A stretch of 40,502 nt of DNA from Oxalobacteraceae bacterium (GTDB lineage: Bacteria > Pseudomonadota > Gammaproteobacteria > Burkholderiales > Burkholderiaceae_D). Below the pieces are notes generated by a model that was not told the origin of the DNA, made no database searches, and worked only from the letters and a program-made list of their open reading frames with translations. A program made the translations under genes and the position numbers. Below, piece after piece: positions 1-40,502 of the stretch. Where the stretch lies: NCBI GenBank assembly GCA_023259175.1, contig JAHFQV010000028.1:1-40502 (forward strand), in the 5' to 3' direction. Numbering within the stretch: position 1 is the stretch's first letter; each line of letters opens with the position of its first letter.

Positions 1-1111
1 CCACATAATTGGCGCTAGGGCGGATAATTTTATTGTCGATACGTTGTTCGATCACATGCGCCGACCAGCCTGAAGTGCGGGCGATCACGAAGAGCGGCGT
101 AAACATCGCGGTCGGTACGCCCATCATGTGATAGGACACTGCCGAGAACCAATCGAGATTTGGAAACATTTTTTTAATGTCCCACATGACCGTTTCTAAA
201 CGCTCAGCAATGTCAAACATCTTGCTCGACCCTGCTTCTGAACTCAACTGACGCGCCACTTCCTTGATCACTTTATTGCGTGGATCGGATACCGTGTAGA
301 CCGGATGTCCAAAACCGATCACGACTTCCTTGTTTTCTACACGCTTTTTGATATCGGCTTCGGCTTCATCTGGATTGTCGTAACGCTTCTGAATTTCAAA
401 CGCAAATTCGTTGGCACCGCCATGTTTTGGTCCGCGCAAAGCACCGATCGCACCCGTGATCGCGGAATGGATATCCGAACCGGTTCCCGCAATAACGCGA
501 CTGGTAAACGTCGATGCGTTGAACTCATGTTCCGCGTAAAGTATCAAGGAAGTATGCATCGCACGCACCCAAGAAGCGCTGGGTTTTTCACCGTGCAGCA
601 GGTGCAGAAAATGACCGCCGATGGAATCATCATCGGTCTCCACCTCGATACGTTTTCCGTTATGACTGAAGTGGTACCAATACAAAAGCATGGAACCAAA
701 CGAAGCCATCAAGCGATCTGCGATATCGCGCGCGCCAGGAATATTGTGATCATCTTTCTCAGGCAAAGTACAACCCAATACCGACACGCCAGTCCGCATC
801 ACGTCCATAGGATGCGCCGACGCCGGCAAACTTTCCAAGGCAGACTTAAGATTGGCTGGCAAGCCGCGCAGGGATTTCAATTGCGCTTTATAGGCGCTCA
901 ACTCAGCCGCATTGGGCAATTTACCATGTACCAGCAAATGCGCAATTTCTTCAAATTCGCAAGCATCGGCCACGTCCAAAATATCGTAACCACGGTAATG
1001 CAAGTCATTACCGGTTTTACCGACGCTGCACAAAGCCGTGTTACCAGCAGCCACGCCAGATAAGGCGACGGATTTTTTTGGCTTAAATGTAGGGATTTCT
1101 GGTGTCGTCAT
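1..1111 (-). CDS. prpC: 2-methylcitrate synthase, 3' end cut by the window edge
   Basis: Condenses propionyl-CoA with oxaloacetate to 2-methylcitrate, the first committed step of the methylcitrate cycle in the cytoplasm. I translated 370 codons from ATG at 1109-1111; the end visible here (IIRPSANYV) is close to the normal C-terminus, so only about 15 residues should be missing. Citrate-synthase family catalytic residues are visible: H230 in the KHGGANE motif, H269 in GFGHPVY, and an earlier EHEFNAS segment near residue 195. The Shine-Dalgarno GGAGAA lies 6 nt before the ATG. It follows prpB on the same strand, 210 bp downstream, with a long inverted repeat in the gap. The prp context separates it from ordinary gltA. 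In related bacteria acnD and prpF follow, which would lie beyond the left edge. Confidence 0.95.
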
Positions 1112-1136
1112 TTTATTTCTCCAAATTAGATTTTTT

Positions 1137-1314
1137 AAAACCACTCAACACAGAGACACAGAGACACAGAGGAAAAACGAGAGAAATTGTGTCATGCTGT
1201 CTTTTGTTGAGATTGTTGTGAATAATTTTAAGTACCCGGATCTTCAGTAAACTAGTAAAGAGAAAGACCTCCGTCTTACCTCTGTGTCTCTGTGTCTCTG
1301 TGTTGAGAGGTTTT
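1137..1314. repeat. Long inverted repeat of family A inside the prpB-prpC gap
   Basis: Arms at 1137-1172 and 1279-1314 are inverted copies, with 29 perfectly paired bases (1144-1172 against 1279-1307) plus a few more after one mismatch. Each arm is built from an 8-base unit, CACAGAGA-like, after AAAACC-CTCAA. The loop is about 106 bases and shows no convincing gene. Relatives of this arm occur at 6942, 38090, 38931, 39853 and 40059. In a prpBC transcript it could form a strong hairpin between the two genes. Confidence 0.85.
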
Positions 1315-1321
1315 TACTTCT

Positions 1322-2212
1322 TTATTTATTCTTCTGCTGCGCAAATAAGGCATCGAGTTTTTGCTCGAAATCGTGATAATTTATGCGCTCGTACAATTCC
1401 ATCCGTGTTTGCATGGTATCGACCACATTTTTCTGCGTACCGTCACGCCGTATCGCCGTGTAGACGTTTTCCGCTGCTTTGTTCATGGCGCGGAAAGCGG
1501 ACAGTGGGTAGAGCACTAAACCGACATCGGCGGCGGCTAGTTCTTCTACGCTATACAAAGGGGTGGCACCAAATTCGGTGATATTGGCGAGGATAGGCAC
1601 TTGCACCGCTTGTGCGAATTGTTTGTACATCGCCAGTTCGGTGATCGCTTCTGGGAAAATCATATCCGCACCGGCTTCCACGCAAGCTAAAGCGCGTTCT
1701 ATGGCCGCTTCCAAGCCTTCTACTGCCAAGGCATCGGTGCGCGCCATGATGACGAAATTTTCATCGGTACGGGCATCGACCGCGGCTTTCACGCGGTCCA
1801 CCATTTCTTGCTTGCTGACGATTTCTTTGCCTGGGCGATGGCCACAACGCTTCGCGCCCACTTGGTCTTCAATATGCATCGCGGCAGCGCCAAACTTGAT
1901 CATGGATTTGACGGTACGTGCCACATTAAACGCGGAGGAACCGAAACCGGTATCGACATCGACCAGCAAAGGCAGATCACAGACATCGGTAATCCGGCGC
2001 ACATCGGTCAATACGTCGTCCAAATTGGAAATACCCAAGTCAGGCAAACCCAAAGAACCCGCGGCAACCCCACCGCCGGACAAATAAATCGCTTTAAAAC
2101 CTGCACGTTTTGCCAATAAAGCATGATTAGCATTGATCGCACCAACCACTTGCAAAGGTGATTCTTCTTGCATCGCCTTGCGGAAAGCTGCACCTGCGGA
2201 ATACTGAGTCAT
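1322..2212 (-). CDS. prpB: 2-methylisocitrate lyase
   Basis: Splits 2-methylisocitrate into pyruvate and succinate, the last step of the methylcitrate cycle. The 296-residue product has the same length as Escherichia coli PrpB. The isocitrate-lyase family loop K-R-C-G-H is present with catalytic C123; D58, D85 and D87 match the metal and substrate site ([20 protein letters not shown]). A longer reading frame begins at 2254, but ATG 2210-2212 is preferred because AGGAAC lies about 8 nt upstream, the product starts [10 protein letters not shown] as family members do, and the sigma54 promoter at 2245-2262 would fall inside the longer frame. It is first in the operon with prpC and divergent from prpR. 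Confidence 0.96.
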
Positions 2213-2244
2213 AGAGAGTTCCTTGATTGTTAATCTCCAAGGTA

Positions 2245-2262
2245 TTGCAAGCAACGTGCCAA
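2245..2262 (-). promoter_or_regulatory. Sigma54 (-24/-12) promoter of prpBC
   Basis: The minus strand reads TTGGCACGTTGCTTGCAA, an essentially perfect match to the RpoN consensus TGGCACG-N4-TTGCA with GG and GC correctly spaced. Transcription would begin near 2235, giving a leader of about 23 nt before the prpB ATG at 2212. The divergent neighbour prpR encodes a sigma54 activator, as expected for propionate-induced prp operons. Confidence 0.9.
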
Positions 2263-2369
2263 TTCAAGAAAATCATTCCATCAAACAACAGTTTCTTTAA
2301 AAATCAATACCTTATCCTGAGCTCAGCCAAATAAAAATTCATAACACAAGAAAAATGTCTCATAATTAC

Positions 2370-2416
2370 GTTTCACCTGAAACAAAATTCATGAAAAATG
2401 AAACATAATTGAAACA
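2370..2416. promoter_or_regulatory. Candidate PrpR enhancer (upstream activator) sites
   Basis: A perfect 6-bp dyad GTTTCA-CC-TGAAAC lies at 2370-2383. It is followed at 2400-2416 by two GAAAC half-sites spaced by ATAATT. They sit about 110-170 bp upstream of the -12/-24 element of prpB and just ahead of prpR, where an enhancer for a sigma54 activator is expected. The assignment to PrpR is inference from position and symmetry; no binding data were available. Confidence 0.55.
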
Positions 2417-2437
2417 TCGCTAAACCCTAGGACACAA

Positions 2438-4027
2438 ATGAATCGCCGCCCTTACCCGCCTACCCGCGATGGACAAGATAAACCCGTCATCTGGACGGTT
2501 TCGATTTCGCGTCTATTCGACTTATTTCGCGACATCATGGTCGAGTTCGATGCCCGCGCTGAAATCGAACCCATTCACATGGGATTCGAAGAAGCCGCAC
2601 AAGCACTCCGCGAACGTCTGCAAACGGAGCATTGTGACGCGGTCATCGCGGCAGGCTCGAACGGCGCTTATCTCAAGAACCGACTACCCGTCCCGGTCGT
2701 GATCGCTAAAGCTAGTGGCTTTGATGTGATGCAAGCACTGGCGCGCGCGCGCAAAATTTCGCCTGAGATTGGCATCATCACCTATCAGGAAACGATGCCA
2801 GAATTGGCTGACTTTAAATCTACCTTTGGTTTCAAACTAGAACAAAGAACCTACGTCACCGAAGAAGATGCGAAAGCGCAAATTAAAGAACTCAAAGCGA
2901 TGGGAATCCGCGCCATTGTAGGTGCCGGTTTAATCAGTGATTTGGCCGACGAAGCTGGCTTAAACGGTATTTTTATGTACTCTGCCAGCTCGATCCGACA
3001 TGCTTTTGAAGATGCTCTCGAAATAGCCCGTCTAACGCAATTGGAAAGCACACGAGACCGAATACGCGTCCCCAAAGAGAGTTTGCGAACACGCTACAGC
3101 TTAAACGAATTGCGCGGCGACTCACAGCAAATGCAAGACTTACGTAAAACCATCACCCTGTACGCTCGCTCCCCCGCGACAGTGCTCATTCAAGGTGAAA
3201 CCGGGAGTGGCAAAGAATTGGTCGCGCAGGCCTTGCACCGAGAAAGCGCGCGCGCCAAACATAGTTTTGTCGCAGTCAACTGCGGTGCCATTGCGGAGTC
3301 TTTGCTCGAATCAGAATTATTTGGTTACGAAGAAGGTGCTTTTACTGGATCGCGTCGCGGTGGTCGCGCCGGTCTCTTTGAGAGCGCGCATCGTGGCACT
3401 TTATTTTTGGATGAAATTGGTGAAATGCCCTTAGCTTTGCAGTCCCGTTTATTACGTGTTTTAGAAGAACAGGAAATTACCCGGGTCGGCGGTGTCAGGC
3501 CCATCCCAATCGATGTACGTATTATTTGCGCGAGTCACTGTGACATTGAACAAGCGATGCGAAACCGTCAGTTTCGTCCCGATCTTTTTTTCCGTTTGGC
3601 GGTGTTACGATTACAAATTCCTGCCTTGCGCGAGCGTCCAGATGATTTGGTAATTCTTGCGCAATGGTGTCTCAAGCAAGCGCTGGCCGCTTTAGGCAGC
3701 TCCACTCCTCCGAATTTACACGCCGAAATGCAAGCCTGCGCTGCCACCTTGCAAACTTACAGCTGGCCAGGGAATGTGCGCGAACTCCGCAATGCAATGG
3801 AAAGAGTGGCGCTCCATTTATTGGCGACACCCCTGCAAGCAATCACGCCTACACTTTTGACCAAGCTGATTCCCGAACTCGGCGCGCCTGCATCCCATGA
3901 AACAACAAAAACCGAAGAATCCCTACACGATTTGATGGAAAAGTTCGGCAATAAGCAAAAAAATGTAGCAAAATACTTGGGTATCAGTCGCACTACGCTT
4001 TGGCGGCGACTACAAAAAATGGGCTAA
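2438..4027 (+). CDS. prpR: Sigma54-dependent propionate catabolism activator
   Basis: Senses 2-methylcitrate (known for the family) and activates prpBC with sigma54. The 529 residues show the order PrpR_N sensor (about 15-195), AAA+ core (about 225-460) and a Fis-type helix-turn-helix at the C-terminus ([18 protein letters not shown]). Walker A GETGSGKE is at 253-260, the sigma54 contact loop GAFTG at 300-304 and Walker [11 protein letters not shown] at about 320-329; an R-finger region follows. AGGA stands 8 nt before the ATG. It is transcribed away from prpB across a 225-bp control region. An 8- to 9-bp hairpin without a T-run follows the stop codon. Confidence 0.95.
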
Positions 4028-4031
4028 GACT

Positions 4032-4053
4032 TAAGTAGCTTTGTAGCTACTTA
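4032..4053 (+). other. Hairpin downstream of prpR
   Basis: TAAGTAGCT and AGCTACTTA pair perfectly around a TTGT loop, starting 4 bases after the prpR stop. No T-run follows, so intrinsic termination is uncertain; it may be a 3'-end protecting hairpin. Confidence 0.45.
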
Positions 4054-4185
4054 GACCTAGGTTTATCAACATTTTTGAAATTCATCGAAGCGTCGAAAAT
4101 AGTGCTACCTCCGCGTTTTCGAGAAATGGCCGTAATTTAATCGGTAGTTTTGGTTTAACAACCCTACGGTAATTTACAAAAAAAT

Positions 4186-4554
4186 ATGAGCGCCCCAAAA
4201 AAATTATTGATCGTCGATGACAGCAAAGTCTCGCGCATGGTGATACGCGCCCGCGTCAAGCAACTACATCCGGATTGGGACATCATCGAAGCCACCCATG
4301 GCGAAGAAAGCATCGCCTTAGCGCAGCAACACTGTCCCGATTTCTGCACTATGGATATTAATATGCCGGGCATGCCGGGGACACAGGCGGCCGAGCAAAT
4401 CTTGAAAACGGTGCCGCACATCCGCTTGGTTATTTTCACTGCCAACATCCAATCGAGTTTTCGAGAACGGGCCAGCGCATTAGGGGTCGCCTTCGTTGCC
4501 AAGCCGGTCACGGAAAAGTCGATTTTTGAAACCCTCGCTTATTTTCAGGAATAA
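4186..4554 (+). CDS. Stand-alone CheY-like response regulator
   Basis: A single receiver domain of 122 residues with no output domain. The acidic pair D11-D12, phosphorylation site D57 (MDINMPGMPG), T85 and K106 (VAKPVT) are all in place, so it should accept phosphate from a histidine kinase. It is the first gene of a compact operon: the CheC-like gene starts 2 nt after its stop, and a GGDEF gene overlaps that. The context suggests a phospho-relay in which the next gene dephosphorylates this protein. The partner kinase is not encoded nearby on this strand. Confidence 0.9.
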   Translation: MSAPKKLLIVDDSKVSRMVIRARVKQLHPDWDIIEATHGEESIALAQQHCPDFCTMDINMPGMPGTQAAEQILKTVPHIRLVIFTANIQSSFRERASALGVAFVAKPVTEKSIFETLAYFQE

Positions 4555-4555
4555 C

Positions 4556-5167
4556 GTGAACATCTTGAACGAACTTCAGATTGATGCCTTAGCCGAGGTT
4601 TTTAATGTCGGTGCGGGTAGAGCTGCGGCGAGCCTGAGCGAAATTGTCAATGACGAAGTTCATCTCTCCGTACCCAGTATTGAAGTTAAAAAAACTTTAG
4701 ATGTCGACGCAAGTTTAGTGGAAGTTCGAAGTGATAAATTCGGCGTTGTAAGCCAGTTCTTTTCCGGCCCATTTGATGCGCAAGCACTTCTGCTATTTAG
4801 TGAAATGAATACCCTGGAAATCGTTCGCGATATGATGGGGTCGCAAATGAGCGTGGAAGAAATCGCGGAATTTGAACAAGAAGCCATGTGCGAATTGGGC
4901 AATATTATTTTAAATGCCTGTCTCTCAGCGATGGCCGATATGCTGCAAGTGACGCTGCATTGTTCGCTTCCAAATTACAAAATTTCCTCAACAGGCGAAA
5001 TCGTCAAAGGCCTGCGCAATGCGCACGACGAACCTTATCTAATCGTTTTGCATATCGACCTCGCCATCGAAAAAAAGCAATCTGAAGGCAGGCTCATTTT
5101 TCTACTGAGTTCCATGTCGCTCAACAGCCTAATTGAACACATAGAACGCTTCTTAGGGCATATTTGA
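4556..5167 (+). CDS. CheC-family protein (putative CheY-P phosphatase)
   Basis: A 203-residue cytoplasmic protein with the two pseudo-repeated phosphatase motifs of CheC: D10-xxx-E14-xx-N17 and E109-xxx-E113-xx-N116, so both predicted active sites keep Glu and Asn. The longer frame from 4496 would overlap the receiver gene; the GTG at 4556-4558 is chosen because AGGA is 5-8 nt upstream and the product begins NILNELQIDALAEVFNVG, as CheC proteins do. It overlaps the next gene by one base (TGATG). Known CheC/CheX/FliY proteins remove phosphate from CheY, so the receiver encoded just before is the obvious substrate. No CheD, CheA or MCP gene is nearby. Confidence 0.85.
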   Translation: MNILNELQIDALAEVFNVGAGRAAASLSEIVNDEVHLSVPSIEVKKTLDVDASLVEVRSDKFGVVSQFFSGPFDAQALLLFSEMNTLEIVRDMMGSQMSVEEIAEFEQEAMCELGNIILNACLSAMADMLQVTLHCSLPNYKISSTGEIVKGLRNAHDEPYLIVLHIDLAIEKKQSEGRLIFLLSSMSLNSLIEHIERFLGHI

Positions 5168-6156
5168 TGGACGTATTGGCTGGCTTCCACGACAGTATTT
5201 TTGATAGCATCAATATCGGTTTAATCGTCGTTGATGCGCAGGAAAATATCGTTTTGTGGAATGAATGGATGGTCAAGCATTCCGGTGTCAGCCAAAAAGT
5301 AGCCCTAGGTCGAGACTTGACGTCAGTTTTCTCTAGGCCGCCTACACATGCTTTCGCCTCCGCCCTCAAAACCACGATGCAATACGGCTTACCCGCAGTT
5401 CTCTCCCATGCTTTGCATCAATCACCTTTGGCACTATTCGTTTCTGATCTGGGTGAAAATGCGAGCGCTCAGGTACACCAATCCATTACCATTTCCGAAC
5501 TCATACACGATAACGCTCAACGTTTCTGCCTCATACAAATTAATGACTCAAGCGCTGCGATCAAACGCGAACAAATTTTGCGCTCGCATTCTGACACGCT
5601 CAAACGCGATGCCACCACCGATAGTTTGACCGGCATTTTCAATCGTCGTTTTTTCGATGAACACTACAAAATCGCTTTAGGCCAAGCCGTCCGAAAGAAA
5701 TTACCGATGTCGATTTTCATGGTCGATGTCGATCACTTCAAACAATACAACGACCACTTCGGTCATCCGACTGGCGATAAAGTATTAATTCAAATCGCTG
5801 CCGTTTTAAAAGCCCAAATTTCGCGCTCTTCCGACCTCTTAGCGCGTTATGGCGGCGAAGAATTCGTTTTAATTTTGCCGGACATGACCCAAGAAGTGGG
5901 CGCGCAATTTGCGGATAAATTGGTCACCTCAGTGGCGCGACTCAAAGTCAAACATCCAAAATCCCCAGTAGGATTACACGTTAGTATCAGCGTTGGTTAC
6001 AGCACTTATGAACCTGAAAAACATCAAGAAGTATCTGCCTTGATTGACGCGGCCGATATTGCGCTGTACAAAGCTAAGGAAATGGGGCGCAACCGTTCTG
6101 CATTCAAAGCTTTAGAAACCCTGATCAACCACCGTGGAAACTTCGCCCGAGAATGA
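5167..6156 (+). CDS. PAS-GGDEF diguanylate cyclase
   Basis: Predicted to make cyclic di-GMP from two GTP. The 329-residue protein has an N-terminal PAS-like sensor (about 8-128, starting SINIGLIVVDAQENIVLWN), a short linker helix, and a GGDEF domain (about 145-315). The active-site signature is GGEEF at 229-233 and the inhibitory I-site RSSD at 220-223 is five residues upstream, so product feedback is expected. There is no signal peptide or membrane segment. ATG 5167-5169 overlaps the stop of the CheC-like gene. The operon implies that the receiver/phosphatase pair tunes this enzyme, but a direct interaction is only inferred. Confidence 0.92.
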   Translation: MDVLAGFHDSIFDSINIGLIVVDAQENIVLWNEWMVKHSGVSQKVALGRDLTSVFSRPPTHAFASALKTTMQYGLPAVLSHALHQSPLALFVSDLGENASAQVHQSITISELIHDNAQRFCLIQINDSSAAIKREQILRSHSDTLKRDATTDSLTGIFNRRFFDEHYKIALGQAVRKKLPMSIFMVDVDHFKQYNDHFGHPTGDKVLIQIAAVLKAQISRSSDLLARYGGEEFVLILPDMTQEVGAQFADKLVTSVARLKVKHPKSPVGLHVSISVGYSTYEPEKHQEVSALIDAADIALYKAKEMGRNRSAFKALETLINHRGNFARE

Positions 6157-6210
6157 ACAAACTCCACTTTTTCAATTCCTTTCTTCACTGACATTACTTC
6201 TTCACCCACT

Positions 6211-6912
6211 ATGCTAAAGATTTCGGCTACACCACTCCCACCGATTCCATTATCCGCCCCACGACTCAGCTACGAAGCGCTAGAACAAGGTAAAAACTAT
6301 TGGGTGATTGACGATGTTTTCCCCGATCCCATGACCATTGCAGAACGTTGTTTTACCTACCCACAATGGGAATACGGCGCGCCCTACCAACCGGAAAGTT
6401 GGCCCGGCATGCGTTTTCATGGCGCACTCAATCAAGATGAACTTCAGCATATCGAATCCTTAGTGAAAAAACTAATCGGCAAAGACAAACTATGGATAGA
6501 ACAGCCGCCAGGCGGCTTGCGTCTCGATTGCAATGTCGCACAATTGGTGGGCGCAACTGAAAGCACATCGCATCCGCACACCGACAGTCGAAAACTCTGC
6601 CGCTATGCCTGCGTCATTTACCTCAGCCCAAATCCCGCAGCCAATTCCGGCACCAGCTTTTGTCGTCTGCGTTACCCGAACGGAGCCATAGGCGGCAATA
6701 TGGTCGCAGCGCCACATAATAATTTGGTCGATGCATTAAAAGTCAAAGCACTGCCGATTCAGGCGTGGTACGAAGACCTGCGCGTCGAGAATGTGTTCAA
6801 TCGCATGATTTTGTACAAGGCCAATTTTGTCCACTGCGCGACCGGCTATTTCGGCAAAGAACTGCGTGAAAAGCGACTCACCACAGTGTTCTTCTGGATG
6901 ACCGAGGACTAA
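6211..6912 (+). CDS. DUF6445-like protein, possible 2OG-Fe(II) oxygenase fold
   Basis: A soluble 233-residue protein without a signal peptide. A likely iron facial triad can be seen: H123-x-D125 in SHPHTDSRK and H208 in NFVHCATGYFG, followed by R222, which could bind 2-oxoglutarate. That spacing and the double-strand-helix-like pattern resemble DUF6445 / prolyl-hydroxylase-like proteins, often found near tryptophan halogenase-type genes; here no such neighbour exists. The substrate is unknown. No strong ribosome site precedes the ATG, so the start is less certain. It is read in the same direction as the GGDEF gene, 54 bp behind it, and ends at a long gene-free stretch. Confidence 0.6.
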   Translation: MLKISATPLPPIPLSAPRLSYEALEQGKNYWVIDDVFPDPMTIAERCFTYPQWEYGAPYQPESWPGMRFHGALNQDELQHIESLVKKLIGKDKLWIEQPPGGLRLDCNVAQLVGATESTSHPHTDSRKLCRYACVIYLSPNPAANSGTSFCRLRYPNGAIGGNMVAAPHNNLVDALKVKALPIQAWYEDLRVENVFNRMILYKANFVHCATGYFGKELREKRLTTVFFWMTED

Positions 6913-6941
6913 GAAAGCGCGAACGCATGAAGGGAAAAATT

Positions 6942-6977
6942 AAAACCTCTCAACACAGAGGCGCAGAGACACAGAGG
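6942..6977. repeat. Single arm of repeat family A
   Basis: AAAACCTCTCAACACAGAGG and the following GCGCAGAGACACAGAGG match the arm at 1137-1172 with a few changes. I see no inverted partner downstream, so this copy is a half element or a decayed one. Confidence 0.7.
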
Positions 6978-7271
6978 AAAAGCAGGAGGAATCGATTTTT
7001 TCTGTTTTTTCAATTTACTAGGGAAACGCGGATTTATTCGTATGCGCGTTCGAGCCCAAAATGGGATGAGTTTGGCAGCAACATTTCCGCAGGGTGCCAA
7101 GCAAGGGAATTTGCTGCCAAAATCTCTCCCGCCATTAACAACTTAAGGCCAAGCCCGGAGAAAAATTCCATTTTCTCGTTGATCAAGGTCGCAAATTCAA
7201 TCTTAAAAAATGGGGTTTCGCGCTTGTCGAATCATTCCACGCTTCCCGTTTTTTATCAGCACATAAAAATG
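6978..7271. other. Gene-free stretch with an 11-bp inverted repeat
   Basis: No credible gene on either strand. TTTGGCAGCAA (7071-7081) pairs with TTGCTGCCAAA (7111-7121) around a 29-base loop whose inner bases pair further in part, so a stem-loop of about 51 bases is possible. The rest looks like decayed intergenic DNA between the DUF6445-like gene and the MITE. Confidence 0.4.
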
Positions 7272-7276
7272 TTTAA

Positions 7277-7401
7277 CCGAGATTTTACGGTCATTTTCGC
7301 GTGATTTTATTTTCCCATAGCTCGCTATGGGAAAATAAAATCACGCAAAACTGCCTCGCAAACTCATCCGTCACCATCTCAAACCCTAATGGAAATCTCG
7401 G
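7277..7401. mobile_element. MITE copy 1 (125 bp, internally shortened)
   Basis: Ends are CCGAGATTT and its complement, and the element is flanked on both sides by TTTAA (7272-7276 and 7402-7406), a likely target-site duplication. The centre is a perfect 22-bp palindromic stem (7299-7320 with 7325-7346) around a 4-base loop. It is the inverse orientation of the copy at 32133-32304 and lacks about 47 bases of one arm; the loss lies between two AAAATC-like words, as if by slippage. It codes for nothing, so it would need a transposase in trans. Confidence 0.8.
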
Positions 7402-7406
7402 TTTAA

Positions 7407-7588
7407 CTCAAACAAAAAAATTCGACACAACTCGTTTTCGTTGTTGTGCCAAAGCAGGGGCGGTCTCGGTCACTACTACCAGCATGCCCATCGCAATTTT
7501 CTCACAAAAAGACCATTAAGCAGTCGGTGGTGCCCCCCGGAGCTGGACTCTTCGAGGTCTAGCGACGGGCTGCAAAGCGCGGACCGAT
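7407..7588. other. Gene-free tail up to the SDR stop codon
   Basis: No gene seen. A short imperfect hairpin (CACAAC...GTTGTG, near 7428-7450) is visible. From about 7500 rightward the sequence becomes visibly more GC-rich, marking the left edge of the efflux block. Confidence 0.35.
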
Positions 7589-8395
7589 TCAGGCGAGCCC
7601 GAACGTTTTCCTCAAGCCTTTCTCGACCGGGCCAGCGGGCATGAAGCGGCGCAGCTTGGATAGAAGAGAGGCCTCGCCTTTGGGCGTATGACGCATCTTC
7701 CACTTCCCTAATGCGGCTTCGACAATCGTAGTGGCGACTCCGTCAGGCTGTGGTGCCTTTTGGACTTTGCTCTGGATCGCCTGGGATACGATTCCAAACT
7801 CTTTATTGTAGTCAGGAATTCTGACGGTAGTCTGGGGCGCATTGAGATCCAAGTTGGTCTTAGTAAAGGATGGTTCGACAAGTGCCACGCGGATGCCGAA
7901 TTGGCGCACCTCGTGATCTAAGGTTTCGGACAATCCTTCTACGGCATGCTTGGAAGCCGAATAGAGCGCCATGTACGGTGCAGGCAGAAAGCCCAGCACC
8001 GAGCTGACGTTGACAATGCGACCGGAACGCTGCTCGCGCATGTACGGCAGCACGGCCTTGATCATGCGCAAGAGGCCGAAGAGGTTGGTGTTGAACAGCG
8101 TCTGGGCTTCGGCAATCGACGTCTCTTCCGTTGCTCCCAACAGGGTCACACCCGCACTATTGACCAACACGTCGATGCGATTAGCTTGCGCGATAATCGT
8201 CTCGATTGCACGCTCAATCGACGCTTCGTTACAGATATCCATCTCGATGAGTACAACGTCAGGTATCGCTTGCGCTTTTGCCGTGTTGCGCACGGTGCCA
8301 AATACTCGGCAACCTTGCTTAGCAAACTTCATCGCGGCGGCACGCCCAATGCCTGACGATACACCGGTAATGAGGACAACTTTAGAATTCGACAT
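7589..8395 (-). CDS. Short-chain dehydrogenase/reductase (classical SDR)
   Basis: A 268-residue NAD(P)-dependent oxidoreductase with a Rossmann fold. Glycine motif TGVSSGIG at 10-17, NSAG at 79-82, catalytic S132, and Y145-x3-K149 (YSASK) are all present, so it should be active. R36 after the second strand hints at NADPH preference, which is inference. AGGAA lies about 7 nt before the ATG. It is the last gene of the efflux operon, 40 bp behind the pump gene and on the same strand, so it probably shares TetR control. The substrate cannot be read from sequence; it may modify a compound also exported by the pump. Confidence 0.9.
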   Translation of the reverse strand: MSNSKVVLITGVSSGIGRAAAMKFAKQGCRVFGTVRNTAKAQAIPDVVLIEMDICNEASIERAIETIIAQANRIDVLVNSAGVTLLGATEETSIAEAQTLFNTNLFGLLRMIKAVLPYMREQRSGRIVNVSSVLGFLPAPYMALYSASKHAVEGLSETLDHEVRQFGIRVALVEPSFTKTNLDLNAPQTTVRIPDYNKEFGIVSQAIQSKVQKAPQPDGVATTIVEAALGKWKMRHTPKGEASLLSKLRRFMPAGPVEKGLRKTFGLA

Positions 8396-8435
8396 GGCAG
8401 TTCCTTTTGTATGGTGAATTGAAATGTGGGGATGA

Positions 8436-11400
8436 TCAGCTTTGTGAGGGTAGCGGTCTAATCTTGAACCAGATCGAATACATTGCCGGCAGGAACACGA
8501 GTGTCAGGATCGTCCCAGCAAAAGTGCCGCCTATCAGCGTGTAGGCCAGCGTTCCCCAGAACACCGAATGGGTCAGTGGAATGAAGGCCAGGATCGCCGC
8601 CAATGCAGTCAGGATTACAGGGCGCGCGCGCTGCACGGTCGCTTCTACAAGCGCACGGAATGGATCCAGCCCGGCCTGTTCGTTTTCACGAATCTGCCCT
8701 ATCAAAATTAACGTATTGCGCATCAGGATGCCCGACAACGCAATCAAGCCGACCAGCGCATTAATGCCGAATGGCTGGCGGAACAGAAGCAGCGTTGGCA
8801 CCACGCCGATCAGCCCCAGTGGACTGGTCAGGAAGACCATCACCATTGCCGCGAATGAGCGTACCTGCAGAATAATGATAAGCAGAGTGATGGACAACAT
8901 GATTGGAAAGATCGGCAGCATCGCGACCGTCGCCTTACCGGATTCTTCGATGGTGCCGGCCTCTACGATCCGGTAAGCACTCGACAGCTTTTCCATGATG
9001 GGCTGGAGCTGCTTGGTTATGGCCGTCGACACATCCGGCGGTTGCAAACCTTCGGCAATGTCGCCCCGAATGGTAATGGTCGGCACACGGTCGCGTCGGC
9101 GGATGACCGGCTCTTCCATGCGGATGTCCACCTTGCCAACTTGTGAGAGTGGTATGTGCTGCCCATTAGCGCCAGCAAGCGTGAAATCACCAATTTTTGC
9201 CGGATCGAGCCGGTTGATGCCCGCCGAGCGCGCGACAATCTGCACCGTGCGAATGTCCTCACGCACTGCAGTGACTGGAATGCCGCTGAGTAAAAATTGC
9301 AGTTGTTGTGCCACGGAACTGGAAGTCAGTCCAACGGCCTGCAATTGGTCTTGCTGTAAGGTGAAATGCAGCGTGGGCACACGCCCCCCCCAATCCATGT
9401 TAACCGTGCGCATCAATGGGCTGGCATCCATGACCTGCTGCACCTCAGCCGCCACTTTGCGTAACACCTCCGGATCAGGGCCGGTGACCCGGTAGGCCAC
9501 CGGGAACGGCGAATATGGGCCAAATACCAATTGGGTAACGCGCAAACGTGCCTCTGAGGCCAGTCCGTCAGCGATGGCCTGCCGCAGCCTGAGTTTCAAC
9601 ACTTCGCGCTCTTCCTGGTTGTCCGTGCGCACCACGATCTTTGCAAACGACGGATCAGGCAACTCCGGCCCCATCGAAAAATAAAAGCGTGGAGCACCTT
9701 GGCCCACGTAGGCGGTGACGATCTTGGCTTCCTTTTGTGCGAACAGCCAGGCCTCTACCTTCTCCGCAGCGGCACTGGTCTGGGCAATCGAAGTTCCGTA
9801 AGGCATTTGCACCTCGACCAACACTTCCGGCCGGTCAGAAATCGGGAAGAACTGTTTCTTGACCACAGCCATGCCAAGCACCGACACAACGAAAAGGCCG
9901 ATCACCGTGCCGGCGACGGTCCACTTCCGGGCAATGACGCGACCTAGCAGTTGACGAAATCGGTTGTAGCGTGGCGTGTCGTAAATCGCATCGTGACCGC
10001 CCTCGACCTTTTTGAAATCGGGCAACAGCTTGACGCCGAGATACGGCGTGAAAACCACAGCCACCACCCACGATGCGATGAGCGCGATACCCACGATCCA
10101 GAACATGTTGCTGGTGTACTCGCCCGCAGTGGATCGCGCAAAGCCATTGGGCATGAAACCGATCGCGGTAACCAGCGTGCCCGAGAGCATGGGTGCCGCA
10201 GTATGACTCCAGGCATAGGCCGAGGCCGCGATACGGTCATAGCCTTCTTCCATTTTCACCACCATCATCTCGATGGCGATGATGGCGTCGTCCACCAGCA
10301 GACCCAGTGCCAGAATCAGCGACCCTAGCGTGATGCGGTCAAAATTCTTGCCGGTCGCGACCATTACCGTAAAGACGACGGCCAGCGTCAGCGGCACCGC
10401 AGCAGCAACCACGACTCCAACACGCCAGCCCATACTCAGAAAGCTCACCAGCATAACCACCAGTACTGCGGCGAAGAATTTGATCATGAACTCATCGACC
10501 GCCGAGCTGATGTTGACGGCCTGGTCGGTCACTTTGCTCAAGCTCATTCCCAGCGGTTTCTCTGCATTAATCGCACTCACCTCGCGCTCCAGGGCCTTAC
10601 CCAAGTCGAGGCCATTCCAGCCGGCGCGCATAACGACACCCAGCAACAGAGCCGGTTCACCACCGCTACGTATCATGATTGTCGCCGGGTCTTCGTAGCC
10701 GCGCTTGACCGTTGCAATGTCCGACAGCTTTAGAGTACGGCCTTGAGCCACTATCGGCGTGTCGCGAATCTTCTGCAATTGGTCGAAGGCACCGTCCACT
10801 CGGATGAACACCTCCGGCCCCTTAGTCGCGACGGACCCGGCCGGTGTCAAGGCGTTCTGGCTGCCCAGCGCGACGAAAACTTCCTGCGGACTGATGCCCA
10901 AGGTCGCCAGGCGCTCGTGTGAAAACTCGACAAAGATGCGTTCCGACTGCTCGCCGACAATGTTGACCTTCTTCACACCTGGAATGTGCAACAATTGCTG
11001 GCGCAGCGTCTCCGCGTCGCGAACAAGCTCGCGCGGTGGTACCCCCTTGGCCTTAAGCGCGTACAAAGCAAAGGTCACATCGGAATACTCATCGTTAAGA
11101 AACGGCCCGATCACGCCGGACGGTAGATTGCGCACTTCGTCGCCGACCTTTTTACGGGCTTGGTAGAACTCGTCTTGCACTTCCGATGGAGGGGTACTGT
11201 CCAGCAAGGTCAGTGTGGTGAAAGCCAATCCAGGACGGGTGAAGGTCTCGCTACGGTCGTACCAGCGCAGCTCCTGCAGGCGCTTTTCAATCTTCTCGGC
11301 GATCTGGTCTTGCATCTCCTGCGCGTTAGCACCAGGCCAAGCAGTGATGATCGTCATCACCTTGATCGTGAATGAGGGATCCTCCGCCCGCCCCAGCTTG

Positions 11401-11504
11401 AAGAAAGATATGATCCCGCCAAGCGATATCAATAGGATGAGGAACAGAGTGATAGCGCGTTCGCGTACCGCGAGCGCCGACAGGTTAAAACGGCTTTCGC
11501 TCAC
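8436..11504 (-). CDS. RND-family inner-membrane efflux pump
   Basis: A 1022-residue proton-driven pump of the HAE/AcrB superfamily, normal in length. It shows an N-terminal membrane helix (18-36), two large periplasmic loops and two blocks of membrane helices (about 340-500 and 860-1005). The proton-relay aspartates are D405 and D406 in helix 4 (LALGLLVDDAIIAIE). Sequence style resembles the MexK/TriC-like branch rather than AcrB; this is a judgement by eye. The GTG start overlaps the adaptor's TGA (GTGA at 11501-11504), showing translational coupling. No outer-membrane channel gene is in the operon, so a TolC-like protein must be supplied from elsewhere. Confidence 0.93.
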   Translation of the reverse strand: MSESRFNLSALAVRERAITLFLILLISLGGIISFFKLGRAEDPSFTIKVMTIITAWPGANAQEMQDQIAEKIEKRLQELRWYDRSETFTRPGLAFTTLTLLDSTPPSEVQDEFYQARKKVGDEVRNLPSGVIGPFLNDEYSDVTFALYALKAKGVPPRELVRDAETLRQQLLHIPGVKKVNIVGEQSERIFVEFSHERLATLGISPQEVFVALGSQNALTPAGSVATKGPEVFIRVDGAFDQLQKIRDTPIVAQGRTLKLSDIATVKRGYEDPATIMIRSGGEPALLLGVVMRAGWNGLDLGKALEREVSAINAEKPLGMSLSKVTDQAVNISSAVDEFMIKFFAAVLVVMLVSFLSMGWRVGVVVAAAVPLTLAVVFTVMVATGKNFDRITLGSLILALGLLVDDAIIAIEMMVVKMEEGYDRIAASAYAWSHTAAPMLSGTLVTAIGFMPNGFARSTAGEYTSNMFWIVGIALIASWVVAVVFTPYLGVKLLPDFKKVEGGHDAIYDTPRYNRFRQLLGRVIARKWTVAGTVIGLFVVSVLGMAVVKKQFFPISDRPEVLVEVQMPYGTSIAQTSAAAEKVEAWLFAQKEAKIVTAYVGQGAPRFYFSMGPELPDPSFAKIVVRTDNQEEREVLKLRLRQAIADGLASEARLRVTQLVFGPYSPFPVAYRVTGPDPEVLRKVAAEVQQVMDASPLMRTVNMDWGGRVPTLHFTLQQDQLQAVGLTSSSVAQQLQFLLSGIPVTAVREDIRTVQIVARSAGINRLDPAKIGDFTLAGANGQHIPLSQVGKVDIRMEEPVIRRRDRVPTITIRGDIAEGLQPPDVSTAITKQLQPIMEKLSSAYRIVEAGTIEESGKATVAMLPIFPIMLSITLLIIILQVRSFAAMVMVFLTSPLGLIGVVPTLLLFRQPFGINALVGLIALSGILMRNTLILIGQIRENEQAGLDPFRALVEATVQRARPVILTALAAILAFIPLTHSVFWGTLAYTLIGGTFAGTILTLVFLPAMYSIWFKIRPLPSQS

Positions 11505-12616
11505 GGGTGACCTCCCGCTGCTGCAACATTGGAAGTCTGCGCGGCGACTCGAACCTGTTCGCCCTCGTGCAGCAGATGCGCGCCAAGTGCCACTATCCGC
11601 TCTCCCTGCTTAACCTGACCCGTGACATATGCACTGCCGTCATCAACGCGCTGGACGGCTACCGGGTGCCAGAAAACCTTCGCCGGCTCGCCTTGAACGA
11701 CCCACACCCCAGGCCCCTTGCCCGCGTCAAACAAGGCGCCAATTGGCAGCTTCAGGCCACCTTGTATGGAGGCGGTTCCGTCCGGAATTTGGATCGTCAC
11801 CGTGACACCTAACGGCGCATTCGCTAGTTCTCCTTCGAGCACGTACCGCGCCTCGAAAGTGCGTGTGAGTCTATCCGCAGAATTTGAAAGTTGCCGGAGT
11901 TTGGCGGGAACACTGATACCTTCTTTGCCAAATAGTGTGGCTTGTCCTATTTCCCCAACGACAGGTCGCTGTGTTTCCGGCAGTTGAATAAGCGCCTCGC
12001 GCCGTCCAGCGTGTGCCAGGCGAACCACGATTTGCCCTGGATTGACGACTTGACCGGGTTCGGCTGCCGTTTCCATGACAACACCATCGCCATCGGCAAT
12101 CAGCTCAGCGTAGCGACTCGTATTGCGGGCGACAGCCGCTTGAGCTTCCGCAGCGTTGAGATGGGCTTTAGCCGCATCAGCGGTAGCTTTCACCTGGTCG
12201 TAGGCTAAAGCCGATATCACACCTGTTACGCGCAGTTCACGATAGCGTGCTTCGTCGTCGGCCGTTTGCCGCGCCCGTGCTCGCGCAGCGGACACCGTCT
12301 CTTGCTGTGCAAGCGCCATGAGCTTTAGATCGACGGGATCGATGCGCATGAGCACCTGGCCGTGCTTGACGGATTGCCCAGCATCCACAAGGCGCTCCAG
12401 CACCTTGCCCGATAAGCGAAACCCCAAATCACTCTGAACCCGAGCGGCTATGATTCCAGTGAACGAACGCGACGCAGCGCTTGCCCCTTGGACGGTTGCG
12501 ACTCGTACCTGCGGCACCTCGGTGCGCGGATCATTGGGTGTCTTATCGCTGCAAGCGACCAACGTCAACGGCAATGCACATATGACTAGAGGGGTAACGA
12601 GTCGGAGCCAAAGCAT
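11501..12616 (-). CDS. Periplasmic adaptor (membrane fusion) lipoprotein of the RND pump
   Basis: A 371-residue adaptor that would bridge the pump and an outer-membrane channel. The signal peptide ends in a lipobox (TLVAC) with acylated C22. The usual order follows: half lipoyl motif (LGFRLSGKVLERLVDAGQ, about 62-80), alpha-hairpin (100-165), second half lipoyl motif (IADGDGVVMETAAEPGQVV), beta-barrel and membrane-proximal domain. The stop codon overlaps the pump's GTG. Transcription should begin from the promoter at 12650-12678, which overlaps a palindromic operator, so the TetR protein encoded just upstream probably represses it. Confidence 0.93.
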   Translation of the reverse strand: MLWLRLVTPLVICALPLTLVACSDKTPNDPRTEVPQVRVATVQGASAASRSFTGIIAARVQSDLGFRLSGKVLERLVDAGQSVKHGQVLMRIDPVDLKLMALAQQETVSAARARARQTADDEARYRELRVTGVISALAYDQVKATADAAKAHLNAAEAQAAVARNTSRYAELIADGDGVVMETAAEPGQVVNPGQIVVRLAHAGRREALIQLPETQRPVVGEIGQATLFGKEGISVPAKLRQLSNSADRLTRTFEARYVLEGELANAPLGVTVTIQIPDGTASIQGGLKLPIGALFDAGKGPGVWVVQGEPAKVFWHPVAVQRVDDGSAYVTGQVKQGERIVALGAHLLHEGEQVRVAAQTSNVAAAGGHP

Positions 12617-12649
12617 AAAAATCCCTTTAACGAAATGATCAGGACCTTT

Positions 12650-12685
12650 ATTATGGTACCAGTGACCAAATTAGTCAATGGTCAC
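12650..12685 (-). promoter_or_regulatory. Efflux operon promoter overlapped by a TetR-type operator
   Basis: On the minus strand TTGACT and CATAAT are separated by exactly 17 bases (12673-12678 and 12650-12655). The dyad TGACCA-N10-TGGTCA (12663-12684, extended by one pair on each side) covers the -35 box. The same architecture, TGACTA-N10-TAGTCA, occurs ahead of tetR at 13363-13384. The two sites together make a convincing operator consensus TGAC(C/T)A-N10-T(G/A)GTCA. Confidence 0.85.
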
Positions 12686-12704
12686 AGTTGCTTATTTTTT
12701 TGTG

Positions 12705-13322
12705 TCAGGGCGACAGGCTACGGAGCACTAGACTGGAAAGTAGGGCTGGTGCCTCCTCCGTGTAATCAAGGCTATGTTGCAACAACAAAGGATTCAAGTA
12801 GGGGCGCATGACCAAATAAATCACCATCGCCGTCTCGTCGAGTGGCGTCTTGCGCTCGAAATCTCCAGCTTGTCGCCCCTCCTGCAAAACATCCCGAATC
12901 AACTTCAGGATACGTTCCTCGTATGCAATCACCGACTGCCAGCGCTCGGTAGCGGCAGACGCAGCGATTTCATAGAGCTTGCGATCCTGAAAAAACAAGC
13001 GAAGGCTCGCTTCTGTGCTGACTTTAAACATCCGCCGAAGCTTATCTGGAGGTCGTTCGGCCTCCGCAACAGCCGCAATGACTGCGGCTTCAATCTCACG
13101 CAGACAGTTCGCGCAAATCATCTCGCCAATCGCCTGTTTGGACTCGAAGAACTTGTAGATATAAGCCTTGGAGAAGCCAATGACTTTCGCAAGATCGGAG
13201 ACGGTCGTTTTCTCATAGCCATAGCGACTGAAGTGCTCGGTGGCCGCAACAACAATCTGGTCGCGTACCTCATGGGCGACCGGGCCTCGGGCTGAAACAG
13301 GATAGGTGCTTGTCTTATTCAT
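12705..13322 (-). CDS. TetR/AcrR-family repressor of the efflux operon
   Basis: A 205-residue regulator with the N-terminal TetR helix-turn-helix (about residues 20-60: TTVSDLAKVIGFSKAYIYKFF) and a C-terminal ligand-binding region of about 140 residues. A longer frame starts at 13430, but its extra 36 residues are low-complexity and would cover the operator at 13363-13384 and a promoter-like TTGTGA-N17-CATAAG, so ATG 13320-13322 (or 13332-13334) is preferred. Its stop lies 88 bp ahead of the adaptor gene, with the second operator in that gap. The inference is autorepression plus repression of the pump genes, relieved by an unknown ligand. Confidence 0.9.
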   Translation of the reverse strand: MNKTSTYPVSARGPVAHEVRDQIVVAATEHFSRYGYEKTTVSDLAKVIGFSKAYIYKFFESKQAIGEMICANCLREIEAAVIAAVAEAERPPDKLRRMFKVSTEASLRLFFQDRKLYEIAASAATERWQSVIAYEERILKLIRDVLQEGRQAGDFERKTPLDETAMVIYLVMRPYLNPLLLQHSLDYTEEAPALLSSLVLRSLSP

Positions 13323-13362
13323 AGGCTTTAGCATACGCCAGCAGCAGCAATTTGACAACTTA

Positions 13363-13384
13363 TGACTAAATGGTATTCTAGTCA
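13363..13384. promoter_or_regulatory. TetR autoregulatory operator
   Basis: TGACTA-N10-TAGTCA, 41 bp ahead of the preferred tetR start. It shares half-site sequence and 10-base spacing with the site at 12663-12684. A plausible minus-strand promoter, TTGTGA-N17-CATAAG, overlaps it. Confidence 0.8.
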
Positions 13385-13457
13385 CAAGCGCTTCTTCATA
13401 CAAGAAGAACAACACCACCCAAACACACACTTCCCTAGAAGGAACTGTGCACAGCGA

Positions 13458-16400
13458 TCAAATCGTAAAAGCGAGGTTAAGCATATTGCCTGCCGCATCG
13501 GAAATGCCGATTAGGGTCACGGTATCGCCCACCTGTAAGTTTGCACCCGTGCCTAGCGTCAGCGTCAATTGGGTTCCCGCCACGTTCCAAACCGCGGTGG
13601 CACCCGTGCCAAAAATATGAGAATTGTTCACGCTCATATTCCCGATACCCACCGTTTTGGTCGTCGCTTCGCTAATCGCAAATACATAGGTATCACCCGA
13701 ATTAATCGTACCTGAGGCATTCACATCCGAGTAGGTCGGCAAACCCGAAGCCGCAGGCATGGTGGTATCAAGACTGGTGGTTAAACTGCCGCCGCCCACA
13801 CCCACATTACCTGCAATATCAATCACCCGCGAGGACAAAGTTTTCACGCCATCCGCGCCCCACCCCGCGCCCGAAGCGATGGTCGCATTAGCATTCCCGG
13901 CTGTAATTTCACCCGCGGTGAGCACATGTAAAACAGGCAGCGCGAATGCTAGGCCTCCAATCAAAATTTCTATGCTATCGCCCGCCACCGCACCGGTTCC
14001 CGTAAGATCAACCGTGGTCACTACGCCGACCGTTTTTTCGGAAGAATTAATCCCACTGGCTGCCGCCGCAGCCACCAAAGCATTGGTCGGTGCTGTCGGC
14101 GCGATGGTGTCGAGATTGACCGTCAAATTGCCGCCCTTTGTACCCACATTTCCAGCGACATCGGTGACTCCCATTGACAGTATATGACTACCTTCTGATC
14201 CCCAACCCGCACCGGTGGCAACGGTAAAAGTATAATTGCCTGCCGTGATGTCGGACGAAGAAATCACATGGGTGACTGGGCTTGCAAAAGAAGCGCCGTC
14301 GATGAATAGCTCCATCGTATCGCCCGCGACCGCCAGCGTACCGGCCAAATAACCGACCACTGCAAGCCCTGCTGTTTTTTCAGCTGCATTAATCCCGCCG
14401 CTAGCCGCAACTGAGGACACCGCTGACGATGGTGCATTGGGTGGGACTGTATCTAAAATGGTGACCGAAATTGAGCCGCCCGCACTGCCTACATTACCCG
14501 AGGTATCTAAGAAACGTGCCGTCAAAGTTTTTGCGCCATCGGAACCCCAACCCGCGCCCGAGGCGATGGTGACGCTCGCAGACTGACCTGTAATTTCGCC
14601 TGCTGTGATCACATGTGTGACGGGCGTGGTGAATGCCGCGCCCGCCAATAAAATTTCTACCGTATCGCCAGCCACCGTATTGGAACCGGTTAAGGAAATC
14701 GTGACCGCCACGCCCGCATTTTTTTCCGCTGCGGTAATCCCGCCACCGCCATTGGCTGGAACGGTTAAAGTACTGCCCGGCGCATTCGGTGCAAGGGTAT
14801 CGAGCGTCACCGTGATCCCACCGCCATTAGCACCGAGATTTCCTGCAGCATCAATCACACGCGCCGAGATCACTTTATTTCCATCGGCACCCCAACCGGC
14901 CGAACTTGGAATCGCGATATTGACAAAGCCATTGGTGATGTCACTGGCGATTAAGGTGGCGATCACTGGCGTGGTCCAAGCTGCGCCCGCCAACAGGAGT
15001 TCAACTTTATCGCCCGCCACAGCGCCCGCGCCAGACAAGAAAACTTGTACGTTCACACCCCCAGCTTGTTCGCTCGCATTGATGTTGTTCGTTGAAGCCG
15101 CGATCACGACGGGATTGCTCACTGCCGTCGGCGCTATCGTATCTAACACCACCGTCACAGAGCCACCAAAACTACCCGCATTACCCAATGAATCAACCAC
15201 GTTTGCGGTCAGCACCTTACTCCCATCTGCCCCCCAGCCCGCGCCACTTGGTATCGTCAGGATCGCTTGCTTGGCGGTGATTTGCCCCGCTGTCAGTACT
15301 GTGTTCACAGGTGTCGCAAATGCCAAGCCGTCGATATAAATATTCACCACATCACCTGCCACTGCACCGGTATTAGTCAGATCAACGGTGACGGCGACGC
15401 CTGCCGTTTTTTCTGCGCTGCTAATGCCACCGGTTGCGGCAGGCACCAAGATTGCGCTATTGGGCAATCCTGGTGCGGTTCCATCCAAATTGACCGTTAA
15501 AGAACCACCGGCCGTGCCTTGATTTCCCGCAACATCAACGAAGCGCGCCGTGAGTACTTTACTGCCATCTAAACCCCAACCCGCTGCCGTGCCGATAGTC
15601 GCTGTTGCGCTATGCACTAAAACCTCATTGGCCGTCAATACATGTAAAACTGGGGTGGTAAAGGCAACGCCGCCAAGCAAAATTTCAACGCTATCGCCCG
15701 CCACAACGGTAGTGCCCGTCAAATTAATCACGACATCGACACCCGCTGTTCTTTCAGCCGGTGAAATGCCACCACCACCATTGGCCGCTACCGCGAGGAT
15801 GTTGGTCGGACCCGCAGGCGCGACAGTGTCTAAATTGAGCGCGATATTGCTTGATGGTTGACCTTGATTACCCGCACTATCGATCACCCGCGCCGAAATA
15901 TTTTTAATTCCATCGACACCCCAAGCCGCTGAATTGGGAATCATCATGCCAACCGTGCCAGCGGTGATATCGGCAGCCACCAGTATCTGTAGCAGAGCTG
16001 CTGTAAATGGCACACCCCCCAAGAGCAATTCAACCGTATCACCCGCAACAGCATTGGTGCCCGTCAAGTCGATACTCACGCCAACACCGGCCAATTTTTC
16101 GCTGATATTAATGCCATTTAAGGCCGCTGGAATTGATAGCGCATTTGTCGGTGCATTCGGCGCTTTCTGATCAATCAGTACCGACAGACCGCTCCCCGGA
16201 GAACCGATATTTCCGGCGGAATCGACGATACTTGCGGTCAGTGTTTTATTTCCGTCCGCCCCCCAATTGACGGTTTTAGGAATCGTTAGCGTGACTGCTT
16301 TCGCGCTAATATCGGCGGCACTGAGGATGGCTGTCACAGCCGGATTAAAGGCTAAACCACCAATCAAAATATTGATCGTATCGCCCGCTGCAGCGCCAGT

Positions 16401-18068
16401 TCCGAGCAGATTCACCACCACCGCCACACCCGCAGTGACCTCTGCGGCATTAATGCCGTTTTGCGCAGCGGCGATACTTAAACTGGTATTTTGTGAGTTC
16501 GGTGCTGTACTGTCGATCGTCACCTTTAGCGCCCCCCCTGCCGCACCGGTATTGCCCGCGGCATCAACGATGCGCGCCGAAATAATTTTTTCCCCGTCTA
16601 CATCCCCCCACCCGGTATCGCCACCGGCGATAATCAGCGTCGCGGTTTTCGTACTCAATTCAGTCGCTGTCAACACATGCAAAGTCGAACTCGCAAAGGG
16701 TTTATTGTCGATCAAAAGTTCTATCGCGTCGCCCGCTTGTGCATTGGCATTCGTGAGATTCACCACGACGTTCATATTTGCCGCTTTTTCAGCCGGGTTA
16801 ATACCGCCGACCCCAGCATCAATCGTAATGCTGGCAGAAATCGTGCTCGGCACAGTCGCATCTAAAGTCACCGCGATACCGCCACCGATGCCGCCCACAT
16901 TACCAGCCACATCAACCACACGCGCACTAAATATTTTCTCCCCATCCGCGCCCCAGTTTGCTGCACCCGAGACCACCACACTTACTTTGCCCGCCACCAG
17001 ATCAGCACTACTCACAATCGCACTGGCCGCTGGCGACATCACCTGGCCGCCCAACAGTACCTCGACCCGATCGCCGACCTGCGCGAAGCTTCCAGCCAAG
17101 TCAACGATCATCTGCACGCCAGCGCTTTTTTCAGCGCTATTTATACCATTGACGGCCACTGGTATCGTAATCGGCTTAGTCGGGGAGTTTGGCGCAATGA
17201 CATTCAATTCAACTGTCGCATCGCCACCGGGAAGACTGGCATTACCGCTCGCATCGCGCACGACAAGGCTTAACACTTTACTGCCGTCGGCACCCCAATT
17301 GATCGAGTTAGGAATCACCACATCGAGCTTTTGCGCTTTGATGTCGGCATCACTTAAAGTCTTCATAATCGGCGTTGAAAACGAGGCGCGATTCAGTAAA
17401 ATTTCTACGGTATTATTAATCGCCGCATTGGTACCCTTAAGATCCACCGTGACCGCCACACCGGCCTTCACTTCTGCGGCACTTATCCCATTACTGGCCG
17501 CGCCAACAAACAAGGAATTCAATGGCGCACCCAAACCGATTCCCGTGACACTGGAATTAACTGCCCGCGTTGCCACGACCACCGAAGCAGGATCGGAAGT
17601 CACGTTCGACATGACACTCTTTAAATAAGCCGGCGAAAGGTCAGCGCCTTGGGCATATTGCTGATCGACGGCAAACTGCGCGGCCGCCAGACGATTCACG
17701 ATATAGGCTTTGCCGGGCGTACCATCGGGCGTACTTAAACCCGTGTTAATCATCACCATCACCAACTCACCACGACTTAAACCCGTATCGAGTTGATGCG
17801 CCCAATAGTTGAGTCCCTCCAAATCCGGTGATTTTCCAAACACATTGACGTAAATGAGGGTTACAAAAGACACATTGGGTAAGTCAAGCGGATAAATCGC
17901 TCGCACAATATCTAAACTAAACACAGTCTCGAGCATATTGCTAAAACTTTTACCCGTGGCCAATTGCCCCATCCAATAATCGAGCCCGCTGCGTTCCGGC
18001 GCACGAATAAAGGCCGCCAAATACATTTTTATAAGTTCAAGTTGATTATTAGGGGCAGGCATAAACAT
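13458..18068 (-). CDS. Giant DUF4214 / Ig-like repeat protein, probably secreted
   Basis: A 1536-residue protein. Residues about 10-130 hold two DUF4214-type segments (AFIRAPERSGLDYWMGQL and VFGKSPDLEGLNYWAHQLDTG). Residues about 180-1433 hold 11 tandem repeats of about 114 residues, each with GIN-AAEK-AGV-V-VDLTGT, AGD-VEILLGG, WGADG-K-L-ARV-D-AGN-G and LDT-AP. The last 100 residues form a different beta-rich domain (GDTYVFAISEATT, VGDTVTLIGISDAAGNML). There is no N-terminal signal peptide; DUF4214 proteins of this kind are often type I secretion substrates, so that route is inferred. No RTX nonapeptides and no T1SS genes are seen here. The start is either ATG 18066-18068 or the ATG two codons later. 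A surface or adhesive role is a guess. Confidence 0.88.
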   Translation of the reverse strand: MFMPAPNNQLELIKMYLAAFIRAPERSGLDYWMGQLATGKSFSNMLETVFSLDIVRAIYPLDLPNVSFVTLIYVNVFGKSPDLEGLNYWAHQLDTGLSRGELVMVMINTGLSTPDGTPGKAYIVNRLAAAQFAVDQQYAQGADLSPAYLKSVMSNVTSDPASVVVATRAVNSSVTGIGLGAPLNSLFVGAASNGISAAEVKAGVAVTVDLKGTNAAINNTVEILLNRASFSTPIMKTLSDADIKAQKLDVVIPNSINWGADGSKVLSLVVRDASGNASLPGGDATVELNVIAPNSPTKPITIPVAVNGINSAEKSAGVQMIVDLAGSFAQVGDRVEVLLGGQVMSPAASAIVSSADLVAGKVSVVVSGAANWGADGEKIFSARVVDVAGNVGGIGGGIAVTLDATVPSTISASITIDAGVGGINPAEKAANMNVVVNLTNANAQAGDAIELLIDNKPFASSTLHVLTATELSTKTATLIIAGGDTGWGDVDGEKIISARIVDAAGNTGAAGGALKVTIDSTAPNSQNTSLSIAAAQNGINAAEVTAGVAVVVNLLGTGAAAGDTINILIGGLAFNPAVTAILSAADISAKAVTLTIPKTVNWGADGNKTLTASIVDSAGNIGSPGSGLSVLIDQKAPNAPTNALSIPAALNGINISEKLAGVGVSIDLTGTNAVAGDTVELLLGGVPFTAALLQILVAADITAGTVGMMIPNSAAWGVDGIKNISARVIDSAGNQGQPSSNIALNLDTVAPAGPTNILAVAANGGGGISPAERTAGVDVVINLTGTTVVAGDSVEILLGGVAFTTPVLHVLTANEVLVHSATATIGTAAGWGLDGSKVLTARFVDVAGNQGTAGGSLTVNLDGTAPGLPNSAILVPAATGGISSAEKTAGVAVTVDLTNTGAVAGDVVNIYIDGLAFATPVNTVLTAGQITAKQAILTIPSGAGWGADGSKVLTANVVDSLGNAGSFGGSVTVVLDTIAPTAVSNPVVIAASTNNINASEQAGGVNVQVFLSGAGAVAGDKVELLLAGAAWTTPVIATLIASDITNGFVNIAIPSSAGWGADGNKVISARVIDAAGNLGANGGGITVTLDTLAPNAPGSTLTVPANGGGGITAAEKNAGVAVTISLTGSNTVAGDTVEILLAGAAFTTPVTHVITAGEITGQSASVTIASGAGWGSDGAKTLTARFLDTSGNVGSAGGSISVTILDTVPPNAPSSAVSSVAASGGINAAEKTAGLAVVGYLAGTLAVAGDTMELFIDGASFASPVTHVISSSDITAGNYTFTVATGAGWGSEGSHILSMGVTDVAGNVGTKGGNLTVNLDTIAPTAPTNALVAAAAASGINSSEKTVGVVTTVDLTGTGAVAGDSIEILIGGLAFALPVLHVLTAGEITAGNANATIASGAGWGADGVKTLSSRVIDIAGNVGVGGGSLTTSLDTTMPAASGLPTYSDVNASGTINSGDTYVFAISEATTKTVGIGNMSVNNSHIFGTGATAVWNVAGTQLTLTLGTGANLQVGDTVTLIGISDAAGNMLNLAFTI
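13775..17530 (-). repeat. Eleven tandem Ig-like coding repeats of about 342 bp
   Basis: Units begin roughly every 114 codons, recognised by the recurring GINAAEK-type and WGADG-type words. Copies are clearly diverged from one another at the amino-acid level, so this is an old array rather than a recent expansion, although short stretches such as the GAGWGADG coding words are nearly the same in several copies. Confidence 0.85.
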
Positions 18069-18247
18069 TCTCGGTTGAACCTACGGTTTAGCTAGAAAAT
18101 GATCTGAGCATTACGTTTTCGGCTGAAATTACGCCGGCTTTAGGAAATCAATTTGAATAGTAAGCGGGAGAAAGCCGCTTTCCTTTGGCAAATAGAAGGA
18201 TTTCCAATTCGCTAGACTAGAGCCTATCTCGATGGAAGACAGCAATC
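18069..18247. promoter_or_regulatory. Divergent control region between the giant gene and the RCC1 gene
   Basis: 179 bp separate the two divergent start codons. A GCGG...CCGC-type hairpin near 18161-18175 is visible. I could not pick reliable -35/-10 boxes. Shared regulation of the two repeat proteins is possible but unproven. Confidence 0.35.
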
Positions 18248-19669
18248 ATGGCCGCACTTACCCAAGCACGCTCTTTTGCAGTGATACGACCCATCCTTAC
18301 ACTTTGGGTGTGTGGACTCATCGCTGCTTGCGGCGGAGGCAAAGACAGTACGCCCGCCAGCACACCGGTCGCCGCCAGCTTGGTCTCTTTAAGCATTTCC
18401 CCGGCCAGCGTTACTTTGCAAATGGGCACCAGCCAACAATTTACCGCACTTGGCACCTACAGCGACGGCAGTACTGCCACGATAAGTAAAGACCTACTTT
18501 GGAGCACGGGGGGGAGCGTCGCGAGCATCGTACAAACCAGTGGTTTGGCGACCGGTAAAGCCATTGGCAATGAGACCATTACCGCAACCGTGGGCAAAAT
18601 CAATAACTCCGCCAAAATGCAAGTCCTAGCACCCTATGTTGGTGCAGCCACTGGGGGAAGTCACACCGTGATTATGCAGGCAAACGGTAGCCTCACCGCT
18701 ACTGGACTGAACCACAGTGGGCAATTAGGTGACGGCACCACCATCGACCGCGCAGCCCCCGTTGCAATCGGAATCGGTGCTGTCTGGAGCACCATCAGTG
18801 CGGGTGAATTTCACAGCATAGGCTTACGTAGCGATGCCTCGCTTTGGACTTGGGGCTTTAATCAAAACGGGCAATTAGGGGATGCCAGCTTCGTCGATAA
18901 AGCCACGCCTAGCAAAATTGGTTCGGCGACATGGCTGTCCGTCGCCGCCGGCAAATCACACAGCTTGGCCGTCAAAAAAGACGGGACACTGTGGGCTTGG
19001 GGACGTAATTTCAATGGTCAACTCGGTGACGGCACCGTCATCGACCGAGTTGAACCTGTGCAAATCGGCAGCGTTAAAACTTGGACCACCGTCGCCGCCG
19101 GAGCAACCCACAGCTTAGCGCGCCGTTCCGACGGCAGTATCTGGGCATGGGGAAATAACAGCAATGGACAAGTCGGGGTCGGCCCGACCATCAATATTTC
19201 CACGCCCACGCAAGTGGGCAGCTCCACTTGGGTGGCAATCACAGCGGGGATCAATCACAGCTTGGGGATACGCTCAGACGGCGCGCTATTTGCTTGGGGT
19301 GCCAACGAGTCTGGTCAGCTCGGTGTCGGTGCCACCTCGGACCGCCTCAATCCCAGCCAAATCGGAACAGCCAGTAATTGGATCATCGTCAGCGCAGGCG
19401 GCAAACATAGTCTAGCGATCAAAACCGATGGTAGCCTTTGGTCCTGGGGTAATAACAGTGATGGTCAACTAGGACTAGGCACACTCGACAACCAACTGAG
19501 CCCCCAACTTGTGGGCGATCAAAAAAACTGGAAGACCATCAGCGCTGGTCAATTTCACAATTTCGCCACACGCACCGACGGCACGCTCTGGACTTGGGGA
19601 CGCAACATCGAGGGTCAATTAGGCGATGGCAAGCGGCTTAGCCTCAAAGTGCCAACGGCTATTCCTTAA
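18248..19669 (+). CDS. Lipoprotein with Ig-like (Big_2) domain and seven RCC1 repeats
   Basis: A 473-residue protein with a signal peptide ending in lipobox LIAAC (C28), so membrane-anchored, followed by a Gly/Ser/Thr linker. Residues about 42-128 form a bacterial Ig-like domain (VSLSISPASVTLQMGTSQQF, ATGKAIGNETITAT). Residues 134-473 hold seven RCC1-type repeats of about 48 residues with the pattern HSLA-KSDGSLWAWG-N-GQLGDGT, predicted to close a seven-bladed propeller. The ribosome site GGAAGA precedes the ATG. Such proteins are common and of unknown function in proteobacteria; protein-protein binding at the envelope is likely. It is divergent from the giant repeat gene. Confidence 0.88.
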   Translation: MAALTQARSFAVIRPILTLWVCGLIAACGGGKDSTPASTPVAASLVSLSISPASVTLQMGTSQQFTALGTYSDGSTATISKDLLWSTGGSVASIVQTSGLATGKAIGNETITATVGKINNSAKMQVLAPYVGAATGGSHTVIMQANGSLTATGLNHSGQLGDGTTIDRAAPVAIGIGAVWSTISAGEFHSIGLRSDASLWTWGFNQNGQLGDASFVDKATPSKIGSATWLSVAAGKSHSLAVKKDGTLWAWGRNFNGQLGDGTVIDRVEPVQIGSVKTWTTVAAGATHSLARRSDGSIWAWGNNSNGQVGVGPTINISTPTQVGSSTWVAITAGINHSLGIRSDGALFAWGANESGQLGVGATSDRLNPSQIGTASNWIIVSAGGKHSLAIKTDGSLWSWGNNSDGQLGLGTLDNQLSPQLVGDQKNWKTISAGQFHNFATRTDGTLWTWGRNIEGQLGDGKRLSLKVPTAIP

Positions 19670-19861
19670 ACGAGCCCAAGCCGCGCATTTCCAATTTAGG
19701 TAGCTGGTCTCTTAAGCAAAAATCTGCCCGCGAAAATCCACAGATTCTCAAACGAATTCTGAGATAATCACTTGAACATGAGCGCAAATTCCGCGCGATT
19801 ACTCACAAACACAACTGCTTTCTCTGATTAAAAATTTCGGCTACACACCTAGGAAAGTATT

Positions 19862-20662
19862 TTGAATGGCTCTAGGCTTTTAGGCATCTGCCTGCTGGCA
19901 TTGACAATGCTTTGCCACTCCGCTCACGCGATTCCGATTTTTCAGAATATGCGTATGTCTGACATCGTGCCCATCTTAGTACCTGAACAAAAAGGTGAAC
20001 GCGACCAAATACTCCCGATCAGCACAACTTCACTCCAGCTCTTTAACTATTTAGAGAAAGCGACCAAACTTAAACTCGACGTTCGCCGTTACCCTTGGCA
20101 GAGAGTTTTACACAATGCAGAAAATGGAGAAGGACTTATTTTTGGCATTTCCAAGACCCCCGAACGCCTACAAATTTTCGACTATTCCTTAGCGGTGTAT
20201 TCCGACAAAATTTGGCTGGTCGCTCGTTGTGAAGACAAGATGCAATTTAAGGACATCGCCGATTTACGCAACAAAACGATAGGCATCGTGAAGGGCTCCA
20301 CTGCCGGTGAACATTTCGACAGCGCAGTCAATGTGATTTTTAAAGCGGAATACAACAACAGTAATCTAGCAGGTCGTTTTTTAAAACTCTATCAACGTCG
20401 TATGGATGCGTTTTTACTCTACGAACCACGCAGCAATTACAAACGGGTACAAAAAGAATTAAATCAAATGTATGCGGTCGACCTCGACGAATACCGACGG
20501 GACAAGCTCGATATTTTCTGCATACTACCCAAGCCAGTAGCCACCATCGATGCGTATTTTGCGATTAGCAAACAAGCGGATAAAACCGTGCTGGAAAAAA
20601 TTAATCGTGCGCTGATTCAAGCTCGCCGCAGTGGTGAGCTTGACCGCATTTATGGAGAGTAA
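19862..20662 (+). CDS. Periplasmic solute-binding-like protein (SBP_bac_3 type)
   Basis: A 266-residue protein with a cleavable signal peptide (about residues 1-23, ending AHA/IP). The body has the two-lobed pattern of amino-acid-binding family 3 proteins: RRYPWQRVLHNAENGEGLIFGISKTPERLQIFDYS, then DLRNKTIGIVKGSTAGEHFD. Start is TTG at 19862-19864, since AGGAAAG lies just upstream and the nearby ATG is out of frame and stops at once. There is no permease or ATPase partner on this strand, so it may be an orphan sensor or scavenger, as many such proteins are in this group. It converges on the MacB-type permease gene with only 23 bp between stops. Confidence 0.8.
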   Translation: MNGSRLLGICLLALTMLCHSAHAIPIFQNMRMSDIVPILVPEQKGERDQILPISTTSLQLFNYLEKATKLKLDVRRYPWQRVLHNAENGEGLIFGISKTPERLQIFDYSLAVYSDKIWLVARCEDKMQFKDIADLRNKTIGIVKGSTAGEHFDSAVNVIFKAEYNNSNLAGRFLKLYQRRMDAFLLYEPRSNYKRVQKELNQMYAVDLDEYRRDKLDIFCILPKPVATIDAYFAISKQADKTVLEKINRALIQARRSGELDRIYGE

Positions 20663-20685
20663 GCCGCAATAGCGATCAATCCCTA

Positions 20686-21918
20686 TCAATCGCTACGCAA
20701 AGCCGCAATCGGATCAAGCGAAGAAGCCTGCTTCGCCGGAAAAACACCAAAGCCCAAGCCAACGGCCACACACGCGGCCACTGCAGCGAACAAGATCAAA
20801 GGTGACCATGCCACCGACCACGAGGCCAAGCTAGCGATGCTATAGGCGGCAATCACCCCTAGCAATAAGCCGAACAAAGCGCCTGTCACAGCGATCACCA
20901 AAGCTTCCGCCAAAAATTGTTCGACCACATCACGTCGCCGTGCGCCCAAAGCCCGCTTGAGTCCGATTTCGCGCTTACGCTCAAGCACATTGGCCAGCAT
21001 AATGTTCATAATACCGATCCCACCTACCAACAGAGAAACGGCAGCGATCGAACTCATTACAATGGTAAAAATTTTCTGCGTTTGCTGATTTTGCCGATAC
21101 AATCCCATAGGCACAATCAGGGTCGTATCATCGGCACCGGCATGACGCTGAGCAATCAAGGCTTGTAACACGCGCGCAGCGGCATCAGGCGCGGCTTGCG
21201 GTGCTATCCGCAGGCTAATCCCATCGATTTCGTCTTCGATACGGGTAAATGAAAAACGTGCTCGCCCACTCTCCCAAGGCACAAATAAACGTTCATCATC
21301 CAAGCCCAATTTGATACCTTCAAATTCGCTTTTACCTGAAGTTCTATCGACTAAAACGCCGACCACTTCCAACCAAGTATGATTGAGTTTAATGCGCTCA
21401 CCCACAGGATCGGCATCCCCAAAAAGCGAATGTGCCAAACGCGCACCGAGCACACACACCGGTGCTAAACTCGCGCCATCTTCTGACTGAAACCAACGCC
21501 CTTGAGCGATCTGCAAACCGCCATGATCAGAATACGATTGCGAGACCGCATAAGCACGAGCGGGAATGATATTCATCCCATACACCAGCTGATCGACTTT
21601 GATTTCTTTTTTCATGGACACTGATTGCGCGCCCGGCACCACTAACATCGCTGCATTCGCGTCGGCTGCCGACAAGCCCAAAGAACGGGAACGAATTTCC
21701 TTCAATTTATCCGGTAGTATCGTCTTACTTTCGACCAGCACATTATTTAAACCAAGCTCGGCGACCAGACGCAAAGCTTCCCGTTTGCTGCCCTCGCCCA
21801 CCGCTAACATCGCGACAATGGCAGCCACACCAAAAATCATCCCTAACAAGGTTAATCCAGTGCGCAGTTTACGGCGCTGTAGCTCAACTATCGCCTCTAC
21901 AATCAGTGCGCGGTTCAT
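20686..21918 (-). CDS. MacB/FtsX-type ABC exporter permease
   Basis: A 410-residue inner-membrane protein with the standard layout: one N-terminal membrane helix (about 20-42), a periplasmic MacB core domain (about 45-275), and three C-terminal helices (about 280-310, 330-355, 365-392). The coupling segment ERKREIGLKRALGARRRDVVEQFL and the ending FPAKQASSLDPIAALR are typical of the family. It lacks a fused ATPase; that subunit is the separate gene at 25228-25899. The start overlaps the stop of the upstream adaptor by 4 nt. It is the last gene of a four-gene operon. Confidence 0.93.
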   Translation of the reverse strand: MNRALIVEAIVELQRRKLRTGLTLLGMIFGVAAIVAMLAVGEGSKREALRLVAELGLNNVLVESKTILPDKLKEIRSRSLGLSAADANAAMLVVPGAQSVSMKKEIKVDQLVYGMNIIPARAYAVSQSYSDHGGLQIAQGRWFQSEDGASLAPVCVLGARLAHSLFGDADPVGERIKLNHTWLEVVGVLVDRTSGKSEFEGIKLGLDDERLFVPWESGRARFSFTRIEDEIDGISLRIAPQAAPDAAARVLQALIAQRHAGADDTTLIVPMGLYRQNQQTQKIFTIVMSSIAAVSLLVGGIGIMNIMLANVLERKREIGLKRALGARRRDVVEQFLAEALVIAVTGALFGLLLGVIAAYSIASLASWSVAWSPLILFAAVAACVAVGLGFGVFPAKQASSLDPIAALRSD

Positions 21919-23180
21919 GCTTTCGTTTCCTTTTTTTCTGACACTAAAATAACCGCCATGCCTTCACGCAATCCCGATTTTATTTCGCTACGCACCGGTC
22001 CACGCAATCCTAGTTCGACTTTCTGTTGAGTGATTTTCGAACCTTCTTTGAGCATCACAAAAAACTGATTACCCTCCTGCTGCAAAGCCATATTCGGAAT
22101 CGTCAGCGCTTTATTCATGCTCAATAAACTGACCAGTCCCGTCACCGCTTGCCCGGGCTTTAGGGTGAATTTACGGACCAGGTCTTGACTGATTTTGGCT
22201 TCAAAATCGACATATTTAACCGGAGACTCGCGCGATTTTGTACTCGCCGTCTTGCCTACTTTACTCACAAGCAGCGCAAACTCTAGCTCAGTACCGGCCA
22301 AGCGCATTTTGATTTTCTGACCTTCTTTTAGGCCGAACGCCGCGCTTTCTGGAATACTAAACTTGGCAATTTGCTGCTCCAAATCCGGTAAAAAGCCAAA
22401 CTCATCGCCGGCCCACATATTCGCCCCAACCTGTGGCACCATCCCATCCCATCGCGGCCGCAACAAAAAAACCCCCTGATGTGGCGCTCTTAACTCTAGC
22501 GATGACAGACTTTGCTTTTGCTGTTTAATGTCTAAACTCACGCTTTCTTTTTGTGAATTAATCAGCGCTTGGTCAGCCCCAGTACGTGCGCCCAATTGTC
22601 CTTGTTTCCAATTGAGGTAGTGCTGCTTGTCGGTCAAAAATCCAATATCTGAAAAGGTATCGAGTATTTTATTTTTACTGTAGGCACCCACATCAACCGT
22701 GCCATAGCGTTGACTTAAACTGAGGTCATCACTTACTTTAAAATTTTCTGCGACCAGACCAAAGCGGCCAATCTCAGCATTCATTTTTAATTCAATTTCA
22801 TTGATTTCTTTACGCAAGAATTCGGCTTCCGATTGCGACAGACGCACCCGCGAAGGGGGTGAATCGAAGCTAGCGATCACCTGATCCTTCTCCACCAAAC
22901 TGCCTTCCGGAACCATAGAAACCAAAAACCGCTTATCCCAGCCAGTACCCGGCACTTGCAGTGGGGTACTCGCTGCCGCTTTGATCTCTCCATCGGCTAC
23001 CAAATCTTCGTTCCAATCTTTCACTTGAACAATCTCAACGGGCGCGTTCTCAGAACCGGTCTCCTTGCTGCAGGCACTCAACAATCCGAGCATCGCCAGC
23101 ATGCCAAACATACCCAGCGTCGTAAGGCTTTTAATCCGATAAATCCGATAAATCCGATAAATTCGATAATTCAGTTTCAT
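21915..23180 (-). CDS. Periplasmic adaptor lipoprotein (HlyD/MacA-like)
   Basis: A 421-residue adaptor. The signal peptide is odd: it begins with four tandem YRI tripeptides, then a hydrophobic run and lipobox LLSAC with C37. Family features follow: lipoyl-type segment (VSMVPEGSLVEKDQVIASFDSP, near 88-110), coiled coil (about 112-220), a second lipoyl half (LRAPHQGVFLLRPRWDGMVPQVG) and a beta-barrel. Its ATG overlaps the TGA of the larger adaptor gene upstream, and its own stop overlaps the permease start, so the proteins are probably made together. It would sit between the permease and an outer-membrane channel that is not encoded here. Confidence 0.88.
   Translation of the reverse strand: MKLNYRIYRIYRIYRIKSLTTLGMFGMLAMLGLLSACSKETGSENAPVEIVQVKDWNEDLVADGEIKAAASTPLQVPGTGWDKRFLVSMVPEGSLVEKDQVIASFDSPPSRVRLSQSEAEFLRKEINEIELKMNAEIGRFGLVAENFKVSDDLSLSQRYGTVDVGAYSKNKILDTFSDIGFLTDKQHYLNWKQGQLGARTGADQALINSQKESVSLDIKQQKQSLSSLELRAPHQGVFLLRPRWDGMVPQVGANMWAGDEFGFLPDLEQQIAKFSIPESAAFGLKEGQKIKMRLAGTELEFALLVSKVGKTASTKSRESPVKYVDFEAKISQDLVRKFTLKPGQAVTGLVSLLSMNKALTIPNMALQQEGNQFFVMLKEGSKITQQKVELGLRGPVRSEIKSGLREGMAVILVSEKKETKA
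23133..23168. repeat. 9-bp microsatellite (4 units) within the adaptor gene
   Basis: Four tandem copies of AATCCGATA (the last with one change) encode YRIYRIYRIYRI at the very N-terminus of the lipoprotein. The unit is a multiple of three, so slippage would vary the length of the signal-peptide n-region without breaking the frame. Confidence 0.9.
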
Positions 23181-25231
23181 CCCTTGGCTCCTGAAGTGCG
23201 GTTCTGCGTGGATTGCGCTTGTTTCGCCTTGACTTTATTTTCTTCGCTCACGGCGGAAGGAGAGAATTTAATTTGAACCGCTGCGCCAGGTTTAAAATTC
23301 TTAGGCGCTTCGACAAACTCCAATTCCACATCGCGCACGATGATGGGTTGATTGCGTGACTTTCCATGAAAAACGGAACCCATCGCAATCAGCTTTGCGC
23401 TCACCACCGTATTTGTACCAGGCAAGGTCACACTTGCGATTTGCCCCAGCTGTAGCATGCCCACCTGCGCTTCCGGCACTTTGGCTTGCACGAATAAATG
23501 CTCAGGGTCGGCAATACTCGCCACCATTCCACCCATAAAGATACGGCTGCCTGTGGCATATTTTTCGCCATCGTAACCCGCATTATGAATCACGGTACCG
23601 CCCTTTTTTGCGATGGCGGTTAATCCTTTCAATCCTTTTTCAAGCACATCAATATTATTTTTGATTTGCGCCATTTCAGATTGCGCACCACGATAATCAG
23701 CTAGACGTAAACGTTGCTGCGCTTCACGTTGACGTATCGCCAGTTGCAGCAATTGCGTATTGAGTTCACGATCCACCACCAATTTATCGTAATCAATTCG
23801 TTTAACCAACTCCTTAGGCATCGACGCTTTGCGGTCCGCCTTTTCAGCATTACTCTTGGCTTCACTCACGAGCAAATCAGCGACGCGTTCTGCCTCAGCT
23901 TGATCGAGCTTGAGTTTTTCGACCGCTCTTTGCTTTTCTTTGAACTGACTTTTGAGTGTGTCGAGATTGCGCTGTACATCATTCGCTTCGAAAATGGCAG
24001 CAACATCACCCGCCTTCAGCAAGCTACCTTCGGGCGCTAACATCACCAAGGTATATTCCCAAATATGCTGAATATTGGGCGGTGAAACCGCGACCGATTG
24101 GCGCGACAATACTTCTCCATCTAAAATAAGTTCCTTCTTGCTCGCCGCCAATCGCGCCAGCTCATGCTTAGCTTTTTGTTCGGGCTGCGCATGCACCTGT
24201 AATGCCGTGGTGGCGACTGGCGCAATCGAGACACTCATGCCATGCGCTAGTTTCAGGCCATGATTTTCAGGCAGCTTAATTTCGACTTTAAAATAATGCC
24301 CTGTTCCCCAAATTGCTCGCGGCTCGGGTGCGCCAGAAATACGCGTCACCTTGCCAGTCAATGATTGATTCACCAGCGCATCAAATTGCACAAGCACCGC
24401 ATCACCCTCTTTTATAAAGGGTCTATCCGCTTCCAAAATCCAAGCCTGTACATCAACACTGCCTTCGCCCATAATTTGACCAGCGAGCGCACCGACATGT
24501 GCATTTCCACCTTCATCCAAGCGTTTCCCGTTCCAGGCATCATAGCCATGGACCACCACACCGCTACGCTCCGCACGCACTTCCGCTTGCGCACTCTGCG
24601 CCTTCAAATAGGCCGCTTGAATTTGCAATTTTTTGAGCGCAAGTTCACTGTCCTCCCGCTTATGTGCTATCGACTCTTTGGAAGCATCGCTGGATTTTAG
24701 CTTGACTTCCAAATCCCGTTTTGCACGCGCCAGTTCCGCTTGGTATTTATCAAAATCCAAAGCAGAGATTTGAGATTTTGGAAGTGCCGCATCGACTTTG
24801 GCCTTAGCTAGTGCGGCTCTCGCCAGCCCCAAATTTCTTTCTGCGTCTATCGATTTCACTTCCAAATCAGCGACATCACGCAAACCACGTTCGCGCGTTT
24901 GCACCATCTCCAATTCAACCCGATCAAAATCAGCAGCGCCCTGAGAATCGACACGCAAAATGACCTCACCCTTTTTGACCGGTGTGCCTTCTTGTACAAA
25001 GTAACGCACCGCCACAGGCGATGAATTTGAAGGTGGTACGAAAATGGGTGTGGAATCGAGCGCCCTAGTCTCGCCTGCAAAAATCACGGGGCGCCGATAA
25101 CTGGTTTTTGCGTCACCGACTGGCGTCGCAGCTAAGGACGACATTCCGATTGAGACTAAGAAAAACGATGCCGTTAGATGAACCCACAGCGGCGAAAATT
25201 TTGTCGACTTTTTATTGGGTAGCTTCATCAT
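23177..25231 (-). CDS. Double-module periplasmic adaptor (two HlyD-like units in one chain)
   Basis: A 684-residue exported protein, nearly twice the usual adaptor length. A signal peptide (about 1-35, SSLAA/TP) is followed by module 1 (about 50-340): lipoyl half YFVQEGTPVKKGEVILRVDS, coiled coil 100-215, second half ERSGVVVHGYDAWNGKRLDE, barrel. Module 2 (about 365-665) repeats the order: LVMLAPEGSLLKAGDVAAIF, coiled coil 420-540, KKGGTVIHNAGYDGEKYATG, barrel. The GYDGEKYATG and GYDAWNGKRLDE motifs mark the matching places. It overlaps the ATPase stop (ATGA) and the lipoprotein adaptor start. The two modules are too diverged to be a recent duplication. The cargo of the exporter is unknown. 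Confidence 0.85.
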   Translation of the reverse strand: MMKLPNKKSTKFSPLWVHLTASFFLVSIGMSSLAATPVGDAKTSYRRPVIFAGETRALDSTPIFVPPSNSSPVAVRYFVQEGTPVKKGEVILRVDSQGAADFDRVELEMVQTRERGLRDVADLEVKSIDAERNLGLARAALAKAKVDAALPKSQISALDFDKYQAELARAKRDLEVKLKSSDASKESIAHKREDSELALKKLQIQAAYLKAQSAQAEVRAERSGVVVHGYDAWNGKRLDEGGNAHVGALAGQIMGEGSVDVQAWILEADRPFIKEGDAVLVQFDALVNQSLTGKVTRISGAPEPRAIWGTGHYFKVEIKLPENHGLKLAHGMSVSIAPVATTALQVHAQPEQKAKHELARLAASKKELILDGEVLSRQSVAVSPPNIQHIWEYTLVMLAPEGSLLKAGDVAAIFEANDVQRNLDTLKSQFKEKQRAVEKLKLDQAEAERVADLLVSEAKSNAEKADRKASMPKELVKRIDYDKLVVDRELNTQLLQLAIRQREAQQRLRLADYRGAQSEMAQIKNNIDVLEKGLKGLTAIAKKGGTVIHNAGYDGEKYATGSRIFMGGMVASIADPEHLFVQAKVPEAQVGMLQLGQIASVTLPGTNTVVSAKLIAMGSVFHGKSRNQPIIVRDVELEFVEAPKNFKPGAAVQIKFSPSAVSEENKVKAKQAQSTQNRTSGAKG

Positions 25232-25899
25232 TGCACGACCTCCTCCACTTTGCCATCCTTGAGATGAATCGTCCTTTGCGCCTGCGCAGCGATTTGCGCA
25301 TCATGCGTCACGAGTATCATGGTCTGCCCATTGGCGTGAAGTTCAGCGAGCAAAGCGAGCACGTCGGTCGCGCTCTTAGAGTCGAGATTGCCCGTCGGTT
25401 CATCGGCCAACAAGATGGCTGGCTGATTAAGCAGGGCCCGCGCAATCGCAGCCCTTTGTAACTGCCCACCCGACAGTTCGCCAGGCAAATGCGTCATCCT
25501 GTGTTCTAGTCCTATCCGACTAAGCAAATGTTTCGCACGCGACTCCGCTGTGGGGTCGACTTTTTCTGCATAACGCTGCGGCAATAGCACGTTTTCGAGT
25601 ACCGTTAAACGCGGCAACAAATGAAAGGATTGAAAAATGAAACCGATGCGGCGATTGCGCAAATCCGAGGAAGCATCATCATCCATGCTGGCGATTTCAT
25701 CATGTCCCAAATGGTAGGTCCCAGAGTCGGGCTTATCCAAAGCACCCAAGACATTGAGTAAAGTCGATTTACCCGAACCCGAAGGCCCCATGATGGCAAC
25801 AAACTCGCCTTCAGCGATGCTTAGATCCACCCCATCCAAGGCACGAATCTCATTCCCGCCTTGATGGTAAGTCTTGCGTATATTGCGAAGTTCTATCAT
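25228..25899 (-). CDS. MacB/LolD-type ABC transporter ATPase
   Basis: A 223-residue cytoplasmic ATPase, the first gene of the exporter operon. Walker A GPSGSGKST at 38-46, Q-loop Q90, signature LSGGQ at 142-146, Walker B ILLADEP with D166 and E167, and H-loop H199 are all intact. The family (MacB, LolD, FtsE) powers mechanotransmission exporters through a MacB-fold permease, which here is the gene at 20686-21918. The ATG at 25899 has the promoter TTGACA-N17-GATACT about 45 bp upstream. Confidence 0.94.
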   Translation of the reverse strand: MIELRNIRKTYHQGGNEIRALDGVDLSIAEGEFVAIMGPSGSGKSTLLNVLGALDKPDSGTYHLGHDEIASMDDDASSDLRNRRIGFIFQSFHLLPRLTVLENVLLPQRYAEKVDPTAESRAKHLLSRIGLEHRMTHLPGELSGGQLQRAAIARALLNQPAILLADEPTGNLDSKSATDVLALLAELHANGQTMILVTHDAQIAAQAQRTIHLKDGKVEEVVQ

Positions 25900-25941
25900 G
25901 CGCTCATCTCAAAAAAACAATGTCAATCGGTAAAGACAGCG

Positions 25942-25970
25942 AGTATCTAGATGGTTCAGACCCTTGTCAA
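25942..25970 (-). promoter_or_regulatory. Sigma70-type promoter of the ABC exporter operon
   Basis: The minus strand reads TTGACA (25965-25970), a 17-base spacer, then GATACT (25942-25947). The -35 is perfect and the -10 matches at four of six positions. It lies between the narK-side terminator and the ATPase start codon. Confidence 0.7.
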
Positions 25971-26000
25971 GAGATTAGGTTCATGCTGCCCGATGTGTGG

Positions 26001-26030
26001 CGAAAAAAAAAGCGACCCATGGGTCGCTTT
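26001..26030 (-). terminator. Rho-independent terminator at the narK end
   Basis: On the minus strand an AAAGCGACCC / GGGTCGCTTT stem with almost no loop is followed by a long run of T. It is oriented to stop transcription coming from narK, about 365 bp past the narK stop codon, so the structured element at 26052-26395 lies within the narK transcript. Confidence 0.88.
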
Positions 26031-26051
26031 GAAAAGAAGAGAATTCGTTTC

Positions 26052-26395
26052 AACCTAGAAACGGCAGTTGACCGCTCAAGATCGTCTTTAAGTTTTTGAT
26101 TTGTCGACATATTGTTCGCTTTATGGTGATCACCATTTCGGTGAGTGCGCTACAGGCTTGATTGCACACTTTTCCGCCCATCTGGACTTTTGTGTTACTT
26201 CAGTGAAGTAACCTCCTCCTATCAACGTGGAGGTTGCGTCGGTGGAGCAGGGGTTTTGAGCAGCGTGCTGCTCACCTGCGTAACGATGATCCCCTGCGAG
26301 GGATCATTCCTACCCTATAGGGTAACGGGCGTCGCGCCTTGCCAGATGGGCGGAAAAATGCACACTCAAACCCGTCCAACCGCCGTTTCTAGGTT
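26052..26395 (-). ncRNA. Multi-hairpin structured element in the narK 3' UTR
   Basis: The outer stem pairs 26052-26070 with 26377-26395 (14 perfect pairs, one mismatch, four more). A second stem pairs 26170-26185 with 26342-26357 (16 perfect pairs). Inside it lie five perfect hairpins: 26194-26212, 26211-26234, 26258-26273 (within a longer GCAGG/CCTGC stem), 26286-26307 and 26311-26324. Between the outer and second stems is a 14-bp palindrome at 26123-26136. One arm abuts the narK stop codon and the whole ends before the terminator. There is no convincing ORF. It could be a regulatory or stand-alone RNA, or a transposon-derived element (MITE-like); I cannot name its family. Confidence 0.6.
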
Positions 26396-27777
26396 CAACA
26401 AGGCATTTCAGCGCCTTTTCTTGCATAAAACCACCAAGTCACTAACACGCAACTCACATAAAATCCGATGAAGGTATAGAGCGCCATATCGGGGCTACCA
26501 AAGAATTTAATCGAGGTACCAAAGCCTTGTGGAATAAAGAACCCACCGTAAGCCCCAATCGCACCTGAGAATCCCAACACCGCTGCAGATTCTTTCGCCG
26601 CGTCCAAGCGACTTTGACGCAAAGCGGCTTCACCTTTACCCGCGACCGCACGTTCACGTTCGGTTTGAAAGATGATAGGAATCATGCAGAAAGTCGAACC
26701 ATTACCTAAGCCGGTCAAAATAAACATGCCGATGAAGGAGCGTAAAAATGTTTGGAATTGATGTGCATGCAGCGCCGGCAAGATACCGAAGACGATCGTC
26801 AGCGCCATCGCAATAAATGCCCAGAGGGTGAGTCGTGCGCCGCCAATTTTGTCGGACAGCATCCCACCCACAGGACGTGCCAGTGCGCCGGCCAAAGGCC
26901 CCAAGAAAGCAAATTGAGCGACTTCCACTTCGGGGAACTGCGCCTTAATCAACATGGCGAATGCGGCAGAAAATCCGATGAATGAACCGAAGGTACCGAT
27001 ATACAGATAGCACATCAGCCAATTATGTTTGCGCTTAAAAATGATCGCCTGATCGGAAAATGAAGCTTGTGCAGAAGCGATATCATTCATACCGAACCAA
27101 GCAGCGAGCGTCGCGGCGAGGATGAAGGGCACCCAAATAAATCCCGCATTCGCCAACCAAAAAGTTTGATCCGCATTGGTTTTGAGATTGTGAAACAAAT
27201 AGCCGTCGCCAGAAATCGATGCGCCGAAAACGGCCGAAGCGATCACCACAGGAGTGACAAACTGAACCAAAGAAACCCCCAAATTTCCTATCCCTGCATT
27301 CATCCCCGTCGCGTATCCCTTATGCGATTTCGGGAAAAAGAAACTGATGTTGGACATACTCGAACTAAAATTTCCACCCCCAAGCCCACACAACAAGGCC
27401 AGTATCAAGAGCGTAGAATAGCTGGTCGTAGGATCTTGCAACGCATAACCCATGCCCAATGCAGGAATTAGCAAACTCGCGGTGGACAAGGCGGTAAATT
27501 TACGGCCACCAAAAACTGGCACCAAGAAAGAATAAAAAATACGCAAGGTTGCACCAGAAAGCGCGGGCAAAGCCGTCAGAAAAAATAACTGGTCTTTGGT
27601 GAATTTAAATCCAGCCTTATCTAAATTTGCTGCGACCACACTCCACAGCATCCAAACCGAAAATGCCAACATCAAACAAGGAATCGAAATCCACAAATTC
27701 CGGTTCGCGATGGCCCCGCCTTCTTTTTCCCAGAATGATTTGTCTTCCGGCTCCCAATGGCTTAGTACTTGGCTCAT
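26395..27777 (-). CDS. narK: Nitrate/nitrite transporter, NarK family
   Basis: A 460-residue major-facilitator protein with about 12 membrane helices. Both nitrate-porter signatures are visible: GLGGGNFSSSMSNISFFFPK followed by GYATGMNAGIGNLG, and GLGNGSTFCMIPIIF; the arginine helices (ATLRIFYSF, GALARPVGGMLSDK) are also present. Family knowledge supports nitrate uptake and/or nitrate-nitrite exchange across the inner membrane. The frame opens at a TTG (27793-27795), but ATG 27775-27777 is chosen because GAGGAGA sits 7 nt before it. It is the last gene of the nar-related minus-strand series. An 11-bp direct repeat ATTAAACGATT (27795-27805 and 27811-27821) lies just upstream; its role is unknown. 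Confidence 0.93.
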   Translation of the reverse strand: MSQVLSHWEPEDKSFWEKEGGAIANRNLWISIPCLMLAFSVWMLWSVVAANLDKAGFKFTKDQLFFLTALPALSGATLRIFYSFLVPVFGGRKFTALSTASLLIPALGMGYALQDPTTSYSTLLILALLCGLGGGNFSSSMSNISFFFPKSHKGYATGMNAGIGNLGVSLVQFVTPVVIASAVFGASISGDGYLFHNLKTNADQTFWLANAGFIWVPFILAATLAAWFGMNDIASAQASFSDQAIIFKRKHNWLMCYLYIGTFGSFIGFSAAFAMLIKAQFPEVEVAQFAFLGPLAGALARPVGGMLSDKIGGARLTLWAFIAMALTIVFGILPALHAHQFQTFLRSFIGMFILTGLGNGSTFCMIPIIFQTERERAVAGKGEAALRQSRLDAAKESAAVLGFSGAIGAYGGFFIPQGFGTSIKFFGSPDMALYTFIGFYVSCVLVTWWFYARKGAEMPC

Positions 27778-27903
27778 GATTTTCTCCTCGCGCAATTAAA
27801 CGATTACCTGATTAAACGATTGTCTATTCTCAGATTACGCGCATCGTCAGCGCTTGAAAATTCGTCCACAGGCTAATGCGCCTATTGCAAAAGTAGGAGG
27901 TGC

Positions 27904-28650
27904 TCAGCCAAAAGGACTAGCCGCCTTGGATACTGGATTCGGGAAAACGCATTTTTTATTCGCTGTAACTTCCTCACGTACTGCGTATGCATGCAAGCTA
28001 TCGATGGAAGATAAAACGATACGCGACGCGCTCACTTTGATGAGCTTAAGTTCCGACAAGTGATGCAACATGCGGGAAAAAGTTTCTGGGGTTAGATTTA
28101 AGAGCGAGGCAACGACGTTCTTCTTGAGTTCCAATTTCACGTCTAAGCTGTTTTGCGATTTCGCCGCTTGCAATAAATAATCCACCACTTTTTGCATCGC
28201 ATTATGCGAAGAATGGCGCTCAACACTGCGGATGAACCCCAGCAATCGTTGCGACAAACCAGTCATCATTTGCCTTGCAACGGTAGGCGAATTCTCAAGT
28301 AGACGCAGCAGGGAATTCTTAGGAATACGCAGAAGCAGCGATGACTCAAGCGCCTCGGCGTAAAATGGATAGCGCTCGTCAATGAAAAGCATCGCTTCAC
28401 CGAAGGCCTGTCCTGGTCGGATTAATTCCACGATCTTATCGCAACCGCTTACTGACGGAATCGCCAGCTTTACGAGGCCATACACAAGCACATAACAAGC
28501 ATCGGGCGCGTCGCCCTTGCGAAATACATTGCGGCCTTTACTACACTCCATTTTCACCACATCGTGCTTTAGATTTTCCAGATCAAATGGTGAAAGTTGT
28601 TTGAACAAAGCTTGATTGCTCAAGAGCCCATCTAAATTTATTTTCTTCAT
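27904..28650 (-). CDS. Crp/Fnr-family regulator, probably nitrogen-oxide or anaerobic control
   Basis: A 248-residue regulator with an N-terminal cyclic-nucleotide-binding fold (about 10-125), a dimer helix and a C-terminal winged helix (about 177-203: KNVVASLLNLTPETFSRML). The Fnr N-terminal cysteine cluster is absent, and the scattered cysteines do not fit a [4Fe-4S] pattern. This points to a Dnr/Nnr-like sensor rather than true Fnr; the signal (perhaps NO) is inferred. ATG 28648-28650 is chosen over the GTG at 28663 because GAGGG lies just upstream. It sits between narL and narK, so it likely acts on the nitrate genes. I found no clear TTGAT-N4-ATCAA box nearby. Confidence 0.85.
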   Translation of the reverse strand: MKKINLDGLLSNQALFKQLSPFDLENLKHDVVKMECSKGRNVFRKGDAPDACYVLVYGLVKLAIPSVSGCDKIVELIRPGQAFGEAMLFIDERYPFYAEALESSLLLRIPKNSLLRLLENSPTVARQMMTGLSQRLLGFIRSVERHSSHNAMQKVVDYLLQAAKSQNSLDVKLELKKNVVASLLNLTPETFSRMLHHLSELKLIKVSASRIVLSSIDSLHAYAVREEVTANKKCVFPNPVSKAASPFG

Positions 28651-28750
28651 CACACCCTCGTACACAAAGTAAGAAATCTCGGCTTAGTGTAGGATGCTTT
28701 GAGCTTGAGAACTATACGTCTATCGGACTACGCCTTTAGGAAGATTTAGC

Positions 28751-29395
28751 TCACTTATCCATGCCATGTTCCACCGCATATACTGCGATTTGCACACGGC
28801 TGGTCAACTTGAGTTTTTTGAGAATATTTTGCACATGAATTTTGACGGTGCTCTCCGCCACAGCAAGATGTCGTGCGATTTCCTTATTACTTTCGCCGCG
28901 AGCCAAACAGATCATGGTTTCACGTTCGCGTGGCGTTAATTTTTCGCGTTCGGGGTTACTGGCAGTATGCCCGCCCATGCGAAACTGCATCACCAATTTT
29001 GCCGTCATCGCGTCGGCAATCACAGCCTCACCGGCAGCAGCACGTTTAATTGCAGAAGTCAGATAATCGGCTTCAATATTTTTCAACAAATAGCCACGCG
29101 CGCCATTGCGCAATGCAGTGGTCAAGTCTTCTGCATCTTCCGATACGGTCAGCATCAGCACTGCAGTATCCGGCAAATCTTCAACGATCAATTGCATGGC
29201 CTCAAGACCCGACAAGCCGGGCATATTTAAATCCATCAATACCACATCGGGTTTAAGTTGTTTTGCGCGTTTGACTCCGTCCAAGCCGTCAACGGCTTCA
29301 CCAACGACTTCAAATTCCGGATTTCTTTGCAATAGTAATTTAATCCCACTCCGAAATAGAGTGTGATCATCAACCAATAAAATACGTATCGTCAT
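28751..29395 (-). CDS. narL: NarL-type nitrate/nitrite response regulator
   Basis: A 214-residue two-domain regulator. The receiver carries D9-D10, phospho-acceptor D55 (MDLNMPG), T83 and K105. A LuxR-type helix-turn-helix fills about 150-212 (LTPRERETMICLARGESNKE, STVKIHVQNILKKL). ATG 29393-29395 is preferred over ATG 29417-29419, since GGAAGAG precedes it and the product then begins MTIRILLVDDH. It lies 96 bp behind narX on the same strand, the usual sensor-regulator pair. Expected targets are narK and the nar reductase genes. Confidence 0.93.
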   Translation of the reverse strand: MTIRILLVDDHTLFRSGIKLLLQRNPEFEVVGEAVDGLDGVKRAKQLKPDVVLMDLNMPGLSGLEAMQLIVEDLPDTAVLMLTVSEDAEDLTTALRNGARGYLLKNIEADYLTSAIKRAAAGEAVIADAMTAKLVMQFRMGGHTASNPEREKLTPRERETMICLARGESNKEIARHLAVAESTVKIHVQNILKKLKLTSRVQIAVYAVEHGMDK

Positions 29396-29491
29396 TGTCT
29401 CTTCCAGTTTTTTATTCATTTTAAATTGATGCGCCGCAAATCAAGAATTCCAGCATGCTGTGGGTTGTGCCTTGTGCATAGGCCGCCAAGA

Positions 29492-31438
29492 TCAAGCTAC
29501 GCGTCGTTCCTCGCGTTGTAGACGCAAACAAATTCGCGTTCCCTCCCCAACTTGGCTACTCACATCAAATTGTGCCGACATACGCGCGGCACGTTCGTAC
29601 ATAATCGCCAATCCAACATGGGCTTCATCGATTTCCTCAATCGGACGTATTTCAAAGCCGCGACCATTATCCTCGACCTCCATCACGAAATCCCTATCGT
29701 TTTTCACGATCACCGAAACGCTATCGGCTTGTGCGTGTTTGCGTACATTTGAAAGCGCTTCCTGCAAAATAAATAGTACTTGCAATTGCTGCTCCGATGC
29801 GAGCTGAGCGCCATCGCCTTCTAGCTGCAAACTGCCGACCACGCCGGTCTGTCTTTGGAATTTGTTGAGCACATTACGCATTTCAGATTCCAAATTATTG
29901 TCCTGCAAACGCGTTCTGAAATTAGATAATAACTCGCGCACATCTTCATAACTCTCTTGCACACCGGCTCGTAACAAGGGGACGATGTCGCGGATTTCGC
30001 TGGTGTCTTCGCGTCTTAAAGAATCTTCCAACATTTGCACTTGCAAATTGAGAAAATTGAGTCCCTGCGCAATACTGTCATGCAGACCTTGCGCCAACAA
30101 ATTACGTTCCTGAGAAACCGCGAACTCTTTTTCACGCGCGATCAATCTTTGATTTTCAATCGCTGCGCCCAGATTCTTCCCTAAGGTTTCAAGCAAGCGA
30201 TTTTCTTCGCCCGTCAATTGCCTTTCGTTTTGAAAATGCAGGGAAAAACTACCGACCGGATGTTCGCGCGATAAGATTTGAAAAATCGCCACGGACACAT
30301 AGCCTTCTTCTTTACACTGATATTTTTTCGCTTGGTCAAGCAGACGAAAATCGCGCACCAAAATCACGCCTTTTTGTGCCGCCGTGCCACACAAGCAATC
30401 ATCTTTTTTGAGACAAAATTCCGCATCAACTAATTGATCAGAAACCCCTTCGTGTACCGCAACATGTAAATTTTCACCTTGTGCATCCAGGATACGCACG
30501 ATGCCCCCATCGGCCGCAATACGCTGCATAATTCTGCGCAAAAATCCACGACAAAGTTCTTCTATGCTGTGGGAACCTGCCAAAAACTCGGCAATTTCAT
30601 ACAGCGTACTGACCTCGTAATTTTGCGCGAGCAGTTTGGCCGTCTTTTGATGCACACGCTGCTCTTGGGTTTTATGGACATTTTGCAGATGATCGGCCAT
30701 GCGATTAAATGCACTTCCCAACTCACCAAATTCATCGCGAGTATCGATCTCGATGCGCACATTGAGATCATCTTTGCTCATACGTGCGATGCCGTGTTGC
30801 AGACGCCGAATCGGATCAATGATCCACAAATACAGCAAATACAAAAGCGCTACACTGGCCGCCAGCGACAAAAAAATCAGTGCGGTCTGACATAAGCGCA
30901 GCCATGCCGTCTTATCGCTCAGTTCAAGCTCGACGGTAGTGACCAAAGTATTTAATTGCGCGACAAAATTCGGCAACTGCTGTAGGTAAGATGCCCTCGC
31001 TTTTGCTGCATTATCCCTATCTTCCAAATTGGCCTGCGCGAGTAAAGCGCCGCGCATAGTATTTTTCCATGTGGTTCGCACCACCTGCATTTGCAACAAA
31101 ACCGCTTCACTCTTGGGTAAAAATAAGCTGCGTTTAGGATCACCGGTTTGCAATGACGAAAGTATGAAATCAAAATCCTGTACTTCTGTGGCAAGTGTCT
31201 TCAAACCCGCATCGACATTGATTTCTTGCGCAATTTGATCGAGCAACAAGCCCATACGATAGGAACGCATACGCAAGCTGCCGGTTTCATTTATCGCCGC
31301 ACCACCACCCTCTAATTGCCATGACAGCAGCAAGGTATAAACAATCGCCATTAACGTGAGCGACAAACCCACCACGGTTGAGAGCAGTATCCGAAATGTA
31401 ATGCGTCGCCAAATCGGTAACGCCGCTTTTGCATTCAT
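29492..31438 (-). CDS. narX: NarX-type nitrate/nitrite sensor histidine kinase
   Basis: A 648-residue membrane kinase: helix 1 (about 17-38), periplasmic sensor (40-180), helix 2 (183-207), HAMP (208-260), GAF-like central module (280-435), HisKA_3 with H453 (GLHDSIAQGL) and a HATPase domain (DNGRGFEI, VGLAIMYERA). The nitrate-binding P-box N50-x-T-G-S-L-R-M-R-S-Y-R is well preserved. The central module holds cysteines 342, 348, 350 and 375, like the cluster known in enterobacterial NarX. ATG 31436-31438 has AGAGGAAA upstream. It starts 14 bp after the broken carbonic anhydrase gene and precedes narL. Confidence 0.94.
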   Translation of the reverse strand: MNAKAALPIWRRITFRILLSTVVGLSLTLMAIVYTLLLSWQLEGGGAAINETGSLRMRSYRMGLLLDQIAQEINVDAGLKTLATEVQDFDFILSSLQTGDPKRSLFLPKSEAVLLQMQVVRTTWKNTMRGALLAQANLEDRDNAAKARASYLQQLPNFVAQLNTLVTTVELELSDKTAWLRLCQTALIFLSLAASVALLYLLYLWIIDPIRRLQHGIARMSKDDLNVRIEIDTRDEFGELGSAFNRMADHLQNVHKTQEQRVHQKTAKLLAQNYEVSTLYEIAEFLAGSHSIEELCRGFLRRIMQRIAADGGIVRILDAQGENLHVAVHEGVSDQLVDAEFCLKKDDCLCGTAAQKGVILVRDFRLLDQAKKYQCKEEGYVSVAIFQILSREHPVGSFSLHFQNERQLTGEENRLLETLGKNLGAAIENQRLIAREKEFAVSQERNLLAQGLHDSIAQGLNFLNLQVQMLEDSLRREDTSEIRDIVPLLRAGVQESYEDVRELLSNFRTRLQDNNLESEMRNVLNKFQRQTGVVGSLQLEGDGAQLASEQQLQVLFILQEALSNVRKHAQADSVSVIVKNDRDFVMEVEDNGRGFEIRPIEEIDEAHVGLAIMYERAARMSAQFDVSSQVGEGTRICLRLQREERRVA

Positions 31439-31452
31439 CGCTTTTCCTCTAT

Positions 31453-32316
31453 CTACTTCACACACTCATTATCGCTCGAAAAACAACTTGCCAACAATGG
31501 GCAAACCATGGGCAAGAAACTATCGGTTCGATCCGAATACGCCAGCAGTGCACCTTCTGTCATATCGAAATACCAGCCGTGCAGCGCCAGTTCGCCGCTT
31601 TGTTCCCGTTCGGCCACCCAGGGAAAACTGCGCAAATTATTCAAAGACAAAATAATCGCACCCAGCTCACAAGCCCGGTTTTGTGATGCGACCGAACAGC
31701 TTGCCAGTTGCTGCAAAACTTGCTGCTTCACCGGTTCGACGATGCGCATCCAACGCCCGACAAAATCAATTTGGCGGCTCGGCGTATAGCCTTGCATCAA
31801 GGCCCGAATGCCGCCACATTTTTCATATCCCATGACGATGATGCGCTGCACTTTCAGCGCTTCCACCGCAAACTGTATGGCGGCGCTAACCCCCTGCTGA
31901 TGTCCTGCTTCATTGCAGGGCGGCACCAGGTTGGCGATATTGCGCACAACAAAAATATCCCCAGGATCACAGTCTAATAACAAAGCAGGATCAACCCGCG
32001 AATCGCAACAACCTATCAACAGGGTAGTCGGGTTTTGCCCGTTATTCAGTTTGTCATAGAGCGGCGTTTCGCCGGAAAAATATTTGGTCTGAAAACGTTG
32101 AAAACCTTCAATAAATTGGTGAATATTTTTAACCGAGATTTTCCATTAGGGTTTGAGATGATGACGGATGAGTTTGCGAGACAGTTTTGCATGATTTTAT
32201 TTTCTCATAGCGAGCTATGGGAAAATAAAATCATGCGGAAATGGCCGCAAAATCGCCGTCAGCACTCAAAAAGCACCGAAGGTGCGCCTAATGGAAAATC
32301 TCGGTTTAACTTCCAT
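31453..32316 (-). pseudogene. Beta-carbonic anhydrase gene split by a MITE
   Basis: ATG 32314-32316 has a strong GGAGAAG site and reads M-E-V-K; then the MITE (32133-32304) interrupts, and translation would stop after about 16 residues inside it. Removing the MITE and one TTTAA copy restores an unbroken frame: MEVKNIHQFIEGFQRFQTKY and onward, 228 residues. The 3' part keeps the C-C-D-S-R zinc motif and the second cysteine (KCGG), but the zinc-ligand histidine of G-H-x-x-C is tyrosine (GYEKCGG, CAT to TAT). The remaining 3' frame has no normal start before a TTG at 32017-32019. It was probably an interconverter of CO2 and bicarbonate; it now looks non-functional. Its stop is 14 bp before narX. 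Confidence 0.85.
32133..32304. mobile_element. MITE copy 2 (172 bp), inserted in the carbonic anhydrase gene
   Basis: Perfect 18-bp terminal inverted repeats CCGAGATTTTCCATTAGG at both ends, flanked by TTTAA on each side (32128-32132 and 32305-32309). A central hairpin pairs 32189-32210 with 32215-32236, one mismatch, loop CGAG. It has no coding capacity. The same element, shortened and reversed, is at 7277-7401. The duplicated TTTAA is confirmed by frame restoration of the host gene when one copy is removed. The transposase family that moves it is not known to me. Confidence 0.9.
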
Positions 32317-32536
32317 GAACTTCTCCAAAGTGGCAACGCCGCCCCGAAACCTAGGCCGTAATTCAAACTTTTCTCCTGCCTCAGCGACATATACAAGCTA
32401 GGGAAGCGAAGTTGCTTGAGCTAGGGGGTTGGCGCTAATAGCGCTAGCTGCGTGTCCATGCCTGCATGGTGACCGCTGGCCGCCGCTTTCACAATTGGTC
32501 AGAAAGCTAAAACAGACTAGTTCTTTTGGGGGATGC

Positions 32537-35500
32537 TTAGGATGGGCCCACGTCATTGGCATTTAACTTAATCGGAGCGATGCGGGGAATGATCAAGCTA
32601 AACGTTGCGCCCTGCCCCAGTGTACTTTGCACCGAAATTTCGCCACCTAAAATGGAGTGAATTATGTTGTAGCAAATATGCAGGCCAAGCCCGCTGCCGC
32701 CCTTACCCAAACGCGTTGTGAAAAATGGTTCAAAAATATGTTCGATATTGGCCGCTGAAATGCCATGTCCATTATCTTGCACCACCAACACGATCTGTCC
32801 ATTGCCTTGCGCACTACCACGTATGCGTATCACGCCATCTTGCCGTTCGTGTAAGCCATGCATAATCGCATTCATAATTAAATTATTGAGTACTTGCCCT
32901 AATGATCCGGGATAACTATCGAGCTCCAGGCCTTCCTGCACCTCTAGCTGCAAACTCAAGTGTTCCCGCTTAATCCGATTCGAGAGCGTCAAGGCGACTT
33001 CTTCGCAAAAATCCCCTAGGTCAAAAACCCGTCTTTGATCCGATGTCTGGTCCACCGCAATCTGTTTAAAACTGCTCACCAGATGGGCGGCGTTGCTCAG
33101 ACTACGCACCATGAGTTCGGCGGAGACATTGCTTTTTTCACAGTAGCTGGTGAGCTCAGAACGCTTTAACTGGTCCGACTCCAATTTGCCCAACATTTCT
33201 TTGCTATGTTCTTGCAAAGTGCTGGCCATTAACAGAGTGTTGCCGATCGGCGTATTCAGTTCATGCGCCACGCCCGCCACCAACGAACCCAGCGCCGCCA
33301 TTTTTTCCTGTTCCACCAGTTTCGACTGGGTCAGTTGTAAGCGCCGATAGGCATCCGCATTATCGTAAGCCACCGCCGCATAGGTCGCCAAAGTAGCCAG
33401 AATATTCAAATCATTTTGGTTATAGGCACCGACGCGGGTACTGAGCACGGCAATCACTCCCATCACCCTGCCCTTCAAGATCATGGGAACGTAAATCCCG
33501 GAACACGAAGCTTGCGCCGGGCTACCGTCTTCCATCACGACTTCCTGCAGGCCAGTTTGCCTGGCGATGATGGTGTCGAGCTTGCGCGTATCGTGGGTAA
33601 TTTCGTCTACAATCAATTCTTGCCCGCTTAAGACACAACGCGCCGACGGCTGTTCGATGGCATCCAAACTACGCAAATACGGTTGCAAACGTTTATCGTC
33701 CTGCATGGTGTACTCAAAATTAATCTGACGCTTTTCCCAATCGACAAAGCCAACCCCCAAGGTGGAGGCATGTATCAAAGCTTTGACGTTGAGATACACA
33801 GTGGTCAAGACTTCTTGCACATCCAGCGAAGCGGTAATTTTCAAACCGATTTCACTCAATTTTCCGATGTCATTTCTGGCGCGTTCTGCCAGTTCTTTTT
33901 GCGCGTCGGCCAGACGTTTCTGCTCCAAAATTTCCTGGGTTTGTATCTGTACCTGTTCCTGCAATTGCAGTTGGTTCAGCCGTATCGCTTTCAGACGCCA
34001 TTGCACGCCGAAGCGTAACACCAGCGCGACCACCAGCAACCACAGACCATACCACCACCAGGTACGCCAAAACGGCGGTGCCACCTGTACCACCAGTATC
34101 TCTGCACTGGCACTCCAGACCCCATCTGGATTGGCCGCTTTGGCCAATAAGCGATAAGTGCCGGGATCCAGATTGGTATAGGTTGCAGTGGCGCGGTCAC
34201 CCTGTCCAAATATCCAATCGGCATCATAGCCATCTAATTTCCAAGCATAGCGAATTTGGGTGCGATTATAAAAATACAAAGCGGCCAACTCAAAACTCAC
34301 CATACTTTGCTGGTGTTTCAATTGTATGGTGTGGGCTGCACTTAAAGGGCCATGCACCCCTATGCTTGGCAAATCATAAGTCATTTCAAGTTTGTCGCCC
34401 GTAGGTGAATTTCGATTGAGCATGCCACCCGCGCCGGAGGGGGCATTTTCTACTGCTTCCAAATCCAGCAGAGAACGGTTGAACAATAAGACATCACTCA
34501 AAATGACTGGCGGCGCGGTCTTATTACTCCACACACTATTGGGATGGAATCGCACCAACCCCACACCACCAAAAAACAGGCTGCCGTCGCTACCGCGGGC
34601 GGCGGCAGCAAAACTAAAGGCACCGTCAAAGCGTCCAAAAGCAGGATAATTTCTCCCCTGTTTCAGATCGGCCTGCACCTGCATTAAACCACGCTCACTA
34701 CTCAACCAAATGTCGCCATTCTCGGTCACTTCCATCGCTTCGAACACATCTGCCGGCAGCCCTGGCAAGGGTGACCAGGAAACCAATTCCCAATCGCTCG
34801 CCGTGCTGGGACTGGCCGTAGCACTCGCATTGGCGCGGCCAGCCAGGACTGGCCGCACTTCTAACAGACCGAGCAGGGTGGCGGCAAAAATGCGTCCGCC
34901 AGGCGTTTGGCGTAAGCTGGTCACACCCAATTTTTCCGGAGTGGGTATGCCGGCACTTTTTTTCCCTATCTTATAAAATCCCTGGCTGGACTCATCCCAT
35001 AATTGCAATGCGCTTTTGGTGCCCACCCATAGGCGTTGCTCTTTATCAATCAAGATACTGTCCACTGCATCATCGCTGAGCGCATCCGGTCGCGTATCGT
35101 CAGCCCGAAAATGCACGATAGTGTGATCGGGATCAAAGCGAAACAGGCCGAATAAAGTACTGCCCCACACCCGCCCTTTGGCATCTTGCAATAGCCCGGT
35201 AAACCGGGTGCCGGCCGGTAGTCCGGTCGCCAGCGGAATAGTGCGTACACGATGGGTATCCACATTGTAAACTTGCAGGGTTTCACCACCTATCCATAGC
35301 TGACGCTGCTGGTCTAATAAGAGCGCCCGCACATTATCGATTTGAATTAGCTTGCGATCTATTCTTTGCGTATCGCCCGTTGAGAGCTGCAAACGATTCA
35401 CGCCACCGCCGCCAGTGCCTATCCAAATATGATCATTGTCCTCGGGTGCCAGCGCTGTCACCAGGCGGTGCGAAAGACTGCGCTCATCGCCTGGGACATT

Positions 35501-36697
35501 TAAATAGGTACTAAAGCCGCGACCACTCAAGTCCACTAGGTTGGCACCGTAATCACTGGTTCCTATCCACAGCCCACCACTGGCATCGAGCATTAATGAG
35601 GTGAGCGTATCGCCACTCAAGCTACTGGCAACGGAGGGCAGATGATGAAATCCTTCCAGATGTTTGGGTTCCGATCGCCAGCGAAACAGGCCACGGTCAT
35701 CGCCCATCGCCAACCAGATCGCCTGGTCCTGATCCTGCAAAATCGCCGTCACGCTGCCTTTTGGCAGCGCTAATGCTGGCGGCAGTGCGATGGCGCTGGC
35801 GGGCTGGGTATTCACCTGCCAAATCTGTAGCCCAGCGCTGAGGCCGACCCACAGATTTCCTGCAGCATCGAAGCCCAGACTGCGCACGGAATACTCCAAC
35901 GGCCTCACTTGCGCTGGCAAGGGGAGATTTTTGTCAAAGCTCAATGTAGCTTGTTCTGAAAGCGCCAGTTTTTGGGATGAGGGTATCGTTGAGAATTGCT
36001 GCAATACAGATCCATCCTGATCGATATGAAAAATCTGTAGCTGTTGACCTATCCACACGCCGCCCTTGCCGTCCGACAGCATGGCACGTACCTCAGCTTC
36101 CTGTGGCGTTGCTGTGACAACCGCCGCTGACCAACGGGTATAACTGCCATTGGCCGGATCAAATAATAATAAGCCCGTGGCACTGGCGATCCATAGACGC
36201 CCCCGGCTAGCGGGCGCGATAGAAAAAACCGCGCGCCTACCGCTGCCTAGCGTGGCCGGCATGGGAAATTGGGTAATCTGATCGGTAAGCATATCGAGCC
36301 GGTCGACGCCACCGCGTGTGCCTAGCCAGAGTTGATTTTTTTCATACTCGAAAATACTCAAGACCCGGCTATGGCTAAGTGAATTGACATTTCCGGCCAC
36401 ATGTGGGAAAAGTTTTACCCGCCGACCGTCATAGCGCACCAGACCGTTGGAAGTACCCATCCAGATCAAGCCATTCCTGGTCTGCGCCACCGTCAACACA
36501 CCAGTGCTAGGCAAACCCTGGTCTATACTAAAGTGATCAAAGCGCAGGCTATGCAGGGCACCCGCTTGCACGAAACTGGCATTGAAACAGAGGAGGAGCA
36601 AGCAACCGGCGATCAAGCGAACGCAGAACAGGCAGCGACCGCCAGGCAGTCGCAGGTTTTCTATCGAGAACAGCGTATTTGCCAGTAAAAACCTCAA
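32537..36697 (-). CDS. Two-component propeller sensor histidine kinase with GAF domain
   Basis: A 1386-residue sensor. After a signal peptide (ending near SFVQA/GALHS), many propeller repeats (about 50-720; words such as GLIWMGTSNGLVRYDG, LWIGT-GGGVNRL) form two likely seven-bladed beta-propellers. A Y_Y_Y domain (about 790-870), one membrane helix (about 885-903), a coiled coil, a GAF domain (about 955-1110), HisKA with H1145 (VAGVAHELNTP) and HATPase_c (N-box NNLIMNA, DNGHGIS, FEPFFTT, GSGLGLHI) follow. Unlike Bacteroidetes hybrid systems it has no receiver or DNA-binding domain, so a separate regulator is needed. The frame opens at TTG 36695-36697 and the exact start is unsure. Confidence 0.88.
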   Translation of the reverse strand: MRFLLANTLFSIENLRLPGGRCLFCVRLIAGCLLLLCFNASFVQAGALHSLRFDHFSIDQGLPSTGVLTVAQTRNGLIWMGTSNGLVRYDGRRVKLFPHVAGNVNSLSHSRVLSIFEYEKNQLWLGTRGGVDRLDMLTDQITQFPMPATLGSGRRAVFSIAPASRGRLWIASATGLLLFDPANGSYTRWSAAVVTATPQEAEVRAMLSDGKGGVWIGQQLQIFHIDQDGSVLQQFSTIPSSQKLALSEQATLSFDKNLPLPAQVRPLEYSVRSLGFDAAGNLWVGLSAGLQIWQVNTQPASAIALPPALALPKGSVTAILQDQDQAIWLAMGDDRGLFRWRSEPKHLEGFHHLPSVASSLSGDTLTSLMLDASGGLWIGTSDYGANLVDLSGRGFSTYLNVPGDERSLSHRLVTALAPEDNDHIWIGTGGGGVNRLQLSTGDTQRIDRKLIQIDNVRALLLDQQRQLWIGGETLQVYNVDTHRVRTIPLATGLPAGTRFTGLLQDAKGRVWGSTLFGLFRFDPDHTIVHFRADDTRPDALSDDAVDSILIDKEQRLWVGTKSALQLWDESSQGFYKIGKKSAGIPTPEKLGVTSLRQTPGGRIFAATLLGLLEVRPVLAGRANASATASPSTASDWELVSWSPLPGLPADVFEAMEVTENGDIWLSSERGLMQVQADLKQGRNYPAFGRFDGAFSFAAAARGSDGSLFFGGVGLVRFHPNSVWSNKTAPPVILSDVLLFNRSLLDLEAVENAPSGAGGMLNRNSPTGDKLEMTYDLPSIGVHGPLSAAHTIQLKHQQSMVSFELAALYFYNRTQIRYAWKLDGYDADWIFGQGDRATATYTNLDPGTYRLLAKAANPDGVWSASAEILVVQVAPPFWRTWWWYGLWLLVVALVLRFGVQWRLKAIRLNQLQLQEQVQIQTQEILEQKRLADAQKELAERARNDIGKLSEIGLKITASLDVQEVLTTVYLNVKALIHASTLGVGFVDWEKRQINFEYTMQDDKRLQPYLRSLDAIEQPSARCVLSGQELIVDEITHDTRKLDTIIARQTGLQEVVMEDGSPAQASCSGIYVPMILKGRVMGVIAVLSTRVGAYNQNDLNILATLATYAAVAYDNADAYRRLQLTQSKLVEQEKMAALGSLVAGVAHELNTPIGNTLLMASTLQEHSKEMLGKLESDQLKRSELTSYCEKSNVSAELMVRSLSNAAHLVSSFKQIAVDQTSDQRRVFDLGDFCEEVALTLSNRIKREHLSLQLEVQEGLELDSYPGSLGQVLNNLIMNAIMHGLHERQDGVIRIRGSAQGNGQIVLVVQDNGHGISAANIEHIFEPFFTTRLGKGGSGLGLHICYNIIHSILGGEISVQSTLGQGATFSLIIPRIAPIKLNANDVGPS

Positions 36698-37056
36698 CGC
36701 GGTTACCCCCCATTTGGTGAGCGATGCATATCAGTGTAAGCTCGGAAAGTCTGATGCCAACTATAGCATGCAAACTCGGAAATTGTCGCAAAGCAAGGCT
36801 GTGTGTTATCCGTGCTGGCACTCTTGCCTGCCATAAAAAACAACAAATCTGACTGAAAATAGAAAGAGCCGCGCGGTGGCGGAAATCGTGATCTAGCTAT
36901 TCCTGTGCGTCAAGGCGAGCGACTGGAACAAAGCCCGCAGTTGTGTCGCTATATCTTAGGCAAGTTCTCATGCAAATCGTAATTCATCAGGGAAAGAAGC
37001 ACCACTAGGAAGAGGTACATCATGCCGCAATTGACGCGGGTATTGAGCGGAACGGT
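36698..37056. other. Gene-free stretch upstream of the propeller kinase
   Basis: About 360 bp with no credible gene on either strand. A short plus-strand stretch near 36898-36987 reads like a decayed coding fragment (IPVRQGERLEQSPQLCRYIL) but has stops on both sides and no start. It presumably contains the kinase promoter; none could be named with confidence. Confidence 0.4.
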
Positions 37057-37186
37057 CTAGTAATCAGCCGGCAATCCTTCCGGCGGATGTTTGGAAAAGG
37101 CCGCTTTGATTTGCGGGCAAGCCAAAATCCCAATCAATATCAGCACATGGGCTGGGTCGAAACTGATGAATGTTTTTCACTTCCAT
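37057..37186 (-). pseudogene. Small ORF with an apparent one-base frameshift
   Basis: ATG 37184-37186 has GGAAG seven bases upstream and begins MEVKNIHQF. In that frame the rest reads poorly to a TGA at 37064. Dropping one T from the TTT run after CAG gives a better 42-residue product whose second part is FDPAHVLILIGILACPQIKA followed by AFSKHPPEGLPADY and a TAG at 37057. The first nine residues equal those of the reconstructed carbonic anhydrase, with synonymous differences only. It lies 28 bp behind the parvulin gene. Function unknown; a sequencing error could also explain the shift. Confidence 0.45.
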
Positions 37187-37214
37187 GATGATGCTTCCAC
37201 AATGGGACAAGGCG

Positions 37215-37958
37215 CTATTGAACCAAGGAATTTTCTGCACCTGCCAAATCGATCCCACTAATCTTTGCACGTCCGACGATTAACTTCAAATATTGACGCA
37301 AGGCGCGATCATAGCTCGCCGCACGCATCGCTTCTGCAATTGAAGCACTTAGCTGTTCAAATTCCAAAACACGGCCTGCCAATTTGCGCCCCAGCTGAAT
37401 AATGTGCAGTCCAAAACGCGTCTCCACTAAATACGGAATCACGGTATTTTCTTCAGCTAAAAACAAGGCTTTCTCAAATTCTTTCACCGTATCGCCGCGT
37501 GCCAACTGCCCTAGGCTGCCCCCAACCTCACTCGAAGGACAATTGGAATAGGCGCGCGCCAACTGCGAAAATTGACTAGGATCGTCTAAAATTAGTGCGA
37601 GAACTTGTTCAGCCTTGGATCGCAATTTCTGCAAATCCAAATGTTCAGTGACCTGAAACAAAATATGATTTGCCTCGACCAATTCGCCCACAGTAAAAGC
37701 ATGAAGATGGGTTTCATAATGACGATAAATTTCCGCTTCACTAGGCACGGGCACGAGTAGCTCGCGCGCCAAGAGTGCCTCAATTTTCTCGTCTTCACTG
37801 CCTGTTATTCCACTCTGCGCAGCCTCATCCATGAGCACCCGACGCAACACCAAGGCTGTCATCGCACGCTGCATGGGATCAGCCGCCTGCTGATGGGCGG
37901 GCAATTCCTGTTCCATCTCAGCATCGCTGAGTTCGTAAGCATTCACTATCACGGGCAT
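37215..37958 (-). CDS. Cytoplasmic parvulin-type peptidyl-prolyl isomerase (PpiC/NifM-like)
   Basis: A 247-residue protein without signal peptide, so cytoplasmic, unlike SurA or PrsA. N-terminal helical part (about 1-90) and rotamase domain (about 92-192: VEANHILFQVTEH, QLARAYSNCPSSEVGGSLGQ, RFGLHIIQLGRK) fit the NifM/PpiC pattern. GGGAGG lies 6 nt before the ATG. Parvulins are frequently found at the end of narGHJI clusters in betaproteobacteria, where they probably help fold or mature the reductase; that role is inferred. It follows narI by 187 bp containing repeat arms. Confidence 0.88.
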   Translation of the reverse strand: MPVIVNAYELSDAEMEQELPAHQQAADPMQRAMTALVLRRVLMDEAAQSGITGSEDEKIEALLARELLVPVPSEAEIYRHYETHLHAFTVGELVEANHILFQVTEHLDLQKLRSKAEQVLALILDDPSQFSQLARAYSNCPSSEVGGSLGQLARGDTVKEFEKALFLAEENTVIPYLVETRFGLHIIQLGRKLAGRVLEFEQLSASIAEAMRAASYDRALRQYLKLIVGRAKISGIDLAGAENSLVQ

Positions 37959-38060
37959 GATTGCCTCCCTTTTTTAAGTCATTTGTCGCACTTTGCGGAG
38001 AAGGATTTCAAACGCTCTTCTTCTGTTGCTGAGTTCCTGTGAATTTCCGTTTCATTTCAC

Positions 38061-38120
38061 GGCGCGGGTTGCACCCGCCCTACATCTTTAAAACCCCTCA
38101 ACGCCGAGGCGCCGAGTAAA
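38061..38120. repeat. Repeat arms (families B and A) between narI and the parvulin gene
   Basis: GGCGCGGGTTGCACCCGCCC at 38061-38080 is a self-pairing arm of family B. It is joined to AAAACCCCTCAACGCCGAGG of family A starting at 38090. The inverted partners seen elsewhere are missing here. Confidence 0.7.
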
Positions 38121-38145
38121 ACCTTGAATGAGCGGTTTTACATTT

Positions 38146-38829
38146 CTAGCGCGAACGCACCAGTTGCCAAGCGCGGCTGACATAGCCGACCGCCGCGAAG
38201 CCACTCCAAACGTGGACCAGACGAGTGAACGGGAAGATCACGAACAAGCTCAACCCCATGAACAAATGGGCTTTGAAGAGTAAAGGCGCGGCTACGATAA
38301 AGTCGGCGGCATCGCCCCTAAAGGTAACGATGTGCTGCGCCCACGTCATCAGCAAAACCATCATATGACCATCGCGGTGATTGGCTGATTCAAAGATGGT
38401 ACTCAAGCCTAAACCTAGCGTGATAAAGATCCACAATAACAAGACTTTATCGCCGGTCTTGGTAACCGCAGAAATGCGCGCATCAGTAAAACGGCGGTGC
38501 ATCAAGATCAGCAATCCCAGCATACATAAACTACCAAACACGCCACCCATCACCATCGCGATCATTTGCTTGAAACCATGCGACACACCCAGGGTATCCC
38601 ACACGATCACAGGCGTCAGCAAACCGACTAAATGACCGAAGAACAAGCCGAGTACGCCGATGTGAAACAAGATATTCCCGACCCGCAGATTACCGGTATG
38701 CAGCATCTGCGAGGAATCACTCTTCCAGGTATATTGTTCACGTTCAAAACGCGCCAGGCTGCCAAACAAGAAAATCGCCAGCGCGATGTAGGGATAAATC
38801 CCGAAAGTAAATTGATGTAAGTAGTCCAT
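38146..38829 (-). CDS. narI: Respiratory nitrate reductase gamma subunit (cytochrome b)
   Basis: A 227-residue membrane protein with five helices that passes quinol electrons to NarH. The four haem-ligand histidines stand at H56, H66, H188 and H206, almost the same numbers as in E. coli NarI (56, 66, 187, 205). The frame extends to 38874, but ATG 38827-38829 is chosen since GGGAAA lies upstream and the product then begins MDYLHQFTFGIYPYIA; the extension would run through repeat DNA. It is separated from narJ by 223 bp filled with repeats, unusual for genes normally almost touching. Confidence 0.95.
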   Translation of the reverse strand: MDYLHQFTFGIYPYIALAIFLFGSLARFEREQYTWKSDSSQMLHTGNLRVGNILFHIGVLGLFFGHLVGLLTPVIVWDTLGVSHGFKQMIAMVMGGVFGSLCMLGLLILMHRRFTDARISAVTKTGDKVLLLWIFITLGLGLSTIFESANHRDGHMMVLLMTWAQHIVTFRGDAADFIVAAPLLFKAHLFMGLSLFVIFPFTRLVHVWSGFAAVGYVSRAWQLVRSR

Positions 38830-38859
38830 GATATTTCCCTTTTCATTCCAATCAATCCG

Positions 38860-38923
38860 GTAGGGCGAGTGCAAGCCGCGCGGCTTTTAATGCCTTGTGC
38901 GGCGCGAGTTGCACCCGCCCTAC
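38860..38923. repeat. Family B palindromic element, diverged copy
   Basis: GTAGGGCGAGTGCAAGCCGC pairs imperfectly with GCGGCGCGAGTTGCACCCGC followed by CCTAC. It differs from the copies at 39768 and 39988 in the loop and at a few arm positions. It lies in the narJ-narI gap, just upstream of the narI start codon. Confidence 0.8.
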
Positions 38924-38930
38924 ATTTTTT

Positions 38931-39051
38931 AAAACCCCTCAACGCCGAGGCGCTGAGACGCTGAGTAAAACCTTAAATGAGAGACTTTCTCTACTCCTGA
39001 CTTTCTCAGCGCTCCTCCGCACCTCTGCGTCTCGGCGTTGAGGGGTTTTTA
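38931..39051. repeat. Family A inverted repeat in the narJ-narI gap
   Basis: AAAACCCCTCAACGCCGAG (38931-38949) pairs perfectly over 19 bases with 39031-39049, and imperfectly further in. It ends 1-3 bases from the narJ stop codon. Confidence 0.85.
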
Positions 39052-39052
39052 T

Positions 39053-39736
39053 TCATATTCCACCCACCACCGTATTCGCTTGCGCTTGCATCGTTTGACG
39101 CGGATAAAAATTAACCGCCTGCGTGCCGCTCGATGAACACGACAGACCTGGCCGCAACAAAGGTTCCACGCCATCCGCACCCGGGCCAAAGGTTTCCATC
39201 GCATCATCCATATCACGCACCGGTGGCTCACCCTGCTCTTGCGGCACCACATCGGTAAATGCGGTCAACACCAAAAAAGCATTGGCATACGGACTGTCTT
39301 TACGCTGCAAACGCGTGCCGATGGCTGCGATTACATGAATGGCCTCGCCGAGTAATTTCTCAGCCGTCTCCGCTTCCACCAAACTTAAGAATTCCAAAAA
39401 CAGCGGTACATAATCGGGCAATTCACTCGCTTCCGGTTCAAAACCATAACGACGATATTCCGAAATTAAATCCACCATCGCCTGCCCACGATCACGACTC
39501 TCACCGTGGATGTGTTCAAACAAATGCAAAGCAACCGAGGGTGTGCGATCGAAGGTACCAACATAGTTTTCTTGCAGCGCAATCAAAGAATTTTCTTTGA
39601 AAAATTTCAAGAGTGGTTGCAATACTTCTGTGGTTTCCACGTCAGCGGCTAACACGGCTTCTATTTCTGGCAAAGCAGCGATCAGATCTGGCTGAGGATA
39701 GCTCAAGAGTGCCGATAAAATGCGATAAATTTGCAT
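39053..39736 (-). CDS. narJ: Nitrate reductase assembly chaperone
   Basis: A 227-residue cytoplasmic chaperone that helps insert the molybdenum cofactor into NarG and assemble NarGH onto NarI. The helical NarJ/TorD fold can be recognised by LLSYPQPDLIAALPEI, NYVGTFDRTPSVALHLFEHI, HGESRDRGQAMVDLI and ELPDYVPLFLEFLS. The C-terminus is disordered and Gln/Ser rich. GAAGGA lies 8 nt before the ATG. Both flanks carry palindromic repeats rather than direct contact with narH and narI. Confidence 0.94.
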   Translation of the reverse strand: MQIYRILSALLSYPQPDLIAALPEIEAVLAADVETTEVLQPLLKFFKENSLIALQENYVGTFDRTPSVALHLFEHIHGESRDRGQAMVDLISEYRRYGFEPEASELPDYVPLFLEFLSLVEAETAEKLLGEAIHVIAAIGTRLQRKDSPYANAFLVLTAFTDVVPQEQGEPPVRDMDDAMETFGPGADGVEPLLRPGLSCSSSGTQAVNFYPRQTMQAQANTVVGGI

Positions 39737-39767
39737 ACGATGTCCTTCATTCCTTGTGGCTCAATTT

Positions 39768-39832
39768 GTAGGGCGGGTGCAACCCGCGCGGTTGGTATTC
39801 AGTTCTTACGGCGCGGGTTTCACCCGCCCTAC
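39768..39832. repeat. Family B palindromic element, copy 1 of an identical pair
   Basis: A 65-bp palindrome GTAGGGCGGGTGCAACCCGC ... GCGGGTTTCACCCGCCCTAC. With seven bases before it (39761-39832), it is identical to 39981-40052, a perfect 72-bp direct repeat. Confidence 0.9.
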
Positions 39833-39852
39833 TTTTAAAACCATTCAATTTC

Positions 39853-39971
39853 AAAACCCCTCAACGCCGAGGCGCTGAGACGCTGAGTAAAACCTTAAAT
39901 GAGAGAATTCCTCTGCTCTTGACCTTCTCTGCGCTACTCTGCGCCTCTGCGTCTCGGCGTTGAGGGGTTTT
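39853..39971. repeat. Family A inverted repeat in the narH-narJ gap
   Basis: AAAACCCCTCAACGCCGAG (39853-39871) pairs perfectly with 39953-39971; inner parts (GGCGCTGAGACGCTGAG, TGCGCCTCTGCGTCTCGG) pair less well. Very similar to the element at 38931-39051, including parts of the loop (CCTTAAATGAGAGA). Confidence 0.88.
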
Positions 39972-39987
39972 GACGCTCATTCAATTT

Positions 39988-40052
39988 GTAGGGCGGGTGC
40001 AACCCGCGCGGTTGGTATTCAGTTCTTACGGCGCGGGTTTCACCCGCCCTAC
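39988..40052. repeat. Family B palindromic element, copy 2 of the identical pair
   Basis: Same 65 bp as 39768-39832, in direct orientation 220 bp away. Recombination between the two would delete the family A element lying between them. Confidence 0.9.
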
Positions 40053-40058
40053 ATTTTT

Positions 40059-40156
40059 AAAATCTTTGCCGCAGAGGCGCAGAGAAAAGCAGGTAAGTTC
40101 AAAATCATTCAAATAACTAACTCTGCGTGCTCTGCGCCTCTGCGGCGAAAGCTTTT
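40059..40156. repeat. Family A-like inverted repeat next to the narH stop
   Basis: GCCGCAGAGGCGCAGAG (about 40068-40084) pairs with CTCTGCGCCTCTGCGGC (40130-40146). The sequence is a variant of the other family A arms (GCAGAGGCGCAGAG in place of CGAGGCGCTGAG). Together with the previous three elements it fills almost all of the 425-bp narH-narJ gap. Confidence 0.82.
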
Positions 40157-40161
40157 GACCT

Positions 40162-40502
40162 TCACTCAGTAGTCGACAACTTCTTGCGCGACTTCGGCAT
40201 ATCCACAAAAATCACACTGCCCTGCGGCTTCTTACCAAACAACGCACCATCCGATGTACCGCCCGAACAACCATTACCAAAGGTGAAACCACAACTACCT
40301 TTTTCATTGAAACTGTCTTCCACCATTTCTTTATGCGAAGACGGAATCACGAAACGATCTTCGTAATTAGCAATCGCCATAGTTTGATACATGTCTTCGA
40401 CTTGCGCTGCACTCAAACCTACCTGCTGCAAGACCGCATGATCGAGTTCGCCATGCACGGTTTCAGAACGTTTGTAAGCACGCATTGCTAACATTTTTTC
40501 CA
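40162..40502 (-). CDS. narH: Respiratory nitrate reductase beta subunit, C-terminal part only
   Basis: The iron-sulfur electron-transfer subunit between NarI and NarG. Only the last 112 codons or so are in the window; the frame stays open to the right edge. The NarH C-terminal signature is clear: ANYEDRFVIPSSHKEMVEDS and GSCGFTFGNGCSGG, followed by a short tail ending KLSTTE. The upstream cluster cysteines and narG lie outside. It should be transcribed before narJ, but 425 bp of palindromic repeats separate them, so coupling between the genes is doubtful. Confidence 0.93.
   Translation of the reverse strand, partial: EKMLAMRAYKRSETVHGELDHAVLQQVGLSAAQVEDMYQTMAIANYEDRFVIPSSHKEMVEDSFNEKGSCGFTFGNGCSGGTSDGALFGKKPQGSVIFVDMPKSRKKLSTTE

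Follow-up and report, generated by a model that had tools for sequence, protein, structure and literature searches.

A probable IS1380-type MITE carrying a conserved, strand-specific RNA fold beside narK in Undibacterium

Several kinds of bacterial repeat combine mobility with a folded transcript. The bcr1, Correia/NEMIS and ERIC repeats are mobile or repeated intergenic elements whose transcripts fold, and HEARO and group II introns are structured RNAs tied to mobile DNA. MITEs, for their part, are usually treated as decaying deletion products. A general account of MITEs derived from insertion sequences (IS) is given in PMC10969869, which also names bcr1, Correia/NEMIS and ERIC. REP palindromes, as PMC3733652 describes them, are hairpins of 20–40 bp with a GTAG or CGTC tag at one end, and have RAYT transposases.

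The element considered here resembles the IS of the IS1380 family and IS-derived MITEs in its inverted CC..GG ends, its short AT-rich duplications, its non-coding, multi-copy nature and, apparently, its mobilisation in trans. It differs from such MITEs in having an RNA arm with strand-specific covariation that extends across a bacterial class, and in having ends that would also serve as the closing helix of the RNA. Like bcr1, Correia/NEMIS and ERIC, it is a mobile, repeated, intergenic sequence whose transcripts are predicted to fold, but those repeats, compared by description, have other hosts and other ends, and none is an Rfam match. With the REP/RAYT palindromes it has in common a palindromic intergenic repeat in Proteobacteria and a GTAG motif; that identification was rejected, the element being 340 bp long (ten times longer) with a three-way junction, CC..GG inverted ends and 5-bp duplications. 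Readings of the element as retron-like or attC-like were weighed and set aside.

The earlier note on this DNA had proposed a search for HEARO/omega-RNA, group II intron and OLE-type models. None of these is supported: across the window (the whole stretch of DNA analysed, 40,502 nucleotides) no match to an Rfam 15 family attains the gathering score, and the element differs from all three in having no internal protein gene and in having DDE-type duplications. At a relaxed threshold, eight loci gave one Rfam match (E 4.4), and sixteen loci gave three sub-threshold matches, all to microRNA families, one of them over a copy of the element (28.2 bits, against a gathering score of 137). I found no description of the element family in Rfam 15 or in the open-licence literature searched, including PMC10969869, PMC6053426, PMC3110155, PMC3733652 and PMC2267715, and relative to these it appears to be new.

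The features of the locus are collected in Table 1. The earlier note had described nested long stems and perfect hairpins filling the narK 3' region from 26052 to 26395, with one arm touching the narK stop codon, a terminator beyond and no gene to explain them. The stems are indeed there (outer arms 26049–26070 and 26377–26398, 91% complementary; inner arms 26152–26185 and 26342–26375, 82% complementary at the DNA level), as are several perfect hairpins, and the inner stem is longer on the RNA strand than was first noted, because G-U pairs bridge its gaps. A real element underlies the span, with borders that had to be corrected to those of Table 1 and with 5 bp of duplicated target at either side. 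Read along the minus strand, the narK stop comes first, then the element and then the terminator-like hairpin; the stop codon lies within the right-hand TTCAA copy, so that the insertion kept it. The sole open reading frame listed inside the element (26145–26471, plus strand, 108 aa) extends into narK on the antisense strand and is implausible as a gene.

Table 1. Features of the element and its surroundings (positions in the window)
Feature	Position	Strand	Remarks
Element, long form, 340 bp	26054..26393	minus (folded strand)	homology of dispersed copies ends here; covariance model match 188.9 bits, full length
Target duplication TTCAA, left copy, 5 bp	26049..26053		sequence
Target duplication TTCAA, right copy, 5 bp	26394..26398		contains narK stop codon (26397-26395, minus)
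narK, NarK-family nitrate/nitrite transporter	26395..27795	minus, reading towards element	TIGR00886, 336 bits
ABC-transporter ATPase gene, neighbour	25228-25899	minus	
Terminator-like hairpin with T tail	26009..26030	minus	downstream of element on narK strand
P1 5' strand (predicted)	26376..26393	minus	one inverted transposon end
P1 3' strand (predicted)	26054..26071	minus	other inverted end; plus strand CCTAGAAACGGCAGTTGA
P2 5' strand (predicted)	26366..26375	minus	
P2 3' strand (predicted)	26152..26161	minus	
P3 5' strand (predicted)	26343..26364	minus	
P3 3' strand (predicted)	26163..26184	minus	
Apical domain	26185..26342	minus	enlarged here; mostly a short tandem G.A module in other copies
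Extra internal stretch	26242..26329	minus	three hairpins (26257-26274, 26286-26307, 26311-26324); missing from 253-bp copies
Junction hairpin UCACC/GGUGA	26130..26144	minus	76 bases from left end
Conserved junction strand GUAGCG	26148..26153	minus	
Conserved strand AGCGGUCAAC	26067..26076	minus	foot of P1

BLAST finds the element in 40 separate places of its own 4.03-Mb Undibacterium draft genome, a count that includes fragments and may count twice the halves that lie at contig ends. A strict script found both ends in 21 own-genome copies, 12 of them with perfect 5-bp duplications, which differ in sequence. Four own copies, 253 bp long, are 96–100% identical to the window copy over its left 188–199 bases, and because these near-identical copies lack the stretch 26242–26329, the window copy is a long form. 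That stretch resembles a hairpin pair in other long hairpins of the genus (L033–L038), and in a sister genome (L021) it occurs at 97% identity within another copy.

Complete copies are bounded by inverted CC...GG ends, and their target reads WTNAW. Once repeated loci and matches lacking a recognisable partner end had been removed, the loci fetched gave 61 paired-end elements, most of them 232–350 bp in length and one 420 bp. Their left flanks have T at position 2 in 60 cases and A at position 4 in all 61. The duplications are perfect in 33 and imperfect in 28, with at least four of the five bases matching in 51. Because WTNAW is itself palindromic, the middle base was tested: it is the same on both sides in 44 of the 61, as against 20.6 expected by permutation, and complementary in 5. 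The flanking repeats are real target duplications, many of them worn. The element is short, non-coding and multi-copy, with inverted ends and target duplications, and on the evidence of its sequence is a MITE-type mobile element.

A pattern scan of named contigs found 45 loci, distributed among Undibacterium, Collimonas, Massilia, other Oxalobacteraceae/Burkholderiales bins and one gammaproteobacterial bin. The window's own genus is Undibacterium, judging by shared flanks, because a genome of the same genus (G009, locus L026) has a copy whose flanks are those of a copy in U. seohonense (L132). A covariance model, which can be run on any genome, was built from 46 copies (53 copies of at most 255 bp minus seven near-duplicates). 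Within the family it matches 67 of 195 genomes, spread over 22 of 44 genera, and in a sample of 369 genomes from the class it matches 44, in 37 of 272 genera. These counts are upper bounds for the 235-nt element, because some of the weaker matches are shorter hairpins of another kind. Viral contigs gave no match to a core pattern of the element, and plasmids no DNA match to two element queries.

The minus strand of the element is predicted to form a three-way-junction RNA. In this model P1 is made of the two element ends paired with each other, P2 and P3 together make up the long arm, and the junction is built from the GUAGCG strand, the UCACC/GGUGA hairpin and the AGCGGUCAAC strand. The apical module reads, antiparallel, C-G, G.A, A.G, C-G, G.A, A.G, C-G, G.A. 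In the 73 sequences tabulated, a table in which a regular-expression anchor is misplaced in several rows and from which nine further sequences are missing, having not been found, the second tandem shows G.A in 65 and A.G in 58, while the first is Watson-Crick in some of the sequences. A similar apical tandem-G.A module is present in several hairpin repeats that have other ends and lack the junction arm (L208, L237, L246–L251, L256, L257), and TA seems to flank L233, L236 and L237. There are also forms of 130–145 nt (L242, L243, L244, L245, L254) that keep the ends and the junction and lack P3; in L243 and L244 the deletion falls between repeated GTGTGCA letters.

Folded as RNA, the minus strand from 26054 to 26393 reaches -156.0 kcal/mol, as compared to -98.1 ± 5.0 for shuffled sequences (z -11.5, 0 of 100 as good); with flanks the z-score is -10.7 for the minus strand and -8.5 for the plus strand. 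Covariation was assessed in two alignments: A1, a MAFFT alignment of the 46 copies, and A3, in which 74 matches from the 73 loci given (23 rows from outside the family) were aligned to the model, a procedure that favours the model structure. RNAalifold places 59 pairs in A1, of which 35 show a double compensatory change, and 98.3% of the cells are paired, against 86.8% in shuffles. In A3, aligned as it is to the model, pairing is retained in 96.2% of the cells, and double compensatory changes occur in 52 of the 59 pairs; its covariation score is 0.606, as against 0.211 when shuffled and 0.08–0.13 when slid. P2 and P3 differ greatly among lineages yet remain paired (L199, L205, L213, L216). Compensatory covariation beyond that of shuffles is the mark of a structured non-coding RNA, and it is what was found here. 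It appears from these alignments that what distantly related bacteria conserve is the shape of the fold and not its sequence. The earlier note's suggestion of a structured RNA or a transposon-derived RNA element turns out to be right on both counts, given the covariation and the dispersed copies with duplications.

The pairing might nevertheless be no more than a by-product of inverted ends and palindrome-prone DNA, with no RNA selected. Such a plain MITE would be mobile, multi-copy and non-coding, intergenic here and equipped with IS-derived ends, as the element is, and covariation in P1 taken by itself could arise if both ends track the transposase. P2 and P3, however, covary though they are not transposon ends. 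The earlier note had named dispersed copies with target duplications and no covariation as the signature of a plain MITE: the dispersed copies with 5-bp duplications are present, but covariation, far from absent, is strong and strand-specific. DNA palindromes should be symmetric between strands, yet A1 has 53 G-U cells against 0 A-C cells in P2, and for P3 the figures are 182 and 4. Over P1–P3 that alignment holds 1909 Watson-Crick, 312 G-U, 6 A-C and 25 other cells and 2 gaps, and it is because G-U so far exceeds A-C in this 46-copy set that one strand appears to be under selection. Some pairs are nearly always G-U. With four mostly-G-U pairs removed, the count is still 145 to 6; three of the four come from the repeated GTGTGCA, and a duplication could have produced them. 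In the 23 rows from other families there are 926 Watson-Crick, 146 G-U, 12 A-C and 43 other cells. Since a prediction made on the minus strand could bias such counts, each strand was folded separately. The consensus energies for the minus and plus strands are -84.6 and -40.0 in A1, -87.5 and -39.8 when the A3 sequences are re-aligned without the model, and -85.6 and -55.9 in the 23 far rows, and the plus-strand structures too hold more A-C than G-U cells. With the opposite strand folding far worse and the unpaired strands conserved, pairing as a mere by-product is highly improbable.

The simplest reading of the selected strand is RNA, though it could be single-stranded DNA, exposed for example in replication or transposition. 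Folded single strands are used by other mobile DNAs, and the minus strand folds well under DNA parameters also (z -9.0). The share of G-U (312 of 2221 standard pairs in A1), with some pairs almost always G-U, suits RNA better, and the IS1380-type ends and 5-bp duplications point to double-strand transposition, which makes the single-stranded DNA reading unlikely.

The CC ends and the 5-bp AT-rich duplications pointed, I presumed, to IS1380. Among 15 IS1380 loci fetched, seven have clear ends, six of these with a perfect 5-bp duplication and one with four of five bases, and all seven have T at position 2 and A at position 4; other IS1380 copies have 4-bp duplications. Ends of the element type are found on five IS (L299, L294, L308, L310, L312), hereafter partners, whose ends match those of the element in 13–17 of 17 letters, as compared to 8–12 for ten other IS1380 ends; L306, L309 and L311 gave no convincing end pair. 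The IS at L299 matches a common element end in 17 of 17 letters and has no duplication, that at L308 (1687 bp) has the perfect duplication ATGAT, and that at L310 has the ends CCTAGAAACCGCAGTT and no duplication. The IS at L294 is flanked by TTCAA/TTGAA (4 of 5), and a second end pair 39 bp further out scores higher (16 of 16, CTAG duplication). Inverted repeats of about 39 bp or more, with CTAG outermost (L294:1241–1283 and 2969–3011), flank this IS, as if it lay centrally in a palindrome. The transposases of L299 and L294 are 46% identical. Partner transposase matches PF13701 at 74 bits, above the Pfam cut-off of 34.7; two partner scores against NF033539, 143 and 131 bits, fall below the NCBIfam IS1380 cut-off of 180. 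The CC..GG ends and 4–5-bp duplications of IS1380 are present in the partner.

The partner is rare. A search with the L299 and L294 transposases found the partner clade in 1 of 195 genomes of the family and 5 of 369 of the class, and it was confirmed in none of the viral contigs. Two of the five class genomes are also on the list of RNA matches, too few for a test of co-occurrence, and in one of them, G890, the locus (L237) is a shorter hairpin of another kind. PF13701 matches at 1e-6 occur in 13 of 49 genomes chosen for strong RNA matches, and it was among these that the IS at L299 and L294 came to light; the figure is not usable as a test of enrichment, as samples and thresholds differ. In the window's own draft genome no PF13701 match passed and no partner-clade transposase was found, despite the near-identical copies, which suggest recent movement. 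A PF13701 search of 37 genomes likewise turned up nothing in the own genome, and the genus yielded fragments only (best in G007, 5e-30). A further search, of 399 genomes of the order, found none in the listed genomes of the same genus or family, and no end-like singleton in the own genome or in the complete genome G014 lay at a matching transposase.

An autonomous partner does share a genome with the element in G514 and in G764, and the two also occur together on a plasmid. The plasmid search gave a single record, Polaromonas sp. P1-6, with a partner transposase, UUZ66186.1, that is 45% identical. Its IS is 1630 bp long and has a perfect duplication, TTAAA; among the other intact partners only the IS at L308 has a perfect one. 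Its right end, CCTAGAAACGGCAGTT, is identical to the first 16 letters of the window element. At a distance of 357 bp from this IS there is a copy of the element that scores 177.8 bits and has the flanks TTCAT and TTAAT. With an annotated IS and the element together on one plasmid, a DDE transposon's use of RNA becomes a question that can be asked directly. An annotated hypothetical protein, UUZ66187.1 (L312:3412–3591, CP087967.1), overlies the element at 3354–3587; it is probably not a real gene, and gives reason for caution in annotating such copies.

In the Polaromonas IS a hairpin TCACC-AA-ATG-GGTGA, 76 bases from the left end, has the annotated start codon in its loop. An exact TCACC..GGTGA is found in 32 of the 61 elements, at an offset of 76 in 25, 75 in 6 and 77 in 1. 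From the shared ends and the offset of this hairpin, the element resembles the left end plus the right tip of the IS, with the RNA arm replacing the gene. One may imagine that the RNA acts in trans, regulating translation of the partner transposase through the leader and start-codon hairpin it has in common with the IS, all the more as selection acts on the strand that is antisense to the transposase gene. From the end to the hairpin, however, the Polaromonas element and IS agree in only 21 of 59 letters (a value reached by 122 of 5000 shuffles), so that extended antisense pairing between element and leader would be weak. P2 and P3 would be unnecessary for such regulation, and 29 of the 61 elements have lost the hairpin or have it in imperfect form. 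I regard regulation in trans as distinctly unlikely.

The RNA is not confined to one type of end. L253:2755–2987 (same genus, G014) carries it with 160.5 bits and L206 with 138.1 bits, and the ends of these two elements, CCCAGATTTTCCATTGG and CCGAGAATTTTCATTAG, are close to those of another IS1380 branch (L268, L282); both have perfect TTTAA duplications. That one RNA core occurs with two kinds of IS1380 end speaks more strongly than any other observation for an RNA that may be kept for its own sake.

Taken together, these comparisons make it probable, though well short of certain, that the element is a non-autonomous IS1380-type MITE carrying a conserved, selected RNA fold. An IS1380-type transposase acting in trans would cut at the CC ends and insert with a 5-bp stagger, in this case into TTCAA (TTGAA on the narK strand) at the narK stop, leaving the stop intact. 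Transcripts of the narK strand would then contain the element, and its paired ends (P1) would close the insertion off as one three-way-junction domain. The fold would be kept because the element needs it, as its recurrence on two different end types suggests, either to render insertions in transcripts harmless or for transposition and its control. That compensatory changes should preserve a fold through much of a bacterial class implies some function of the RNA, for the element or for its host, but to assign it any single specific job would be tentative at best. A bolder proposal, speculative and rather improbable, is that the RNA is the lasting unit, having moved between IS1380 end types and having its apical G.A module in common with hairpin repeats whose ends differ, and that the fold is active in transposition or its control, making this an RNA-dependent DDE transposon.

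A role closer to the host gene may also be considered. The earlier note had raised control of narK message stability, or an independent RNA, and a cis-acting 3' UTR element recruited for narK would be placed as this one is, in the narK sense between the stop and the terminator-like hairpin. Copies adjoin many other genes, however, and recruitment for narK is very unlikely. Of 85 loci, 56 have an antisense gene on the 5' side of the RNA and 29 a sense gene, and this gene often starts within a few bases of the element, but as these orientations come from crude open reading frame calls at 86 of 107 loci with flanks, they are not leaned on.

The window holds a second IS1380-type MITE, 172 bp long (32133–32304), whose ends CCGAGATTTTCCATTAGG are of the other IS1380 branch, with the duplication TTAAA at 32128–32132 and 32305–32309. 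It has a 30-nt central hairpin, and the RNA model finds only a trace match there (17.1 bits). Elsewhere in the window, at 23133–23169, a 9-bp tandem repeat is present four times at the start of the open reading frame 21915–23180 and gives YRIYRIYRI in the signal region.
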